Positions 1 to 64,000 of a DNA stretch of 64,000 nt are shown here, one piece after another. This DNA is from a candidate division WOR-3 bacterium (GTDB taxonomy: Bacteria > Hydrothermota > Tepidihabitantia > SM23-42 > JAOAFX01): contig JBDRVV010000010.1 of the NCBI GenBank assembly GCA_039802005.1, positions 1-64,000 of the forward strand, in the 5' to 3' direction. Position numbers and translations under genes: made by a program. The notes under the pieces were generated by a model. It searched no databases. It worked only from the letters and a program-made list of their open reading frames with translations, and was not told the DNA's origin. Within the stretch, counting starts at the first letter, position 1; each line of letters starts with the position of its first letter.

Positions 1-547
1 ACATTCCGGCCGCAATTGCAGTCTTCATATCAATACCTGAATCACCAAGATAAATGACCTGGGCGGGTCTAAGTGCCATAATTCGGGCAACGTGAAGAGC
101 CCCATCAGGTGCAGGTTTCTTAGGAAAATTCGGGCTCTCACCGATAACTGCGGTAAATGTAATATCAGGAAAGAATCTTTTAATAAAAAGTTTAGTAAAT
201 TCATCCGGTTTATTAGAATGGACCGCCATTTTTATGTTTTTTGTTTGTAAATCTTTGAGCAAGTTGAATATACCTGGGTAAGGTTTTGTATTTTTGTACC
301 AGTTTTTCTGATATTCATATTTCATTAATTTCACACAATCATTAATTATTTCAGGTTTATGCTTTTCTTTAGGGATCACTCTTTCACATAATACCTTCAT
401 CCCTTCCCCTACAAAATAATAATAATCTTGGGTTTTATAAACTGGAAACCCCAATTTTTTTAAAACTTCATTCATTGAATCGGCAATATCTTTAATCGTA
501 TCAAGGAGTGTCCCGTCTAAATCAAATATGACTGCTCTGAATACCAT
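1..547 (-). CDS. HAD-superfamily phosphatase (phosphoglycolate phosphatase-like), 3' end outside the window
   Basis: The reverse strand from an ATG at 547 reads into the window edge, so the C-terminus is missing. The start has HAD motif I (IFDLDGTLLD, about residues 7-16). A helical cap region follows, then motif II around HSNKPDEF, a basic stretch (FPKKPAPDG) and motif IV GDSGIDMKTA just before the edge. This order is that of the Gph/PGPase subfamily, which removes phosphate from small metabolites such as 2-phosphoglycolate; the true substrate cannot be read from sequence. No clear ribosome site or TTGAC/TATAAT promoter is seen in front of the start. A second, different HAD gene lies at 20016-20630. 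Confidence 0.85.
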   Translation of the reverse strand, partial: MVFRAVIFDLDGTLLDTIKDIADSMNEVLKKLGFPVYKTQDYYYFVGEGMKVLCERVIPKEKHKPEIINDCVKLMKYEYQKNWYKNTKPYPGIFNLLKDLQTKNIKMAVHSNKPDEFTKLFIKRFFPDITFTAVIGESPNFPKKPAPDGALHVARIMALRPAQVIYLGDSGIDMKTAIAAGM

Positions 548-635
548 AAAATCAAGAAGTCATTTACTACATGTAGATAAGAAGGAACAGCAAGTACGAA
601 ACACAATTCAGTAGAAAACTATTGATTACGTATTA

Positions 636-683
636 AAATCCCCCTAAATCCCACTTTGTAAAAGGGGGAATAAAGGGGGATTT
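636..683. repeat. Imperfect palindromic C-run/G-run intergenic repeat
   Basis: A stretch AAATCCCCCTAAATCCCAC, a short linker, then GGGGGAATAAAGGGGGATTT. The outer arms AAATCCCCCT and AGGGGGATTT pair and the inner part pairs with mismatches. It lies between the HAD gene and the lipoprotein gene, with no run of Ts directly after the stem. It looks like an intergenic repeat family (REP/MITE-like) rather than a classical terminator, although it sits where the convergent 3' end of neither gene needs one. Confidence 0.55.
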
Positions 684-744
684 ATTCACATTATCAGACT
701 TAATCTATTCCTAAAGACCAGTGAATAAGCACTCTAAGCCTGAT

Positions 745-1281
745 TTACTTTCTTACTTCGATCGGGGTATAGGAATAAATACAATTTATGTTTTCACCTC
801 TTATCAAATCATAACCCTCAACAATGAATTTAATCGTTCCTCTTCCATAGTAGTCGTTATTTGCACCATCTGCATCATCAAGGTCATCAGCAATTCCCTC
901 ATCAACTATAATGGAAACTGTATAACTGTAGTCTTTTCCACCCGCAATCTCAATCGGTGGTACATAAGTCTCAGAACGGCTTGCCACCTGTGAACCATCT
1001 ATGTCAAAGAATTGCCAGCGAAGCGATGTTATTGCAACATCCTTTTTTGCCTTTTCTTTTAAGGTAATTGATAAATCCTGAGATGCTGAACCACTACCCC
1101 AAGGGTTCCAACCGGGATTGCCCGGACCGGTATCAGTATCTGGAACATGGAAGGTTACAAGTAAAGTATCGGTTGTGATTTCTACTACCCCTACATCTTC
1201 ATACCAGGCAACCGGTTCCTTTACACAGTTTATAAGCACAAACAATAATACCAATAATCCAAAACCAAGATATTTTTTCAT
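745..1281 (-). CDS. Hypothetical lipoprotein with immunoglobulin-like fold character
   Basis: The start is ATG at 1281, because AGGAGG lies 4 nt before it; the frame is open further upstream but has no better site. The protein (178 aa) opens with MKKYLGFGLLVLLFVLINC, a type II signal peptide ending in lipobox LINC, so Cys would be lipidated and the protein anchored in a membrane. The mature part has alternating beta-strand patterns (ITTDTLLVTFHVPD, YTVSIIVDEG, GTIKFIVEGYD) that resemble a single beta-sandwich domain. No catalytic motif is visible and I do not recognise a family. It has its own promoter at 1305-1332, divergent from the secreted beta-helix gene. Confidence 0.75.
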   Translation of the reverse strand: MKKYLGFGLLVLLFVLINCVKEPVAWYEDVGVVEITTDTLLVTFHVPDTDTGPGNPGWNPWGSGSASQDLSITLKEKAKKDVAITSLRWQFFDIDGSQVASRSETYVPPIEIAGGKDYSYTVSIIVDEGIADDLDDADGANNDYYGRGTIKFIVEGYDLIRGENINCIYSYTPIEVRK

Positions 1282-1304
1282 AATACCTCCTGTTCTTATA
1301 CGCA

Positions 1305-1332
1305 ATTTTAATCAAAACTCAAAAAAAGTCAA
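1305..1332 (-). promoter_or_regulatory. Promoter of the lipoprotein gene
   Basis: On the reverse strand: TTGACT (1332-1327), 16-nt spacer, TAAAAT (1310-1305). The start codon at 1281 follows a short leader with AGGAGG. Confidence 0.65.
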
Positions 1333-1353
1333 TATGTAATATCCATGAAAATC

Positions 1354-1381
1354 TTGATTTATAAAAGAATAATTATATAAT
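1354..1381 (+). promoter_or_regulatory. Promoter of the beta-helix protein gene
   Basis: TTGATT (1354-1359), 16-nt spacer, TATAAT (1376-1381). A leader with GGGGG at 1397-1401 precedes the start. Confidence 0.65.
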
Positions 1382-1405
1382 TAATTAATGTAAAAAGGGG
1401 GAAAT

Positions 1406-3049
1406 ATGATGTTTAAGAAGGATTTCATATTTTTTATTCTTTCTCCACTTCTTATCTGGTCATATACTTACAATGTTGGACCTGGTATGCCTTATGATAG
1501 CATCGGTGCAGTACCTTTAGAATCACTGAACCCTGGAGATACCGTAAAAATCTATTATCGCCCAACGCCTTATTGTGAAAAATGGGTGATTGCCCGCACC
1601 GGCAATGCAAATGCGCCGATTGTCTTCCACGGGGTTCCTTCAGCCTACGGCGAATTACCTGTGATTGACGGAAGAAATGCAGTCACCCGACTTCAACTTG
1701 ATTACTGGTCTGAGAACCGCGGAATAATAAATCTTGGCGGCTCAAGTATCCCCAATCAAACTCCTAATTACATCATTATTGAGTATCTTGATATAAGGAG
1801 TGCCCGACCACCTTATACATTTTATGATGACCAGGGACAACTTCAAAGTTATGCCAGCAATGCCTCAACGATCTATGTGGTATCAGGTAGTAATATTATA
1901 ATCCGAAATTGCATATTGCACGACTGCGGCAATGGATTTTTTGTTGCCTATCAGGGCAAGAACATCACTGTTGAAGGTTGTTATATATTTGATAATGGAA
2001 TTGAGAATAGTATATACGAGCACAATAATTACACCGAAGCCCAAGGAATAATCTTTCAATATAATTATTTTAGTCATTTGCGAACTGGGTGCCTTGGCAA
2101 TAATCTCAAAGACCGTTCATCAGGTTGTGTAATAAGGTATAACTGGATTGAATGCGGAAATCGCCAGTTGGATCTGGTTGATTCGGATTATCCCGAAATA
2201 TACAATGATACAACATACCGCAAGACATTTGTTTATGGCAATATTTTGATTGAACAGACGGATGAAGGAAATAGCCAGATTGTTCATTATGGTGGTGATA
2301 GCGGTGATACCACCCATTATCGTCATGGGAGATTGTATTTTTATAATAATACAGTAATTTCTAAACGCTCAGGCAACACCACACTCTTCCGTTTATCAAC
2401 CAATCTTGAATCCTGCGATGCGCGAAATAATATTTTTTATGTAACTGCATCAGGTAACCGTTTGGCAATACTCGCAGAGTATGGGTTATTGATAAGCAGG
2501 CACAACTGGCTAAAGCCAAACTGGGTAATTTCTCACAGCACATTCCAGGGAACATTCATTGATTCAGGAGGGATTATCACTGGGACTGACCCAGGATTTG
2601 TTGATTTCAACAATGAAGATTTCCATCTTTTGTGGAATGCACAGTGTCGCGATGCAGGCACATTTCTGGCACCGCAGGTTTTGCCCCAGCATAATGTGGT
2701 ATATCAATATGTTAAACACCTTTACTGCGAAAATCGACCCTATGATGGAATTTTTGATATTGGTGCGTTTGAATACGCTTCAGGTGGAATTGAAGATAAG
2801 ATTTGTAACAAAATTAGAGGATCTGTCGCAGTAGTTTTGCTTAAGAAAAATACTTTTCAATTTTTTCTTAATATGCCCGGTGTTTTAAAATTTTATGATT
2901 CAAGTGGTAGGATTGTCTATAATGCGGGGCAGATAAACTCAAACAAGTATGTCTGGAATGGGAATTTTCTACCTATGGGTGTTTATTTATATAGATTTAA
3001 CACTGCACAGGGGGATAATAAAATGGGAAAGATTGTCATAGTAAAATAG
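1406..3049 (+). CDS. Secreted right-handed beta-helix protein with C-terminal sorting-type domain
   Basis: The protein (547 aa) starts at ATG 1406 or ATG 1409; the GGGGG ribosome site fits 1409 better (7 nt). Residues 2-20 form a Sec signal peptide ending near WSYT. The middle (about 90-400) has many short strand repeats with Asn-rich turns (NIIIRNCILHDCGNG, NITVEGCYIFDNG, RLYFYNNTVIS), the pattern of parallel beta-helix proteins such as pectate lyases and right-handed beta-helix region proteins. The last about 75 residues (VLKFYDSSGRIVYNAG, then GVYLYRFNT, then GKIVIVK) match the Por/type IX-style C-terminal sorting module. It is probably a surface or secreted polysaccharide-binding or -cleaving protein; no catalytic residues can be assigned, so the activity is unknown. 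Confidence 0.8.
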   Translation: MMFKKDFIFFILSPLLIWSYTYNVGPGMPYDSIGAVPLESLNPGDTVKIYYRPTPYCEKWVIARTGNANAPIVFHGVPSAYGELPVIDGRNAVTRLQLDYWSENRGIINLGGSSIPNQTPNYIIIEYLDIRSARPPYTFYDDQGQLQSYASNASTIYVVSGSNIIIRNCILHDCGNGFFVAYQGKNITVEGCYIFDNGIENSIYEHNNYTEAQGIIFQYNYFSHLRTGCLGNNLKDRSSGCVIRYNWIECGNRQLDLVDSDYPEIYNDTTYRKTFVYGNILIEQTDEGNSQIVHYGGDSGDTTHYRHGRLYFYNNTVISKRSGNTTLFRLSTNLESCDARNNIFYVTASGNRLAILAEYGLLISRHNWLKPNWVISHSTFQGTFIDSGGIITGTDPGFVDFNNEDFHLLWNAQCRDAGTFLAPQVLPQHNVVYQYVKHLYCENRPYDGIFDIGAFEYASGGIEDKICNKIRGSVAVVLLKKNTFQFFLNMPGVLKFYDSSGRIVYNAGQINSNKYVWNGNFLPMGVYLYRFNTAQGDNKMGKIVIVK

Positions 3050-3057
3050 TTGTTCTA

Positions 3058-3085
3058 TTGACAATTTAAATTTTATGGATATAAT
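3058..3085 (+). promoter_or_regulatory. Promoter of the multi-pass membrane protein gene
   Basis: TTGACA (3058-3063), 16-nt spacer, TATAAT (3080-3085). It is followed by AGGAGG at 3103-3108, just ahead of the start. Confidence 0.75.
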
Positions 3086-3109
3086 ACGATATATCTTAAA
3101 AAAGGAGGT

Positions 3110-4345
3110 ATGGTGACAAATTTACATTTTAACTTCAAAGATGTTTTTCGTGCTGGACGAATTGGTTTCAGTGCCAAGAAGATGTGGATCAGTTTTATTG
3201 GTCTGCTGATCGGCGGCATCGGATATACAATCCTCTCTTATATTGCGTTTATTGCCGCAGGATTTGAGATAAGTGAAGTTTGGTCAAGTTATCGTCTTAT
3301 GCCTATTTTAATTCAGGAAATGGGATTTCCCTGGTACTCATGGATAATATGGATAGCAGGAATTATCTGGTGGCTCTGTGTAACTTTGATCACTGGTGTG
3401 GCTGTTTCAAAGGTCACCTATGAACAACTGAAAGGTGATGAATTTTATGAAATAAAAGAGGCATTTAAATTTGCATTGAAAAATGGTAAATCAGCAATAC
3501 TCGCCCCGTTTGTTCTCATAGTCTTTATTGCCTCACTCATTGTAATGGGAATCATTCTCGCTCTAATAACCTGGGTCCCCTATTTCGGACAATTGTTCTT
3601 CTCAATTATGGCTATACCTGCCTTCTTTGTATGCATCTTCATTCTTTATCTAATTATTGTAACGATTGTCTCTTTGATAATCGGACCTTCAATTGTCGGC
3701 ATCACTGGAAACGATACCTTTGATACTCTCTTTGAATCATTTTCAGTTATAAATGACCAACCCTGGCGTTTTATTACCTATGGATTTCTATTAAAACTTG
3801 TTATGATTATCGGCGTTGCGATCCTCGGATTCTTTGCGGCAAAGGCAATATTTTTATGCTACACAGTGATTGGCATCATTGTTCCGGCGGAGAAACTTGG
3901 CAATATATTCAGCAATGCAGCATATTATGTTAAACTTGTCATACCGGATTTCTACCCTGAATCGGTAAGAAATCTTATAACCGGATATGTGGAATGGATA
4001 GGCATGCCAAATCTTCTATTTCCACCCGAATATGTTCCTGCTTATGAAACATGGGCTGGTGCAATTGCCTCTTTTATTCTTGGAATAATTTATTATTTAA
4101 TAATTCTCGGCGTAATGTCTCTCGGTTGCTCAATCTATTATGCCGGAAACACACTGATATTTACTGTGCTTGTGAAGAAAAAAGACGATAAAAATCTGCT
4201 TGAGATAAAAGAAGAAACTTTTGAGGAAAAGGTGGAAGAAAAAACTGAAGAAAAAGAAAAGGAAGAAGAGAAAAAGGCAAAAAAACAGCGTAAAAAGGAA
4301 GAAGAGACAACCGAAGAAAAACCACCTGAAGAAAAGAAAGAATAA
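3110..4345 (+). CDS. Multi-pass membrane protein with highly charged C-terminal tail
   Basis: The protein is 411 aa with about six long hydrophobic segments (for example IGLLIGGIGYTILSYIAFIAA, given here by its first residues near 30, then segments near 85, 135, 180, 225 and 330). The last about 60 residues are almost only Glu and Lys (EEKVEEKTEEKEKEEEKK), a low-complexity cytoplasmic tail. AGGAGG ends only 1 nt before the ATG at 3110, so the GTG at 3113 (the next codon) may be the true start. I do not recognise a named family; the layout is like uncharacterised integral membrane proteins found in candidate phyla. It sits alone between its own promoter and a terminator-like hairpin. Confidence 0.75.
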   Translation: MVTNLHFNFKDVFRAGRIGFSAKKMWISFIGLLIGGIGYTILSYIAFIAAGFEISEVWSSYRLMPILIQEMGFPWYSWIIWIAGIIWWLCVTLITGVAVSKVTYEQLKGDEFYEIKEAFKFALKNGKSAILAPFVLIVFIASLIVMGIILALITWVPYFGQLFFSIMAIPAFFVCIFILYLIIVTIVSLIIGPSIVGITGNDTFDTLFESFSVINDQPWRFITYGFLLKLVMIIGVAILGFFAAKAIFLCYTVIGIIVPAEKLGNIFSNAAYYVKLVIPDFYPESVRNLITGYVEWIGMPNLLFPPEYVPAYETWAGAIASFILGIIYYLIILGVMSLGCSIYYAGNTLIFTVLVKKKDDKNLLEIKEETFEEKVEEKTEEKEKEEEKKAKKQRKKEEETTEEKPPEEKKE

Positions 4346-4367
4346 AAATAAGTAATTATTAAATGAT

Positions 4368-4399
4368 AAGGGTAGTGGAAATAACATTCCATTACCCTT
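4368..4399 (+). terminator. Hairpin terminator between the membrane protein gene and era
   Basis: Arms AAGGGTAGTGGAA (4368-4380) and TTCCATTACCCTT (4387-4399) pair over 13 positions with one G-U, with a 6-nt loop. A weak T-rich stretch (TAGTTTGC) follows. Confidence 0.6.
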
Positions 4400-4417
4400 T
4401 AGTTTGCTTAAAGAAAT

Positions 4418-5284
4418 ATGAAGAGTGGATATGTAGCAATAATTGGTGAGCCAAATGTGGGTAAATCCACATTGCTCAATCGTTTAATAAATACAAAACT
4501 TTCTATTGTCAGTAATAAACCCCAAACAACGAGGAATAAAATCTTGGGTATTCTGACAGAAAGTGAATGTCAGTGTATATTTATTGATACACCGGGCATC
4601 TTTGAACCAACCTATGAACTTCAGGAAAGAATGGTGAATGCAGCAAAAGAGGCAATAAATGATGCAGATTTATTGTTGTGGCTTGTTGACCCTTTTTTCA
4701 GGCCGGAAAAATTCCCCCTTAAATTCTTAAAATTTTTTGATGGCAAGAAATTGATCATCGTGGTCAATAAAATTGACCTTGTCAAAAAAAATGACATTTT
4801 GCCACTTATCGATAAATTAAAAGCATACAACCCTGATGAAATATTTTTAATATCGGCATTGAAGGGTGATGGTGTTGAAGAATTAAAACAGGCGGTTTTC
4901 CAAAAGCTTCCTGAAAGTCCTTTTCTATATGAACCTGACCAGATTTCTGATCAACCCGAGAGATTTTTTGTAAGTGAAATAATTCGTGAAAAATTATTTA
5001 TCCATTTAAAAAAAGAAATACCCTATGCAACCTGTGTGATGATTGAAGAATTCAAAGAACAGGAAGGAAGAAAAATTTTAATAAGGGCAACAATATATGT
5101 AGAAAGGGATACACAAAAGAGAATTTTGATTGGGAGTAGAGGGAATTTATTGAAAAGAATAGGGACTGAAGCAAGGAAGGAAATAGAAAATTTATTGGGG
5201 AGAGAAGTTTATCTTGATCTGTGGGTGAAGGTCAGGGAAAAATGGCGCAAAGATCCTATCTTTTTAAAAGAACTCGGATATTGA
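4418..5284 (+). CDS. era: GTPase Era
   Basis: Era binds 16S rRNA near its 3' end and is needed for maturation of the small ribosomal subunit. The protein is 288 aa, close to the usual 290-300. G1 is GEPNVGKST (10-18), the switch region QTTRNKI follows (about 36-42), G3 is DTPG (57-60), G4 is NKID (about 118) and G5 is SALKGDG. The C-terminal third is a KH domain with the expected IGSRGNLLKRIGTEARKEIE loop-helix and LDLWVKV. The start has no strong ribosome site (AAAG 4 nt upstream), and I see no TTGAC/TATAAT promoter directly in front of it, so expression may come by read-through past the hairpin at 4368. The adenosine-specific kinase gene follows after 28 nt. Confidence 0.95.
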   Translation: MKSGYVAIIGEPNVGKSTLLNRLINTKLSIVSNKPQTTRNKILGILTESECQCIFIDTPGIFEPTYELQERMVNAAKEAINDADLLLWLVDPFFRPEKFPLKFLKFFDGKKLIIVVNKIDLVKKNDILPLIDKLKAYNPDEIFLISALKGDGVEELKQAVFQKLPESPFLYEPDQISDQPERFFVSEIIREKLFIHLKKEIPYATCVMIEEFKEQEGRKILIRATIYVERDTQKRILIGSRGNLLKRIGTEARKEIENLLGREVYLDLWVKVREKWRKDPIFLKELGY

Positions 5285-5312
5285 TGATGTTAGATGGTTG
5301 AAAGGAGGTATT

Positions 5313-5795
5313 ATGGAAATAAAGAAAGTCGGAATAAAACCACCTGAAGGAACAAATGTGATATGTGGTCAGACACATTTTATTAAAACCGTAGAAGATT
5401 TATATGAAGCATTGGTAAATTCAGTTCCGGGCATTAAATTTGGTATCGGCTTTTGTGAAGCATCAGGACCCTGTCTTGTCCGATATGATGGCAATGATTC
5501 AGAATTAACAGAACTCGCCAAAGATTATGCCTATAAAATTGGTGCCGGGCATTTCTTTATTATCTTTATCAAGAATGCATTTCCCATAAATGTTCTGGAT
5601 AAGATAAAAAATTGTTATGAAGTCTTAAATATCTTCTGTGCAACTGCCAATCCTGTAGAGATTCTATATGTAGAAGATGAACAGGGTAAGGGAATTATTG
5701 GTGTGATTGATGGTTATGCTTCAAAAGGTATAGAAGACGAAAAAGCAAGAGAAGAAAGGTATAAATTTTTGAGAAAGATTGGATATAAATTATAG
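5313..5795 (+). CDS. Adenosine-specific kinase (PF04008 family)
   Basis: The start is ATG 5313, 5 nt after AGGAGG. The 160-residue protein carries family marks across its length: PEGTNVICGQTHFIKTVEDL near the N-terminus, GIKFGIGFCEASGPCLVRYDG, then HFFIIFIKNAFPINVLDKIK, CATANPVEILYVE and GVIDGYASKGIE. The family is known mainly from archaea and thermophilic bacteria; structural work on an archaeal member led to the adenosine-specific kinase name, but the cell role is not well fixed. Cytoplasmic, no signal peptide. It follows era closely and is probably co-transcribed. Its stop nearly touches the stop of the anti-sigma gene on the other strand (1 nt between them). Confidence 0.85.
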   Translation: MEIKKVGIKPPEGTNVICGQTHFIKTVEDLYEALVNSVPGIKFGIGFCEASGPCLVRYDGNDSELTELAKDYAYKIGAGHFFIIFIKNAFPINVLDKIKNCYEVLNIFCATANPVEILYVEDEQGKGIIGVIDGYASKGIEDEKAREERYKFLRKIGYKL

Positions 5796-5796
5796 A

Positions 5797-6258
5797 TTAT
5801 TCACCAAAATACTTTTGATTTACCATTTTTATAAATTCTTTTTGCTCTTCAGGGGATAATTCATAAACTTCATAGATTGGATCTTTATTATTGAGCTCTG
5901 GAGTTTGAGGTTGAGCAATCTCTTTTGTTGCAGGACGGAAAAAGAGCAAATATATCAAACCAAAAACCCCTAAGGCCCCTGCTGCCACCGGTATTACAAT
6001 TTTGAACGGAAATGGATTTTTTGGCTTTGTCAGAGATACCCGTTCATGGACCGATACAAGAAATTCTTCCCAGTATTTATCATCCTCTTCAAAATCAGGG
6101 CAGGAACAACATACATCAATACACTGACGGATGAAGTAGAAATCTTCAGCACAACTCGGACAGCGGTTGATATGCTCCAGCATCAATTCTTTTTCTTCTG
6201 GTTCAATATCGCCGATAATTAAATCAATAATTCTTTCTTGAATTTCAAAACAATTCAT
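5797..6258 (-). CDS. Anti-sigma factor with zinc-finger domain and one membrane helix
   Basis: The protein is 153 aa. The N-terminus (about 1-50) is a zf-HC2/ZAS-type domain with the H-x3-C-x2-C motif (HINRCPSC near residue 30), which in known anti-sigma factors binds the partner ECF sigma. A run of extra Cys follows (QCIDVCCSCPDF). A single membrane helix (VIPVAAGALGVFGLIYLLFF) lies near 90-110, and a short acidic C-terminal tail should face the other side of the membrane. The ATG overlaps the sigma gene stop in an ATGA, so the two are translated together, as expected for a sigma/anti-sigma pair. The signal that releases the sigma factor cannot be inferred. Confidence 0.85.
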   Translation of the reverse strand: MNCFEIQERIIDLIIGDIEPEEKELMLEHINRCPSCAEDFYFIRQCIDVCCSCPDFEEDDKYWEEFLVSVHERVSLTKPKNPFPFKIVIPVAAGALGVFGLIYLLFFRPATKEIAQPQTPELNNKDPIYEVYELSPEEQKEFIKMVNQKYFGE

Positions 6259-6854
6259 ATCTTACCCTTCAAATAATTTTTCAAATTTTTAACGGCAAGA
6301 TGATAATTTACTTTTACTGTATTCACTGGCTTGTTGAGTATCGCACTTATCTCCTGATATGGCAATTCCTCAAGCGCCCTTAAAGTAAAAACACTCTTCT
6401 GAACCTCAGGCAATTTTGATATCGCATTATAAATAACCTCTTTCATTTTTTTCTTTTTATATTGCTCAACCGGGTCGTCCTTTGGAATTTCCAGTATCTC
6501 ATCCTTTATCTCTTCTGATGGATGCTCTTTTTTCATAAAGTTTATGCAATTATTTACCGCAATCCGATATAACCAGGTCGTAAACTTAGAACGACCATCA
6601 AAATTTTTTATATTTCTGTATGCCTTTAAAAAAGTCTCCTGTGCCATATCCTTTGCATCATCATAATTCTTCAGCATCTTATAGCAAAGACTATGAACCT
6701 TAACCTCATGTCTTCGGACGAGTTCATCAAACGGCTCAACCTCACCCATTTTAACCAGATGGACAAGTTCTTCATCGCTTAGCTCCTGATATTTAGACAA
6801 ACGGGTCTTTAGTTCGTTTACCTTTTCAATCAATGAGCCCTTCTTCTCTAACAT
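6255..6854 (-). CDS. ECF-type RNA polymerase sigma factor (RpoE-like)
   Basis: About 199 aa from ATG 6854; a TTG at 6863 could add three residues. Region 2 is clear (ELVRRHEVKVHSLCYKML, NYDDAKDMAQETFLKAYRNI, SKFTTWLYRIAVNNCINFMKK), and region 4 has the helix-turn-helix (LPEVQKSVFTLRALEEL, PYQEISAILNKPVNTVKVNY). Region 3 is absent, as in group 4 sigma factors. The N-terminus has about 35 extra residues rich in Leu, Lys and Glu. The gene starts inside the 3' end of larC (29-nt overlap) and overlaps the anti-sigma start, so larC, sigma and anti-sigma share a transcript from the promoter at 7980-8007. Confidence 0.9.
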   Translation of the reverse strand: MLEKKGSLIEKVNELKTRLSKYQELSDEELVHLVKMGEVEPFDELVRRHEVKVHSLCYKMLKNYDDAKDMAQETFLKAYRNIKNFDGRSKFTTWLYRIAVNNCINFMKKEHPSEEIKDEILEIPKDDPVEQYKKKKMKEVIYNAISKLPEVQKSVFTLRALEELPYQEISAILNKPVNTVKVNYHLAVKNLKNYLKGKI

Positions 6855-7974
6855 ATCTTTCAATTTCTATTCTTAATGACCTTATGGGTTTATTCAAATT
6901 TTTTGCTATTGATTTCAAATCCTGATACTCTATTGTAAAGCTATTTCTTCGGTTAAAATCAGCAACTTTTATCCGCAAATTACCCCATGGTGTTTTTACT
7001 TTTTTTATCTCCCTTTTTAGTTTTATCCGTTTTTTATAATCCATTCTTATACCGAGGGTTGTTGTCTCATTGAATATCGTATTTATTATTTTCTGATTAA
7101 AACCATCAGCAATCACACTAAGCAGGATTCCGGGTCTTGAATGTTTCATTATGACGGGTGTATAAAATACCTCAAGTGCACCTGCCTCATATAACTTTTC
7201 TAATATTAATTCAAAATCCTGGGGATTCTGGTCATCAATATTTGTTTCAATAACAAGGCACTCGTCACTGAGGCTCAAGTCAATTTCGCCAAGAAAAGCC
7301 CTCAAAAGATTGGGATAACCATCTAATTTTTTTGCACCGGCACCGAGTCCGACTCGTTCAATATTATTTATCGTCAAAGAATCCTTAAATTCAGCGATCG
7401 TGCTCAATATCGCCGCAGCAGTAGGTGTAGTAAATTCAAATTGTACAGGTAAAAACTCAACCGGTGCATTCTTTAATAACTGTGCGGTGGCAAGATTAAA
7501 TGCAGGCATTTTCCCTTCAACTGTATCAATCAATCCGGTCCCTGCCTTTAAAGGTCGTGAATATACTTTATCAATATCTAAAAAATCAAGGGCTATAAGT
7601 GCACCGGTTATATCAATTATTGTATCAACATCTGCAAGTTCATGGAGATGGAGGTGCCGTGAACCGTGAACCTTCTTCTCAACATCAAATATACGGTTGA
7701 TAATCTTTATTGCATTAGTTTTTATAGAATCTTTTAAATTACTTTTTTTAATCAGAGGGATAAAGTCTTTTTCTTTTACAATCTTTTTTGTAATAAATTC
7801 AATCTGTTTTGCCATTATACCCTGACGAGAGACCGATTCAACCCTGATTTTTAAATCAGGAATGAATTTTAAAGACTGTTTCAAATATTCTGTCTCAACG
7901 CCGAGGTCAATTAAACTTGACAGAATCATATCACCACTTGCCCCGAGTATTGGATCAAAATATATTACCCTCAT
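6826..7974 (-). CDS. larC: Nickel-insertion protein LarC (nickel-pincer cofactor biosynthesis)
   Basis: LarC inserts Ni into the pyridinium dithio-carboxylate mononucleotide cofactor used by lactate racemase and related enzymes. The start is ATG 7974: from there the protein opens RVIYFDPILGASGDM, the family's conserved N-terminus. It has 382 residues, near the usual 390-420. HLHELADVDTIIDITG (His-rich, about residue 105) and ETNIDDQNPQDFELILEKL (about 245) are further family marks. In Lactobacillus larC is split and joined by frameshifting; here it is one open frame. No larA, larB or larE lies in the window. The start codon is 5 nt after the -10 box, with no ribosome site, so the mRNA is probably leaderless. 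Confidence 0.88.
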   Translation of the reverse strand: MRVIYFDPILGASGDMILSSLIDLGVETEYLKQSLKFIPDLKIRVESVSRQGIMAKQIEFITKKIVKEKDFIPLIKKSNLKDSIKTNAIKIINRIFDVEKKVHGSRHLHLHELADVDTIIDITGALIALDFLDIDKVYSRPLKAGTGLIDTVEGKMPAFNLATAQLLKNAPVEFLPVQFEFTTPTAAAILSTIAEFKDSLTINNIERVGLGAGAKKLDGYPNLLRAFLGEIDLSLSDECLVIETNIDDQNPQDFELILEKLYEAGALEVFYTPVIMKHSRPGILLSVIADGFNQKIINTIFNETTTLGIRMDYKKRIKLKREIKKVKTPWGNLRIKVADFNRRNSFTIEYQDLKSIAKNLNKPIRSLRIEIERYVREEGLID

Positions 7975-7979
7975 ATTAA

Positions 7980-8007
7980 ATTTTATCCAAAATATAAAAG
8001 ATTTCAA
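7980..8007 (-). promoter_or_regulatory. Leaderless-type promoter of larC-sigma-anti-sigma
   Basis: Reverse strand: TTGAAA (8007-8002), 16-nt spacer, TAAAAT (7985-7980), then 5 nt to the larC ATG at 7974. No Shine-Dalgarno sequence fits in that space. Confidence 0.7.
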
Positions 8008-8024
8008 TAGTTTGGTCATTGCCC

Positions 8025-8053
8025 TTGACATTTGCCTTTGTATTGGATAGCAT
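8025..8053 (+). promoter_or_regulatory. Leaderless-type promoter of lpxD-lpxC
   Basis: TTGACA (8025-8030), 17-nt spacer, TAGCAT (8048-8053), then 5 nt to the lpxD ATG at 8059. It is divergent from the larC promoter; the two -35 boxes are 17 nt apart. Confidence 0.65.
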
Positions 8054-8058
8054 AGAGT

Positions 8059-8988
8059 ATGCAATTAAAAGATATTGCAAAAATTATCAAAGGCAAGTTA
8101 TATGGTAGAGATATTGAAATAAAGACCATTCTACCACCTGAAGAGGCTGATAGAAATAGCATTACTTTTTTATTTAATACAAGTCTCCAAACCGAGGCGG
8201 GGGCAGTGATTTCTGAAGTAAGAATCAGTGGTAAAAATTGTATTGTTGTAAATAATTGCAAGAAAGCAATGTATTATCTACTCAAAAGAATTTCAAATTT
8301 GAAAAGGGAACCCCGCATTGCCTCAACAGCAGTGATTGCAAATGACACAAAAATTTCAAATTCCAGCACTATTGAAGATTATGCAGTCATAAAAAGTGGT
8401 GTAAAGATTGGAAAGGGTTGCTATATTGGATGCGGCGTTTACATTGATGAGGATGTAACATTAGGAGACTATTGCACAATTGAACATAATGTAGCAATAT
8501 ATAAGAATACAATCATCGGCAATTATGTTTACATTGGGGCAAATAGTGTCATTGGTAAAGAAGGATTCGGTTATGTAAAAATTAAAAGATATAAACGCAT
8601 ACCGCATATTGGTAATGTCATAATTGAAGACTATGTTGAAATCGGTTCCTGTGTTTGTATTGACCGTGCAACGATTGGAAAGACGATAATTGGTTCGGGT
8701 ACAAAAATAGACAATCTCGTCCATATCGCACATAATGTTCATATCGGGGAAAATTGTCTTATTATGGGACAAGCAGGTATTGCTGGTTCTACAAAGATTG
8801 GTGATAATGTAATAATATGTGGCCAGAGCGGTGTCAGCGACCATTTAAAGATCGGTGAAAATGCTGTGATTTATGCAAAGAGTGCGGTTTTTTCCAATCT
8901 TGCCCCAAACAAAAAATATTCAGGGATTCCAGCCCGTGAGCATTACTTAGTGCTTAAGGCACTCGCAAGGCTTTATAAGGATCTTTAA
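8059..8988 (+). CDS. lpxD: UDP-3-O-acylglucosamine N-acyltransferase LpxD
   Basis: LpxD adds the second acyl chain (on the 2-amino group) in lipid A synthesis, using acyl-ACP. The protein is 309 aa; E. coli LpxD is about 340. After an N-terminal uridine-binding domain (1-100) there is a long left-handed beta-helix of hexapeptide repeats (about 100-285: [48 protein letters not shown]). The catalytic His is in [16 protein letters not shown] (about 220). ACP is encoded at 54741-54980. It starts 5 nt after a -10 box. It overlaps lpxC by one base. Confidence 0.93.
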
Positions 8989-9755
8989 TGATGGGAAAAA
9001 AATGGACGATTCAAGGAAATTGTTTATCTGGTGGCAGTTGCCGTGTAGATTTTTACTCCTCAACTGATTTTTTTATCAATATCCATAAGGATGGAGAATC
9101 CTCAAAAATACTGCCGACTTTTAAAAACATATCTGTTGAAAATCATACGATTTCAATCGGAGAAAAAGTAAAAGTAGTTGAACATCTTTTTTCTGCCTTT
9201 TATGGGTTGAATATCTTCAATATTGGAATTGAGATTTATGGGGAAGAATTGCCATTCTTTGATGGCTCAAGTATGGATTTTGTAAAAATATTAAAGGATT
9301 TTCCCGTTAAAGAGAATAACGAATATCTGAAGATAAATAGAAATCTCTTTATCAGGGAGAGAAATTCATTTATTCTTTTTGAACCAAATGGAAATGAACT
9401 TTTTATTGATATGGAATTAAACCATCCCTATATAGGAGAACAAAAAATTTCTATTTTCGTCACCAAAGAAAATTATATTAAAGAAATTGCCCCTGCCCGC
9501 ACATTCGTATTTACTGATGAATCTGACCCGAGATTGAAAAACTTACCTCCATATGGGATAGGCATAACCGCTACAAAAATTTATAGCACTGAGCCCCTGC
9601 GATTCCCTGATGAACCTGTGCGCCATAAAATCCTTGATTTGCTCGGAGATTTATATATCTTGCGAAAGAAACTGACAGGGAAAATTATCGCAAGGAATAC
9701 ATCGCACAAACTTAATTTAAAATTTGTCAAAGAGATTTTATCTATCGTTGGATAA
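8988..9755 (+). CDS. lpxC: UDP-3-O-acyl-N-acetylglucosamine deacetylase LpxC
   Basis: LpxC is the zinc amidase that commits UDP-sugar to lipid A. At 255 aa it is shorter than the usual about 300, but the key motifs are there: VKVVEHLFSAFYGL (zinc-binding His near residue 67), ELPFFDGSSMDF, PARTFVF (about 165), RHKILDLLGDLYIL (His and Asp ligands, about 210) and TSHKLNLKFV (catalytic His near the C-terminus). The first ATG (8988) overlaps the lpxD stop in TAATGATGG; ATG 8991 is equally possible. The N-terminal half seems trimmed compared with model LpxC. Order lpxD-lpxC in one transcript puts two successive-pathway enzymes together, although LpxC acts before LpxD. Confidence 0.92.
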   Translation: MMGKKWTIQGNCLSGGSCRVDFYSSTDFFINIHKDGESSKILPTFKNISVENHTISIGEKVKVVEHLFSAFYGLNIFNIGIEIYGEELPFFDGSSMDFVKILKDFPVKENNEYLKINRNLFIRERNSFILFEPNGNELFIDMELNHPYIGEQKISIFVTKENYIKEIAPARTFVFTDESDPRLKNLPPYGIGITATKIYSTEPLRFPDEPVRHKILDLLGDLYILRKKLTGKIIARNTSHKLNLKFVKEILSIVG

Positions 9756-9758
9756 GAT

Positions 9759-10085
9759 TTAAACCCGACTCTTTCTAATCCTGATGATTGCACTGTAAAA
9801 TGTATAGGCGATAATCACACCCCCGAATAGCCAGAACCAGAATGGAACATTATGGCCGAATATTGCAACATAAACAAAAGGGGCAATAGTTGTGATGCCA
9901 AGAACGATACCAAATATCCTTACCTGATCAAAATTTTTATCCTTCAATCCTCTGATAATTTTATATATAGAAAACCAGAAAAAAGGTGCACCACCAAAAT
10001 AAATAACAGCAAAGACTACGGGATTAACACCATAATCAGTCTGAATTTTGAATAACCAGTTTTTTAAATACTCAATCAAGTTCAA
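9759..10085 (-). CDS. Small membrane protein of unknown function
   Basis: 108 aa starting with TTG at 10085, 2 nt after the stop of the aldehyde dehydrogenase gene, so probably translated by coupling. Three hydrophobic segments are visible: VFAVIYFGGAPFFWFSIYKI (about 24-43), IFGIVLGITTIAPFVYVAIF (about 57-76) and PFWFWLFGGVIIAYTFYSAI (about 81-100), then a basic tail RIRKSRV. I do not recognise the family. Its 3' end faces lpxC, with 3 nt between stops. Confidence 0.65.
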   Translation of the reverse strand: MNLIEYLKNWLFKIQTDYGVNPVVFAVIYFGGAPFFWFSIYKIIRGLKDKNFDQVRIFGIVLGITTIAPFVYVAIFGHNVPFWFWLFGGVIIAYTFYSAIIRIRKSRV

Positions 10086-10087
10086 TG

Positions 10088-11497
10088 CTATTCTATCTCA
10101 TCAAAGATAATCAACTTTTCTTCGGTCATCTCTTTTATTGCAAACTCCGGTCCTTCCCTGCCCAGTCCACTACCCTTCATACCACCGTAAGGCATATTAT
10201 CAACACGGAATGTTGGTATTTCATTTATTAACACGCCCCCGGATTCAATCTCTTTAGCACATTTCAAAGCAAGATTTATATCTTTTGTGAAGATGCCAGT
10301 CTGGAGTCCATACTTTGTATTATTAACCTTCATAATAACTTCATCAATGGTTTTAAATTTATTCACTCCAACCATCGGTGCAAATGCCTCTTCCTGGATT
10401 ATCTTCGCATTTTCATCAACATCAAAGATGATTGTGGGTAAAAAGATACTCCCCACTCTTGAACCACCAAGAATCAATATACCTTTATGTTTCTTTGCAT
10501 CCTCAACAAACTCTTCTGCCTTTTTTAATGATGGCTCATCAATCATCGGTCCCATTTCTGTATCTTCAAGAATCGGGTCACCATATTTTATCTGACCAAC
10601 CTCAAGTGATAATTCCCTCAAGAATTCATCTGCTATCTCTTCTTCTACATAGACCCTCTGGACTGAAATGCATACCTGTCCCGCAAGTGTATAACCACCT
10701 TTGCGAATCTTTTTTGCTACAAGTTTTAATGGCGCATCCTTAAATACAATTACCGCTGAATTTGAACCCAGTTCCATTGTCACTTTTTTCATACCACAGT
10801 TAGCCATAATCGTCTCTCCAACTTCTAATGAGCCGGTGAAACTCACCTTCCTAATTTCCGGCGCCCTCACCAGTGCCATTCCAACGGTTGAACCCGGACC
10901 AACGAGAACTGAAATTCCTTGTTCCGGTAACCCTGCTTCAATCAATGCCTCAGCAAGCATTATTCCTGAAAGCGGAGTCTTCGTTGCCGGTTTGAAAATG
11001 ACCGCATTTCCTGCTGCTATCGCCGGTCCAATCTTATGGCAACTCAAATTTAAAGGAAAATTAAATGGCGATATCGTTAGAACGATACCCACGGGAACGC
11101 GCATATAAAATCCAATTTTTTTGGTTGAACCGGCGAGGTCCATTCTGACGGTTTCGCCTTTTAATGTCATTGCTGCAATACTTGATAGTTTTATCGTGTT
11201 TATTGCACGTTCAACTTCTGTCCTTGCTTCATTTATCGTTTTACCAACCTCCAGGCAGATTGTGCGGGCAAAATCTTCTTTTTTTTCAGAAATTATCTTT
11301 GCGGTCCGCTCAAGTATTTTTGCCCTTTCTCCTGCCGGCATGTTTTTTAATATTCTATAACCCTCTTGAGCAATCTGGATTGCTTCAGCAACATCTTTTT
11401 CTGTGCTCAATCCAATTTCTTCTATCAATTGATTATTATAAGGATTTATCACACCAACCTTTTTGTCTCTGATTACTCTTTTTCCTCTGATAAACAT
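10088..11497 (-). CDS. NAD(P)-dependent aldehyde dehydrogenase
   Basis: 469 aa, typical of the family. Motifs in order: ISPFNFPLNLSCHKIGPAIA (cofactor binding and the catalytic-site Asn, about residue 140), FTGSLEVGE (Rossmann Gly motif, about 220), TMELGSNSAVIVF with the general-base Glu (about 240), AGQVCISVQRVYV with the nucleophile Cys (about 275) and EEAFAPMVGVNKF (about 370). It resembles the lactaldehyde/GapN-like branch, where methanogen and thermophile enzymes oxidise lactaldehyde or glyceraldehyde-3-phosphate; the substrate is not decidable here. It starts 5 nt after a -10 box and shares a transcript with the small membrane protein gene downstream. Confidence 0.9.
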   Translation of the reverse strand: MFIRGKRVIRDKKVGVINPYNNQLIEEIGLSTEKDVAEAIQIAQEGYRILKNMPAGERAKILERTAKIISEKKEDFARTICLEVGKTINEARTEVERAINTIKLSSIAAMTLKGETVRMDLAGSTKKIGFYMRVPVGIVLTISPFNFPLNLSCHKIGPAIAAGNAVIFKPATKTPLSGIMLAEALIEAGLPEQGISVLVGPGSTVGMALVRAPEIRKVSFTGSLEVGETIMANCGMKKVTMELGSNSAVIVFKDAPLKLVAKKIRKGGYTLAGQVCISVQRVYVEEEIADEFLRELSLEVGQIKYGDPILEDTEMGPMIDEPSLKKAEEFVEDAKKHKGILILGGSRVGSIFLPTIIFDVDENAKIIQEEAFAPMVGVNKFKTIDEVIMKVNNTKYGLQTGIFTKDINLALKCAKEIESGGVLINEIPTFRVDNMPYGGMKGSGLGREGPEFAIKEMTEEKLIIFDEIE

Positions 11498-11502
11498 AAT
11501 GA

Positions 11503-11530
11503 ATTATATCAATATTTCTAAGTTTGTAAA
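11503..11530 (-). promoter_or_regulatory. Leaderless-type promoter of the aldehyde dehydrogenase gene
   Basis: Reverse strand: TTTACA (11530-11525), 16-nt spacer, TATAAT (11508-11503), then 5 nt to ATG 11497. Confidence 0.7.
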
Positions 11531-11541
11531 GGAGAAAATAT

Positions 11542-12792
11542 TTATAGCCTTTTTCTCTCCTGAGCGGGTATTGAATGTAAGATAAAGACGGCAAGGATTG
11601 TTAAAGAACCAATTATTAAACCGGTGAGCCTGAGAATAGTGAATGGTTTTAAAATATTTGAAATCAACCCAATCCCTGCTGCACAGATAAGAAAGGCAAG
11701 ATTTATGACAAATTCCTTTGTTGCAAAAGTTCTGCCCCTGATTGATTTTAGAACATCCTCCTGCAAGATTGTATCCTGGGCAATACCCACAAAAGAAAAT
11801 ACCATTCCAGAAACAAATGCAATAGAATATAAAAATATGGGTGTAATGAAAAATGGTCCAACGATAAAGAATAAAGATAAAATCGTCATACTACATATGA
11901 TTATCAATGGGCGATTGAATTTTCTGCCAAAAAATCCCATAAGTATGCCACCCAAAAACATTCCCGCGCCGATTATACCACCGAGCCAGCCCACACCCGC
12001 TGTTCCCATATTGAATGTTTGCTGGATTAAATATATCAATACCGTGTAGGCAATTGCTGCGGAAAAAGGTAAAACAAAGACCGAAATCATTACAAACATA
12101 ACAACCCGGTCGTGAAATAGTAAATTTACCAATTCTTTTAAATCAAGCAAGAATAATCTAAGCGATTCTTTCAATTTTTTTCTTAAAGATATTTCACTTT
12201 TTGCTGATGGTTCAAATAATATTTTTGCACCCATACCAAGCGCAAGTAAACCAGCGATAAGATGGGTGCTCGCATCAATGTAAAATCCTAATCTCCAGCC
12301 TACCCATTTTATTAAATAACCGCCACCGACCATTCCTAAGAATGTGGCAATGCGGGCAATCGTTATAATAAAAGAATTTGCTGAGACGAGTTCATTATAT
12401 TCAACTAAATCTGGAATTACCGCATTCTTTGCAGTATTATTAAAGACATCAAGCGCGAAAAATATAAAAACGAGTATCCATATTGGAACTAAACTATCAA
12501 ATAGAATTACAAAACTCGGTGTCAAAAATATCAAAATGGATTGGATCAAATGGCAGCGAAACATTATGGTCTGCCGATTCCAGTGATCGACAATTACACC
12601 GACAAATGGTGCAAGTATTATTACCGGGAGTGAGAATGTTACGGCAAATTCACTGAATGCCGAGACCTTGCCCGGATATTTTGCACCGATGAGCGTAATT
12701 ATGACCATATGGGTCAATCTGTCTCCTAACTGGGATGTTCCATTAGATAGAGTAAGAAATAGAATTCCCTTTTTCTTAAAAAGATTGAGCAT
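11542..12792 (-). CDS. MFS transporter (EntS/MFS_3-like exporter)
   Basis: 416 aa with about 12 hydrophobic segments. The N-terminus (LFLTLSNGTSQLGDRLTHM, then PFVGVIVDHWNRQTIM) has the loop 2-3 motif of the MFS_3/enterobactin-exporter branch (G..DrwnRr), and AFVSGMVFSFVGIAQDTILQ with RGRTFATKEF in the second half fits the same group. It probably exports a small molecule; no substrate gene lies next to it. ATG 12792 is 5 nt after a -10 box with no ribosome site. Confidence 0.85.
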   Translation of the reverse strand: MLNLFKKKGILFLTLSNGTSQLGDRLTHMVIITLIGAKYPGKVSAFSEFAVTFSLPVIILAPFVGVIVDHWNRQTIMFRCHLIQSILIFLTPSFVILFDSLVPIWILVFIFFALDVFNNTAKNAVIPDLVEYNELVSANSFIITIARIATFLGMVGGGYLIKWVGWRLGFYIDASTHLIAGLLALGMGAKILFEPSAKSEISLRKKLKESLRLFLLDLKELVNLLFHDRVVMFVMISVFVLPFSAAIAYTVLIYLIQQTFNMGTAGVGWLGGIIGAGMFLGGILMGFFGRKFNRPLIIICSMTILSLFFIVGPFFITPIFLYSIAFVSGMVFSFVGIAQDTILQEDVLKSIRGRTFATKEFVINLAFLICAAGIGLISNILKPFTILRLTGLIIGSLTILAVFILHSIPAQERKRL

Positions 12793-12797
12793 ATGGA

Positions 12798-12825
12798 AGT
12801 TTATTGATTATTTGGGAAAAGTCAA
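12798..12825 (-). promoter_or_regulatory. Leaderless-type promoter of the MFS exporter gene
   Basis: Reverse strand: TTGACT (12825-12820), 16-nt spacer, TAAACT (12803-12798), then 5 nt to ATG 12792. Confidence 0.65.
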
Positions 12826-12897
12826 TTGTACCCTGATAGAAAACTTTTTTGAATATATAAATTATGAATGGTCCGATTTACTCTAAATATCATTTCC

Positions 12898-13012
12898 CTG
12901 ATTCTCATATTGGTGATAGTAATTCTTTTAAGGAGGCTAGGCTCTATGTTGCCTTGGTAGAATTTTTCAGGCACAAAGGACCCAACGAATGGTGGGCTTT
13001 TTTGTTTTTTTA
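12898..13012 (+). other. Possible structured RNA with terminator-like 3' end in the gap before the GGDEF gene
   Basis: The 368-nt gap 12793-13160 has no convincing gene. Inside it, AATTCT ... AGAATT and GCCT ... AGGC can pair in a nested way, and then CCCAACGAATGGTGGG forms a small stem followed directly by TTTTTTGTTTTTTT, the form of an intrinsic terminator on the plus strand. The part AGGCACAAAGGACC weakly recalls the 3' core of glycine riboswitches, but the 5' core is not convincing. A 60-residue open frame (12864-13046) crosses it and reads into the T-run as WWAFLFFYK; I judge that to be chance. TTTTCAGGCACA occurs again at 13127-13138. Confidence 0.3.
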
Positions 13013-13127
13013 TAAGTATGAAAGGGATGACTCTCAAAGCAATTGATGCCTATTAGAGTTTCTAAAGATAACAATTGTTATATTTAACAGCAGACGGCAT
13101 TAAAAATTTAATGAATTTTCATAGGGT

Positions 13128-13155
13128 TTTCAGGCACAGAATTTGCATTTATAGT
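13128..13155 (+). promoter_or_regulatory. Weak leaderless-type promoter of the GGDEF gene
   Basis: TATAGT (13150-13155) lies 5 nt before ATG 13161. The -35 position (16 nt upstream, TTTCAG) is a poor match and overlaps the second copy of TTTTCAGGCACA, so an activator site is possible. Confidence 0.4.
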
Positions 13156-13160
13156 AATTG

Positions 13161-15077
13161 ATGAAGATTATAGATCTCTCAAGGTTACCTATAAGGAGAA
13201 AGGTGTTGGGCTACCTCTTCATAAGTGTTCTCATTTTATTGATTGCTGTCATTGTCTTCTCGCGGATAATCTTGCAAAAACAATTTCAGAATATAGCCTA
13301 TGAACAGATAGATGACAAAGCTGAAATGGTTCACAAACTTATAGAGGCTGAAATACAAAGGCTTGTTCAAATTAATAAGGATTGGGGCGCCTGGGATGAA
13401 ACATATTTATATGTCCAAGGAAGAAATCCGGTTTACAAGGAAAAAAATCTTATTCCTTCTTCTTTCGTCACACTGGATATTAGATTTATAATCTATTACG
13501 ACCTTAATATAAGTATAATATACGCTGGTGAATATGAACCTGAACCTGATTCAATAAGAGAACCCGATAACGAATTACTCAATAAATTTGCTCAAATAAT
13601 CCGCAATGAGCAATTAAGAAATTATTTAATTACGGGTGTTTGTACAATCATCAATAACGAGCCTTATCTAATATCTGCGGAATCTATCCTCACCAGTCAG
13701 CATAAAGGGCCTTTGGTTGGCTGGCTTTTAATGGCGAGAAGATTAGACCTGAATCCGATTATGCATTTAACCGGTATTAGTATTGATATCAGATATGATG
13801 ACTCAGCGACTCTTTGTGCCTTAAGTAATGCAAAAGAGCAACACATAACTTCAAAATGGACTGAAAAAGATAGAATCTGTGCCAGCCATAAATTTTACGA
13901 TGTCATATCTCAAAAAATGATTGCTGTAAAAATATCTGAAATCAATGAATTAATGCTGCAGGGGAAAAATACGGAAATATACATAATAATAGCAATCATT
14001 GTTTTTGGTTTTTTGATTTTCCATGCACTACTGATCGTGGTCAACACATCAATTTTAAAACCGATCGTCCGAATTTCTAAACAATTAGGCGAAATTGATT
14101 TAAATAAAACCACAAAAAAGATTGAAGTTTCCAATTACAGCAAAGAATTCAGTCTTCTTGCTGAAGAAGTAAATTGCATGCTCACAAAGATTGACCAGCA
14201 GAAAAAAGAAATCATTGAAAGTGAAAATAGATACCGTGACCTTGTGGAAAATGCCGAAGTCGGAATACTTATTGATGATATAGACGGCAATGTAGTATAT
14301 TTCAACGATAAACTTGCCCATCTTTTCGGTTATACACCTGAAGAATTCAAAAAATTAAGTGTTGAAGATTATATTCACCCCGAAAGTCTTAAACTTGTGA
14401 GAATCTATCACCGGCAGAGAGTCAAAGGAGAAGCTAGTCCTAAAATGTATGAGATAAAGGGTATTCACAAAAAGGGTTATATAATTAATCTTGAAGTTAA
14501 TACGCTTGTTCTTAAAAAAGAAGATCGGATTATCGGAACAAGAAATTACATCGTGGACATAACCGAGCGCAAAAGAATTGAGGAAAAATTGAGTATAGAA
14601 TCAATTACTGATGAATTAACTGGACTATTCAACCGTCGCGGATTCTTTTCGTTTGCCGAACAGCAGGTTAATCTATCAAAAAGAACCGGTAAAGGGTTTT
14701 ATATTTTTTATTGTGATTTGAATAATATGAAGCAATTAAATGATAGGTTTGGACATAGCACTGGAGATATTATGCTAAAACAGGTAGCAAATATATTAAA
14801 AAATAGTTTTAGAAAATCCGATATCATTTCTCGAGTAGGCGGGGATGAATTTGTTGTTTTGGCAAATGAAGCACAACCAGAGAGTATTAATGTAATGTTA
14901 AATCGTTTAAAAACTAATATTGAAAAATTTAATGAAACAAAACAATATCCGGATGTTTCTTTGAGTATTGGCTATGCATATTTTAACCCAAATAATTCAA
15001 AAACCCTTGATGATATCATTAATATTGCGGATAAGATGATGTATGAAGAAAAATTAAAATTCAGGCAAAAAAATTAG
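13161..15077 (+). CDS. Membrane CHASE4-PAS-GGDEF diguanylate cyclase
   Basis: About 638 aa. Helix 1 (LGYLFISVLILLIAVIVFSR, about 17-36) and helix 2 (IYIIIAIIVFGFLIFHALLI, about 272-291) enclose a roughly 230-residue sensor. That sensor has the CHASE4 mark WGAWDETYLYV. A short HAMP-like linker follows (ILKPIVRISKQL), then a coiled coil, then a PAS domain (YRDLVENAEVGILIDDIDG ... GTRNYIVDITERK, about 355-475). The C-terminal GGDEF domain has the intact active-site loop (RVGGDEFVVLANE), so it should make c-di-GMP from two GTP; no RxxD inhibitory site is seen clearly before it. It starts 5 nt after TATAGT with no ribosome site. No EAL or PilZ gene is in the window. Confidence 0.92.
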   Translation: MKIIDLSRLPIRRKVLGYLFISVLILLIAVIVFSRIILQKQFQNIAYEQIDDKAEMVHKLIEAEIQRLVQINKDWGAWDETYLYVQGRNPVYKEKNLIPSSFVTLDIRFIIYYDLNISIIYAGEYEPEPDSIREPDNELLNKFAQIIRNEQLRNYLITGVCTIINNEPYLISAESILTSQHKGPLVGWLLMARRLDLNPIMHLTGISIDIRYDDSATLCALSNAKEQHITSKWTEKDRICASHKFYDVISQKMIAVKISEINELMLQGKNTEIYIIIAIIVFGFLIFHALLIVVNTSILKPIVRISKQLGEIDLNKTTKKIEVSNYSKEFSLLAEEVNCMLTKIDQQKKEIIESENRYRDLVENAEVGILIDDIDGNVVYFNDKLAHLFGYTPEEFKKLSVEDYIHPESLKLVRIYHRQRVKGEASPKMYEIKGIHKKGYIINLEVNTLVLKKEDRIIGTRNYIVDITERKRIEEKLSIESITDELTGLFNRRGFFSFAEQQVNLSKRTGKGFYIFYCDLNNMKQLNDRFGHSTGDIMLKQVANILKNSFRKSDIISRVGGDEFVVLANEAQPESINVMLNRLKTNIEKFNETKQYPDVSLSIGYAYFNPNNSKTLDDIINIADKMMYEEKLKFRQKN

Positions 15078-15080
15078 ATA

Positions 15081-15108
15081 TTGACCTTTATCAAAAAATT
15101 TGTATAAT
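15081..15108 (+). promoter_or_regulatory. Leaderless-type promoter of the aspartate kinase gene
   Basis: TTGACC (15081-15086), 16-nt spacer, TATAAT (15103-15108), then 6 nt to ATG 15115. Confidence 0.75.
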
Positions 15109-15114
15109 CAAAAG

Positions 15115-16323
15115 ATGGCACTTACTGTTGTCAAATTCGGTGGAACATCGGTTGGCAGTGCAAATTTAATATTAAAGGCTGCACGCCGTGTGTTTGAGCA
15201 GAAGAAAAGCAGCGATGTTATTGTCGTTGTCTCGGCAATGGGGCATACGACCGATGAATTGATAAAACTATCAAGTCAGATAACAAAAAATCCGCGGGCA
15301 AGGGAAATGGATATGCTCCTAACTGCGGGAGAAAGGATTTCAGTTGCATTATTCACAATGGCACTACAAAAATGGGGATTGAAGGCAATTTCTTTCACCG
15401 GTTCACAGGTTGGTATCATTACTGACAATCGCCATACCGATGCGCGAATAATAGAGATTCGTGGTGAAAGAATAAAAAATGCCCTAAATCAGGGGTTTGT
15501 TCCTGTGGTCTGCGGGTTTCAGGGTGTGAGTTTTGAGAAGGAGATAACCACTTTAGGCAGGGGTGGTTCTGATACGACCGCGGTTGCCATTGCTGCTGCT
15601 TTGAATGCGCAGAAATGTATCATTTATACGGATGTGGATGGAGTATTCACCGAAGACCCAAATAGATTTCCCGGCGTGAAAAAGATAGATAAGATTTCTT
15701 ACGAAGAAATGCTGGAACTTGCAAGCCGTGGGGCAAAGGTTTTACATCCAAGGGCAACCGGGATCGGTGCAAGATTCGGCATTCCAATTGAAGTAAAGAA
15801 TAGTTTTAATAAAAAACCGGGCACACTAATTACCCATATAAACGGGATGGAACATCCAAAGCCCAAGGCAATAACTCATAGTGAAGGATTGTACTTAATA
15901 ACCCTTGTCCAGGTACCAAAAAATCCTAAATATCTATCTCAGATTACGACTGAATTAACAAATGCCGGTGTCCATTTGAAATTCTTCTTCCACGGAATTT
16001 CTGATGCACCACATTTTGACCTTTCTTTCATTACGCCCCTTGAAGAACGGGAACTGGTACAAAAGATAATCAAAAGGCTTGCAAAGGGTTTAAAGATAAA
16101 AGAAATAAAAGAATCTCTTGATATCTGTTCAATGAGTATCATTGGTGCGGGTATCGGTTCTGACCACAAAATTCTCGCTGAAATATTCAAAGAACTTTCA
16201 AAAGCAAAAACCCATATTGAGGCAGTCACAACATCCGAATTATCAATCAATATATTCTTAAAGAAAAAATTCCTTGAGAAATCAATCAATTCATTATTGA
16301 AAAAATTTCAATTAAAGAAATAA
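15115..16323 (+). CDS. Aspartate kinase
   Basis: Phosphorylates aspartate, the first step toward lysine, threonine and methionine. 402 aa from ATG 15115; upstream codons in frame belong to the -10 region. KFGGTSVGS (about 6-14) is the Asp-kinase signature, TLGRGGSDTTAVAIAAALNA (about 148-167) the catalytic loop, and YTDVDGVFTEDPN (about 177) the nucleotide site. The C-terminal about 130 residues hold two ACT-like repeats (TLVQVPKNPKYLSQITTEL; SIIGAGIGSDHKILAEIF), the usual site for feedback control by amino acids. No other gene of the pathway is near. Confidence 0.93.
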   Translation: MALTVVKFGGTSVGSANLILKAARRVFEQKKSSDVIVVVSAMGHTTDELIKLSSQITKNPRAREMDMLLTAGERISVALFTMALQKWGLKAISFTGSQVGIITDNRHTDARIIEIRGERIKNALNQGFVPVVCGFQGVSFEKEITTLGRGGSDTTAVAIAAALNAQKCIIYTDVDGVFTEDPNRFPGVKKIDKISYEEMLELASRGAKVLHPRATGIGARFGIPIEVKNSFNKKPGTLITHINGMEHPKPKAITHSEGLYLITLVQVPKNPKYLSQITTELTNAGVHLKFFFHGISDAPHFDLSFITPLEERELVQKIIKRLAKGLKIKEIKESLDICSMSIIGAGIGSDHKILAEIFKELSKAKTHIEAVTTSELSINIFLKKKFLEKSINSLLKKFQLKK

Positions 16324-16370
16324 GTAACATTGGGCCAATTGTGAAGATGTTAGATAACAAAAGATTATAG

Positions 16371-18176
16371 TTAAGGACGAGAAACAATCGGCGGTTTTGC
16401 TTTTTCTACTTTTCTCTGCACCAGTTCCATTTCTTCAATAAGAACTGAAGGCGCAACAATAGAAACAGGATATTCATCACCATAATCATCCCGATATACA
16501 GAATTGTATATATATTCCTTATCCCCAGTCGCAACTATATCTTTCAAAATCCCTGGCGTTATCTGGGAAAAGTCCAGACCTGTAATTAACTGTATAGAAC
16601 CAGTCTTAATATCAAGTTTATAGATATTTTCCGGAGGAGAAATCAATGGTGTTTGTTTTGTCCTTGCCTGATAAAATCTTATGTATCTCTCCATCGCATT
16701 CTGTGGAGTTGTAGTCTGTAATCTTGTAATGATAATCGCATAATCATTCCCATAGTCTCGTGCCAGTGTTTTTAATTTTTCTATGAGTTCTTTCTCATTT
16801 AATTTACGCTCAGAATTTATCACCAGATTACTGACAAATCCTATATATCTTGGACCATAGACTTCATCATAATACCTTGCATGGCCATTAGTTTCTCTTA
16901 TTTTATTTACCGGCGTTCTGCTCATTAAGAAATTTATCAGTTTACCATTTCTGACGAGTTCAACCTTTTCTGATTTTACACCCTGCTCATCTATTGAAAA
17001 ACCACCTATCAATGGTATACCATTATATTCTTTTAATTCTGGGTCATCATATACTGAAATGAATTCCGGTAATATACGCTTATTAAGGCGATTTGCAAAA
17101 ACACCAAAATTCGCTTTAGGAATATTTCTCTCAAGCATTTCACTTTCAATAACTGGCTGTCTCACACCACTTAAACCCTTACCAAGAACTTGAAACAACA
17201 ATTCACATGATGCCTGCCCGAGAAGTAAAACAGGACCCGAATAACTTTCTTCTTCACCCTTCGTGTTAACCGCCATCATTAATGTCTCTGCCCAGGCATC
17301 AATTGATTTTTCAATTGCAACAAAATCAAAATCTTCAAGACCCTTACTATAGAATCCATTGAAGTCTTCAATAATTTCGCCAGTCTTAGCCTGTGCCTTA
17401 GCCTTTACTTCAATACCCGCAATCATCTCCTGCCTTACATTCTTTGCCCCATCGCTATCTAAGAAATATTGATTACCGTATTTTAGTATCAACCTAACAT
17501 TTGATTCAAAAATTGATTTATAATTTTTTAAGATTTCTGAAAGTTTAACAACTTTTTCATTCAGTTTGTTTATATCATATTTAACAATTGGAACAGGCTC
17601 AATAAGCGAACAGGGTATGACCTTTGAAAAATCAGGGATTGTATCCGTGGTCTGTTTATTTTGATAGTAAGCTTTTTTACGAGCAAGTTTTTCGAGTGCC
17701 TTCTTGTATGTCCCATCTGTGACAAGCCATATCGCATGGCGCAAGGCAAAGTATTCATCTTCAATGGGTAAATCAGTTCTCTCCGCCTCAATTACTCTTG
17801 AACTACCTGTCTGACAGATAAAATTGCTATTATCCAGTTGATAATTTCCAACCCTCAAGTCTACAAATATCTCTCGTTTTCTTGATTCACCACTTGATAA
17901 CAATCCCCCAAATGATGCCTTTATTTCAATCTCTTTCCAATCCTTTACCCGGTATGCAATATAATATGGCTTTGCCTGATTCTCTAACTGTAATTCTGTA
18001 ATATTTCTCTTCATTTCATCCTGCAATGCCTGAAATAAAATTTTATTTTCGGTTATCCCCGATGAAAAAGAAACGAATGGTGTAATAAGCACAAATACCA
18101 GCATCCCAATCCCAACCACCTGACCAATCTTTTTTTTGACATTTGTCATTTGAAATTTGAAATTTATATTTCTCAC
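16371..18176 (-). CDS. Exported TldD/PmbA-like protein with a degenerate metal site (predicted pseudoenzyme)
   Basis: 601 aa from GTG 18176, 5 nt after AGGAGG. A signal peptide or anchor covers about residues 14-40 (IGQVVGIGMLVFVLITPFVS). The fold partner is the neighbour at 18186: shared blocks are NKRILPEFISVYDDPELKEYN, DEQGVKSEKVELVRNGKL and VSIVAPSVLIEEMELVQRK (each read in parts). At the place of the TldD HExxxH the sequence is ASCELLFQVLGKGLSGVRQ, so both His and the Glu position are lost, and the C-terminal Cys ligand seen in TldD is also absent (YRDDYGDEYPVS). It is therefore probably non-catalytic. In E. coli TldD pairs with the non-catalytic TldE/PmbA in a heterodimer; this gene and its neighbour may be an extracytoplasmic version. 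Confidence 0.8.
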   Translation of the reverse strand: MRNINFKFQMTNVKKKIGQVVGIGMLVFVLITPFVSFSSGITENKILFQALQDEMKRNITELQLENQAKPYYIAYRVKDWKEIEIKASFGGLLSSGESRKREIFVDLRVGNYQLDNSNFICQTGSSRVIEAERTDLPIEDEYFALRHAIWLVTDGTYKKALEKLARKKAYYQNKQTTDTIPDFSKVIPCSLIEPVPIVKYDINKLNEKVVKLSEILKNYKSIFESNVRLILKYGNQYFLDSDGAKNVRQEMIAGIEVKAKAQAKTGEIIEDFNGFYSKGLEDFDFVAIEKSIDAWAETLMMAVNTKGEEESYSGPVLLLGQASCELLFQVLGKGLSGVRQPVIESEMLERNIPKANFGVFANRLNKRILPEFISVYDDPELKEYNGIPLIGGFSIDEQGVKSEKVELVRNGKLINFLMSRTPVNKIRETNGHARYYDEVYGPRYIGFVSNLVINSERKLNEKELIEKLKTLARDYGNDYAIIITRLQTTTPQNAMERYIRFYQARTKQTPLISPPENIYKLDIKTGSIQLITGLDFSQITPGILKDIVATGDKEYIYNSVYRDDYGDEYPVSIVAPSVLIEEMELVQRKVEKAKPPIVSRP

Positions 18177-18185
18177 TTTTTCCTC

Positions 18186-19859
18186 CTATCTTGATGGTCC
18201 AGTAGGTGCGGGCAAGATCGGTGGCTTGTCCTGACCTTTTGCCTTTTTTTCTACCTCAATCTCTGAGACTAAAATTGATGGTGCGATTGCTGAGACCGGT
18301 ACCCATCCTGACTCTGCGCCACAGGTTCCATTAAAAATATCGTAATCATTACCGGTTAGAATAATCTTTGAAAGCGAAAGGAGTGGAGTCCCGACAATAT
18401 CAACACCCCTCACAACTTCATCCGGTCTGCCATCTACATAGACCCTTTTCACCAATAATGGAATTACCTTAAAGGTTTGTGGTCCTTCCCTGCCCGTTGT
18501 AGTAAAACCACCGGAAATATCATAAAAGATAAGACCATACGGTTTATTCTGTCTTTTACATTCATCAATCAATGCATTACGCAATTTTTCAAAAGAAATT
18601 TCATTACTTGATTTTACATACAGAATACCCTGTCGTGATACAACCTTCCTTCCATACTGTCTTCTACCATGCCCATTTGAAGAAGGAAAATTTGCGATTG
18701 GTGAACGGCTCATTAGAAAACCTTTTAATATACCATTCTCAACAATCACTGCCTTCTGTGCCTTTACCCCTTCATCATCAAATAGATAATGACCATTCAA
18801 ATCCCTATTATTAAATCGTTCCATCGTTGGGTCATCATATACTGATATAAACTCAGGCATTATTCTTTCATTCAATTTCTTTGTGAATGTCTGCCCCTCA
18901 AATTCGCTCTTTTGCCTGTGCCCCTCAATCCGATGCCCAAAGATTTCATGAAAAAATACACCACAGGCACGATTCATCAGTATCGCAGGGCCTGAATATG
19001 GTTCAACCATTGGTGCATTCTTTAATGCATACAGATTTTGAATCAAAGAATCAGCATAAATTCTTAAAGTCTGTTCATCAGGCATATCCTTTATATCTCT
19101 GACATAAACTGGATAACTAAGATAGAGTTCCATTCCATCATCAGCCATTGTCTCAGCATAGATATTTAGATAATAGCCAGATTTATTGTGGAGCAATTTT
19201 GTTCCATCTGTATTCACGAGATACTTGGTCAAAGAGTTTGTGCGAAGCGCAACACGAGAGTTGTATATCCATGGATAGTCTTTAAAAATGTTTGATAGTT
19301 TACGAAGTTTTCCTTTCCATAATTCTTTATCAAAACCGATTGTATCAATCTTACCATTATATACTGATTTCGGTGCAACACTGAAATCAGGTGATGTATC
19401 CGATTCCAAGACCTTTACCTGTCTTTCATTGAGAATTTTTATATATCTTTCCTGTGCAGACTTAAATTTTTTATCGGTCTCTGTCCAGAAGAACAATCGC
19501 AATGCCTCAGGGTTATCATCAATCGGAACTTCAACCGGTGAAGACCACCAATCATATTCTTCAGCACCCCTGATTTCATGGGTATTGTCAAGTTTATATG
19601 AACCGATTCGAACATCCACATCAAGATAGCGATGCTTCTGTTCATACTCTTCGGTTATTGCACCCAGTGCTGCTGAAATAAGTATCTGGTGCTCATCCAT
19701 GATCTCATATTGTAAAAAATAAAGTGGATAGGGCTTTTGCTTGTTAAGAATTCGGTAAGAACGATTTAATTCATTTAACATTGTATTAAGAACTACATTA
19801 TCGGCAAAGCCCACAACCAAAAATATCAGAATTAAAGAAACGATTATTTTCTTCATCAA
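18186..19859 (-). CDS. Exported TldD-like metallopeptidase (U62 family) with intact HExxxH
   Basis: 557 aa. Residues 1-20 (MMKKIIVSLILIFLVVGFAD) are a Sec signal peptide, unlike classical cytoplasmic TldD. The TldD metal motif is intact: FFHEIFGHRIEGHRQ (about residue 300), with a later Cys at the usual ligand place (NGTCGAESGWVPVSAIAPSI, about 510). TldD/TldE act on peptides such as microcin precursors and CcdA; the exported form has no known substrate. It is first in a two-gene transcript from the promoter at 19879-19906, with an AGGGGG ribosome site, and the pseudoenzyme follows after 9 nt. Confidence 0.85.
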   Translation of the reverse strand: MMKKIIVSLILIFLVVGFADNVVLNTMLNELNRSYRILNKQKPYPLYFLQYEIMDEHQILISAALGAITEEYEQKHRYLDVDVRIGSYKLDNTHEIRGAEEYDWWSSPVEVPIDDNPEALRLFFWTETDKKFKSAQERYIKILNERQVKVLESDTSPDFSVAPKSVYNGKIDTIGFDKELWKGKLRKLSNIFKDYPWIYNSRVALRTNSLTKYLVNTDGTKLLHNKSGYYLNIYAETMADDGMELYLSYPVYVRDIKDMPDEQTLRIYADSLIQNLYALKNAPMVEPYSGPAILMNRACGVFFHEIFGHRIEGHRQKSEFEGQTFTKKLNERIMPEFISVYDDPTMERFNNRDLNGHYLFDDEGVKAQKAVIVENGILKGFLMSRSPIANFPSSNGHGRRQYGRKVVSRQGILYVKSSNEISFEKLRNALIDECKRQNKPYGLIFYDISGGFTTTGREGPQTFKVIPLLVKRVYVDGRPDEVVRGVDIVGTPLLSLSKIILTGNDYDIFNGTCGAESGWVPVSAIAPSILVSEIEVEKKAKGQDKPPILPAPTGPSR

Positions 19860-19878
19860 AACCCCCTTAATGCATTAG

Positions 19879-19906
19879 ATTATAGACCAAATCTGGTTAA
19901 AGTCAA
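19879..19906 (-). promoter_or_regulatory. Promoter of the exported TldD-like pair
   Basis: Reverse strand: TTGACT (19906-19901), 16-nt spacer, TATAAT (19884-19879). A short leader with AGGGGG leads to ATG 19859. Confidence 0.75.
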
Positions 19907-20015
19907 GAATCCAAAAAAGTGATTAACTTCCTTAGTTTGTTTTATGATTGGAATTAAGGCGTAAGCCTTTTATTAAAAAATTACATTGCAACTGAAATTT
20001 TTCAACTTATGATTT

Positions 20016-20630
20016 TCAGGGAATTTCCAATAATTCAACAATATCTTCCGGACCTTCTACCTCGTGTATCTCCATCCCCTGCTCCTTTGCAGGCAAAAGA
20101 TCCACATAATATCGGTCGCCAACCATCAAGCATTCTTCCGGTCTCACATTTAATTCTTTAATCACAAGTTTGAAGATTTGGGGGTCAGGTTTTATAAGTC
20201 TAAAATTTTCGTAGGTGAAAATATAATCAAATAGATCCTCAATTCCCAGCGCCTTTAAAATCCTCTCAGTTTGAATTCTGTTGTTGTTGGTAAATACCGC
20301 AAGTTTATATTTTTCTTTCAGTTTTAATAAAATGTTTTTTAATACTTCATCTTTCTTTAAAAAATCACCCGCATTGAAAAATTTTATATTCTCCTTATGC
20401 CACTCTTCAATCGGAATTCCAAATGACAGAAGGGCAAGGGTGTAAGGCACTGCATAACCCTTTTCCTTTTTCATCTCCTCCCTGCGTTTTTCAAGAATCT
20501 CTTTTGCCTGTTCAATAGTGGATTTCTTTAATTTTGCGTATGTATAGTATGCTGCCTCGGCAAATTTTTGATAGACCTCATTACTGGTATAGAGGGTTCC
20601 ATCAAGGTCAAAAATAATTACTTTTAACAT
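20016..20630 (-). CDS. HAD-superfamily hydrolase
   Basis: 204 aa. Motif I is IFDLDGTLYTS (about 6-16), motif II AVFTNNNRIQ (about 115), motif III lies in KPDPQIFKLVI (Lys, about 150) and motif IV in VGDRYYVDLLPAKEQG (about 172). The helical cap between motif I and II is about 80 residues, as in phosphoglycolate phosphatases and YjjG-like nucleotidases. The product is a soluble phosphatase of unknown substrate. It lies 81 nt downstream of porB on the same strand, with a palindrome between them, so it may or may not belong to the por transcript. No ribosome site is obvious. Confidence 0.82.
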   Translation of the reverse strand: MLKVIIFDLDGTLYTSNEVYQKFAEAAYYTYAKLKKSTIEQAKEILEKRREEMKKEKGYAVPYTLALLSFGIPIEEWHKENIKFFNAGDFLKKDEVLKNILLKLKEKYKLAVFTNNNRIQTERILKALGIEDLFDYIFTYENFRLIKPDPQIFKLVIKELNVRPEECLMVGDRYYVDLLPAKEQGMEIHEVEGPEDIVELLEIP

Positions 20631-20660
20631 ATTTTACAGGCAGGAGATATTAAGGGAAAT

Positions 20661-20707
20661 AAGGGGATACCAGGGAAAAAATGTTAAACACCCTAAATAT
20701 CCCCTTA
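20661..20707. repeat. Inverted repeat between porB and the HAD gene
   Basis: AAGGGGATA (20661-20669) pairs with TATCCCCTT (20698-20706), and GGG inside pairs with CCC nearer the loop. No clean T-run follows the stem on the reverse strand. It may act as a weak terminator or mRNA-stabilising hairpin after the por operon; its C/G runs recall the repeat at 636-683. Confidence 0.45.
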
Positions 20708-20711
20708 CTCT

Positions 20712-21632
20712 TTATTCCGCTGTTCGCTTTTGTAGTCTTTCCCAGATTCTATCTACTTCTGCCTGAAATTCTTTTATTGGTGTTTGGTCTTTTAGTTTGA
20801 ATAGATGGGTGAATCTACCCTGAATTTTTAAGAATTCTTCAACCGGTTTTTTCTCTTTCGGTTTTACTGTGATTCTATATTTTCCATTTTCGTATTCATA
20901 CAAAGGCCAGACACAGGTCTCTACAGCAAGTCTCGTGATTGCTACTGTCTTTTCCGGGGGATAAGCCCAACCTAGCCTGCAGGGTGAAAATACATTGATA
21001 AACGAAGGACCATCCACATCGAGTGCCTTTCGAACTTTTGTCGCCAGGTCATTCCAGTAACCAATCGTTGCCTGGGCAGCATAGGCTGGTTCATGGGCAA
21101 TAATAATTTCGGTCAGATTCTTACGCGGTTGTAATTTACCAGGGATTACCGTTCCTGCAGGGGATGTTGTAGTATGTGCACCATAAGGGGTTGCCGATGA
21201 ACGCTGGATTCCGGTATTCATATAGGCTTCATTGTTGTAGCATACATATAAAACCTTGTGTCTTCTCTCAATCATCCCGGATAGCGATTGTAGCCCGATG
21301 TCGTAAGTTCCACCATCACCCCCAAAGGCAATGAATCTTAAATCCTTATCTATTTTGCCTTTCTTTTTTAATGCCTTATATGCCGCTTCAACACCGGACA
21401 TTGTTGCTGCTACATTTTCAAAGGCATTATGAATATACGGCACATTCCAGGCAGAATAAGGAAAGATTGTAGAAATAACCTCAAGACAGCCGGTCGCGGC
21501 ACCAACGACTACCGGATATTGAGCCGCAAGCAATACCTGTCTTGCAACAATCGTTGCCCCACAACCCGCACAGGCGCGGTGGCCACCGAGAAATTTCTCT
21601 CCCTGTTGAACAAGTTCTTTTAATGTCGCCAT
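20712..21632 (-). CDS. porB: Pyruvate-type ferredoxin oxidoreductase, beta subunit (TPP-binding)
   Basis: 306 aa. The beta subunit holds thiamine diphosphate and one [4Fe-4S] cluster; the enzyme makes acetyl-CoA, CO2 and reduced ferredoxin from pyruvate. CAGCGATIVARQVL (about 21-34) gives cluster Cys, FGGDGGTYDIGLQSLSG (about 106-122) is the TPP/Mg motif, CYNNEAYMNTGIQRSSATPY and THTTTSPAG-type sequence (here GAHTTTSPAG, about 150) are typical of PorB, and a later Cys is in NVFSPCRLGWAYPP. The start overlaps the end of porA at one base. Substrate assignment to pyruvate rests on family resemblance. Confidence 0.93.
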   Translation of the reverse strand: MATLKELVQQGEKFLGGHRACAGCGATIVARQVLLAAQYPVVVGAATGCLEVISTIFPYSAWNVPYIHNAFENVAATMSGVEAAYKALKKKGKIDKDLRFIAFGGDGGTYDIGLQSLSGMIERRHKVLYVCYNNEAYMNTGIQRSSATPYGAHTTTSPAGTVIPGKLQPRKNLTEIIIAHEPAYAAQATIGYWNDLATKVRKALDVDGPSFINVFSPCRLGWAYPPEKTVAITRLAVETCVWPLYEYENGKYRITVKPKEKKPVEEFLKIQGRFTHLFKLKDQTPIKEFQAEVDRIWERLQKRTAE

Positions 21633-22804
21633 TATTCCCCCCTTACTCCGTAATACACAATATCTTTATCAATTCTGCCGGTATCTTTAATCTTCAACAA
21701 TTGTTCAAAAACTTCCTCAATCTCTTCAATGCTGATATCTCTACCACCAAGTCCATAGATATAATTTTTCATCAACGGTTTTTTAGCTGATTCATAAAGG
21801 ATTGACCGGCAATCATTATATAGATGACCACCCAATGTAGAAAGTGTATCAGCACGGTCCATTACGCCAAGCACTTTGACCTTCATAATAGCATTCAACA
21901 TTGCTTCTTTGGGGAATGGCCTGTAAATCCGACAACGAATCAAACCAACCTTCTTACCCTTCTCGCGCATTCTATCCACCGCAACCTTACCTGTTCCACC
22001 AGTAGAGCCCATCGCAAGAATTGCAACCTCCGCATCTTCCATTTTATATTCATCAACGATCGGATAATATCTACCGAATGTATCACCAAATTCTTTCTGG
22101 ACTTTTTCAATTATTGGCAGGCAATTATTCATTGCCTCTATTTCCTGACGTTTATGTTCAAAATAGTAATCCTGAAGGTCGAGCATACCCAGGGTTATAG
22201 GATTGTCTACATCTAAAAGATTGTTTACAACCTTCCTTTCACCAAGCCATTTTGGTACCTTTTCATCATCAATCAATTCTATCCTTTCCATACCATGGCT
22301 GATGATAAAACCATCGGTTGTAACCATTGCTGGAAGCATAATCTCTTCTGCCATTTTTACTGCCATTATTGTAGTATCATACGCCTCCTGTGTATTTTCG
22401 GTAAATATCTGGAGCCATCCAGAATCCCGTGAGGCGAGTGAATCGGAATGATCACAATGGATATTTATTGGACTTGATAAAGCACGATTAACAAGACAGA
22501 TTACTATGGGTAATCTCAAGCCTGCTGCAATGAACAAAATCTCATGCATCAAGGCAAGTCCCTGGGAAGAAGTTGAGGTCATCACCCGTGCACCCGCAGC
22601 CGAGGCACCTACACAGGCGCTCAGTGCCGAGTGTTCGCTTTCTGCTGGAACGAACTCGGTTGTGACCTGACCATCAGCAACAAATGAAGCAAATAATTGA
22701 ACAACCTCGGTTGCGGGTGTGATTGGATACGCAGCGACAACATCCGGATTTATCTGTCGCATTGCCTCTGCCATTGCCTCATTGCCAGTCCTTGCAACAA
22801 TCAT
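21632..22804 (-). CDS. porA: Pyruvate-type ferredoxin oxidoreductase, alpha subunit
   Basis: 390 aa. It opens with RTGNEAMAEAMRQINPDVVA and then YPITPATEVVQ (about 25), the domain I signature of PorA, and EFVPAESEHSALSACVGAS (about 50-68) supplies residues that meet the TPP of PorB. TSSQGLALMHEILFIAAGLR (about 79) and the C-terminal domain II (AILAMGSTGGTGKVAVDRM, about 257) follow the expected order. The ATG overlaps the porD stop by 4 nt. It is cytoplasmic and works with the other three subunits. Confidence 0.93.
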   Translation of the reverse strand: MIVARTGNEAMAEAMRQINPDVVAAYPITPATEVVQLFASFVADGQVTTEFVPAESEHSALSACVGASAAGARVMTSTSSQGLALMHEILFIAAGLRLPIVICLVNRALSSPINIHCDHSDSLASRDSGWLQIFTENTQEAYDTTIMAVKMAEEIMLPAMVTTDGFIISHGMERIELIDDEKVPKWLGERKVVNNLLDVDNPITLGMLDLQDYYFEHKRQEIEAMNNCLPIIEKVQKEFGDTFGRYYPIVDEYKMEDAEVAILAMGSTGGTGKVAVDRMREKGKKVGLIRCRIYRPFPKEAMLNAIMKVKVLGVMDRADTLSTLGGHLYNDCRSILYESAKKPLMKNYIYGLGGRDISIEEIEEVFEQLLKIKDTGRIDKDIVYYGVRGE

Positions 22805-23091
22805 TTTTCCTCCCTTACCATTGTAATCGCCTTAATTTTGGGTGGACATTCCTCGGCACATATTCCGCAACCCTTGCAATATTTGTAATCAATTCCCTGG
22901 ACCTTTCCATCTTTAATAATAATTGCTGAATCCGGACAGTATATCCAGCAGATAAGACAGTGCGTGCATTTTTTCTCATCCCAGATTGGCTTATCGCTCC
23001 GCCAATCACCTGTTTCAAATTCCTTGCTTGAGCCTGATTTCCAGGCAAGCCCTATTGGCAAATCTTTCCAGCCTTTCTTTTCTTTCTTCAT
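22801..23091 (-). CDS. porD: Pyruvate-type ferredoxin oxidoreductase, delta (ferredoxin) subunit
   Basis: 96 aa with two [4Fe-4S] motifs: CTHCLICWIYCPDS (about 42-55) and CKGCGICAEECPP (about 73-85). The spacing C-x2-C-x2-C-x3-C is standard in both. It carries electrons from PorB to external ferredoxin. N-terminal KKGWKDLPIGLAWKSGSSKEF is typical of PorD. AGGAGG lies 8 nt ahead of the ATG. The palindrome at 23106-23153 separates it from porC. Confidence 0.93.
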   Translation of the reverse strand: MKKEKKGWKDLPIGLAWKSGSSKEFETGDWRSDKPIWDEKKCTHCLICWIYCPDSAIIIKDGKVQGIDYKYCKGCGICAEECPPKIKAITMVREEK

Positions 23092-23105
23092 TATTTTAAC
23101 CTCCT

Positions 23106-23153
23106 ACCCTCTCCTTAGTCCTCTCCCTTTAAGGGATAGGGAAGGATGAGGGT
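23106..23153. repeat. Palindromic repeat inside the por operon
   Basis: An imperfect palindrome of about 48 nt: ACCCTC at one end and GAGGGT at the other, with the centre CTCCCTTTAAGGGATAGGG. It lies between the porC stop and the porD ribosome site. The centre resembles a widespread family of intergenic palindromes built on CCCTTTAAGGG. It could fold in the transcript and adjust porC versus porD-A-B mRNA levels. Confidence 0.55.
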
Positions 23154-23156
23154 GGT

Positions 23157-23735
23157 TCATTCTTTTACCTCCTCATAGGCACGAACTATTGCCTTAATAT
23201 TACCTTCCACAACATCTGGACGATTCGGAAATTTGTGTTCAAGCCTCTTCTTTACTGATTCAAGCATAGGTTCAAATTCAAGAAGTTTTGAGACTTTGAT
23301 TAATGCTCCCAACATTGGTGTATTGGGAATATCCCTTTTTAAGATCTCCTTTGCAATCTTACTTGCATCAACAACATAAACCTTAATCTTATCACTCTTT
23401 ATCTTCAATTGCTCCCTTATTTCCTTCGCTGTCTTCTGGGTATTAACCAGAATAATTCCTTCTGCCGATATTCCTTCAGTAACATCAATTGTTTCCATTA
23501 AAGTTGGATCCAAAACCACGACGATATTCGGATTTTTAATACCACAATGTTGAAGAATGGGTTCATCTGACAAACGGTTAAATGCAAATACCGGTGCCCC
23601 CATTCTTTCCGGACCATATTCAGGAAAAGCCTGAATATATTTTCCGGTCTCTACCGCTGCATCAGCAAAGAGCAGGGCAGCAGTCTTAGCACCCTGACCA
23701 CCCCGTCCATGCCATCTTATTTCAAGCATTGCCAT
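23157..23735 (-). CDS. porC: Pyruvate-type ferredoxin oxidoreductase, gamma subunit
   Basis: 192 aa. The N-terminus EIRWHGRGGQGAKTAALLFA (about 5-24) is the gamma-subunit signature. FPEYGPERMGAPVFAFNRLS (about 38-57) and VVVLDPTLMETIDVTEGI (about 72) follow the usual order; this subunit binds CoA-side residues. First gene of the order porC-porD-porA-porB, with AAGGAG before its ATG and a promoter about 100 nt upstream. The long leader contains a hairpin (23771-23795). Confidence 0.93.
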   Translation of the reverse strand: MAMLEIRWHGRGGQGAKTAALLFADAAVETGKYIQAFPEYGPERMGAPVFAFNRLSDEPILQHCGIKNPNIVVVLDPTLMETIDVTEGISAEGIILVNTQKTAKEIREQLKIKSDKIKVYVVDASKIAKEILKRDIPNTPMLGALIKVSKLLEFEPMLESVKKRLEHKFPNRPDVVEGNIKAIVRAYEEVKE

Positions 23736-23770
23736 TATTCACTCCTTTTTAAAGTTAATTATAAAAAGTT

Positions 23771-23795
23771 ACCCTGCTAATTATTAAATCAGGGT
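23771..23795 (-). promoter_or_regulatory. Leader hairpin upstream of porC
   Basis: On the reverse strand ACCCTG pairs with CAGGGT around a 13-nt loop, and AACTTTTTAT follows. It sits in the roughly 95-nt leader between the promoter (23838-23865) and porC. The stem is short (6 bp), so attenuation is only a possibility. Confidence 0.35.
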
Positions 23796-23837
23796 CATAA
23801 ATGATCGTTCTTCTTTCAGTATATGCCTTTGTGATTT

Positions 23838-23865
23838 ATTATACTCAATTTTTAGTTTAAGTCAA
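23838..23865 (-). promoter_or_regulatory. Promoter of the por operon
   Basis: Reverse strand: TTGACT (23865-23860), 16-nt spacer, TATAAT (23843-23838). Confidence 0.75.
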
Positions 23866-23893
23866 TAAATTTATGTTATTAAATTGTACCCCC

Positions 23894-23921
23894 TTGAAAA
23901 TATGGGGAAATCGGATATAAT
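23894..23921 (+). promoter_or_regulatory. Promoter of the barrel protein / thi4 / MFS genes
   Basis: TTGAAA (23894-23899), 16-nt spacer, TATAAT (23916-23921), then a short leader with AAGGAG before ATG 23941. Confidence 0.72.
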
Positions 23922-23940
23922 CTATGAAAAAGGAGAAAAA

Positions 23941-24456
23941 ATGAAAAAATTTATTGTCTTTATTCTTCTTGTTATAATTTTCGCCCAGGCAAAGGGTATT
24001 AAAAGACAATTTTCTGTTCTTGAACTTGCTCCTAAGGCCAGTCTTTATATTAGCAATGATGCCTATTTTGGAATCGGCGGTGAATGTGTTATTAATCCCA
24101 TTAGACAGGTCGGCATAAGAATGACTTTTGCCGAGGTCGTTTTTGGCAATGGAACCCGATTTTATTTCAATTCCGAAGGTTGGGAGCCGAGTGGACTTTC
24201 TCTTGATGGTTTATTTTATATCCCGATGACCGAAATTGAACCCTATGTCCACGGTGGTTTGGGATTTTCAATTTATGACCCCCCTGGCCAGGCAGATACT
24301 CACACATCTTTTTCATTCCGATTTGGCATGGGGCTTAATTACTCATTAAATCCAAAAACAAAGATATTTGTTGAACCAGGCATTATTATCTATGATGCAG
24401 GTGATACCGAAACTATGTTCAGACTCTCATTTGGTGCAAGATTCGGGGTTTTATAA
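23941..24456 (+). CDS. Small outer-membrane beta-barrel-like protein
   Basis: 171 aa from ATG 23941, with AAGGAG 6 nt upstream. Signal peptide [18 protein letters not shown] (about 2-19). The mature part alternates hydrophobic and polar residues with Gly and aromatic residues at strand ends ([66 protein letters not shown]). The terminal strand ends in a hydrophobic residue pattern typical of barrels inserted by Bam. It looks like an 8-stranded OmpA/OmpW-type barrel. Function unknown. It is first in a transcript with thi4. Confidence 0.7.
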
Positions 24457-24458
24457 AT

Positions 24459-25232
24459 ATGATTGATGAAACGATTATTTCACGGGCAATCATAGAGACC
24501 TATTTAAAAGACCTCTTAAATTATGTTGAATCAGATGTAATAATTGGTGGAGCAGGTCCTTCTGGGTTATGTGCGGGTTATTATCTTGCGAAAAATGGAA
24601 TAAAGACTGTCCTTTTTGAAAGTGCTTTAAAACTCGGCGGTGGCATGCCCGGTGGTGGGATTATGTTTAATAAAATTGTCGTACAAAAGCAGGGGCTGGA
24701 GATTCTTGAAGAATTTGGAATAAGATATAAAGAATACGAAAAAGGTTATTATGTTGCTGATTCACTTGAGGCCACCGCCTGTCTCACTGACAAGGCATTA
24801 AAACAGGGTTTAAAAATCTTTAATCTTATTAAAATTGAAGATGTAATGATTAGGGAAGATAAAGTCTGTGGTGTGGTGATTAACTGGACAAGTGTTGATA
24901 TGGCAAAACTTCATATTGACCCGATTACATTTAAATCAAAAGCGGTGATTGATGCCACAGGGCATCCATGCGAAATTGTGCATATCGTGGAAAGAAAAAG
25001 TGGGGGTAGGCTTTTGACGGTTTCGGGCAAAATTGAAGGTGAAAAATCAATGTGGGCTGAAGTTGCTGAAAATATGACGATAAAAAATACACGCGAAGTT
25101 TATCCTGGTTTATATGTTTGTGGTATGGCTGCAAATGCTGTATTTGGGGGACCAAGGATGGGTCCGATATTTGGTGGCATGTTATTATCCGGTAAGAAGT
25201 TGGCGGAATTATTGATAAAGAAATTGAAGTAG
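24459..25232 (+). CDS. Thi4-family thiazole synthase
   Basis: 257 aa. Thi4 makes the thiazole part of thiamine from NAD and glycine; yeast Thi4 gives up sulfur from its own Cys, while archaeal types use external sulfide. Rossmann motif [18 protein letters not shown] (about 28-45), [17 protein letters not shown] (about 62) and [20 protein letters not shown] near the C-terminus (about 228) are the family marks. The central [19 protein letters not shown] (about 165) corresponds to the archaeal DATGHDAEV block, with Pro-Cys in place of Asp-Ala. The ATG is 2 nt after the barrel gene stop. The enzyme needs TPP-using partners such as the por enzyme nearby only indirectly. Confidence 0.88.
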
Positions 25233-25363
25233 AAAGAAGAGTTACCATAGCCATAATTATTCAAAATTTCCTCAGTAAAATACATAAGGCGAAAGAGATA
25301 TACCGCCAGAATTTAAAACTCATATCCCGGAACTGCTGGCTATTTCTCACCGGAACATTCTTT

Positions 25364-26482
25364 ATGGGCATGGGATTTTCGGGATTTATGTTATTATTCA
25401 ATCTTTATCTTAAGGCGATAAATCTTGGAGAAGGAAAAATTGGCAACATAATCACTGCCAGCACCATTGGCATACTTGTGATGGCAATTCCATCATCATT
25501 TGTAATCAAACAATTATCCATTAAAAAAATTCTATTATTTTCAACACCGATTGCCATTATCTGTTATTTTATACAGGTTTCAACAAACAGTTATCAAACA
25601 ATAATCTGGGCAAGTCTTATTTCCGGAGTTGCTTCGGTCTTTTTTCAGGTCACCGCAGCACCGTTTTTTATGCGCAACTCTACATCAAAAGAGAGACCTT
25701 ATCTATTCAGCCTTAACTTTGCCTCTTCCCTTGTTGCTGGTATAATCGGTAGTATTCTTGGTGGAATACTGCCGGGGATTATTGAACATTACGGCCTTTC
25801 TGCACATCTTACCTATCGCTATACATTATACATATTTGGTGGGCTTGTTATGGTTGCCTTTATTCCCTATTTAATGATTAATGAAAAAATTGAAAAAATA
25901 TCTGAACAGACTGAAAATTTTTTCCAATTTAAAACGAAAACTTCAATCATTGTGAAACTTTTTTTGCCTAATTTGATCACCGGACTCGGTGCAGGATTAA
26001 GTATTCCTTTTATAAATCTCTATTTCAAAAACTGGCTCAATATCCAGACAAATCACATAGGCATATATTTCAGTATTTCCCAATTTTTAATGATCACGGG
26101 GCTACTCATCGCACCACTTATTTCAGAAAAAATAGGTAAAATAAAAACCGTCTTCTTTTCTCAAATTTTTTCTATTCCTTTTTTGATAATAATGGGTATT
26201 ACAAAAAATATTACACTTGCGGTTACTTCTTTTTTGATAAGGGCAGCACTTATGAATATGGCTCAACCGTTATTTACAAATTTTGCCATGGAAAAAGTAC
26301 ATAAAGATGAACAACCTCTTACCAATGCCTTGCTCGTAATCGCCTGGACCGCAGGAAGAGGGCTGAGCGCAAGTATTGGGGGCCTTTTGATCGAACATCT
26401 CGAGTCTTATGGCCCACCGTTTTTCACAACGAGCTTTCTTTATTTAATATCAAGTATCCTATTATTTACTTTCTTCCGCTGA
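25364..26482 (+). CDS. MFS transporter with no usual start codon for its N-terminus
   Basis: From ATG 25364 there are 372 aa with about 11 hydrophobic segments and MFS character (FNLYLKAINLGEGKIGNIIT; LFSTPIAIICYFIQ; LGAGLSIPFINLYFKNWLN). That ATG lies in the middle of the first helix. The same frame is open back to 25196 and reads like protein there: NLKLISRNCWLFLTGTFF joins directly to the rest of helix 1. Yet none of these 56 codons is ATG, GTG, TTG or CTG. The likely start is a rare codon, for example ATA 25247, which follows GAAGAG, or an ATT. A sequencing or assembly error is the other option. The 3' end overlaps the EamA gene on the other strand by 43 nt. Confidence 0.75.
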   Translation: MGMGFSGFMLLFNLYLKAINLGEGKIGNIITASTIGILVMAIPSSFVIKQLSIKKILLFSTPIAIICYFIQVSTNSYQTIIWASLISGVASVFFQVTAAPFFMRNSTSKERPYLFSLNFASSLVAGIIGSILGGILPGIIEHYGLSAHLTYRYTLYIFGGLVMVAFIPYLMINEKIEKISEQTENFFQFKTKTSIIVKLFLPNLITGLGAGLSIPFINLYFKNWLNIQTNHIGIYFSISQFLMITGLLIAPLISEKIGKIKTVFFSQIFSIPFLIIMGITKNITLAVTSFLIRAALMNMAQPLFTNFAMEKVHKDEQPLTNALLVIAWTAGRGLSASIGGLLIEHLESYGPPFFTTSFLYLISSILLFTFFR

Positions 26483-27357
26483 TTAAAATTATACTGCTGG
26501 ATAAATATTCCCGCGATAATAAGAATCAGTCCAAAGATTGTTGAAGGCAAAATCTTTTCTCCCACAGTCAATCTAATTACAATGAGCGAAAGGAATGGAA
26601 CGAGATAAACCATATTACCGATCTTGGCGGTGGTTTTTGAAAGACTCAATGCTTTTAACCAGAAGTAGAAAGCTATGCCCATTTCAAAAATACCGATATA
26701 GATTCCACCAATAATACCATATAAATTTGGAAAAATTTTTTCTTTTGTCACCAACACTAAAACCAAGATATAAAATGTACCAAAAACAAAATTTGTGCAG
26801 AGTTTTACAATAGGGTCTCGTGGATCTTTTACATTAAATATCCAGTAAAATGCCCAGATAAAGGCACTGCCTAATGCAAGCAAAACACCCGTAATGCTAC
26901 AAAATTTCAAAGTAGTCAATTCGCCACGGGTAGATATTAAAAGTACACCAGAAAAACTTATAAAAAGGGCAATGATACTTTTCAATCCAACCTTCTGTTT
27001 AAGGATAATTGCCGAAAGAAAAGCAAGGATTATTGCCCAGGTCTGGTTTAATGGCTGTGCCTGCTGGGCTGGCAATAATGAATAAGCCTTAAAAAGAACG
27101 AGATAATATAGAAATGGATTAAGAAATCCGAGGAGTAAAGAATTTAGCCAGTTTTTTTTGAATGTTGTGACAAATGTCTTTATCCGTCCTTCAATTAAAG
27201 ATATTAAAAATAACACGATCGTTGAAGTTAAAGATGACCAGAATACAAGTTGAATGAAATTTAGATATCTAAGTGTTATTTTAAATGCAGATGCAACGGT
27301 TGCCCAGAATAGAACTACAATCAGGGCAAAAATATATGCCTTTTTCTGTTTATCCAT
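26440..27357 (-). CDS. EamA/DMT-family transporter
   Basis: 305 aa with ten hydrophobic segments in two five-helix repeats, the layout of drug/metabolite transporters. The first repeat has FWATVASAFKITLRYL near helix 1 and PAQQAQPLNQTWAIILAFLSA near helix 4; the second has ALGSAFIWAFYWIFNVKD, and GMAFYFWLKALSLSKT-like sequence (here GIAFYFWLKALSLSKT). Such proteins move small metabolites or amino acids; the substrate cannot be read. The start is 6 nt after TAAAAT and also carries AAAGG, so it could be read either way. Its last 43 nt overlap the end of the MFS gene on the plus strand. Confidence 0.87.
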   Translation of the reverse strand: MDKQKKAYIFALIVVLFWATVASAFKITLRYLNFIQLVFWSSLTSTIVLFLISLIEGRIKTFVTTFKKNWLNSLLLGFLNPFLYYLVLFKAYSLLPAQQAQPLNQTWAIILAFLSAIILKQKVGLKSIIALFISFSGVLLISTRGELTTLKFCSITGVLLALGSAFIWAFYWIFNVKDPRDPIVKLCTNFVFGTFYILVLVLVTKEKIFPNLYGIIGGIYIGIFEMGIAFYFWLKALSLSKTTAKIGNMVYLVPFLSLIVIRLTVGEKILPSTIFGLILIIAGIFIQQYNFNQRKKVNNRILDIK

Positions 27358-27363
27358 CCTTTA

Positions 27364-27391
27364 ATTTTACTGAATTAAAAAAATATATCAA
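27364..27391 (-). promoter_or_regulatory. Promoter of the EamA gene
   Basis: Reverse strand: TTGATA (27391-27386), 16-nt spacer, TAAAAT (27369-27364), then 6 nt to ATG 27357. Confidence 0.6.
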
Positions 27392-27401
27392 GGAGTAAAA
27401 C

Positions 27402-27828
27402 GGGGTGGTTCGTAAGCCGGGTTCTGTTTTAGCCCGCCATATTTAATGGCGGGCATAGATAGCCATTTATCTGGGACCGATGTCACCATCGGACTCAAGC
27501 GACCTACCTGTCCTGCGTCTTTTTAAGACCGAGCGGGCAACTCGATACAGGACTGTTTGGTCTTGCTTCGGATGGGGTTTGCCATGCCTCCAGTGTCGCC
27601 ACTGGAGCGGTGGGCTCTTACCCCGCCTTTTCACCCTTACCACACCACGAAGAGTGGTAGGCGGTATATTTTCTGTGGCACTTTCCGTAGCTGCCTAAGA
27701 ATGTTGTGCACCTAACAGGCGCACCGACATTTATAGACAGCCCCTTCCTGTTAGGAAGCATCCTGCCCTGTGAAGCCCGGACTTTCCTCCTTGCACCAGA
27801 TGATGCAAGGCGGCCATCCGACCACCCC
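27402..27828 (-). ncRNA. rnpB: RNase P RNA (bacterial type A)
   Basis: About 427 nt on the reverse strand. The 5' end GGGGTGGTCGGATGGCCGCC pairs with the 3' end GAACCACCCC (P1). The conserved GAGGAAAGTCCGGGC block is present near the 5' end, followed by the CACAGGGCAGG and GGGTGAAAAGGCGGGGTAAGAG regions. The CRIV/CRV parts ACAGAAC-CCGGCTTA are near the 3' end, and the P4 pairing is clear. This RNA is the catalytic part of the enzyme that cuts 5' leaders from pre-tRNA. Its promoter at 27835-27862 places TSS exactly at the first G of the stem. Confidence 0.96.
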
Positions 27829-27834
27829 AATAAT

Positions 27835-27862
27835 ATTATAAATCCCTGTTATTATTTGTCAA
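27835..27862 (-). promoter_or_regulatory. Promoter of RNase P RNA
   Basis: Reverse strand: TTGACA (27862-27857), 16-nt spacer, TATAAT (27840-27835), then 6 nt and the GGGG that opens the RNA. It fixes the -10 to start-point distance for this genome at about 7 nt. Confidence 0.85.
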
Positions 27863-27886
27863 TATCTCGCAAATGATTTATAATAG

Positions 27887-28957
27887 TCAAACAGACGCAG
27901 GCTTCGAATTCTCCAACATCCTTCTTTTTATGAAAAACGCAAGCAGAGATAAAATCGCTGAACTAAACAATAAAACCCTGATACCAAAAATGGCTATCAC
28001 ACCCCCAAGCAATGGTCCCACAATACCCGATAGACCAACGACTGAGTTCAAAAACCCTGATGCGGTTGCTTGTTCAAGGTTGTTTTTTAGTAAATACTTT
28101 ATTGAACCAAGATATAATGTTGCCCAGGAAAATCCGAGTAAAACCTGTAAAAATATAATTATCTGCCAATTTGGAGCAAATCCATAGCCCAAAAATGTGA
28201 GGAAAGAGAAGATAATTCCCATGAGAATCAATCTCTCACAATTTTCCTTCTCCATAAGAATCATAAATATAAACTGGGCAAATGGATTTATTGCATATAA
28301 TATGCCTATGTGAAATTTATTAGCACCAAGTTCTTTAAGGTATATGGGAAATATTGCCCATATTGCCTGTGCAGCACTATGCCTTATAAAAAATGGCAGA
28401 TAAACACCAAGATTTTTTTTGATTATCTGATAGGGGAATAACGGCACCGAAATTTTCTTTTCTTTTTCATTTATAAAAAGGCTGAAAATAAATCCGACTA
28501 TACAGAATAATGAGGCGGTTGTGAAAATCATAAAATTGTTTTTTAGAATACCTGGCAGAAAATTACCCAATGTATAACCGAGAGAACCAAAACCTGAAAA
28601 CCAACCTAAGGAGTTTCCCCAGGCAAGCGCAACAACCGAACCTGGAATCATTCCAATGCTTAAGCCTGCTAACCCGCGGAGTATAAAAATGCCCTGTAGA
28701 TTTTTTATTTGAGTATGACCGAATAATATTATTGAAGAAATCAAAAATCCCCACATAATGATCTTTTTTCTGCCGTACATATCGCCCAGCCTGCCGAATA
28801 AAAATGAAGAGAAAAAGAGCATTCCATTGTATAACACAAGTATGAGCGAGATAAAAAAAAGACTATCAGTATATTCCTTGGCTATTAAAGGTATAAATAC
28901 CGAGGCGGTTATCCATGCAGAAGAGTAGCAAAAATTAAGAAGGTTTATAATATTCAG
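27887..28957 (-). CDS. MFS transporter, apparent CTG start
   Basis: From GTG 28837, the first usual start, the protein would be 316 aa and would lack helix 1. The frame continues upstream with NIINLLNFCYSSAWITASVF and IPLIAKEYTDSLFFISLILV, which are exactly helix 1 and the start of helix 2 before the MFS motif A (GRLGDMYGRKK). No ATG, GTG or TTG exists there before in-frame stops. CTG at 28957 lies 9 nt after GGAGG and 2 nt after the pyrE stop, so I take it as the start (356 aa). About 12 helices. Substrate unknown. Last gene in the pyr operon. Confidence 0.78.
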   Translation of the reverse strand: MNIINLLNFCYSSAWITASVFIPLIAKEYTDSLFFISLILVLYNGMLFFSSFLFGRLGDMYGRKKIIMWGFLISSIILFGHTQIKNLQGIFILRGLAGLSIGMIPGSVVALAWGNSLGWFSGFGSLGYTLGNFLPGILKNNFMIFTTASLFCIVGFIFSLFINEKEKKISVPLFPYQIIKKNLGVYLPFFIRHSAAQAIWAIFPIYLKELGANKFHIGILYAINPFAQFIFMILMEKENCERLILMGIIFSFLTFLGYGFAPNWQIIIFLQVLLGFSWATLYLGSIKYLLKNNLEQATASGFLNSVVGLSGIVGPLLGGVIAIFGIRVLLFSSAILSLLAFFIKRRMLENSKPASV

Positions 28958-28959
28958 GT

Positions 28960-29508
28960 CTAAACACCTCCAGGTTTTGTTATTGGAATATTATCTTTAC
29001 ATAACGGACATTCTTCAGGTTTAAAATTCTGAACTTCTTTTTTATAAAGTGATTGATATTCAAATGGCATTTTTGATGAACTGCGGTCAATTAATACAAC
29101 AATACCGATTATCTTTGCATTCTTTTCTTTAACTGCTTCAATCGTCTCATTCAGCGATTTACCCGTGGTCAGCACATCATCAACAATTAAAACATTCTTT
29201 CCCGTGATATTAAAGCCTCTTGCGACGACCCTTTTCCCTTCTCGTTCTTCAGCGAAACCTGCATTACATTTTAATTGTCGGGCAGTTTCAAATGCAATGA
29301 TTATGCCACCAGTTGTAGGACCAATAACCCATTTAATATCTTTATCTCTAAATTTTTCCGCAATCATTGCACAGAGTATGCTTGTTGCTTCTGGATTTTC
29401 CAGGACTCTGAATTTTTCAAAGTAGTATTTGCTATGCAGTCCTGAATTTAATACAAAGTGCCCTTCCATCAATACCCTGTATTTTTTCAAAATATCTTCA
29501 GCCTGCAT
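28960..29508 (-). CDS. pyrE: Orotate phosphoribosyltransferase PyrE
   Basis: Joins orotate to PRPP, giving OMP. 182 aa from ATG 29508, 7 nt after AAGGAG. The PRPP loop is VLIVDDVLTTGKSLNETI (about 118-135) and the N-terminal part has HFVLNSGLHSKYYFEKFRV (about 17). A C-terminal CPLCKDNIP segment gives two Cys, seen in PyrE of thermophiles. The start lies within the last codons of pyrF. Confidence 0.93.
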   Translation of the reverse strand: MQAEDILKKYRVLMEGHFVLNSGLHSKYYFEKFRVLENPEATSILCAMIAEKFRDKDIKWVIGPTTGGIIIAFETARQLKCNAGFAEEREGKRVVARGFNITGKNVLIVDDVLTTGKSLNETIEAVKEKNAKIIGIVVLIDRSSSKMPFEYQSLYKKEVQNFKPEECPLCKDNIPITKPGGV

Positions 29509-30217
29509 TTTCAATCTCCTTAATTATATTTTTTGCTGCATTTAAAGGGTCTTTTGCTGCAACAATCGGCCTGCCCACCACAATAAAATCAGCCCCTGCC
29601 CTTATCGCCCGGGCAGGAGTCATCGTCCTTGCCTGGTCATCAACCATTTCACCTTCGGTTCTTATCCCCGGTGTGACAATCAAAAAATCTTTTCCACAAT
29701 TATTTCTAATACTTTCTATTTCCTGCGGAGAAGCAACAACACCATCCAAACCGGCACTCTGGGCAAGACGGGCGAGGAATACGACCTGTTCTTCAATTGT
29801 TCTTTTTACATCACCAAATAAATCTTTAAAATATGCCTCATCTATACTCGTGAGAACCGTGATACCTAAAAGTTTGGGTTTAGGAATCTTTTTGACATCA
29901 GATACAATTGATACTGCTTTTACTGCCTCTTCCATCATCATAAATCCGCCGCTGGTATGCATTGTGAGCATATCAACACCAAGTTCCATTGCACCTTCGC
30001 AGGCTCGGGCAACAGTATTGGGAATATCATGATATTTCAAATCCAGCATTACCTTAAGTCCGCGTTCTTTTAAAAATCTGACAACCTCTGGACCAAAACA
30101 GGTGAAGGGAATTGCACCTATCTTGAAATATTTTACTACACCTTGCAATTTATCTACCAGCATTTTTATCTTATTGATATCGTTTGAATCAAGCGCAACA
30201 ATCAGTTTTTCAGACAT
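29498..30217 (-). CDS. pyrF: Orotidine-5'-phosphate decarboxylase PyrF
   Basis: Decarboxylates OMP to UMP. 239 aa. The start EKLIVALDSND and the catalytic block MLDLKYHDIPNTVARACEG (Lys-x2-Asp, about 59-75) are typical. VTPGIRTEG and VVGRPIVAAKDPLNAAKNI complete the phosphate site (about 180 and 215). AAAGGGGG in the end of pyrD is its ribosome site; it overlaps pyrD by 8 nt and pyrE by 11 nt. Confidence 0.95.
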   Translation of the reverse strand: MSEKLIVALDSNDINKIKMLVDKLQGVVKYFKIGAIPFTCFGPEVVRFLKERGLKVMLDLKYHDIPNTVARACEGAMELGVDMLTMHTSGGFMMMEEAVKAVSIVSDVKKIPKPKLLGITVLTSIDEAYFKDLFGDVKRTIEEQVVFLARLAQSAGLDGVVASPQEIESIRNNCGKDFLIVTPGIRTEGEMVDDQARTMTPARAIRAGADFIVVGRPIVAAKDPLNAAKNIIKEIENAG

Positions 30218-31052
30218 TTTTCCCCCTTTCTAATAGGAAATTAAGTTCTTTGATAATCCTTAGCGGTGCATAGGGGTCGCGCAGAACCGCAGTTCCTATT
30301 GCTACTGCAGAAGCACCGGCAAGGATAAATTCATATGCATCGCTTCCACTCATAATCCCACCCATACCAATTATGGGTACCTTCAAATCCTTTAATCTAT
30401 GAACACAATAAAGTGCGAATGGTTTTATCGCTGGACCAGATAATCCACCCCGGATTATTGGCTTTTTAGTATGTATATCAAATGCCATTCCATAAATTGT
30501 ATTGATCAATGAAATGCCATCAGCACCTGACTCAAGACTTGCTTTTGCTACAATCATCGGGTCGCAGAAATTTGCCGTCAATTTCACAATCAAAGGAAGT
30601 TTTGTCTTCTTGCGCACAATCTTTACAATTTTTGCAACCATTTTCGGATTCTGTCCAAATAATGCACCGCCTTCTTTTACATTCGGACAGGATACATTAA
30701 GTTCAAAGCCGGTTACAGTATCACCAATTTCCTCTATAATTTGTGCATACTCTTCCACACTAAATCCTGCCACATTTACAAAAATGCGGTTATTTATTTT
30801 TCTTATCTTTGGTAAAATATGTTTTTTGAATTCTTTAACTCCTGGATTCTCAAGCCCTACAGAATTGATTACACCGGCGCATGTTTCATAAATTCTTGGT
30901 GGGGGATTTCCCATTCGGGGGAGTAGGGTAATACCTTTTGTGAATATCCCACCAACTGCCCTGGTCACCAATTTATATTTCAATCCGAAACCGAATACCC
31001 CCGATGCAAGAAAAACAGGGTTCTTGAATTTTAAATCAAACAATTCAATCAT
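30210..31052 (-). CDS. pyrD: Dihydroorotate dehydrogenase, class 1B catalytic subunit PyrD
   Basis: Oxidises dihydroorotate to orotate with FMN, passing electrons to NAD through PyrK. 280 aa. The active-site base is Cys, as in class 1 enzymes: GFELNVSCPNVKEGGALFGQ (about 130). FMN and phosphate sites: IVKLTANFCDPMIVAKAS, RGGLSGPAIKPFAL, IIGMGGIMSGSDAYEFILAG (about 165-260). Overlap with pyrK is 8 nt, so both subunits are made from one message. Confidence 0.95.
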   Translation of the reverse strand: MIELFDLKFKNPVFLASGVFGFGLKYKLVTRAVGGIFTKGITLLPRMGNPPPRIYETCAGVINSVGLENPGVKEFKKHILPKIRKINNRIFVNVAGFSVEEYAQIIEEIGDTVTGFELNVSCPNVKEGGALFGQNPKMVAKIVKIVRKKTKLPLIVKLTANFCDPMIVAKASLESGADGISLINTIYGMAFDIHTKKPIIRGGLSGPAIKPFALYCVHRLKDLKVPIIGMGGIMSGSDAYEFILAGASAVAIGTAVLRDPYAPLRIIKELNFLLERGKNV

Positions 31053-31791
31053 TAAACTCTATCCCCTTGAGTTCAAACACTGGACCATCTTCACATATCC
31101 TTTTATATGTGCCATAATAATTGATTGCACAACCAAGGCATAGCCCACACCCACAACCGAGAAAATCTTCGCAAAAAGCATAAATAGGCAATTTTAAATT
31201 CATTGCTTTTAATTCTTTTAACATCGCCTTTGGACCACAGGCGTATCCAATTTCATAATCATTAAGGTCCATTCCATTCAATACCGAAAGGGCAGTTCCT
31301 GTTTTTTTGCTTCCGGATTCGGTTATAAATACAGTATCTGAAGAGATTTTTTTAATCTCTTGTTTCAGTATAAGGTCTTCAGGTCTTTTAGCACCATATA
31401 CAAATGTAAAATCGGTTCTCAATTTTTTAAGATTTCTGGCAAGGAAATAGAGTGGGGCAACGCCGATGCCACCGGCGATTATAATGCTCTTCTTTCTCCT
31501 TAATTTCAGTCTTCTACCGAAGGGTCCAAAGACAATCAATTCCTCGCCTTTGTTTTTCGCGCTAAGAATTTTTGTACCCCTCCCTACGACTTTGATTATC
31601 ATCAAAACTTTGTTTTTTGAATAATCAGCGATGCTTATGGGTCTATTTAATAAAGGGTCAAACGAATTGTTCACCTGGATTTGGAGAAACTGTCCAGGGG
31701 CAGGATTGATTTTTAATGGACCACATTCAATACTAAAGACATCGGAATTAAGCCATTTTTTATTTAAGATATAAACTTTATGTTTTATCAT
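31045..31791 (-). CDS. pyrK: Dihydroorotate dehydrogenase electron-transfer subunit PyrK
   Basis: 248 aa. The N-terminal FAD domain has LLNRPISIADYSKNKVLMII (Arg-Pro-x-Ser) and the GKG-like segment, and the NAD domain has IIAGGIGVAPLYFLARNL (about 88). The [2Fe-2S] site is C-terminal: CEDFLGCGCGLCLGC then CEDGPVFE (about 212-240), with four Cys in the right spacing. It pairs with PyrD. The ATG overlaps the upstream lipoprotein stop in ATGA. Confidence 0.94.
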   Translation of the reverse strand: MIKHKVYILNKKWLNSDVFSIECGPLKINPAPGQFLQIQVNNSFDPLLNRPISIADYSKNKVLMIIKVVGRGTKILSAKNKGEELIVFGPFGRRLKLRRKKSIIIAGGIGVAPLYFLARNLKKLRTDFTFVYGAKRPEDLILKQEIKKISSDTVFITESGSKKTGTALSVLNGMDLNDYEIGYACGPKAMLKELKAMNLKLPIYAFCEDFLGCGCGLCLGCAINYYGTYKRICEDGPVFELKGIEFND

Positions 31792-33071
31792 TCCTTATTT
31801 ATTAAGTTCTTTGCACTCTGTGCGTATTCAGTATCAGGATATTTTGTAATCAGTTGTTCTAAAAGAACCCGGGCGAGACTATCTTGTTTTAGAACCATTT
31901 TACTTATCCAGAAATTTGCATACAATGCCTTTGGTGACAGATCACTCTTGGGATAATTTGTATACACATTCTCATAATACTCCATAGCCTTTGCTATATC
32001 CTTGACTTCAACAAAATACAATTCACCTAAAGAAAATTGTGCCTTATCAAGACCTTCAGTTTTGTTTGTTAACTCTACAATTTTTTTTAATATTTCAACC
32101 CGTGATTTTGCTTTGTTTAAAATATCTCCGCTTGCCTTGGGAATGAGGGAATCATAATATGAAATAGCCAGTTCAAGACTATCTTCTCTCTCTGCAATTA
32201 AGGCAAGTTCATATAACGCCTTTGCAGCAACCTCCGGGGCCTGGGTCTCTTTTATCTCTATATAAATCTCCTTGGCGGTCATTATACTATCCATTTTAAC
32301 ATTTAAATCAGCGAGTAATAATTTAAATTCAGGGTCTGATTCATTTTGAAGAAAGTTCTTACAATCTTCATAATTTCCCATTTTAAGATAAATATTGGCA
32401 ATCTTCAACTTTATCTTTTTTTTCTCCTCAGGAGAATCTTGCAAAATTTTAATTTCTGTATAGGTCTTGAGTGCAGAATCATATTCATTCATTTGATATT
32501 CTGCTTCGCCGAGAATATTTAATATCATTAATTTTTCGCGACGTTTCAATTTTTGTTGCAGGAGTGAATGCGCGGTATTCATTAATTCCCGATAATTTCC
32601 ATCACGAAAATATGCATAGCAAAGCATTACATTTGCTTTTTTTCTAAAACCTTTGGACTTCCCTGCCTCTTTCAAAGAAATTATTGCCTTACTCAATTTA
32701 TCATTTTTGTAGTAGGCAAGTCCTATGTAATACATCGCATCATCATATAGTTTTGAACCAGGGAAGTTCATAGTAAGAAATTCAAGTTTATCAATTGCAC
32801 GAGTGTAGTCGCCTTTAAAATAATATGCAACTCCCATCATAAATAGGGCATCATCAACATATCTTGACTCAGGATATTTAACAATTACTGATGCACATTT
32901 TTCAATTGTCTTATCAAAATATTCATTATCGTATTTAAGGGTGTCATCTTTAACAAGTTTCATTCCCTGATTGAAATAATTTTGGGCATTGTAGAAGGTA
33001 TTGAAATAAGCACACTGTGTTAGCATAGATAAGGCAATAAATTCCAATATTAAATTTAAACTTTTAGGCAT
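31788..33071 (-). CDS. TPR lipoprotein, BamD/YbgF-like in layout
   Basis: 427 aa. The N-terminus (LEFIALSMLTQCAYFNTFYN) is a signal peptide with a lipobox-like MLTQC; Gln before Cys is unusual. About ten tetratricopeptide-like repeats follow (for example YPESRYVDDALFMMGVAYYF, AMYYIGLAYYKNDKLSKAI, KAMEYYENVYTNYPKSDLSP, ALYANFWISKMVLKQDSLAR). Outer-membrane lipoproteins with this plan act as scaffolds in assembly of envelope complexes; the partner is unknown. It lies 23 nt downstream of a tldD gene and overlaps pyrK, an odd neighbour pair for pyrimidine synthesis. Confidence 0.8.
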   Translation of the reverse strand: MPKSLNLILEFIALSMLTQCAYFNTFYNAQNYFNQGMKLVKDDTLKYDNEYFDKTIEKCASVIVKYPESRYVDDALFMMGVAYYFKGDYTRAIDKLEFLTMNFPGSKLYDDAMYYIGLAYYKNDKLSKAIISLKEAGKSKGFRKKANVMLCYAYFRDGNYRELMNTAHSLLQQKLKRREKLMILNILGEAEYQMNEYDSALKTYTEIKILQDSPEEKKKIKLKIANIYLKMGNYEDCKNFLQNESDPEFKLLLADLNVKMDSIMTAKEIYIEIKETQAPEVAAKALYELALIAEREDSLELAISYYDSLIPKASGDILNKAKSRVEILKKIVELTNKTEGLDKAQFSLGELYFVEVKDIAKAMEYYENVYTNYPKSDLSPKALYANFWISKMVLKQDSLARVLLEQLITKYPDTEYAQSAKNLINKE

Positions 33072-33094
33072 TTTAAATTTTTAGGTGTTTTGCA

Positions 33095-34522
33095 TCATTT
33101 TGCAATTCCTACCTGAACATTTCTGAAACGTGCTGGTGCTGTTGCATGCCCAACGAACATTGTCTGTCCGGGTTCACCCTTGCCACAATTGGGAACACCA
33201 TAAAGATGCCAATTCTCCTTGTTGCCTATGGCATCACATTTATTCCAGAATTGGGGTGTGATATCGGCATAGGTGGGATTTTTATAAACTTCTGTTAATT
33301 TACCATTCTCAATCTTACGTGCAAGTTCACAGCCAAACTGGAAATTTAGTCTTTTATCGTCAATGGACCAGGATTTATTCGTAGTCATAAATATACCCTC
33401 TTTGGTATCGGCAATCATATCTTCGAGTTTCCATTCACCAGGTAAAAGATTTATATTTGTCATTCTTATCAGTGGTATTCGATTCCAACCATCAGCCCTC
33501 ATATTCCCGCTTGATCTGGCATTAACCACAGGGGCTGTTTCCCTTGAACTCTGATAACCAACGAATAACCCATTTTTTATTAAATACACCTTCTGCGCCG
33601 GTATGCCCTCATCATCCCAGCCAAATGTTCCAAGACCACCAGGGATTGTAGCATCTGCTACAATGTTCACAATATCAGAGCCATATTTTAGGTTGTTCAA
33701 TTTTTCTGGTGTCATAAAAGAGGTGCCGGCATAGGATGCCTCAGTTCCTAAAACACGGTCAAGTTCAGTGGGATGTCCACAGGATTCGTGGACCTGGAGA
33801 ACCATCTGGTTGGAATCAAGTATCACGGTGGTCTTCATTGAAGGACAGGGCTTTGCACTCAAAAGCATTATAGCCTCTTCCCTCACCCGTTCTGCATTTT
33901 TAATCAAATCCAACCCTTCTATAAATTCATATCCTGCCTGTCCATAATCATCATACGAACGAATCTGCAACTCGCCTTTGTCCATTGCAAATGCCTTTAT
34001 CCCACCACCAACATAGGTAAACTCCTGAATTATTTTAGAACCTTCCGTGGAATAAAAATAGACCTTTACCCGGCGAAATGACATAAAGGAAAATCTTGTT
34101 TTTATTCTTTGATCGCCAGAGATTTCTTTATCACATTTAAGTAGTAAATCAATCTTATTGCTTATCGGAAGTTTGAATGGGTCGATCTTTATTTCAGTTC
34201 GGTACGAACCTTTCTGTGGCTCAATTGGGCTCAAGATTACCGGACTTCCTTTTATCTTTGCCGATGCCTCGGCAATCAATAGGGCATTCTTTGCCACACG
34301 GTTACCTTCAATATTATTCACCATGTTTGAAGAAGCAAATCCCCAGGCGTTATTTTTTAGCACCCGTACTCCAAATCCCATATCAAAGGTGTGGGTGAGG
34401 GCCTCAACGATTCCATTTTTTACCATTATGCTTTCGGTTTCCTCCTGAACAAGGCGAACATCTCCGTAAGTTACTTTCTTTAAGTTTAAATTATCAATTA
34501 TATTCTTTAATATCTTTTCCAT
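33095..34522 (-). CDS. TldD metallopeptidase-like protein (cytoplasmic, intact metal site)
   Basis: 475 aa, no signal peptide. Metal-binding HESCGHPTELDRVLGTE (about residue 258) and the C-terminal Cys (YGVPNCGKGEPGQ, about 450) are intact. GDDEGIPAQKVYLIKNGLF-type sequence (here GWDDEGIPAQKVYLIKNG) and the start (VTYGDVRLVQEETESIMVKNG) match TldD. It is the third TldD/PmbA-type gene of the window and the first gene of the transcript that leads into the pyr genes. TldD with TldE processes ribosomally made peptides; no TldE lies directly beside it. The ribosome site is AGGAG. Confidence 0.9.
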   Translation of the reverse strand: MEKILKNIIDNLNLKKVTYGDVRLVQEETESIMVKNGIVEALTHTFDMGFGVRVLKNNAWGFASSNMVNNIEGNRVAKNALLIAEASAKIKGSPVILSPIEPQKGSYRTEIKIDPFKLPISNKIDLLLKCDKEISGDQRIKTRFSFMSFRRVKVYFYSTEGSKIIQEFTYVGGGIKAFAMDKGELQIRSYDDYGQAGYEFIEGLDLIKNAERVREEAIMLLSAKPCPSMKTTVILDSNQMVLQVHESCGHPTELDRVLGTEASYAGTSFMTPEKLNNLKYGSDIVNIVADATIPGGLGTFGWDDEGIPAQKVYLIKNGLFVGYQSSRETAPVVNARSSGNMRADGWNRIPLIRMTNINLLPGEWKLEDMIADTKEGIFMTTNKSWSIDDKRLNFQFGCELARKIENGKLTEVYKNPTYADITPQFWNKCDAIGNKENWHLYGVPNCGKGEPGQTMFVGHATAPARFRNVQVGIAK

Positions 34523-34541
34523 TTTCTACTCCTGTGATTTA

Positions 34542-34569
34542 ACTATAATCATTTTTTTATAGTCGTCAA
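34542..34569 (-). promoter_or_regulatory. Promoter of the tldD-TPR-pyrKDFE-MFS transcript
   Basis: Reverse strand: TTGACG (34569-34564), 16-nt spacer, TATAGT (34547-34542). AGGAG precedes ATG 34522. Confidence 0.65.
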
Positions 34570-34669
34570 GGGTTTGGATAAAATAGTATAAAAAAGAGAT
34601 AAATATCTGCTGGAATTAAAAATTGGTGTTGCGCCTGAGTTTAAAAATGCCAGCGCTATAAAAATACGA

Positions 34670-35935
34670 TTAAGGATTGAGCGGAATTCTTATTAAAAAC
34701 TCCGTTCCTTTGCCAACCTTAGAATCGACGGTTATCTTCCCATCATGAATATCTATGACTTTTTTTACAAATGCCAGTCCCAGTCCGGTCCCTTCTTTTT
34801 TGTTAGAATAAAACGGACTGAAAATATTTTTTATCATATCTTGTGGAATTCCCTTCCCGGTGTCAGCAATAGATATTAAGATTAAATCTTCTTCTATATC
34901 AGTGGTTATCCTTATCCCGCCGCTTGAGCCCATTGCCTCAACACTGTTTTTCAAAATATTGATTATTGCATTGAGCATCAACTCATAATCAGCAGATATT
35001 TTTCCCTGATATTTATAATTTTTTTCAACTCTTATTTCAGAAGGTATATTTGATTTCTTTATCCCTTCTTCAATCAGATCCGGTAGTTTAAATTCTGTCT
35101 TGATAAATCTCATAGGCCGGGCATATTCAATTAGACTGGTAATTAGATTATTCATTATATTACATTCTTTGATAATCTCTGAGGGTTCTTTTTTCCCTTT
35201 TTCGATTAAATGTGCAAGACCGGTGATTGTAGCAAGTGAATTTCTGAATTCATGGGCAATGTATGCTGAAAGTTCAAGGATTTCTCTTTCTTTCTCTTTT
35301 ATTTTGTTGAATATTTCACCAAAGGTTGTAGAAACAAAATCTTCTTTTTTCATCTCTATGCCATACTTCCGGGCGACACCTGCAACATACTGCATTGGCA
35401 GGAAAAGATTTCTTAGCAAAAAAACACCGAGGAATGATATACAAATCAAAGAGAGGGTAATATATATCAAATGCCAGCGGAAGACATTATCAATAGTAGC
35501 ATAATTTGTAAGGTTAAAGAGATACAAATAAAAATCAGGCTGTGGATTATGATAGACGATATCATTAGATACTTGCATAATATCCCCTGGTGCAGGCAAT
35601 TTAGAAAATTTTTTTGTTTCATCAAAGATAATCCCGGGGATTATTACCGACATAGCAGAATCATAGATCTTTCTATTCAGAGAATCACTGATGATGAGTC
35701 TGCCGATATTAAAAGATTCAGAGATTAATTTTAATGCCTTTGCACTATCTGGATTATTTAAATAATATCCACAAAGGCGTGCTATAGAGTAGATTTTTTC
35801 CTGATGATAATTGAGAAATGTTTTTCTTAGTTGGGTGCTGATGTATAAATTTATTATAGCCAGAAAGATTATCAAAAATATAAATATTGCCGAGACTATT
35901 GCAATGTCCCGGGGATAAGAGTTTTTTTTTGCCAT
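34670..35935 (-). CDS. Membrane sensor histidine kinase, orphan
   Basis: 421 aa. Helix 1 (IAIVSAIFIFLIIFLAIINL, about 11-30) and helix 2 (LIYITLSLICISFLGVFLLR, about 150-169) frame a roughly 115-residue outside sensor. A HAMP-like stretch leads to the dimerisation helix with the phospho-acceptor His in SAYIAHEFRNSLATITGLAH (about 228). The ATPase part has ILKNSVEAMGSSGG (N box), ISIADTGKGIPQDM (G1), SPFYSNKKEGTGLGLAFVKK (F/G2). Such kinases usually sit by a response regulator; none is near. It is 6 nt after the M6 protease gene and may share its transcript. Confidence 0.92.
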   Translation of the reverse strand: MAKKNSYPRDIAIVSAIFIFLIIFLAIINLYISTQLRKTFLNYHQEKIYSIARLCGYYLNNPDSAKALKLISESFNIGRLIISDSLNRKIYDSAMSVIIPGIIFDETKKFSKLPAPGDIMQVSNDIVYHNPQPDFYLYLFNLTNYATIDNVFRWHLIYITLSLICISFLGVFLLRNLFLPMQYVAGVARKYGIEMKKEDFVSTTFGEIFNKIKEKEREILELSAYIAHEFRNSLATITGLAHLIEKGKKEPSEIIKECNIMNNLITSLIEYARPMRFIKTEFKLPDLIEEGIKKSNIPSEIRVEKNYKYQGKISADYELMLNAIINILKNSVEAMGSSGGIRITTDIEEDLILISIADTGKGIPQDMIKNIFSPFYSNKKEGTGLGLAFVKKVIDIHDGKITVDSKVGKGTEFLIRIPLNP

Positions 35936-35941
35936 CTATTT

Positions 35942-37603
35942 TTATTTGATTATGGTGAGTCTGCCTTTACTTCTCTCTATCCTTTCTGTCTGTAATTCAA
36001 TCACATATATATACATACCACTTACAACATCATTACCTTTTTCATTCTTTAAGTCCCAGAATGCACACCTTCTATAGATATCAATCTCATCCGCGGTATC
36101 AAGAACTCTTACCCTTTCTCCCGCAATATTATATATAGTAACTTTGAATGGTGGAAATTGACCACCTAACTCTGTAGTATCTGAAGGTGTATATGAAATC
36201 ACCACACCCTTTCCCCAGGATGGTAAGCGGTCAACCCTGAAGGGATTGGGATATGAGGCAACCCTTCCCAAGAATACAGGGCTTATCCAGAAGGATGCGG
36301 TCATTATGGAATCAGCAGGTCCGATATTATAAACCGTTACACCGCTTGCGGAATCACCATAAAATCTGCTTGAAGGGATTGAACCATCATAAAATCCGAT
36401 TGTGTCATTTTTCCAGAGGTCTTCCGCTCTACCCCAGGTTGACCTTGGCAGCAAGAATCCTTTATCACCATCCGCCTGCATAATACCTACCAGCGGATGG
36501 TTTTCATTTTGGTTTGTAGTTCTTGAATCATCAACATGGAGAATAAGTAATCCATCACCCGGAAGTGAACGGTCAAATCCAGTGCGGTATCTATTCTCAA
36601 TCAAAAAGTATTCTCCAGTGCCACCGGTACGATCATTCCAATCCGGACCACCCGGGTCTTCAAGCATCCTTATTACAAATGGACTTTTCGCTGAGCAGGG
36701 AACCTGCTGGCTTTCTAATTTGCTGATACCCGATCTCTCTACTGCAGTCGGTGTGAGCCAGCCCAGTTGATATTTGCACCAGGAAGATAGATGGGCTGGT
36801 GTATTTCCTGGAAGGTCTGAAGAATTGATCCTGCCCCAGGAACCTGCTGCCATCAGACAAAACAAGCCAATTCCATTTGTAGAATAGTCTATATCATACA
36901 AATCTGGTAACCCAAGGACATGACCGAATTCATGGACAAAAACCCCCACGGTAATTCTTGAAGGCGGATTAACAAGCCTTTCGGGTTCCATTGAATAGTA
37001 ATCAACCTTGACACCATCCTGGGTTTGATATGGTCCCGGACAACTCGTTCCGGTATTGGATAACTGCCACTGATGTGACCAGATGTCATTTGGACTACCG
37101 GTTTCTTCTGCACCCGGTCCAGCATGGACGATAAATATACCATCCACTATTCCATCACCATCGCCATCATACTGAGAAAAATCAACATAAGGGTCAGCGA
37201 GTGCACAGGCATCCTCCACCAGTTTCTGGACATTACGGGGATAGTCACTGTAAAATCCAAATGAATCGCCGACATAATAAGCATAATTCTGTGGTGCACG
37301 CACCCATCCGACAATATTACTTTGCTTGCTTATCGTAAATTTTCCATATGATACTTCACTGTAGTATTTGCGCATTGAATTTTCATTCTCACCATAGATC
37401 AAAGAATCAAATCCTGATTTGGGATATTGTGCCACATTATCTGAAAAATCCACAAGAATCACAATTGCCTTTTTTTCACCAAGCACAGGTTGAATAAATC
37501 CTGGGCCCCTATTCATCAAGGCAGGGAATTTTGGTGGTTTAATCGGTGCCCTGGTATATGGGCTCGGTGGCATTGATAATAAAATAAAAATTAGTGGAAT
37601 CAT
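35942..37603 (-). CDS. Secreted M6-family metalloprotease with C-terminal sorting-type domain
   Basis: 553 aa. The start is a signal peptide (MIPLIFILLSMPPSPYTRA). The family is that of immune inhibitor A. AIVILVDFSDNVAQYP (about 47), NSMRKYYSEVSYGKFTISKQ (about 76) and the zinc site GVFVHEFGHVLGLPDLYDID (about 220-239) are present. The last about 90 residues include ASYPNPF, KVTIYNIAGERVRVLDTAD, then SGMYIYVIEL and GRLTIIK, a FlgD-like/type IX sorting region. It is likely an exported protein-degrading enzyme. It starts 8 nt after TATAAT with no ribosome site. Confidence 0.9.
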   Translation of the reverse strand: MIPLIFILLSMPPSPYTRAPIKPPKFPALMNRGPGFIQPVLGEKKAIVILVDFSDNVAQYPKSGFDSLIYGENENSMRKYYSEVSYGKFTISKQSNIVGWVRAPQNYAYYVGDSFGFYSDYPRNVQKLVEDACALADPYVDFSQYDGDGDGIVDGIFIVHAGPGAEETGSPNDIWSHQWQLSNTGTSCPGPYQTQDGVKVDYYSMEPERLVNPPSRITVGVFVHEFGHVLGLPDLYDIDYSTNGIGLFCLMAAGSWGRINSSDLPGNTPAHLSSWCKYQLGWLTPTAVERSGISKLESQQVPCSAKSPFVIRMLEDPGGPDWNDRTGGTGEYFLIENRYRTGFDRSLPGDGLLILHVDDSRTTNQNENHPLVGIMQADGDKGFLLPRSTWGRAEDLWKNDTIGFYDGSIPSSRFYGDSASGVTVYNIGPADSIMTASFWISPVFLGRVASYPNPFRVDRLPSWGKGVVISYTPSDTTELGGQFPPFKVTIYNIAGERVRVLDTADEIDIYRRCAFWDLKNEKGNDVVSGMYIYVIELQTERIERSKGRLTIIK

Positions 37604-37611
37604 AATATCAA

Positions 37612-37639
37612 ATTATATTCACATACTTCTGAATGTCAA
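37612..37639 (-). promoter_or_regulatory. Leaderless-type promoter of the M6 protease gene
   Basis: Reverse strand: TTGACA (37639-37634), 16-nt spacer, TATAAT (37617-37612), then 8 nt to ATG 37603. Confidence 0.72.
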
Positions 37640-37773
37640 TAATTGAATATCTTGATATTTTACGCACGATGAAGTTCACTATTATCAAGATAATCTATGG
37701 ATAAAGAAAATATTTCATATAGCATTGGCAAGCCAATGCACTCCTAAAAAATAGCAGGCGTAGAGTATATTGT

Positions 37774-38529
37774 CTAATAATCCAAATCTTTCTGGTAATA
37801 TTCCACTTTTATTTTTTCTAAAAATTTCTTTTCCGATTGCTCATTCCTTTTATAAGCAATCCTTCCTGCATTAGATATTGAACCAAAATAAAAACGATTA
37901 AATGCAAAACTGAAAATAATGCCTGCATCAACATATTCTTTATTTTTGATTGAATTATACATTAAAAATCCGCTCAAAAAAGTGAGAATGAAATCCTGAA
38001 CTCCACTTTTAATATCACCCGCATACACTTCACCCATTCCTGGAAAAATTACTGACAATAACATTGCCCTGGTGAGTGATTTTCTTGGCATTTTTATATA
38101 CCTTTCTATCTCAGTTGTAAGATTTTTATCTGTATTTTTAAATTCGCGCAGGGCATTATAATATTGGTGATTAAATAAATAACCATAACCGGTCAATCTT
38201 TTCTTCAAAAGATTATCTTCGCTGATTGGTTTCAAAATATCAATAGCAAGACTATAATTTTCTGTATTAATAAGTTCTTTAGCGAGCAACATTCGCGATT
38301 CTGAATCAATATTTGAAAAATCATTTAATAATTTTTGCGTTTCTTCATAGCCTGAGAAAAAATCTTTATAAAGGAGTGTAATTGTATAATGCAAACGCAA
38401 TTGCAGATTTTTATATGAAGTTGAATCAAAGAAAAATAATCTCTTATACTCAATCAATGCGAGGTCATATTGCTTATTAAAGAATAAAGATTCAGCAAGG
38501 AAAAATTGGCTGAAGATAAAAAGTATCAT
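37774..38529 (-). CDS. Repeat-rich membrane-associated protein, paralogue of the gene upstream
   Basis: 251 aa. N-terminal signal (ILFIFSQFFLAESLFF), then TPR-like helices (about 15-150), then a hydrophobic C-terminal part with SLTRAMLLSVIFPGMGEVYA and GDIKSGVQDFILTFLSGFLM (about 157-200). The pattern S-x3-FPG-x-G-x2-Y-x-G followed by membrane helices is also in the gene at 38526, so the two are paralogues in tandem, overlapping in ATGA. I know no function; both go with yidD, hinting at an inner-membrane task. Confidence 0.7.
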   Translation of the reverse strand: MILFIFSQFFLAESLFFNKQYDLALIEYKRLFFFDSTSYKNLQLRLHYTITLLYKDFFSGYEETQKLLNDFSNIDSESRMLLAKELINTENYSLAIDILKPISEDNLLKKRLTGYGYLFNHQYYNALREFKNTDKNLTTEIERYIKMPRKSLTRAMLLSVIFPGMGEVYAGDIKSGVQDFILTFLSGFLMYNSIKNKEYVDAGIIFSFAFNRFYFGSISNAGRIAYKRNEQSEKKFLEKIKVEYYQKDLDY

Positions 38530-39230
38530 CTATTAAAAATCAAATCCCGATATCTTACATCTTCGTAATAATTGTAGTTCCGCACAGCATTTATTCCGCC
38601 GTATATATTGCCGGCATAAAAAATAGAGGTGATGCCGAGTGCAATATAAAATTTTGTATCTTGATTTCGGGAATGATAATAGTAAGAAACTGCCGCACCA
38701 GTCCCGATTACAAGCATTGAATAAATCCCATCACCTACCCTTCCGCAATAAAAATTTCCACCACCAGGGAATAAAGATAATAACCCGCCGAGTATCGGAT
38801 TTTTATGTCGGGGCAGGGGTTTTGGCAAATCAATAAACTCACCTGCCTTTGTAAAATTAAATTCACCCGCATAACTCAAGCCGATATAATGCCTTGCCTT
38901 TTGTTCATTAACTTTATCTTTAAGCAAATCTCTGACCTCAGGATAATTTCCTTGTAATAGATATATCCAGGATTTTGTATATAATACTTTGCTGGTATCA
39001 TCAAAATACTTTAAGGCAGAGTGTGCTTCATCATATCTCTTCAAACGCACCAGGCAGTCAATCAATTTTTCACTAACTTCTTGCTTATTGCTGTCACTTA
39101 AGAATAAATATCTGCGGTATTCATTCAATGCTGAATTATAATCGCCTTCAAGGTATAGATAATCAGCAAACTTTAAAATCTTTTCAGGGTTGTATAATTC
39201 TGATTGGAAGAAGATAAAAAAGATAATCAT
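38526..39230 (-). CDS. TPR-containing membrane-associated protein with FPGGG-x2-YCG motif
   Basis: 234 aa. The start (IIFFIFFQSELYNPEKILKF) is a short signal peptide or anchor. TPR-like helices follow (FADYLYLEGDYNSALNEYRR; LKRYDEAHSALKYFDDTSK). The C-terminal half has NPILGGLLSLFPGGGNFYCG (about 141-160), a helix (SMLVIGTGAAVSYYYHSRN) and FYAGNIYGGINAVRNYNYYE. Its stop overlaps the downstream paralogue, and its start overlaps the yidD stop in the same way. The three genes are clearly one translation unit. Confidence 0.72.
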   Translation of the reverse strand: MIIFFIFFQSELYNPEKILKFADYLYLEGDYNSALNEYRRYLFLSDSNKQEVSEKLIDCLVRLKRYDEAHSALKYFDDTSKVLYTKSWIYLLQGNYPEVRDLLKDKVNEQKARHYIGLSYAGEFNFTKAGEFIDLPKPLPRHKNPILGGLLSLFPGGGNFYCGRVGDGIYSMLVIGTGAAVSYYYHSRNQDTKFYIALGITSIFYAGNIYGGINAVRNYNYYEDVRYRDLIFNR

Positions 39231-39589
39231 TCTATCGGCTCAATAAATATCTCAAATGGCTTTTTAATCGGTTCTAAAATATAATTATTTTCCACGGGGT
39301 CACATACTTTATTATCCTTTATTCCTGAATAAAATGTGTCATAATAATTTATTGCGGAAGGATTGCAACGCATCAAGCGGTCTGCAGAGATTAATGTGCC
39401 CCAGAATAGCCCATACTTCTCAATTGCATCTGCTGCAAAATGTGAACACGAAGGAGAGAAATTACAAACATCACCCTGGGCAGGTGAAATAATTTTCTGA
39501 TATAACTTGATTGTGGTTTTAAATACTATCTTTACAGGATTTGTCTCTTGGGGTGGCTGGCTAAAAAGCAACAAAATCAATATAATCAT
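39227..39589 (-). CDS. yidD: YidD (membrane protein insertion efficiency factor)
   Basis: 120 aa. After a hydrophobic start (IILILLLFSQP), the YidD core is complete: LYQKIISPAQGDVCNFSPSCSHFAADAIEKYGL is seen in parts (CNFSPSCSHFAADAIEKYG near residue 42), and RLMRCNPSAINYYD (about 72) closes the domain. YidD helps YidC-dependent membrane insertion. The usual neighbours (rpmH, rnpA, yidC) are not here; instead it leads two TPR proteins. It starts 7 nt after TATAAT. Confidence 0.9.
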   Translation of the reverse strand: MIILILLLFSQPPQETNPVKIVFKTTIKLYQKIISPAQGDVCNFSPSCSHFAADAIEKYGLFWGTLISADRLMRCNPSAINYYDTFYSGIKDNKVCDPVENNYILEPIKKPFEIFIEPIE

Positions 39590-39596
39590 CTTAAGT

Positions 39597-39625
39597 ATTA
39601 TATAAAAAAAATTTAAATTTGCAAG
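39597..39625 (-). promoter_or_regulatory. Leaderless-type promoter of the yidD operon
   Basis: Reverse strand: TTGCAA (39625-39620), 17-nt spacer, TATAAT (39602-39597), then 7 nt to ATG 39589. Confidence 0.6.
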
Positions 39626-39697
39626 ACAGAGGGATGGTTTTACTTGAATTAGTTTTTTAGATTGTGTGAATAACCTTCGGTTTGACTTTCTTCATTC

Positions 39698-39725
39698 TTG
39701 ACAACTATTTGTTTCAGTTTATAAT
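39698..39725 (+). promoter_or_regulatory. Leaderless-type promoter of the DUF4159 operon
   Basis: TTGACA (39698-39703), 16-nt spacer, TATAAT (39720-39725), then 6 nt to ATG 39732. It is divergent from the yidD promoter. Confidence 0.75.
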
Positions 39726-39731
39726 AGAAAT

Positions 39732-40367
39732 ATGGCATTTGTGTTTTGGGGACTCCTGTTATTAAATCAGTATGATTTTACTATTGCACGTCTGAAGTAT
39801 GGTGGCGGTGGGGATTGGTATTGTGACCCAAGTTCCTTGCCCAATCTACTAAAGGCAATAACTGAAAGAACAAATATTCGTGCAGCACCCAAGGAGGTCG
39901 TCATAGAATTGACCAATCCCGATTTATACAAATATCCGTATCTTTACATAACGGGTCATGGGAATGTTAAATTTACCGATGAAGAGATAAAAATTTTAAG
40001 GAATTATTTGATAAACGGCGGTTTTCTTCATGCGGATGACTGCTATGGAATGGATTCATCTTTCCGGAAAGAAATGGCAAGGGTATTCCCTGATTCTCCG
40101 TTAATAGAATTACCCTTTGACCATCCCATATACCATTCTTTTTATGATTTTCCAAATGGACTTCCCAAAATCCATGAGCATGACAATAAACCACCCCAGG
40201 GTTTCGGCATATTTTATAACAATCGCCTTGTGGTATTTTACTCTTATGAAACCGACCTTGGAGATGGCTGGGAAGACCCGGATGTCCATAATGACCCACC
40301 GGAGAAAAGAGAGCAGGCACTAAAAATGGGAATAAATATTGTTGTATATGCATTAACACAGCGATGA
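39732..40367 (+). CDS. DUF4159 protein
   Basis: 211 aa with a hydrophobic start (MAFVFWGLLLLNQ) that may be a signal peptide. The core DFTIARLKYGGGGDWYCDPS (about 15-34), YPYLYITGHGNVKFTDEE (about 76) and LINGGFLHADDCYGMDSSF (about 99) are the hallmarks of DUF4159, a flavodoxin-like/GATase-like fold seen in Bacteroidetes-type and planctomycete genomes. FDHPIYHSFYDFPNGLP and NIVVYALTQR near the end also fit. Biochemical function unknown. The stop overlaps the next gene by 4 nt. The mRNA is probably leaderless. Confidence 0.85.
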   Translation: MAFVFWGLLLLNQYDFTIARLKYGGGGDWYCDPSSLPNLLKAITERTNIRAAPKEVVIELTNPDLYKYPYLYITGHGNVKFTDEEIKILRNYLINGGFLHADDCYGMDSSFRKEMARVFPDSPLIELPFDHPIYHSFYDFPNGLPKIHEHDNKPPQGFGIFYNNRLVVFYSYETDLGDGWEDPDVHNDPPEKREQALKMGINIVVYALTQR

Positions 40368-43300
40368 AGGTAATTGAAAAAAAAGTCAATGAATTTGCAC
40401 AGAAACAGGGTTTTATTAATCTCTTTTCTTTAATCCTGTTCACGCTAACTACATTTTTAATTTGTATAACAATTTCCCTATTTTTATTAAAATCACCCTT
40501 ATATGGGTTCATCGGACTGATACCCTTAGTATTTTTCCGTAAAAAGAATTTTGAAGATTGGGCGAAGGATTTTGACAAAAGGATTGGTGCAAACGGCGAG
40601 ATTGTAAGCAGCATACAGTTATCCCTTATTCCGGACAATAATCGTGAAGGGTATTCAAAAGAATTGATAAATGCTTTCATTGAGTCCACCGAGAAGAAAT
40701 TTGGGAATATTGAAATCAAAAAAATTCTGGAAAAGAAATTTCTAAACTGGTCATTCTGCTTTTTTCTAATCTCATTGCTCTTTATGCTCTTGTTCCCGGC
40801 ATTCTTGCCGGGCAGATTCTGGTTTGCGTTGAATCATAAGATTGAATTTACTGTTATGCCACCATCAGGAAAATTTAATCGTAATGATAATGTTGAATTA
40901 AAACTCAATCTTTTTGGACCTTATATCCCGAACAAAGTAGTACTTGTTTATAAAACCGAAAATGATATAAAAAGATTTGAATTACCAGTTATTGACGGTA
41001 AGGTGAACAAAAGAATTGAAATACTTGAACCATTCAATTATCATTTTGAATTTGCCGGTATGAAGACCCTTGATTATAGAATTACGGTAACCAAACCAAT
41101 ATATATGAAAGAGTTGACTTTCTATATTCAATATCCTAAATATACAAAGTTGGGTGATGAAATAAAGAGTGATCGACAATTGATTGTTCCCGTAGGAACA
41201 CAAGTAGAAATAAAGGGAAAGGCATCTCAGGTTTTAAAACAGGCGAAATTATTATACAATGATACAACAATTCTTAATTGTGATGGAGAATCATTTTCTG
41301 GAAGGTTTAAAATCACTGCGAGTGGAAAGGCAAATCTTATGATCGTTGGAGAAACCTCTCATACTGAAGAAATATCAATCTATGCAATACCCGACCTTGC
41401 ACCACTGGTAGAAATTTTCTATCCCGGTTACAACATAAATATGCCGCCAGATATGAAAATTACACTGGGAATAAAATGCAGTGATGATTACGGTTTAAAT
41501 AAAGTGAATTTAAATTATCAATTCAAAGAATCAAAAGTAATAAATTTGAAATTTAAGAAAGATAGCGCTGAAGATACTATCTTTTATGAATGGGATTTGA
41601 ATGATTTAAAAATGCTGCCCGGGGACAGAGTTTCTTATTTTGCTGAAGCCTATGACAATGGCGGTCAAAAAGCGAAGAGCAAAACATATTTTATCTATTT
41701 CCCCACAATGGAACAGATATATGAAGAAGTAAAAGGCAGAGAAGAAATGGTTGTATCAGAATTAAGAGACCTTGAAAATATCCATCAGGAAGGAATGAAA
41801 GAAATAAAAAGGTTGGAAGAGAAGTTAAAACGGGAACGGGATTTGTCCTGGCTTGATAATGAAAAAATTAAAGAAGTAATAAATAAAGAAGAAAATGTTC
41901 TAAAAAAAATTGAAGAATGGCAGAATGAATTGAAGAATACGATTGAGAAATTAAAGAGTGGAATACTCCTTGACCAGAAATCAATTGAAAGACTCCAGGA
42001 GATTACGAAAATACTTCAGGAAATTGCACCTGAAGAGCTGAAAAGGGCGCTTGAAAATTTAAAACAGGCAATCAATAAAAATCCTGAAGAATTAAAAAAG
42101 GCGATGGAGCAACTGAGAGAAACCCAGGAAGAACTCGCAAAGGCACTTGAGCGAACATTGGAATTATTAAAGAGGTACCAACAAGAAGAAAGATTAAAAG
42201 AACTTGCAGAGAAGGCAAGAGAACTTTCTGAACAGGCAGAAGATTTAAAAAGGCTTGAAGAACTCAAAGGCATGGAAGGATTAAAAGAATCCCTTGATAG
42301 TCTCTACCATGCAATTGATAGCCTTGCAAAGGAAATTGATAGACTATCTGAATCTGAAGGTCTTGAACAGGAAATCTCTGATCAGTTAAAACAGGCATCA
42401 AAACAGGCAAAATCAATGTCTCAAGGGGGCAATCCTGAAGATCTTAAAAAAGGATTGAATAAATTATCAACGGATTTACAGAGATTATATGAAGAATTAA
42501 CAAAAGGCAGGATTGCAAATTTGAGAAGAAATCTTCTGGAAACATTGAATCAACTTATTGAATTGTCTAAACTTGAAGAAGAATTGCTGAAATTAGAAAA
42601 GATTGATCCGGATAGGCAATCAGAGATTGCAAGTGCAACAAAAGAAGTGGCAGAGAGCCTTTATGCACAGCAGGTAAAAAGTATTTATGTTGGGCCCGAG
42701 ATTGGTAAGAGATTGGGCAAGGCATTGAAAGAAATGGAACTGGCGTCTTTAAATACTGCAAATACAGGTAAATTCCATGCCCAGGAGGCAATGAAGCAAT
42801 TGAATCTTGCATCTTTGTCAATCCTTCAAAGTATGAAAAAGGCTGGAGAAGGTAGTGGGTCATCAACTGGTATGGATGAGTTCTTGAAAAGTTTGTCATC
42901 ATTGGCACAAAACCAGATGGGTATTGGGCAATCAATATTCAGTCTTTTCCCTATTCCGGCGAGTGGTTTGACTCCGGAGCAAATGGCACAGATTCAACGA
43001 CTTGCTGGGAAACAGCGTGAACTGAGACAGGCACTTGAATCACTCAAAGGCTTACCTGAGGCAGGAAAATTTCAGGAGCTATTGGATAACCTTGCGGAAG
43101 AAATGAAAGAAACCGAAGAGGCATTGTATCAGTATAAAATAGATAGGAAACTCATTGAGCGTCAGCAATTAATCATATCAAGATTACTTGATGCAGAAAG
43201 ATCAATAAGGCAGGAAGACTGGACAAAAGAACGAAAAAGCAAACCCGGTGAAGATATAAAACGTCTATCACCTGCTCCTTTACCACAGGAATTGGGACAA

Positions 43301-43405
43301 GATGAATTAATGGAAATAATCCAAAAGGCTTTGAAGCAACCCCATCCAGTGGAATATGAAATTTATATACGGGAATATTTCCGGGCATTGCTGGAGCAGG
43401 AATGA
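40364..43405 (+). CDS. Large DUF4175-like membrane protein with long coiled-coil
   Basis: 1013 aa. Two membrane helices (LFSLILFTLTTFLICITISL, about 20-39; FLNWSFCFFLISLLFMLLFP, about 125-144), then beta-rich parts (about 160-450) with Ig-like strands such as IEFTVMPPSGKFNRNDNVEL and DLAPLVEIFYPGYNINMPPD. After that comes a long charged helical region (about 455-900: EELKRALENLKQAINKNPEE, LKELAEKARELSEQAEDLKR). The C-terminal end has LPQELGQDELMEIIQKALKQ and PHPVEYEIYIREYFRALLEQ. Size and order fit DUF4175. It may be a cell-envelope scaffold; this is inference. Overlaps both neighbours by 4 nt. Confidence 0.8.
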   Translation: MKVIEKKVNEFAQKQGFINLFSLILFTLTTFLICITISLFLLKSPLYGFIGLIPLVFFRKKNFEDWAKDFDKRIGANGEIVSSIQLSLIPDNNREGYSKELINAFIESTEKKFGNIEIKKILEKKFLNWSFCFFLISLLFMLLFPAFLPGRFWFALNHKIEFTVMPPSGKFNRNDNVELKLNLFGPYIPNKVVLVYKTENDIKRFELPVIDGKVNKRIEILEPFNYHFEFAGMKTLDYRITVTKPIYMKELTFYIQYPKYTKLGDEIKSDRQLIVPVGTQVEIKGKASQVLKQAKLLYNDTTILNCDGESFSGRFKITASGKANLMIVGETSHTEEISIYAIPDLAPLVEIFYPGYNINMPPDMKITLGIKCSDDYGLNKVNLNYQFKESKVINLKFKKDSAEDTIFYEWDLNDLKMLPGDRVSYFAEAYDNGGQKAKSKTYFIYFPTMEQIYEEVKGREEMVVSELRDLENIHQEGMKEIKRLEEKLKRERDLSWLDNEKIKEVINKEENVLKKIEEWQNELKNTIEKLKSGILLDQKSIERLQEITKILQEIAPEELKRALENLKQAINKNPEELKKAMEQLRETQEELAKALERTLELLKRYQQEERLKELAEKARELSEQAEDLKRLEELKGMEGLKESLDSLYHAIDSLAKEIDRLSESEGLEQEISDQLKQASKQAKSMSQGGNPEDLKKGLNKLSTDLQRLYEELTKGRIANLRRNLLETLNQLIELSKLEEELLKLEKIDPDRQSEIASATKEVAESLYAQQVKSIYVGPEIGKRLGKALKEMELASLNTANTGKFHAQEAMKQLNLASLSILQSMKKAGEGSGSSTGMDEFLKSLSSLAQNQMGIGQSIFSLFPIPASGLTPEQMAQIQRLAGKQRELRQALESLKGLPEAGKFQELLDNLAEEMKETEEALYQYKIDRKLIERQQLIISRLLDAERSIRQEDWTKERKSKPGEDIKRLSPAPLPQELGQDELMEIIQKALKQPHPVEYEIYIREYFRALLEQE

Positions 43406-44109
43406 TTATTTTAATTCTTTTCTTAAGTCCAATAGATTCCTTAAAAAATTTGATTGAAGTCAAACCGGAATATCCATATATTATTGAATTAAACGATGCA
43501 TACCGTAGATTGGGATTATTTGATAGCGCAAATTATTGTTTAAAAAAATATGAAAATAGATTTGGATTTGAGGAACAAGCAGAAATAAATTACCTGATCG
43601 GTGAAAATCTATTTTTCAAAGGTGAATTATTATCTGCAAGGGAACAATACTTAAAAACGGTGGCAAGATTTTCCAATGCAAGGTATGCCAACGAAGCCCT
43701 GGAAAGACTCCACATATTTGAGTCTGCCCGTAAAGACACAACTCAACTGAAAAGGCTTGCAAAATCTATTTACCTGTACGAAATTAACGAACTGAAACCG
43801 GCTGAGGATAGTTTAAAAAAGTTTGTAAAAACCAATATCGGTGATTTTGCTCTATTCTATCTATCACTTGTATATATCAAAAGAAATGAACTTAATCATG
43901 CGTTGTCTGCACTTGAAGAATTGAAAAAAGAATTTCCCGCGAATCGTATCCATAGGGCAAAGATTCTCGTCCCTGAGATATATATAAAAATGGGAAAAGT
44001 ACAGGAAGGTTTGAACCTGCTGGAAGAATTGGTTGTAAAATATCCAAATTCTCCAGTAGGCATAAGGGCAAAAGAAATTCTAAAAAATTATGCCCAGAAT
44101 TCACATTAA
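43402..44109 (+). CDS. TPR protein, third gene of the DUF4159 operon
   Basis: 235 aa. A short hydrophobic start (MIILILFLSPIDS) suggests export. TPR-like helices run through the protein (NDAYRRLGLFDSANYCLKKY; INYLIGENLFFKGELLSARE; YIKMGKVQEGLNLLEELVVK). The ATG overlaps the stop of the large gene. No enzyme motif is seen. It probably binds or supports the neighbouring envelope protein. Confidence 0.75.
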   Translation: MIILILFLSPIDSLKNLIEVKPEYPYIIELNDAYRRLGLFDSANYCLKKYENRFGFEEQAEINYLIGENLFFKGELLSAREQYLKTVARFSNARYANEALERLHIFESARKDTTQLKRLAKSIYLYEINELKPAEDSLKKFVKTNIGDFALFYLSLVYIKRNELNHALSALEELKKEFPANRIHRAKILVPEIYIKMGKVQEGLNLLEELVVKYPNSPVGIRAKEILKNYAQNSH

Positions 44110-44121
44110 CTTATGGATTAC

Positions 44122-44149
44122 TTGACATTTGCAAAAAATTATATATAAT
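44122..44149 (+). promoter_or_regulatory. Promoter of the ferredoxin gene
   Basis: TTGACA (44122-44127), 16-nt spacer, TATAAT (44144-44149). AAGGAGG precedes ATG 44173. Confidence 0.8.
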
Positions 44150-44172
44150 CTCTCACTTTACAAGGAGGCAAC

Positions 44173-44379
44173 ATGGCTTATAAGATTACAGAAGACTGCA
44201 CAGCCTGTGGGCTTTGCGCACCGGAGTGTCCGGTTCAGGCAATAAGTGAAGGTGACCCGATATATGTTATTGATTTCAATAAGTGCGTGGAGTGTGTTGG
44301 ACATTTTGATGAACCCCAGTGTGCTGCTGTCTGCCCGGTGGGTGCATGTGTTCCCGACCCCGCTCATCCTAAAAAATAG
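44173..44379 (+). CDS. 2[4Fe-4S] ferredoxin
   Basis: 68 aa. Cluster 1 is [12 protein letters not shown] (about 9-20). Cluster 2 has a longer loop, [18 protein letters not shown] (about 38-55), as in the YfhL/Allochromatium type rather than the clostridial type. It likely carries electrons for the pyruvate oxidoreductase and others. AAGGAGG is 5 nt before the ATG, so it is well translated. Confidence 0.92.
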
Positions 44380-44416
44380 TCAGCAGTAAGTGGGTTGGAA
44401 AACTGGTAATCTCCTA

Positions 44417-44444
44417 TTGACAAAAGATAAATTTGGCATATAAT
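44417..44444 (+). promoter_or_regulatory. Promoter of the tRNA-Ile / lipoprotein transcript
   Basis: TTGACA (44417-44422), 16-nt spacer, TATAAT (44439-44444), about 24 nt before the tRNA. Confidence 0.75.
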
Positions 44445-44468
44445 TTTATTGCTTTGATGTGTTAAAAT

Positions 44469-44542
<74 letters not shown>

Positions 44543-44568
44543 GTAAGCGAGAAACAAGGAGGTAAGAT

Positions 44569-44853
44569 ATGAAAAAACTCGCAACACTTCTGGTTATCGC
44601 AGTGGCAATTGCGATAATCGGATGTCAGGCACCACAGCAGGTAAATGTGGTGACGACCGAACAACTGGACGCAGCAAAGGCCGAGATCAGTGCCCTGAAG
44701 ACACAGGTTCAGAGCCTTCAGACTGCACTGGATTCATTAACCGCTAACTATAATGCACATCTTGATAAATATCATAAAGGTATGCCTAAACCACCAACCG
44801 GTGGAACAGGTGGTGGGACGGGCGGTGGATTAAAACCACCGACACAAAAATAG
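44569..44853 (+). CDS. Small lipoprotein with coiled-coil and Gly/Pro tail
   Basis: 94 aa. Signal peptide with lipobox IIGC (KKLATLLVIAVAIAIIGCQ, about 2-20). A helical heptad-like part follows (EQLDAAKAEISALKTQVQSL, about 31-50), like Lpp. The tail is rich in Gly, Thr, Pro (KPPTGGTGGGTGGGLKPPT). A structural envelope lipoprotein is the best guess. AAGGAGG is 5-6 nt upstream. It lies 26 nt after the tRNA and may be cut from the same transcript. Confidence 0.78.
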   Translation: MKKLATLLVIAVAIAIIGCQAPQQVNVVTTEQLDAAKAEISALKTQVQSLQTALDSLTANYNAHLDKYHKGMPKPPTGGTGGGTGGGLKPPTQK

Positions 44854-44863
44854 GGAGGAAAAC

Positions 44864-45643
44864 ATGAAAAAGCTATTAACCTTAACATTACTTACTGTCT
44901 TGTTTATTTTCGTTGGGTGTGAAAAGGAAGTTTCTCTTGAAACACCCAATGTTGACTACACAGTAAAAACAAGCGACCAAGGTGCGACACTTTCATTAAC
45001 ATGGGATGAGATCACTGATGCCGATGGATATTTAATCTATGCAGACGGGGTGGTTATTGATACGGTGACAACCACTTCTTATGATGCAACTGTTCCAGCT
45101 GCAAAATATGAAATTTCTGCCTATGCAGGTGACCAAGAGAGTGGTAAAGATGCAGTTGATTGCGGCGCAGTTGAAACTGCTTCATTAATTGTTTGGGGTA
45201 GCTCAGATCCCGATACAACACATCCAAGTGCATTTGGTTTCAATGCACAGGGCAATGCAGTAGCATACTCACTTTCTAATGCCAATAATCATCCATTGAT
45301 TGATTACTGGATTTACAGCACAGCAGGTGGAGGAACCATTAAATTTGTTTCACCCAGCGATCGTACTCCACCACTGAATAATGAAGTAAACGCTACGAAG
45401 AATAGTGGTCAAACCAACTATGATAATGTAACTATAGCTGACGCCCCGGGTGGATATTCAACTCAAACTGATATTCAAAGTGGTGCAGTCTATTATTTCT
45501 TTATTGATCCAACTAATAACAATTGGGATGCTTCAACTGATCATTTTGGTAAAATTCAGGTAGTAGGAATTAACGGTGTTCAAGTTACACTCAAAATTGC
45601 TTATCAGCCAATCGCGGGATTACGTTGGTGTGTTGTAGAATAG
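44864..45643 (+). CDS. Lipoprotein with fibronectin-III-like domain
   Basis: 259 aa. Lipobox at FVGC (KKLLTLTLLTVLFIFVGCEK, about 2-21). Residues about 30-105 form a fibronectin type III-like module (LSLTWDEITDADGYLIYADG; YEISAYAGDQESGKD). The rest is beta-rich without a match I know. GGGAGG is 6 nt upstream. A strong terminator follows at 45659. Confidence 0.78.
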   Translation: MKKLLTLTLLTVLFIFVGCEKEVSLETPNVDYTVKTSDQGATLSLTWDEITDADGYLIYADGVVIDTVTTTSYDATVPAAKYEISAYAGDQESGKDAVDCGAVETASLIVWGSSDPDTTHPSAFGFNAQGNAVAYSLSNANNHPLIDYWIYSTAGGGTIKFVSPSDRTPPLNNEVNATKNSGQTNYDNVTIADAPGGYSTQTDIQSGAVYYFFIDPTNNNWDASTDHFGKIQVVGINGVQVTLKIAYQPIAGLRWCVVE

Positions 45644-45658
45644 GATAACGGACTTTAA

Positions 45659-45688
45659 AAAAGGGCGGGCTTCTTGCCCGCCCTTTTT
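45659..45688 (+). terminator. Intrinsic terminator after the FN3 lipoprotein gene
   Basis: GGGCGGGC pairs with GCCCGCCC around TTCTT, followed by TTTTTATTTT. The A-run before the stem extends pairing with the T-run. Confidence 0.92.
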
Positions 45689-45699
45689 ATTTTATAATC

Positions 45700-45727
45700 T
45701 TGACTTCAAATATATATTTATTATAAT
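45700..45727 (+). promoter_or_regulatory. Leaderless-type promoter of nadE
   Basis: TTGACT (45700-45705), 16-nt spacer, TATAAT (45722-45727), then 6 nt to ATG 45734. Confidence 0.78.
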
Positions 45728-45733
45728 TGTAAA

Positions 45734-47374
45734 ATGAAAATTACCATTGCCCAATTAAATCCAACGGTCGGCGACATAGATGGCAATTTAGATAAAATAA
45801 CTCAAACAATAAAACAGGGAAAAGAGGAGAATACCGACCTTGTGGTTTTTCCGGAATTATTTTTATCCGGTTATCCACCCCAGGACTTGCTTGAACGAAA
45901 ATGGTTTATTAAAAAGATTGAAAAGGCTATAGAAAAAATTATTAATTTATCTTCATTTTATCCCGATATTGGTATTATTTTTGGGGCACCAATGTTTTCT
46001 AATAAAAATACCGGAAGGGGATTGTATAATTCAGCAATCTTCGTTCACCGCGGTTTGATAAATCATATTCAGCACAAATCACTTTTACCAACCTACGATG
46101 TGTTTGATGAAGCGAGGTATTTTGACCCTGCGGATGAGATAAAACCAATAAAATTTAAAGAAGAAATACTTGGCATTTCTATATGTGAAGATGCCTGGAA
46201 TATCCCAGAATTGTGGCAGAGAAAGGTTTATGACCGCGATCCGATCGAAATACTTGTGCAAAAAGGTGCAAATATTTTAATAAACATTTCGGCTTCTCCT
46301 TTCACAATGGGGAAAGAAGAAATCCGTTATAAAATTCTGCGGAGCCATGCAAAAAAATATCACATTCCATTTGTCATTGTAAATCAGGTTGGTGCGAATG
46401 ATGAATTGATATTTGATGGTAGGAGTATGGTGATTGATAAAAATGGTGAACCTGTTGATGTCCTGCCTGCATTTGATGAGTGTATCAAGACCATTGAAAC
46501 AGGTTCAAGAGGAGATTCAAGAAACTATACACCACTTGACCATATTGAAAGTGTATATAATGCACTTATTCTTGGTGTGCGTGATTATGTGAAGAAATGT
46601 GGTTTTAAAAGAACGATTCTGGGACTATCTGGTGGCATCGATTCAGCGGTTGTTGCCTGTATTGCGGTGGAAGCAATCGGCAAAGAAAATGTCATAGGTA
46701 TAACAATGCCCAGTCCATTTTCCTCCGCAGGTAGTGTTGAAGATTCCAAGAAACTTGCTGAAAATTTAGGGATTGAATTAAAAATAATTCCAATAAACCA
46801 CATTTATGAATCATATCTTAAATCTCTTAAAGATGTATTTAAAGATAAAGCATTTGATACAACCGAAGAGAATATTCAGGCAAGGATACGGGGTAATATT
46901 TTAATGGCACTTTCAAATAAATTTGGTTATCTTGTTCTAACTACAGGAAATAAAAGCGAACTTGCAGTTGGTTATTGCACACTCTATGGCGATATGAGTG
47001 GTGGGCTGGCGGTAATTGGTGATGTGCCAAAAACGATGGTTTATAAAATTGCTGGTTTTATCAATCGTAAAAAAGAGATAATTCCATTTCCAATTATAAA
47101 AAAACCTCCTTCTGCTGAATTAAAACCTAATCAGACCGACCAGGACACATTACCACCTTATGACATTCTTGATCCAATTTTACAACTTTATATTGAAGAA
47201 GGCCTATCAAAAGAAGAGATTGTAGCAAAAGGTTATCAAGAAGAAACTGTGGATTGGGTGATAAAGGCAGTTAATAAGAATGAATACAAAAGGCGTCAGG
47301 CACCACCGGTCTTAAAAGTCACCTCAAAGGCATTCGGATTGGGAAGAAGAATGCCAGTCGCAGCAAAGTTTTAA
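45734..47374 (+). CDS. nadE: Glutamine-dependent NAD+ synthetase NadE
   Basis: 546 aa, the long form with a nitrilase-type glutaminase fused to the synthetase. Glutaminase part: VVFPELFLSGYPPQDLLERK (Glu, about 40), HKSLLPTYDVFDEARYFDP (Lys, about 115), LGISICEDAWNIPE with the nucleophile Cys (about 148). Synthetase part: GLSGGIDSAVVACIAVEAIG (PP-loop, about 297), TTGNKSELAVGYCTLYGDM (about 411), and the tail KVTSKAFGLGRRMPVA. It turns deamido-NAD into NAD with ATP and Gln. It has no ribosome site and starts 6 nt after the -10 box. Confidence 0.96.
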   Translation: MKITIAQLNPTVGDIDGNLDKITQTIKQGKEENTDLVVFPELFLSGYPPQDLLERKWFIKKIEKAIEKIINLSSFYPDIGIIFGAPMFSNKNTGRGLYNSAIFVHRGLINHIQHKSLLPTYDVFDEARYFDPADEIKPIKFKEEILGISICEDAWNIPELWQRKVYDRDPIEILVQKGANILINISASPFTMGKEEIRYKILRSHAKKYHIPFVIVNQVGANDELIFDGRSMVIDKNGEPVDVLPAFDECIKTIETGSRGDSRNYTPLDHIESVYNALILGVRDYVKKCGFKRTILGLSGGIDSAVVACIAVEAIGKENVIGITMPSPFSSAGSVEDSKKLAENLGIELKIIPINHIYESYLKSLKDVFKDKAFDTTEENIQARIRGNILMALSNKFGYLVLTTGNKSELAVGYCTLYGDMSGGLAVIGDVPKTMVYKIAGFINRKKEIIPFPIIKKPPSAELKPNQTDQDTLPPYDILDPILQLYIEEGLSKEEIVAKGYQEETVDWVIKAVNKNEYKRRQAPPVLKVTSKAFGLGRRMPVAAKF

Positions 47375-47407
47375 TGAGACCTGAGAAGGTAAGGCAAGGT
47401 TTTCTTC

Positions 47408-47424
47408 AAGAACCGATGGTTCTT
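47408..47424 (+). terminator. Hairpin after nadE
   Basis: AAGAACC, loop GAT, GGTTCTT, then TC. A wider pair of arms, GCAAGG near 47393 and CCTTGC near 47443, can enclose it. It lacks a full T-run. Confidence 0.4.
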
Positions 47425-47459
47425 TCAGAAACAGCGCTCAGCCTTGCATAAAAATAAAT

Positions 47460-47477
47460 GCAAACCTAAAGGTTTGC
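47460..47477. repeat. Perfect palindrome in the nadE/barrel gap
   Basis: GCAAACCT AA AGGTTTGC is a perfect inverted repeat, followed by CCCTACA. I recall TAGGGCAAACCTTTAGG-type sequences as intergenic repeats in genomes of uncultured bacteria; here there is one copy. Confidence 0.5.
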
Positions 47478-47502
47478 CCTACAAGAAATTTTAAAAATAG
47501 TC

Positions 47503-47527
47503 AAAAAAAGGCGGGCAAAAGCCCGCC
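47503..47527 (-). terminator. Intrinsic terminator of the barrel/panC operon
   Basis: On the reverse strand GGCGGGC, loop TTTT, GCCCGCC, then TTTTTTT. It lies 22 nt after the stop of the gene at 47549. Confidence 0.9.
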
Positions 47528-47548
47528 GTTGTAATTTTAGCAAACAAG

Positions 47549-48028
47549 TTAAAACCCAATCTGTAACGGGTATCTAATTCCACCCATAATATTAATAGGT
47601 ATTTTACTATTCCCCTGAGCAGGTTTTATATAATTCAAATTACCTTCAAGATAGCCTATCAGTCCACTAAACCCAAATTCTGCACCGAGACCACCCTTGA
47701 AAACTATAGCACTGTCTTTCTCATAAGAGAACCCAGTGACAATATATGGTTGCATCATAGTAGGTAGAGGCAGTACTAAAAGCAGATCAGAACCAGTGAA
47801 AACACCAATTTTCATAGGAATACCAGCACTGAAATCTACTTCAACGAGATATCCCCTTGCTTTTAAAATAGGTAATAAATTTATAATTAAATCTGCCTTT
47901 AAACCCAAGTATGCACCGCCCCCTTTTTGGTCAGTGATATCCTGATACGCACCACTTAAACTCAGTGATAAACCATAAAGACCATTAAGCATTACTGCAG
48001 CAACTGCTACTGCAAGTAGTTTTTTCAT
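47549..48028 (-). CDS. Small outer-membrane protein, probable beta-barrel
   Basis: 159 aa. Signal peptide KKLLAVAVAAVMLNGLYG (about 2-19). The rest has alternating strands (LSLSLSGAYQDITD, AYLGLKADLIINLLPILKA, YIVTGFSYEKDSAIVFKGGL, GLIGYLEGNLNYI) and ends in a beta strand with terminal Phe (PINIMGGIRYPLQIGF), the signature of Bam substrates. AAGGGGG lies before the start. No function is known. It closes the operon that starts at 53785. Confidence 0.72.
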   Translation of the reverse strand: MKKLLAVAVAAVMLNGLYGLSLSLSGAYQDITDQKGGGAYLGLKADLIINLLPILKARGYLVEVDFSAGIPMKIGVFTGSDLLLVLPLPTMMQPYIVTGFSYEKDSAIVFKGGLGAEFGFSGLIGYLEGNLNYIKPAQGNSKIPINIMGGIRYPLQIGF

Positions 48029-48073
48029 TATTCCCCCTTTTATTTATTCTGCATTTTTAATTCCTTCTCAATT

Positions 48074-48913
48074 TTATATTGCTATATTATCTATTAGCCT
48101 TGTCCTTCCAAAAAAGACGGCAAGCAATATCCGATCACCCTTTTTAATAAACCTTACCGGGGTCAAATCATTCTTATCTACAATCGCAATATAATCAACC
48201 TGGCCACCTTTTTCTTCAATCATCTGCCTCATCTGTGTTATCAAATATTCTGGACTTTTGATATTCTCTTTGTAGAATGAATTCCTTGCCCAGGTCAAGG
48301 CCTTATAAAGGATTGTAGCATTAGTCCTTTCTTCAGCACTCAAATATGTATTCCTTGAGCTCATTGCAAGTCCGTCCTGCTCGCGCACTATCGGTCCGAT
48401 AATGATATTTACATCAAGGTCTAAATCCCTTACCATTCGTTTAATGATCATTGCCTGCTGATAATCTTTTTCGCCAAAAACTGCAATATCTGGTTGTACA
48501 ATATTGAATAATTTTAAAACTACTGTTGCCACACCACGAAAGTGGCCAGGCCTTGATTTTCCACACAGAATAGAACTTAGTTCTTCTACCTCAACATAAG
48601 TCTTGTAGCCATCAGGATACATTTCTTTTACTGAAGGATAAAAAAGCATATCTACCTTTTCTTTTTTTAGCAATCCTTCATCCCTTTTTAAATCCCTGGG
48701 ATAACGATTAAAATCTTCATTCGGTCCGAATTGGGTGGGATTGACAAAGATTGAACAAACAACATAATCGCTATGCTTATGGGCAATTCGGATCAGAGAA
48801 AGATGCCCTTCATGGAGATAACCCATTGTCGGCACAAAACCAACGGTTTTCTTTTTATACTTAATTTGTTTTATTAATCTTTTAAGTTCGGCAATTTTCT
48901 TTACGATTTTCAT
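48074..48913 (-). CDS. panC: Pantothenate synthetase PanC
   Basis: Joins pantoate and beta-alanine with ATP. 279 aa. FVPTMGYLHEGHLSLIRIA holds the HxGH site (about 26-44). FVNPTQFGPNEDFNRYPRD (about 58), FGEKDYQQAMIIKRMV (about 146) and LAMSSRNTYLSAEER with the KMSKS-like SSRN (about 181) follow in order. No panB or panD is near. It is 13 nt after the deiminase gene. Confidence 0.96.
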   Translation of the reverse strand: MKIVKKIAELKRLIKQIKYKKKTVGFVPTMGYLHEGHLSLIRIAHKHSDYVVCSIFVNPTQFGPNEDFNRYPRDLKRDEGLLKKEKVDMLFYPSVKEMYPDGYKTYVEVEELSSILCGKSRPGHFRGVATVVLKLFNIVQPDIAVFGEKDYQQAMIIKRMVRDLDLDVNIIIGPIVREQDGLAMSSRNTYLSAEERTNATILYKALTWARNSFYKENIKSPEYLITQMRQMIEEKGGQVDYIAIVDKNDLTPVRFIKKGDRILLAVFFGRTRLIDNIAI

Positions 48914-48926
48914 TGTATTATTTATT

Positions 48927-50603
48927 TTACTTTACCAACAGGAATTTCCCATTTATTATGTCTTCGCCAATCTTTGCCCTATAGAAATATGCTCCATTAG
49001 CAAGATTTCTATTCCCAGTCGTTATGTCATATGTAATAATATGCCTTCCTTTATCGTATGTTCCTTCAAAAACATTTAGCCTCTGGCCGATGGCATTGTA
49101 TATTTCTATCTTTACATTTGCAGGATATGGCAAGTTTACTGAGAAGTTGAGAATTCCCTTTGTTGGATTGGGATATATTGCAAAACCATTTACCGTCTGG
49201 GCAATATTTTCAAGTACTGCAACAGGAAGGATTCTGAAAGAGTATAACTGGGGCGGCACATAGGATGGAGAAGTTCTCCTGATATTATGGGTATTCTTTG
49301 TAAGTATATAGTAATAGATTGTATCCCCTGACGATTGTGGAGGTATATATCCAGCATAAACACCAGCGGTATCTGGAACTGCGCTCAATGGGACTGCCGT
49401 AAAACTCGTCTGGCTGTTTTTCTTATAAAATACAAGACTTGACTCAGGTCTGAGACTGCCTGATGTTATTATCCTTGCACGGACCCTGTAAGGTGTAGAA
49501 GTATTATATGTATCAGTAAGTCGGCTATGGGCAATATGAATAAATTCTGATTTCGGCACCTGCATTGTGATACAATGTATCGCACCACCAGAATTCGCCA
49601 TAGATGAACAGTTTATTCCAATAACCTGATATCCAGGCAGATATTGCTGGTATGTATTCAACGCCTCCTGGTCAGTTGATAAACCCCAGGTCGGCACAAG
49701 GATTCTATTATTTACAAAGAGCGAATTCAAATATGTTGGCGGGGCATCTGATGTTGACCAGGGCATTACAATTCTGACAACCCGATAAGGAAATCCTTCG
49801 CGGTTTTTACACCGGCTGATTGAGTCGGCGCGATTATCAAGCACTGTATCATTAGGATGCCCTGCGGCATAGTCACCGACCATTACAAGTGTATCATTCA
49901 ATATTTTTGTCCACAAATCAATATGACCGGTATATTCAGTGAGAATCCTCTTCACCGGTATCGTCTGTTCAAGACCGCTATATTCGAGCATCAACTGATT
50001 GATCTGTGCCGGGGTATAACTTGGGTTTTCTTCATAGATTAGACTACTGAAAAATCCGGTACCATGTCCATCGACCATGAAATTACCACCCGGGTGTTCA
50101 AGGGGTGAGCCATAAACCTGTATTCCCCATGCCTGTCCAATTCTCCAAGGTATTGTATCATCATACGGTCTGGGACGATTGTATTGAAAGTCCACAATTC
50201 CTTCAGTATTATCCTGTTTTCTTATAAACCATGGACCATAATCTCTAATCCAGACCGAGTTGTAGGGAAAAATATGGAATCTTACACTATCTAAAGGCAC
50301 ACCACCGCTTGTCAGATAACTCTTTACACTATTACTATCCGAGCAGATGATATATGCCTTGCAGGTCGGAACAGTATAGCGTACAATCTCGCGCAAAATA
50401 GAGGCATAACTTGTCCAGGTTATAAATACACCACGCAACGGTTCGTATTCAGCAGGTGTCACAACAAATCCACCAGGCGGGGCAGTTATTATATGCCCTT
50501 TACCAATCTCATCAACCCTCAAACTTTCTTCTGCGGTCATCCATTTTGGCAGAATTTCTGAAGGTTCTTCAAAAGAGAATAAAACAAAAAAGATTAAACC
50601 CAT
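48927..50603 (-). CDS. Secreted peptidylarginine/agmatine deiminase-family protein with Ig-like and sorting domains
   Basis: 558 aa. Signal peptide LIFFVLFSFEEPS (short). The deiminase domain (PF04371) spans about 45-375: WIRDYGPWFIRKQDN (Asp, about 117), LEHPGGNFMVDGHGTGFF, EYTGHIDLWTKILNDTLVM (His and Asp, about 235) and the catalytic Cys in NSGGAIHCITMQVPKS (about 345). An Ig-like part (about 380-470) and a C-terminal sorting-type module (FAIYPNPTKGILNFSV ... NGAYFYRAKI ... GKFLLVK) follow. This plan is the same as Porphyromonas gingivalis PPAD, which citrullinates protein arginines. An agmatine substrate is the alternative, but a signal peptide argues against it. Confidence 0.85.
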   Translation of the reverse strand: MGLIFFVLFSFEEPSEILPKWMTAEESLRVDEIGKGHIITAPPGGFVVTPAEYEPLRGVFITWTSYASILREIVRYTVPTCKAYIICSDSNSVKSYLTSGGVPLDSVRFHIFPYNSVWIRDYGPWFIRKQDNTEGIVDFQYNRPRPYDDTIPWRIGQAWGIQVYGSPLEHPGGNFMVDGHGTGFFSSLIYEENPSYTPAQINQLMLEYSGLEQTIPVKRILTEYTGHIDLWTKILNDTLVMVGDYAAGHPNDTVLDNRADSISRCKNREGFPYRVVRIVMPWSTSDAPPTYLNSLFVNNRILVPTWGLSTDQEALNTYQQYLPGYQVIGINCSSMANSGGAIHCITMQVPKSEFIHIAHSRLTDTYNTSTPYRVRARIITSGSLRPESSLVFYKKNSQTSFTAVPLSAVPDTAGVYAGYIPPQSSGDTIYYYILTKNTHNIRRTSPSYVPPQLYSFRILPVAVLENIAQTVNGFAIYPNPTKGILNFSVNLPYPANVKIEIYNAIGQRLNVFEGTYDKGRHIITYDITTGNRNLANGAYFYRAKIGEDIINGKFLLVK

Positions 50604-50612
50604 AAAACCCCC

Positions 50613-51962
50613 TTATTTTAAGCCTATTTTTTCTAAACTATCTAAAAACAAATTTTTTATTTCTTCAAGCCTTTTTTCGGTTTTTGCCTCAAACCGCAAT
50701 ACGAGAACGGGCTGGGTATTTGATGCCCTGACCAATCCCCATCCATCACCGAAATCAACACGGACACCATCAATGTCAATAATTTTATATTTGTTTTTGA
50801 ACTCGGACTTTAATTTTTCTACAATCAAAAATTTCTTATCGTCAGTAGTATCAACTCGGATCTCAGGCGTGGAAAAATATTTTGGTATTTTTTTAGCAAG
50901 TTCAGAAAGTTTTCTCCCTTCGCTGAGTATCTCAAACAGCCGCAAGGACGCATATACGGCATCATCATAACCAAAATATCTATCGGCAAAGAATATATGT
51001 CCCGACATTTCACCTGCGAGGGGTGCATTCTCTTGCTTCATCTTTGCCTTTATTAACGAATGTCCGGTGCGATACATAATCGGCTTGCCACCGAGTTCTT
51101 CAATCCTTTCAATCAAACCCTTTGAGCATTTAACTTCAAATATAATCTTCGCGCCGGGTTGATTCTTTATTATCTTTTCAGCAAAGATTGCGAGTAGCAT
51201 ATCACCCCATATGATATTCCCACTTTCATCTATTACACCGATTCTATCACCATCTCCATCAAGCCCTATGCCCACATCAAACTTTTCGGATTGGACTTTT
51301 TCAATCAATTCTTTTATATATTTCTCAACTGTTGGGTCTGGAAGATGATTGGGGAAATTGCCATCTGGCTCTTTAAACAATATTTTAAAATCAGCATTAA
51401 GTTTTTGTAGTATTCTTTCCATGATTGGTCCACAGGTGCCATTTCCTGTATCAATGATGACCTTCAATCCTTTTTTTATTTTCACTCCGCTTAATAAATA
51501 ATCAATATAAGCCGGTACAATATCTTTTTTATCATAATCTCCTTGTCCTTTTTTAAAATCTTCCTTTTCAATTATTTCTCTAATCTTTTGAATCTCTTCA
51601 CCGTAGATTGCTGTCTTATTCACACAAACTTTACAGCCATTAAATTCCTTGGGATTATGGCTTGCAGTAACCATTATGCCATTAGAAATATTGCAGTGGA
51701 ATAACGAAAAATAAAGGACCGGCGTAGGAACAGTACCAATGTCAATTACATTAATTCCAGATTCACGCAGGCTTTTTATAAAAATCGCCATTATGCGTGG
51801 GGTGGAAATGCGAACATCTCCACCAATGACCACGGTATCATGCTTATTTATACGGTAATATGTACCGAGACCGCGTCCGAGTAATTCGGCATTTTCGTCA
51901 TTCAAATCATTATCGGCAATGCCCCTTATATCGTATTCCCTGAATATTGATGGATTTATCAT
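50613..51962 (-). CDS. Phosphomannomutase/phosphoglucomutase
   Basis: 449 aa. Catalytic phosphoserine loop VTASHNPKEFNGCKV (about 95-109), metal-binding GLDGDGDRIGVIDESG (about 235-250), sugar-binding GEMSGHIFFADRYFGYDDAV (about 317-336) and phosphate-binding RASNTQPVLVLRFEA (about 411). It interconverts hexose 1- and 6-phosphates for sugar-nucleotide supply to lipopolysaccharide and other polymers. The start overlaps the aminotransferase stop in ATGA. Confidence 0.93.
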   Translation of the reverse strand: MINPSIFREYDIRGIADNDLNDENAELLGRGLGTYYRINKHDTVVIGGDVRISTPRIMAIFIKSLRESGINVIDIGTVPTPVLYFSLFHCNISNGIMVTASHNPKEFNGCKVCVNKTAIYGEEIQKIREIIEKEDFKKGQGDYDKKDIVPAYIDYLLSGVKIKKGLKVIIDTGNGTCGPIMERILQKLNADFKILFKEPDGNFPNHLPDPTVEKYIKELIEKVQSEKFDVGIGLDGDGDRIGVIDESGNIIWGDMLLAIFAEKIIKNQPGAKIIFEVKCSKGLIERIEELGGKPIMYRTGHSLIKAKMKQENAPLAGEMSGHIFFADRYFGYDDAVYASLRLFEILSEGRKLSELAKKIPKYFSTPEIRVDTTDDKKFLIVEKLKSEFKNKYKIIDIDGVRVDFGDGWGLVRASNTQPVLVLRFEAKTEKRLEEIKNLFLDSLEKIGLK

Positions 51963-53368
51963 AATTGTGATTCTATATTTTCTATAACTTCTTCAATTAT
52001 TTTTAAGGCGATATCGGCTTCATTTTTGGTAATAATTAATGGCGGAGAGATTCTGATTGAATTAAATCCAGCCCCATAGAGGATCAATCCTCTTTTAAAA
52101 CACTCACCAGTTATAACTTCTTTGATATTCTTCCCATTCTTAGTAACAACTTTTGGAAAATGTTCTTTAGTTTCTTTGTGCCGAACAATTTCAAGGCCGA
52201 TCATCAAACCCAATCCCCGTACCTCACCAATAATTTTATGTCGGTTCATTATTTCAGTCAAACCGTTTTTCAGATACTCCCCGATTACTCGTGCATTTTC
52301 AATCAACCCATTCTCAATCAATTCCAGAGAAACGATTCCTGCCGCAGCAATCACAGGATTCCCACCAAATGTAGAACCGTGAGAGCCGGGCACCCAGGCA
52401 CGAGGATCAACTTCGGGATCCATCAGTTCTGCCCTACCAACTGTAGCACTCATTGGTAATCCCGAGGCGATTGCCTTGGCAATTAAAATTATATCCGGTA
52501 CTACATCTACATGGTTACAGGCAAACCATTTACCGGTTCTACCCAAGCCACTTTGAATCTCATCAAATATTAAAACAATTCCGTATTTATCAGCAATTGC
52601 GCGCAAGGCAGGTAAAAATTCTGGTGGTGGAACGATATATCCACCTTCACCCTGAATTGGTTCAACCATTATCAATGCAATATCTTCGGGGTCAATCAAC
52701 CTTTCAAATATGACATCGGTTAAGTATGAAAGACAATAAATTAGCGGAACTCCCCCAAATTCTTTTCTTATACACTCGGGATAGGTCTGGTTGAAAATGC
52801 AATGATAACAATAAGGATATGGGATATGATATACCTCTGGGATCAATGCTGAAAAGTGTGCACGCTGGACCTTTTTGCTTCCCGACATTGTCATCCCTGC
52901 AAATGTCCTGCCGTGGAATCCGCCTAAAAAAGAAATCATTTTCGTTCTTCGTGTATAATAGCGTGCAATCTTTAAAGATGCCTCTATTGCCTCGGCACCA
53001 GAAGAACCAAAATATACTCGTTTATCAAAGTCACCAGGAGTAATTTTTACCAGTTTCTCGGCAAGTTCAACTTGAGGTTCATAATAAAAATCGCTGCCCG
53101 AAATGTGAATTAACTTTCTTATCTGTTTATTTACCGCCTTAATTACCTCAGGATGGCAGTGTCCAGTGCCAACAACGGCAAATCCTGCACCAAAATCAAG
53201 ATACTTTTTGCCATCAATGTCCGTTATCCAAGCACCTTTTGCCTTATCCACAACAAGTGGTATTTCCCTTGTTCTTGTATGGGCACCAAACATTACCTTC
53301 TTATCACGATTAATTAGTCTCTTGCCTCTTTTACCAATATCTGGAGATTTATAATTTATGTATTCCAT
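51959..53368 (-). CDS. Class III aminotransferase (acetylornithine/4-aminobutyrate-type)
   Basis: 469 aa, PLP-dependent. YLDFGAGFAVVGTGHCHPEV (about 51-70), SGAEAIEASLKIARYYT (about 121), the PLP Asp in LIFDEIQSGLGRTGKWFAC (about 260) and the Schiff-base Lys in ILIAKAIASGLPMSATVGRA (about 285) are intact. GSHGSTFGGNPVIAAAGIVS (about 325) is typical. A CYHCIFNQTYPECIRKEFGG insert with three Cys (about 183-203) is characteristic of a thermophile branch of acetylornithine aminotransferase family proteins. Amino donor and acceptor not decidable. AAGGAG precedes ATG 53368. Confidence 0.92.
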   Translation of the reverse strand: MEYINYKSPDIGKRGKRLINRDKKVMFGAHTRTREIPLVVDKAKGAWITDIDGKKYLDFGAGFAVVGTGHCHPEVIKAVNKQIRKLIHISGSDFYYEPQVELAEKLVKITPGDFDKRVYFGSSGAEAIEASLKIARYYTRRTKMISFLGGFHGRTFAGMTMSGSKKVQRAHFSALIPEVYHIPYPYCYHCIFNQTYPECIRKEFGGVPLIYCLSYLTDVIFERLIDPEDIALIMVEPIQGEGGYIVPPPEFLPALRAIADKYGIVLIFDEIQSGLGRTGKWFACNHVDVVPDIILIAKAIASGLPMSATVGRAELMDPEVDPRAWVPGSHGSTFGGNPVIAAAGIVSLELIENGLIENARVIGEYLKNGLTEIMNRHKIIGEVRGLGLMIGLEIVRHKETKEHFPKVVTKNGKNIKEVITGECFKRGLILYGAGFNSIRISPPLIITKNEADIALKIIEEVIENIESQL

Positions 53369-53398
53369 AGAACTCCTTGTTTAATTTTTTATAAAGAT

Positions 53399-53785
53399 TC
53401 ATTCTGATTTTGATTGTTTTTGTTTTTCAATCGCCTGGATTGCTTCTTCGCGTGTACTATAAATGTTGGGCGAAAACCTCGCCTTTAAAGAAGTGGTGCG
53501 CACGGTCATCCTCGCCCAATCTTTTGTTCCATAACGGGCAAAACCAAGCAAGTATATTACCACTGTATTCTTTGCCACTTCACCATAATAATCAGCGACT
53601 TCGGCGTGGACCAAAAGATTATCAATATTTGATATCATATACACCTTTTTTCCCAATTTTTGGAAATATTTCTGATATTCAGCAAAAAATTCATCAACAT
53701 CCTGCTTGGTCTTTATCTCCCAGTGGTCTTCGGTAAAGACAATGTTTAATTTCTCATCATATTCAAAGATTACCTTGCCTGGCAT
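53399..53785 (-). CDS. Small conserved-type hypothetical protein (STAS/SpoIIAA-like in layout)
   Basis: 128 aa, no signal peptide, no membrane helix. Alternating strand/helix pattern: FEYDEKLNIVFTEDHWEI, QDVDEFFAEYQKYFQKLGKK, VYMISNIDNLLVHAEVADYY, NTVVIYLLGFARYGTKDWAR, FSPNIYSTREEAIQAIEKQK. That order recalls the SpoIIAA-like/STAS fold, but I see no diagnostic site. It leads the operon to panC. GAAGGAG lies before the ATG. Confidence 0.72.
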   Translation of the reverse strand: MPGKVIFEYDEKLNIVFTEDHWEIKTKQDVDEFFAEYQKYFQKLGKKVYMISNIDNLLVHAEVADYYGEVAKNTVVIYLLGFARYGTKDWARMTVRTTSLKARFSPNIYSTREEAIQAIEKQKQSKSE

Positions 53786-53805
53786 ATACTTCTCCTTCGT
53801 AGAGT

Positions 53806-53833
53806 ATTATATTAAATTTAGCACTATTGTCAA
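53806..53833 (-). promoter_or_regulatory. Promoter of the 53785-47549 operon
   Basis: Reverse strand: TTGACA (53833-53828), 16-nt spacer, TATAAT (53811-53806). A leader with GAAGGAG follows. Confidence 0.8.
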
Positions 53834-53959
53834 TGATAACTTTATACTTACAAAGTTAGATGGACTGGGTACAAATTAATGTACTTTTCTCCGATTAGAT
53901 TGCTTTAAGTAATTAAAGACCGTTAGGAAAAAATTGAGAATGTGCACTAAACAGATACC

Positions 53960-53987
53960 TTGACAATTGTTTTATTTTAAATAGAAT
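53960..53987 (+). promoter_or_regulatory. Leaderless-type promoter of the fab operon
   Basis: TTGACA (53960-53965), 16-nt spacer, TAGAAT (53982-53987), then 5 nt to ATG 53993. Confidence 0.75.
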
Positions 53988-53992
53988 TGAGT

Positions 53993-54724
53993 ATGATGCT
54001 TAAAGAAAAGATAGCCCTTGTCACTGGTGGTGCCAGTGGAATTGGGGCAGCGATTGCAAAAAAATTTACTGAAAGCGAAGCAATAGTTATTATTGTTGAT
54101 GTGGATGAAGATTTGGGCAAGGCAACTGCATTAAGTATGGGAAACCGGGCTCATTTTTATCATCTGAATATTGCGGACGAAAAGTCTGTGAATGACACTA
54201 TTGATAAAATAGCGAATGATTTTGCAAAGATTGATATACTGGTGAACAATGCTGGTATCACAAATGACAAATTGTTGATACGTATGACAAAAGATGATTG
54301 GGACAAGGTAATAAATATCAACCTTACAGGGACATTTCTGGTGACAAAGGCAGTTGTCAAATATATGATGAAACAGCGCTTCGGTAAAATAATTAATATT
54401 GCATCCGTAATAGGTTTGATCGGTAATGCCGGACAGTCAAATTATGCGGCAAGCAAGGCAGGTATAATTGGATTCACAAAATCCTGTGCCAAGGAATTTG
54501 CCTCAAGAAATATTACAGTGAATGCAATCGCCCCGGGGTTCATTGAAACAAGAATGACCGAAAAATTACCAGATGAAATAAAACAAGTTTATTTCAAATT
54601 AATTCCCTTGGGCAGGTTTGGTAAACCAGAAGATGTGGCAAACCTGGCACTATTTTTAGCCTCGGACCAGGCAGATTATATTACTGGTCAGGTGATCGCC
54701 ATTGATGGCGGAATGGTTATGTAA
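53993..54724 (+). CDS. fabG: 3-oxoacyl-[ACP] reductase FabG
   Basis: Reduces 3-ketoacyl-ACP in fatty acid elongation with NADPH. About 243 aa; the start is ATG 53993 (or 53996), 5 nt after the -10 box; the TTG at 53987 overlaps the -10 box and cannot be in the mRNA. Cofactor motif [15 protein letters not shown] (about 13), NNAGIT (about 85), catalytic Ser, Tyr and Lys in [20 protein letters not shown] (about 137-156), and C-terminal [17 protein letters not shown]. It leads an operon with ACP and FabF. SDR family members look alike, but the context fixes FabG. Confidence 0.95.
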
Positions 54725-54740
54725 AAAGAAAGGAGAGAAA

Positions 54741-54980
54741 ATGGCAATATTTGATGAAGTCCGAAATATCATAGTGGAACAATTGCATGTTCCACCGGAG
54801 AAGGTAAATTCAGACGCAAAATTTATTGAAGACCTTGGTGCAGATTCTCTTGATACAGTTGAATTGATAATGGCATTTGAAGAAAAATTCAATATTCAAA
54901 TTCCTGAAGAAGATGCACAAAAACTTGATACTGTAGGTAAGGCGATTGCCTACCTTGAAGACAAATTAAAATCGCAATGA
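54741..54980 (+). CDS. acpP: Acyl carrier protein
   Basis: 79 aa. Phosphopantetheine Ser in [20 protein letters not shown] (about 32-51; Ser at about 37). The acidic helix pattern ([20 protein letters not shown]) is typical. The ATG is at 54741 after AAGGAG; the sequence upstream in frame belongs to fabG. It supplies acyl chains to FabF, LpxD and others. Its stop overlaps the fabF start by 4 nt. Confidence 0.97.
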
Positions 54981-56218
54981 AGAGGGTTGTAATTACTGGG
55001 CTTGGCGTAATAACACCGCTGGGTAATGATCTTAGATCTACCTGGAATAATATGCTCCAGGGGAAAAGCGGTATTGGTTTAATAAAATCCTTTGATACAT
55101 CAAAACATACAGTGAAGATCGCCGGTGAAGTAAAAGACTTTAACCCAGAAACAAAGCTTGATCCCAAGGCAATTAAAAGACTTGACCGATGCGTTCAATT
55201 ATGTCTGTGGGCAGCCCTGGAAGCAGTTGCAGACGCCCAGATTGATTTTGAAAAATATGACAAGACTGATATTGGTGTCATTATTGGCTCCGGGATTGGC
55301 GGTTTATTAACCTGGGAAGATGAACATATCAAATATATGAATCAGGGACCAGGAAGGGTATCACCATTCCTGATTCCAATGATGATTCCGGATATGACTT
55401 CTGGTTATGTCGCGATACATTATGGTTTAAAAGGTCCAAATTATACTACCGTTTCTGCCTGTGCCTCCGGCGCCCATGCTATCGGGACAGCATTCAGGGA
55501 GATAAAATTAGGAAATGCCTCTGTTGTTATTACGGGTGGTGCTGAAGCACCAGTAACACCATTTGCATTAGCAGGATTCAGTAATATGCGTGCACTCTCA
55601 CGAAGGAATGATGAACCGGAGAAGGCTTCAAGACCATTTGACCAGGCAAGGGATGGTTTTGTAATGGCAGAAGGCGCAGCAGTATTGATATTGGAAGAAT
55701 TAGAATTTGCAAGGAAGCGCGGGGCAAAGATATATGCTGAAATTGTAGGATTTGGTGCAACTGGTGATGGTTATCATATAACTGCACCTTCACCTGAGGG
55801 TGAGGGCGCGCGTAGGTCAATGGAAAGAGCAATAAAAGAAGCAGGCTGCCAGAAAGAGCAGATAGATTATATCAATACCCATGGCACTTCAACGGATCTG
55901 AATGATAAATTTGAGGCAAGGGCGATAAAAGACCTTTTTGGACCACATGCTCCAAAGATTTATCTAAATTCAACCAAATCAATGATTGGCCATACCCTTG
56001 GTGCAGCAGGTGCGATTGAGGCTGTTGTAACTGTCTTATCAATCTATGAACAAATTCTCCACCCTTCAGTAAATCTTGAGAATCCTGATCCCGAGTGTGA
56101 AGGATTGAATTTTGTATTAAAAGAATCAAAAAAGGCAAAAATTGATTATGCACTCTCAAATTCACTGGGATTTGGTGGACACAACGCAACACTTTGTTTT
56201 AAGAGATTTACTGAATGA
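54977..56218 (+). CDS. fabF: 3-oxoacyl-[ACP] synthase II FabF
   Basis: Condenses malonyl-ACP with acyl-ACP. 413 aa. Nucleophile Cys in [20 protein letters not shown] (about 157-176), first His in [20 protein letters not shown] (about 297) and second His in [20 protein letters not shown] (about 333), plus the end [18 protein letters not shown]-terminal [20 protein letters not shown] is canonical. The ATG overlaps the ACP stop. Confidence 0.97.
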
Positions 56219-56227
56219 AGTTTTTTG

Positions 56228-56818
56228 ATGAAAAAAAATAAGGTGGTGATCGGGGTGGGTGGAAATATTGGTTCAGGCAAGACAACAGTTGCAAAGATAT
56301 TCCAATCTTATGGAATGAAATACATTTCTGCCGACCGTATTGGGAAAAGTATATTGCCAGAAATTGCTGATCAATTAAGGTTATATTTTGGTAAAGACAT
56401 ATTCTCGGGTAAAAAAATAGACCGGCGAAAACTGCGTAGTGTCGTCTTTTCTAATAAAAAATATCTGAAAATTCTTAATAACCTCTCGCATCCAAGATTG
56501 ATAGAAAAAATAAATAAAGAGATTGATGGTATAGATAAGGGAATGGTAGTTGTTGATGCTGCACTGCTTTTTGACTGGCCCGCATTGTTGAAAAAAGTTG
56601 ATTTTCCAATTCTCGTTAAGGCGGCGATTGAAATTAAGCAAAAAAGGGCGCAAAAAAGAGGAATTCCAAAGAAAATATTCTTCTCCATACTTAAGAGCCA
56701 GAAAAAAGAATCCGAAATGACGAAGGCTGCAAAATATGTTATAGAAAACAACGGCACGCTTTGGCAACTCAAAAGGCAGTGCCAGAAGATTGTAAAGGAG
56801 TTAAAAAATGATTGTTGA
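56228..56818 (+). CDS. coaE: Dephospho-CoA kinase CoaE
   Basis: Last step of CoA synthesis. About 196 aa from ATG 56228; a TTG at 56225 is possible. P-loop VGGNIGSGKTTVAKIFQSYG (about 8-27), Asp/Arg in ISADRIGKSILPE (about 33), NLSHPRLIEKINKEIDG (about 80) and VVVDAALLFDWPALLK (about 100) follow the CoaE order. It fits with panC as part of CoA supply though far from it. It overlaps the zinc-ribbon gene by 11 nt. Confidence 0.9.
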   Translation: MKKNKVVIGVGGNIGSGKTTVAKIFQSYGMKYISADRIGKSILPEIADQLRLYFGKDIFSGKKIDRRKLRSVVFSNKKYLKILNNLSHPRLIEKINKEIDGIDKGMVVVDAALLFDWPALLKKVDFPILVKAAIEIKQKRAQKRGIPKKIFFSILKSQKKESEMTKAAKYVIENNGTLWQLKRQCQKIVKELKNDC

Positions 56819-57464
56819 ATGCACACATTGTCATTCAAAGTATAATGTTGATGAGCATAAAATTCCTGCCAGTGGTGTGAAGGTTAAATGTCCAAAGTGT
56901 CAGAATGTGATTTTAATAAAAAAAGAAATTCCACAACCAGTACCTGAACCCCCAAAAATAGAAGTTCCACCCCCACCACCAAAAGTAGAACCACCCCCAC
57001 CACCAAAAGTAGAACCACCTCCTTCGCCCAAAGTCGAGCCTCCACCGACTCCAAAGGTTGAAGCACCAACGCAGGTTTCTGTTCCAGAACCCCCTGTTAC
57101 ATCTCCACCAGAAACAAAAATCCCCGAACCACCTACCGTTGAAAGTCCAACCACTTCACAGGTTGAAGTTATTTCAAAACCCACACCATCGCCACAGCCT
57201 GAAATGAGTGAAGAGGACAAAAAATGGCATGAAAGGGCAAGGAGGCTTGCCAAGGCACTCGCTTCAGACCTTGTTCTGTATAATCAGGAAAAAGTGGAAC
57301 AGGGTTTACGGGATGGAACACTTGTGCAACTTCTTGGTGCTGAGATAAAACGCTCCTGGGAGTATTACTGCCAGCAAATACCAAAGCATATTGTAGAAAG
57401 CACGGACTACTTCAGAGAACAGTTGAATAAAATTGTTGGGAAGGGAAAAGAAATCTTCAAATAG
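56808..57464 (+). CDS. MJ0042-type zinc-ribbon protein with Pro-rich repeats
   Basis: 218 aa. N-terminal zinc ribbon with two Cys pairs: VECTHCHSKYNV and VKCPKCQNVILIKK (about 3-38), the MJ0042 zinc-finger type. A Pro/Val/Glu repeat follows (units such as PPPPPKVEPP, PPSPKVEPPPT; about 40-125). The C-terminal about 85 residues are helical (MSEEDKKWHERARRLAKALA; YYCQQIPKHIVESTDYFREQ). Such proteins occur in myxobacteria-like and FCB genomes, often of unknown role. No membrane helix. Convergent with the DUF1648 gene, 6 nt apart. Confidence 0.82.
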   Translation: MIVECTHCHSKYNVDEHKIPASGVKVKCPKCQNVILIKKEIPQPVPEPPKIEVPPPPPKVEPPPPPKVEPPPSPKVEPPPTPKVEAPTQVSVPEPPVTSPPETKIPEPPTVESPTTSQVEVISKPTPSPQPEMSEEDKKWHERARRLAKALASDLVLYNQEKVEQGLRDGTLVQLLGAEIKRSWEYYCQQIPKHIVESTDYFREQLNKIVGKGKEIFK

Positions 57465-57470
57465 AGATAT

Positions 57471-58439
57471 TTATTTTGTTTTCTCTCTTTTTGTCAGAAC
57501 CCGATAATAAATAAATAAAAAAACCAAAAATATTCCAGTAAAAAAGATAAACATTAAACCCATAGGCAATAAATGTGAATCATATACATTAAACCAATAT
57601 ATATCAAGCGCAGCATAAGCAACAATCAATTGAACAACTGAAACCATGATTATCAAAAGATAAATAGCCATTGGTTCATGATATCTATTCCTCATTGCAA
57701 AGAATGATATCGCACATATTATTAACGATATTATCTGGGAAAGGATTCCAAAATAAATGAAGGAAATCTTGGGACTCCATCCATCAGGATTCCCCCTGAC
57801 ATCAAAGTGGGTTGCAATCTTATCGGGCAATTGAGGATAAAGCAAAATGATCATTATCAGTGTGAGCATGAAGATTGTCTCCGGAACCAATAGTATCAGT
57901 GGACTTGCCTTCTTTTTTATCGTTTCGGGCTCAGGGTTTTCCTTAATCAGTGTTGTGCCAGTAGTTGACCTGAACCATTCTAATAAGCGTTCAGGCTTTT
58001 CTGGTGAAATCGCATAGTATCCATTTTTTGATTTTATAATTAAGACATCTTTCAATCTTGTTAACTGACAGTTGATATTTCCATAATCTTTTGTAGTATA
58101 GATGCCATAATAACCAAATAATCCTCCATTGCCCAATGACCTGATAGGTTTTAATTTATAAAAGTCATCAACTTCAAAAATGCCTTCAATTTCACTAATT
58201 GGAATTGAAATCTTTGTTCCTATAACTTTTTCAATAATGAAATATGCCCCCTGTATATAATAACTTTTAGGGCTTAAAAGGTAGCTGATTAAGACTATAG
58301 AAAGCATTAATAAAGCAAAAATCCAACCGTAGGGGATATTATTTATTAAAAAAAAGAAAGAAAAACAGACCAATAAAATACTTGTAATTATTGAGGTTAT
58401 CAGCGCCAATCTATCAAGTTTTGCAGGTTTAAATTCCAT
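57471..58439 (-). CDS. DUF1648-domain membrane protein
   Basis: 322 aa. About six membrane helices. N-terminal helices (LALITSIITSILLVCFSFFF, about 10-29; WIFALLMLSIVLISYLLSP, about 38) precede a PH-like part (about 60-165: ISIPISEIEGIFEVDDFYKL; VLIIKSKNGYYAISPEKPER). The DUF1648 core is at about 205-225: LPDKIATHFDVRGNPDGWSP, with helices before and after. In known cases (SdpI and kin) DUF1648 proteins act in immunity or signalling; here its role is unknown. It lies 2 nt after the solute-binding lipoprotein gene. Confidence 0.82.
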   Translation of the reverse strand: MEFKPAKLDRLALITSIITSILLVCFSFFFLINNIPYGWIFALLMLSIVLISYLLSPKSYYIQGAYFIIEKVIGTKISIPISEIEGIFEVDDFYKLKPIRSLGNGGLFGYYGIYTTKDYGNINCQLTRLKDVLIIKSKNGYYAISPEKPERLLEWFRSTTGTTLIKENPEPETIKKKASPLILLVPETIFMLTLIMIILLYPQLPDKIATHFDVRGNPDGWSPKISFIYFGILSQIISLIICAISFFAMRNRYHEPMAIYLLIIMVSVVQLIVAYAALDIYWFNVYDSHLLPMGLMFIFFTGIFLVFLFIYYRVLTKREKTK

Positions 58440-58441
58440 AA

Positions 58442-59656
58442 TTATTCCAGATCAACAAAGAATCTTTTTGCAGCGTTATTAAGTGCCTGTTCTGGGGTTC
58501 TTTCTAAACGCATTGCTTCTTCAAGTGCTTCGTTTAGATATATTCTGCCGGTGAACCATTCTTTTGTCTTCGGCTCAGTAGTTGCAAATTTAAGTTGTGC
58601 AATAATTCTATCATAATTAGGATTTTCATTAAGAAATTCTTGGAACTCAGGCATTTTCGTTGTGCTCTGCCTCGTGGGAAGATAATAACTTGCCTTCGTC
58701 CATTTTATCTGTTGTTCAGGTTCTAAGAACCACCGGATAAATTCCCAGGCAAGTCTTTTCTGTTCGGGAGTGGCTTTTTTAAACATTCCAATATTTGTTC
58801 CTGCAATCACAACTCTTTTATTTTTGCCGCTGGGGAATGGTGCTACACCCATTTTAAATTTTGGCCTGCCCTTCAAGAATGCCCAGGAGACAATGGAAGC
58901 TGGTATTGTTGCTACATTGCCGCTTAAAAATTCATCTTGACGTTGAAATCCAGGATTTAGATAAAATAAACTATCCTTTACCAAACCAACTAAATATTCT
59001 AAAACCTTCACCCCTGGTTCAGTATGAAACATTGGTTTCTTTGAGGTTTCATTGAATAATTCGCCACCTTCCTGATACACCATTGAACCAAAATACCAGA
59101 CATCAATAGGCCAGGATGTAGGCCAAATCCTTAATTTTTTCAATTTTTCACAGGCAATTCTGAATTCAATCCAGTTGTCAGGAAATTTGTATATTCCAGC
59201 TGAATCAAATATTGTAGCATTGTAATAAAATACCGGAAGGCTTTTATTAAAAGGAAGGGTAACAATTATTGAATCAAATGTGTTATCCTCAATAAATACC
59301 GGGAAAAAATCTGAAATGTTAAAGGAAGAATCTTTATCAATAAAATTCTGCAGGGGTTCCAAATATCCTGCTTTTAGAAATTGATCGGTCCATGATTCAT
59401 ACATTTGAGCGATTGTTGGCGGCGAATTTGACGCAATGGCGCCCATAAGTTTTTGTGCCAAGGCATCGTACGAACCCATCTGGGCAGATTTTATCTCACC
59501 TTCGGGATGCAATCTGTTAAACTCCTGTACCATTTCATTAAGTTTTTTTCCAATCGGTCCACCCATCACATGCCAAAAGTATACAACACATTTCTGTTCT
59601 TTAACACAACCCATAGAGATAAAGAAAGAAATCACCAGCGATAACCGGACTACCAT
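58442..59656 (-). CDS. Extracellular solute-binding lipoprotein (ABC type, family 1)
   Basis: 404 aa from ATG 59656, within the stop of the upstream gene (ATGGTAG). The lipobox is SMGC (LVISFFISMGCVKEQ, about 6-20). The periplasmic-binding fold is seen in VYFWHVMGGPIGKKLNEMVQ (about 22), NSPPTIAQMYESWTDQFLKA (about 77), ASIVSWAFLKGRPKFKMGVA (about 244) and LAWEFIRWFLEPEQQIKWTK (about 290). It would bind a sugar or polyol; in Gram-negatives it usually works with permease genes, which are not in the window. Odd partner: the fusion protein upstream. Confidence 0.88.
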   Translation of the reverse strand: MVVRLSLVISFFISMGCVKEQKCVVYFWHVMGGPIGKKLNEMVQEFNRLHPEGEIKSAQMGSYDALAQKLMGAIASNSPPTIAQMYESWTDQFLKAGYLEPLQNFIDKDSSFNISDFFPVFIEDNTFDSIIVTLPFNKSLPVFYYNATIFDSAGIYKFPDNWIEFRIACEKLKKLRIWPTSWPIDVWYFGSMVYQEGGELFNETSKKPMFHTEPGVKVLEYLVGLVKDSLFYLNPGFQRQDEFLSGNVATIPASIVSWAFLKGRPKFKMGVAPFPSGKNKRVVIAGTNIGMFKKATPEQKRLAWEFIRWFLEPEQQIKWTKASYYLPTRQSTTKMPEFQEFLNENPNYDRIIAQLKFATTEPKTKEWFTGRIYLNEALEEAMRLERTPEQALNNAAKRFFVDLE

Positions 59657-62445
59657 TCGGGGCCAATTGTCAGATAGAACTTCCATTTTGAAGGTTCGCC
59701 CTTTTCATCGACCCAGTTTTGAAGGTCATTTGAACGGGCAAAATCAAGTTTGAATATTGCAAAAAATAAATTAAATCGCAGTCCAAACCCAAGCCCCATC
59801 TTTACATCTTTGAAACGAACTGGCAAAATACCCTCTGCGGATTCAAAGACATCAAATGAATCAGAATAGAGACCTGCAAAATCAGCAAAAAGAACTCCCC
59901 TGATATTCTTGATTTCCATAGGTAAAGGAAATGCCAGTCTGAGCCGGTCTATGAATGGAAACCGATATTCAAAATTGAAAAATCCTAAATCCGCCCCAGT
60001 AAATGTATAATAATCAAAACCCCGTATTGAACCCGGACCACCAATTGACCATAGTTCATCATCCTTACCAAAATTACCTGCCAGCACGAGCCTCGTAGCA
60101 AAACTTGCCCTGGGAGACAACCTGAAATAGCGTCTGTAATCAAGGACCCCAACTTTTATATCAAAATCACTAAATACTGTAGTATATCCGGTTATGCGTG
60201 TGCGCACACCATTAATTGGACCTATATCCCCCCATTTTGCGTTGTCAAAAATAATAGAAAGTTCAGGATATGTGAAATTATAAGAAGTATCCGCATACCT
60301 ATCTGAATAAAAATCATCAAAAAAATCAAGCCATTTTGTTTCATAAATTTTGTATTTGTAAAGTCCCAATTCGGCTCGGAAAAATTTTGTAAATGGGAAT
60401 TGCACCATACCGCCTATACCAAGATAACGCCATATCACAAGGTCATTACCGCTGGCAAAATAGTTTAAATACTGATAAAAGGCAAAGCCGAAGTCCATTC
60501 TTTTCTTCAAATACCAGTAAACAAAAAATATATCTGAAGAAGACAAACTGCCATAGAAGTCAGTGCTGAACTGAATGAGGTGGTCACCAAGAATGTCACT
60601 TAAGGCAATCTGAGTCATACCCGAGAAACCGAGTGGTGTATAATAAGAAGCGCTTGCTACAATATAATCAAGCGAAAATTTCAGGCGATACTTTCTAACT
60701 TTTTCTCTGTCAGGCTCACCTGCAGTATACGAATTTTCAGCAATTGCAGTTCCGATTGAGTCACATTCAAACATTCGTTTAAGCGGGTCTTTGACAACAC
60801 ATATATCATAGCCATAATCATTATAATATCCAAATGCAATTTTTTGAAAATCTTTTGAAATGGAGGGATAATAAATTCCCGTAAGGATATCTGTTCTTTT
60901 TGTTATTCTATTTTCATTTAGTGAAAGATAATAAAGATTATAGGCTGAATCATAATCAGCAATAAAGTAAATACCTGTGTCAGCATTGAAGAAAGGCCAG
61001 GCTATGTAGGTTGAGCGTGGAGTAAGTCTTTTAATATCATTTCCCTCTTTCAAAAAAACACCATAACTCCCATAGTAATAATTTTCATTAGAATCAGGAC
61101 GGTCTGAGACGAAAATTATTTTGTCCTCGGTGAAAATAGCAGGAAACTTATCGGCATATATATCATTTGTTATTCTCTCAACATTCCCGCTTGATATTTC
61201 AACTTGATAAATATCAAGATATGAATCCTTTAATCCGCTGAATACAATCTTCTTGCCATCCAATGAAAATTTTGGGGAATATATACCATTGAGTTTCAAT
61301 TTGAATTTTTTATATACCTTACCGGTTCTTGAATTTATTATATAAAGAACATCCTCACCCTGAGACTTGGCAGCAAAACTTATATATTTCTCATCCGGTG
61401 ACCAGGTAATGCCCCCCTGATAAAGATGTAAGCCCTCATATCCCGATGAATATTCAGCGCGAATAAGTTTTTTCAGAATTCTACCATCAATACTTGATAT
61501 TACAATCAAATCTATATTCCCTTGACGGTCACTAATAAATGCAATCTTATCACCATTTGGTGATATTGAAGAAGATGTATTATAGAATGAACGTGTCTTT
61601 TTATGATCATAAACAACGCGTGCAAAGTTTTCAAAATTTTCCGAAAGTCTAACTTTAGGCCAGTATTGCAATTGATAGAATTTAATCCAGCGTTTATTAA
61701 ATTCATCAACATTGATACCAAACGCGCTGATAAATGCATTTTCCAGATTTTTCTTCGCCTTGAGAAGGTGTATGAATTCGCTTATCTTTTCCCTGCCATA
61801 TTTAACATTTACATAATGAAAAAATGCCTGCCCTTCTTTATATATTATATACCCGCCATAATTGCCCAATTCCGATAATGAAATTACCTGATTATGCATA
61901 ATTAAATCCCGCATATAAATATCAGCCTCAAGGTTCCAACCTTGGGAGAAATATTCAGCGCATCCTTCCATTACCCAAAGGGGTATCGAGTAAAAAAGGT
62001 CGCCCGTCAATATCGCCTCAAGTTTTGAAGGGAAGAAAATTACAAATTCAAATACATGCGTCAACTCATGGACAAGCACATGGCGAAATTCTTCGTAGTC
62101 ACCATTAAAAGGTATAACCATACGATTTTTTAAAATCTCGGTAAAACCACCAACCGATTCCTCAATCAATTCAAGGGTAACATTGGTCTGAGAAAAATGA
62201 TTTGGTGCATTATAAAGTATTACTGGAATGCGGAATTCAACCTCAATGCCAAAATCTTTGCTCAATTGTTCGTAGCCATCTTCAAGCACATCCTGGGCAA
62301 AGTGGGCGATCGTCTCTCCACCATCATAAAAATAGATTTCAAAATGTTCGCTGGAGAGAATTTTGAAATTAAAATCACGATATTGTATTTTATTCTGCCC
62401 GAAATATTGATTGAAAAAAAACAAAACAAACAAAAAAGTGGTCAT
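59650..62445 (-). CDS. Exported fusion: MA-clan metallopeptidase + beta-propeller + Omp85-like barrel
   Basis: 931 aa. Signal (TTFLFVLFFFNQYFG). N-terminal part: HVLVHELTHVFEFVIFFPSK holds the HExxH zinc site (about 115), with MEGCAEYFSQGW (about 160) giving the gluzincin Glu. Then TolB/PD40-type propeller blades (about 285-560: ISPNGDKIAFISDRQGNIDL; WSPDEKYISFAAKSQG; KFSLDGKKIVFSGLKDSYLD). The last about 320 residues are barrel-like with the Omp85 block WSIGGPGSIRGFDYYTFTGA (about 820) and end in FYLTIGPEW. Metal site plus propeller plus surface antigen barrel suggest an outer-membrane-anchored protease. It starts 7 nt after TATAAT. Confidence 0.85.
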   Translation of the reverse strand: MTTFLFVLFFFNQYFGQNKIQYRDFNFKILSSEHFEIYFYDGGETIAHFAQDVLEDGYEQLSKDFGIEVEFRIPVILYNAPNHFSQTNVTLELIEESVGGFTEILKNRMVIPFNGDYEEFRHVLVHELTHVFEFVIFFPSKLEAILTGDLFYSIPLWVMEGCAEYFSQGWNLEADIYMRDLIMHNQVISLSELGNYGGYIIYKEGQAFFHYVNVKYGREKISEFIHLLKAKKNLENAFISAFGINVDEFNKRWIKFYQLQYWPKVRLSENFENFARVVYDHKKTRSFYNTSSSISPNGDKIAFISDRQGNIDLIVISSIDGRILKKLIRAEYSSGYEGLHLYQGGITWSPDEKYISFAAKSQGEDVLYIINSRTGKVYKKFKLKLNGIYSPKFSLDGKKIVFSGLKDSYLDIYQVEISSGNVERITNDIYADKFPAIFTEDKIIFVSDRPDSNENYYYGSYGVFLKEGNDIKRLTPRSTYIAWPFFNADTGIYFIADYDSAYNLYYLSLNENRITKRTDILTGIYYPSISKDFQKIAFGYYNDYGYDICVVKDPLKRMFECDSIGTAIAENSYTAGEPDREKVRKYRLKFSLDYIVASASYYTPLGFSGMTQIALSDILGDHLIQFSTDFYGSLSSSDIFFVYWYLKKRMDFGFAFYQYLNYFASGNDLVIWRYLGIGGMVQFPFTKFFRAELGLYKYKIYETKWLDFFDDFYSDRYADTSYNFTYPELSIIFDNAKWGDIGPINGVRTRITGYTTVFSDFDIKVGVLDYRRYFRLSPRASFATRLVLAGNFGKDDELWSIGGPGSIRGFDYYTFTGADLGFFNFEYRFPFIDRLRLAFPLPMEIKNIRGVLFADFAGLYSDSFDVFESAEGILPVRFKDVKMGLGFGLRFNLFFAIFKLDFARSNDLQNWVDEKGEPSKWKFYLTIGPEW

Positions 62446-62452
62446 ATATGTA

Positions 62453-62480
62453 ATTATAATTAAAATGTAGTTAGAGTCAA
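62453..62480 (-). promoter_or_regulatory. Leaderless-type promoter of the fusion-protein operon
   Basis: Reverse strand: TTGACT (62480-62475), 16-nt spacer, TATAAT (62458-62453), then 7 nt to ATG 62445. Confidence 0.77.
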
Positions 62481-62487
62481 GAATTTA

Positions 62488-62515
62488 TTGACTTTATATT
62501 GTAAATTGTTATAAT
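62488..62515 (+). promoter_or_regulatory. Leaderless-type promoter of the Ca2+/Na+ antiporter gene
   Basis: TTGACT (62488-62493), 16-nt spacer, TATAAT (62510-62515), then 7 nt to ATG 62523. Its -35 box is 7 nt from that of the divergent promoter. Confidence 0.77.
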
Positions 62516-62522
62516 AATTACT

Positions 62523-63518
62523 ATGGCGCTTTTGCTATTTGGCTTTTTTTTGTGCACGGGAATAATCTTTTTTGCAGGCACAAGACTTTCATATTATAGT
62601 GATGTGATTGCAGAAAAAAGCGGTCTTGGAAGAACTTTGATCGGACTCATTTTGGTTGCCTCAATAACATCCCTTCCGGAAATGGTAAATTCAATCAGTG
62701 CTGTTACTTATGCACAGGTACCCGATATTGCCGCGGGTGATTTGATCGGTAGCTGTGTGTTTAATATTTTGATAATAGCCTTCCTCGACTTATTTTATCG
62801 GAAGATACCAATTTCAAGCGTTGCCCAAACAGGACACATAATTTCTGGAAGTTTTGGCATATTGCAATTAAGTATCGTAATTGTTAGTCTATTTCTAAAA
62901 GAAAATATGCCGGCATTTGGCTGGATTGGTTTGAATAGTGTTATTTTTATCATTATATATTTTCTTGCAATGAGATTGACTTTCCAATACGAAAGGAAAC
63001 TCATTGAAAATGTTAATAATCAAAATCTTGAGACTTACTCTGGAATAACACTAAATAAAGCAATTACACTATTTATTATTAATGCCTTTTTCGTTATTAT
63101 TGCAGCAATATTCCTTCCCAAGATTGGCGAAGGGATTGCTGAAATTACCGGGCTTGGGCAAACATTTGTGGGTAACATACTGATTGCCTGGTCCACATCT
63201 TTACCGGAAACAGTCGTTTGTTTCGGCGCATTAAGATGCAAGGCAGTGGATTTAGCACTGGGTAATCTAATGGGGAGCACAATATTTAACATTGCAATCT
63301 TAGGGATTGTTGATTTAATCTATACAAAAGGTTCTATACTTACTCTGGTAAATCAAAATCATATAATTTCAGCGTTGTCTGGAATAATAATAACAGCAGT
63401 AGTAATAATTAGTCTAACATATCGGGCAGAGAAGAAGCATCTGCCATTATCCTTAGATTCAATCTTCATTGTCATTATATACATTTTAAACCTCGTTTTG
63501 CTATATCTATTAAGGTAA
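62523..63518 (+). CDS. Calcium/sodium antiporter (CaCA family)
   Basis: 331 aa with about ten helices in two inverted repeats. Alpha-1: GLILVASITSLPEMVNSISA then GDLIGSCVFNILIIAFLDL (about 40-90). Alpha-2: GNILIAWSTSLPETVVCFGA then GNLMGSTIFNIAILGIVDL (about 215-265). The SLPE and GS-x2-FN motifs bind ions in NCX-type exchangers. It would expel Ca2+ with Na+ or H+ entry. The spacing from the -10 box to ATG is 7 nt. Confidence 0.93.
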   Translation: MALLLFGFFLCTGIIFFAGTRLSYYSDVIAEKSGLGRTLIGLILVASITSLPEMVNSISAVTYAQVPDIAAGDLIGSCVFNILIIAFLDLFYRKIPISSVAQTGHIISGSFGILQLSIVIVSLFLKENMPAFGWIGLNSVIFIIIYFLAMRLTFQYERKLIENVNNQNLETYSGITLNKAITLFIINAFFVIIAAIFLPKIGEGIAEITGLGQTFVGNILIAWSTSLPETVVCFGALRCKAVDLALGNLMGSTIFNIAILGIVDLIYTKGSILTLVNQNHIISALSGIIITAVVIISLTYRAEKKHLPLSLDSIFIVIIYILNLVLLYLLR

Positions 63519-63533
63519 AATTTACTATAGGGC

Positions 63534-63561
63534 TTGACAAAAAATCATATTGGATTATAAT
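63534..63561 (+). promoter_or_regulatory. Promoter of the small membrane protein gene
   Basis: TTGACA (63534-63539), 16-nt spacer, TATAAT (63556-63561). A leader with AAAGGGGG follows. Confidence 0.77.
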
Positions 63562-63602
63562 TTATCAACTGAGCAAGGTTTTCTAAAATCAAAGGGGGTT
63601 TT

Positions 63603-63836
63603 ATGGCTCTGTGGGCACTTATGGTCTTCTTATTAGGAGTTTTGGCATTGTTGTTTAATATATTTAACATTTTTGAATGGTTCACACCTTTCTGGGCAAT
63701 CATTTTAATGGCAATCGCATTCGCAATGCTCACACGCATTGCGCAAAAAGAAAAAGAGGCGGAAAAAGAAAAACTCGTTGAGAAGATTCAAGAGCTTGAA
63801 GCACAGTTGAGTAAATATGAAAAGAAAGAAACATAG
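63603..63836 (+). CDS. Small two-helix membrane protein with coiled-coil tail
   Basis: 77 aa. Helix 1 LMVFLLGVLALLFNIFNIF (about 6-24), helix 2 FTPFWAIILMAIAFAMLTRI (about 28-47), then a charged helix (EKEAEKEKLVEKIQELEAQL, about 52-71). AAAGGGGG lies 5 nt before the ATG. I do not recognise it; it may be a membrane scaffold or stress protein like phage-shock-type small proteins, but nothing proves that. Confidence 0.75.
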   Translation: MALWALMVFLLGVLALLFNIFNIFEWFTPFWAIILMAIAFAMLTRIAQKEKEAEKEKLVEKIQELEAQLSKYEKKET

Positions 63837-63847
63837 GGAGACCTTTA

Positions 63848-63875
63848 TTGACATTTTTATAACCAATAATATTAA
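63848..63875 (+). promoter_or_regulatory. Possible promoter of the last, partial gene
   Basis: TTGACA (63848-63853), 16-nt spacer, TATTAA (63870-63875), about 38 nt before ATG 63913. Confidence 0.5.
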
Positions 63876-63912
63876 ACCTTCTTTCATCCCATATATTTAG
63901 TTCCTTATAAAA

Positions 63913-64000
63913 ATGTTTGAATTTCATATTAGTAGAGAGTGCCGCAAGAAATACAAATTTGACAGATATTTATTTCAACTGAGCGGGAATGTAGTATTTA
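63913..64000 (+). CDS. Start of a protein-coding gene, cut by the window end
   Basis: From ATG 63913 a frame stays open to the edge (29 codons): MFEFHISRECRKKYKF, then a stretch ending LSGNVVF. I have a vague memory of similar N-termini before alpha-amylase-type domains in environmental bacteria, but the segment is too short to name a product. No strong ribosome site. Confidence 0.4.
   Translation, partial: MFEFHISRECRKKYKFDRYLFQLSGNVVF

Follow-up and report, generated by a model that had tools for sequence, protein, structure and literature searches.

We predict, with a probability of roughly one half, that a 931-residue protein encoded in the window (the whole 64,000-nucleotide stretch of WOR-3 DNA analysed here) is a putative metallopeptidase that is anchored in the outer membrane, faces the periplasm and acts in the assembly or quality control of outer-membrane proteins. 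This prediction draws on sequence comparison, structure modeling and analogy with characterized proteins. Profiles, alignments and models together show three domains in one chain, the residues of a predicted metal site, and co-existence with a separate canonical, BamA-type Omp85 protein. The kind of fusion is already known; what is new here is a strictly conserved peptidase domain, apparently overlooked until now, and an unexpectedly core-like distribution.

Domain layout, predicted metal site and topology

The protein is encoded at 59650..62445 on the minus strand, with an ATG start, as judged from the ORF list, profile matches and an AlphaFold model; all features described below lie on the same strand. 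A putative Sec signal peptide (residues 1-13, 62407..62445) is followed by a gluzincin peptidase domain (residues 27-267, 61645..62367; Pfam, AlphaFold and Foldseek), a TolB-like PD40 propeller of about six blades (residues 276-552, 60790..61620; profiles, model and Foldseek), a 37-residue linker seen in the AlphaFold model (residues 553-589, 60679..60789) and a 16-strand Omp85 barrel that ends in an aromatic residue, W931 (residues 590-931, 59653..60678; PF01103, model, Foldseek and alignment). The signal peptide is weak when the window is considered alone, as its leader is hydrophobic and has no basic n-region. The leaders of relatives are clear Sec signals that end right before a conserved YFGxNKxxY, and the earlier assignment of a signal peptide is to that extent upheld.

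Several profiles match the protein. Pfam matches include Peptidase_MA_2 (E 5.9e-10, residues 56-256), PD40 (E 1.7e-9) and PF01103 Omp85, the last above its curated cut-off at bases 59653-60213, and an M61 match falls slightly below cut-off. Among NCBIfam models, a TolB model (E 2e-21) and the Omp85 family model (Omp85_fam) were matched. The full-length TolB model TIGR02800 scored 76 bits against an equivalog cut-off of 343, and we read this score as homology of the propeller only, not as membership of TolB. The propeller also matches solved TolB at the sequence level. A full-chain AlphaFold (AF2) model built on 18 relatives (pLDDT 79.8, pTM 0.79) places an alpha/beta domain at residues 27-267, the propeller at 276-552 and 16 barrel strands at 590-927. 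In a Foldseek search of this model against the PDB, TolB (7.6e-10) and BamA (4.9e-9) were matched. Profiles, AlphaFold models and Foldseek thus agree on the one-chain fusion of zinc peptidase, propeller and outer-membrane barrel claimed in the preliminary description, and the closed barrel with an N-terminal propeller that it had anticipated was obtained in the full-chain model. Pfam gave no match to a POTRA domain, and the 37-residue gap between propeller and barrel is too short to leave room for one, which bears out the suggestion that the peptidase and propeller take the place of POTRA repeats.

By model and sequence, the peptidase domain is predicted to have a gluzincin fold of clan MA(E), with an HExxH motif and a downstream glutamate ligand. 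Modeled alone with 86 sequences, it reached a pLDDT of 89.2, and its nearest folds in the PDB were the peptidase domains of collagenases H and G and the M1 aminopeptidases, although these matches were modest (E 7e-5 and weaker, with about 15% sequence identity). The HExxH motif (H126-H130, 62056..62070) would supply two metal ligands and the general base, and E160, in the motif PLWxxEGxAEY (residues 155-165, 61951..61983), is the predicted third ligand; both assignments come from the alignment. This alignment holds 114 distinct relatives, of which 112 cover the peptidase site. H126, E127 and H130 are unvarying in relatives with a readable site, the seeming HExxH exceptions being fragments or a masked or truncated stretch, and E160 is present in 112/112. 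R108, P112, Y202 and G205 are likewise invariant among the covering relatives, which represent about seven lineages, and the metal-site residues are invariant down to about 25% full-length identity.

The C-terminal 16-strand barrel, the PF01103 match and the loop-6 signature place the protein, by model and sequence, in the Omp85 superfamily. Loop 6 (residues 792-818, 59992..60072; model and alignment) bears the Omp85 signature GGPGSIRGF, with RGF at residues 808-810. R808 of the superfamily signature [LIV]RG[FY] is kept in 108/112 relatives and G809 in 110/112, and D617, G746, E826 and R828 are invariant barrel residues among the covering relatives. Proteins of the BamA/TamA type have at least one POTRA domain, and the 931-residue protein falls outside that type. 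We assume that an insertase function of the barrel would carry over from the superfamily by analogy.

In the full-chain model, the connections after odd-numbered strands are 3, 8, 2, 11, 8, 27, 20 and 14 residues long, the 27-residue connection being loop 6, and those after even-numbered strands are 4, 5, 4, 8, 2, 5 and 2 residues long. Long connections in the odd-strand set are the normal outer-membrane pattern, so both termini of the barrel are predicted to be periplasmic. This in turn predicts a peptidase and a propeller that face the periplasm. The preliminary description had left the choice between a surface-facing and a periplasm-facing protease; barrel topology and the precedent of PlpD (PMC11116518) favor the periplasm over the surface.

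Distribution, descent and neighboring genes

Relatives were gathered from named genomes of WOR-3/Stahlbacteria, Bacteroidota, Zixibacteria, Krumholzibacteria, Rhodothermia and Acidobacteria, and through whole-genome searches. The peptidase-propeller-Omp85 family was found in 143/147 genomes of the WOR-3 phylum, including 92/93 of those of good quality, and mostly at full length. When the domain order was sought in other phyla, it was also found in 161/248 sampled Bacteroidota (the phylum of a Bacteroidetes genome; E <= 1e-30, a count that may include partial or distant members) and in 56/119 sampled Acidobacteriota (the phylum of an Acidobacteria genome; E <= 1e-100). The triple fusion is therefore not unique to this genome, and the rarity implied by its first description was mistaken: the family is phylum-wide, and its outline is known as WD40-Omp85 (PMC4104836).

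The family is often multi-copy, and it occurs alongside canonical Omp85. An Omp85 profile match was present in 147/147 WOR-3 phylum genomes, mostly with an ORF of BamA length (about 730-780 aa), although in fragmentary genomes the match could be the fusion protein itself. Such matches in all genomes, mostly in ORFs of BamA length, indicate that the fusion stands beside BamA and not in its place. Judged by sequence, it is a conserved addition to BamA across the phylum.

A branch with support 72 in a FastTree tree has all WOR-3 sequences on the same side, and their families group together. This is consistent with vertical descent from the ancestor of the phylum, though it is no proof of it. Two Acidobacteriota rows, L140 and L143, sit on very long branches and were left out of the interpretation. 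A second, very distant subfamily of equal domain order (L146-L151) is present in WOR-3 and Bacteroidota; it retains the HExxH motif, the propeller and the barrel, and mostly has an RGY loop.

In the window, the fusion gene is followed by a solute-binding lipoprotein gene (SBP, UgpB-like by profile matches; 58442..59656, minus strand, probable ATG at 59656) and then by a gene for a bPH_5 and DUF1648 membrane protein (Pfam; 57471..58439, minus strand). The SBP ATG overlaps the stop of the fusion ORF, and the DUF1648 ATG lies 2-3 bases past the SBP stop. This spacing agrees with the transcript that the preliminary description proposed for the three genes; we infer their co-transcription from it. 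A sigma70-like promoter, TTGACT-16-TATAAT (62453..62480, minus strand), recognized solely by its 11/12 matches to consensus, lies 7 nt before the fusion ATG, and a leaderless start is predicted. A similar promoter just before the ATG was observed in about nine loci of the order (L008, L009, L011, L013, L037, L044, L045, L051 and L055). The near-consensus promoter in the window and in these related loci suggests a conserved leaderless mRNA for the operon.

Neither neighbor is a general partner of the fusion, and both were rejected as such: the SBP gene adjoins it in about 17 loci, and only in part of the order to which the window belongs, and the DUF1648 gene is common only to the window and its nearest relative, L008. 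No ABC permease genes lie directly beside the SBP gene (58442-59656, minus strand), and its partner transporter, if any, is encoded elsewhere.

Other clades have other neighbors. A gene for a BamB-like PQQ lipoprotein (PF13360, E 6e-40 and 5e-73) lies directly downstream of the fusion in Bacteroidota, Zixibacteria and one Rhodothermaceae paralogue, and is the next gene in 11/14 members of the clade that these form. Other WOR-3 families have a gene for an unnamed lipoprotein (about 400 aa) in this position, and after it often come a GT2 gene and a gene for a Peptidase_C25 protein that matches PorU, the type IX sortase. Examples of such lipoproteins directly downstream of the fusion are L014:5179-6288, L074:4617-5855, L079:4493-5743, L099:4610-5890 and L103:4815-5963; apart from a single, very weak hit to MucB/RseB, this lipoprotein family had no Pfam match. 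An M23 (LytM) gene is near the fusion in ten loci from a further set of WOR-3 families, and in nine of the ten it lies directly upstream. The partner thus varies by clade, yet a theme of envelope assembly with a lipoprotein appears to recur in these gene orders. The neighbor is an SBP gene in one clade and, in others, the gene for the unnamed lipoprotein, the BamB-like gene or an upstream M23 gene, so that each is no more than a candidate partner. Any one of these linkages could go back to a single inherited arrangement, which would leave few independent events.

Eight loci (L014, L074, L075, L077, L078, L079, L099 and L103), drawn from different WOR-3 families, have a PorU-like C25 gene (NF033707) close to the fusion and on its strand; the match is above the curated cut-off in L014 and L099. 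The window's own genome encodes a SprA-like protein (C2:56761-60357), a PorV-like protein (C1:31900-32940) and ten C25 peptidases above cut-off (on C3, C6, C12, C14, C23 and C50). Our literature search yielded nothing on type IX secretion in WOR-3.

Proposed function and alternative explanations

We propose that the POTRA domains ahead of the Omp85 barrel have given way to a TolB-like propeller and an HExxH gluzincin peptidase, and that this N-terminal part would hang in the periplasm beneath the barrel. The propeller could be a docking platform, as for BamB and TolB, and the peptidase would bind zinc and be active. Its substrates may be clients of outer-membrane or surface assembly, either misfolded or stalled barrel proteins or precursors that need cleavage, and a lipoprotein encoded next door may be its partner. 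The cleavage role is modeled on the free-standing BepA of E. coli. More tentatively, and with somewhat more doubt than belief, we envisage a phylum-wide, one-chain machine for outer-membrane assembly and quality control, in which peptidase, propeller adaptor and barrel would receive, proof-read and cut barrel or surface clients beside BamA in FCB-type phyla and Acidobacteriota. As a counterpoint, the analogy with PlpD suggests that Omp85 barrels can be put to other uses.

An alternative interpretation, which we consider rather unlikely, is that the fusion is mainly a second insertase or translocator of outer-membrane proteins that resembles BamA plus BamB, with the peptidase a minor accessory that trims substrates. 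Heinz and Lithgow proposed this role for WD40-Omp85 (PMC4104836), and it would account for the Omp85 barrel with its conserved loop-6 and strand motifs and for the BamB-like gene that adjoins the fusion in several phyla. However, a canonical Omp85 is already present in all 147 phylum genomes, POTRA domains are lacking, and the catalytic residues vary as little as the barrel motifs do, which does not give the peptidase the look of a minor part. It is improbable that the peptidase domain has lost its activity altogether and that HExxH is a structural relic in a domain that only scaffolds; of the readings considered here, this is the one we credit least. Inactive enzymes do occur in other fusions, but the invariance of HExxH and E160 among the 112 covering relatives, which holds in distant homologs and extends to HExxH in the deeper subfamily, makes a dead peptidase unlikely. 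The structural task that had been considered for this domain is disfavored for the same reason.

Two further explanations concern the cell surface. The fusion might serve a type IX-like sorting route, in which the peptidase and propeller process or pass on cargo together with a PorU sortase encoded nearby. Such a route is favored by the PorU-like genes of the eight loci and by the window's own genome, which encodes homologues of SprA and PorV as well as the ten C25 proteins. We nevertheless judge it improbable: no PorU lies beside the fusion in the window's own clade or in the Bacteroidota, Zixibacteria and Acidobacteriota loci examined (few, and often with short flanks), and, given about ten C25 genes in each genome, one would expect some to lie close to the fusion anyway. 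Self-secretion, in which the barrel would carry the peptidase and propeller of the same chain out to the cell surface (the type Vd idea), has the order of signal, enzyme and barrel of the original PlpD proposal (PMC4104836) in its favor. It is very unlikely, given that the enzyme domain of PlpD stays periplasmic (PMC11116518) and that a 16-strand barrel would not be expected to let a folded propeller, about 280 residues long, pass. A periplasm-facing metallopeptidase in outer-membrane assembly or quality control is the reading that we prefer.

Comparison with known systems

Clostridial collagenase (M9) and the M1 peptidases have the closest solved folds to the peptidase domain. The spacing from HExxH to the third glutamate is about 28 residues in M9 and about 18 in M1; in the 931-residue protein this glutamate lies 30 residues past HExxH, like M9 rather than M1. 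In Pfam, the domain described here matches Peptidase_MA_2 and neither of these families.

The nearest overall counterpart is the WD40-Omp85 class, named in 2014 for proteins with an N-terminal beta-propeller closest to TolB, an Omp85 barrel and no POTRA, and likened to a fusion of BamA and BamB (Heinz and Lithgow, PMC4104836). The 931-residue protein has the same layout, and its family likely belongs to this class, as judged by domain order rather than by the 2014 sequence list. It has a peptidase domain in addition; none is named for the class in the main text of PMC4104836. That text also describes the additional Omp85 subfamilies, except Lipo and TamA, as conserved at the genus level only, in contrast to the near-universal presence in a whole phylum found here. 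The "Metallo" subfamily of the same paper likewise joins an Omp85 barrel to an N-terminal domain, termed a metalloprotease there; it belongs to PF00149, a family of calcineurin-like phosphoesterases, whereas the present domain is an HExxH peptidase. A decade later, WD40-like Omp85 was still among the classes not well characterized (PMC11116518, 2024). Our literature search found nothing on this protein (as a triple fusion or as Omp85 in WOR-3), and no mention of an HExxH peptidase or of any function for the WD40-Omp85 class. We also considered whether the fusion might correspond to BamP or BamM, subunits of the BAM complex in Flavobacterium johnsoniae, and found no support for this: the main text of the paper on that complex does not use the words propeller, peptidase or TolB.

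PlpD, a patatin-Omp85 protein, also combines an enzyme and a 16-strand Omp85 barrel in one chain, and its enzyme domain was shown experimentally to stay in the periplasm (PMC11116518). PlpD differs in being a phospholipase with one POTRA and no propeller. BamA and BamB share with the 931-residue protein the barrel fold, the RGF of loop 6 and the principle of a propeller partner, but have five POTRAs, a separate BamB of the PQQ type and no peptidase. BepA, a periplasmic zinc peptidase described as helping or destroying LptD at the BAM complex (PMC8423444), is no more than a functional analogue, a zinc metallopeptidase that takes part in the assembly and quality control of barrels. It is a soluble protein with M48 and TPR domains and no barrel; Pfam gave no M48 or TPR match in the 931-residue protein, where the helical region is part of the Peptidase_MA_2 domain. 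What is known of proteolysis at the outer membrane and of barrel assembly comes mainly from Proteobacteria, where separate proteins do this work. A version in one chain, kept by nearly all genomes of a phylum and present in the genetically tractable Bacteroidota, would make the role of propeller-type Omp85 proteins directly testable.
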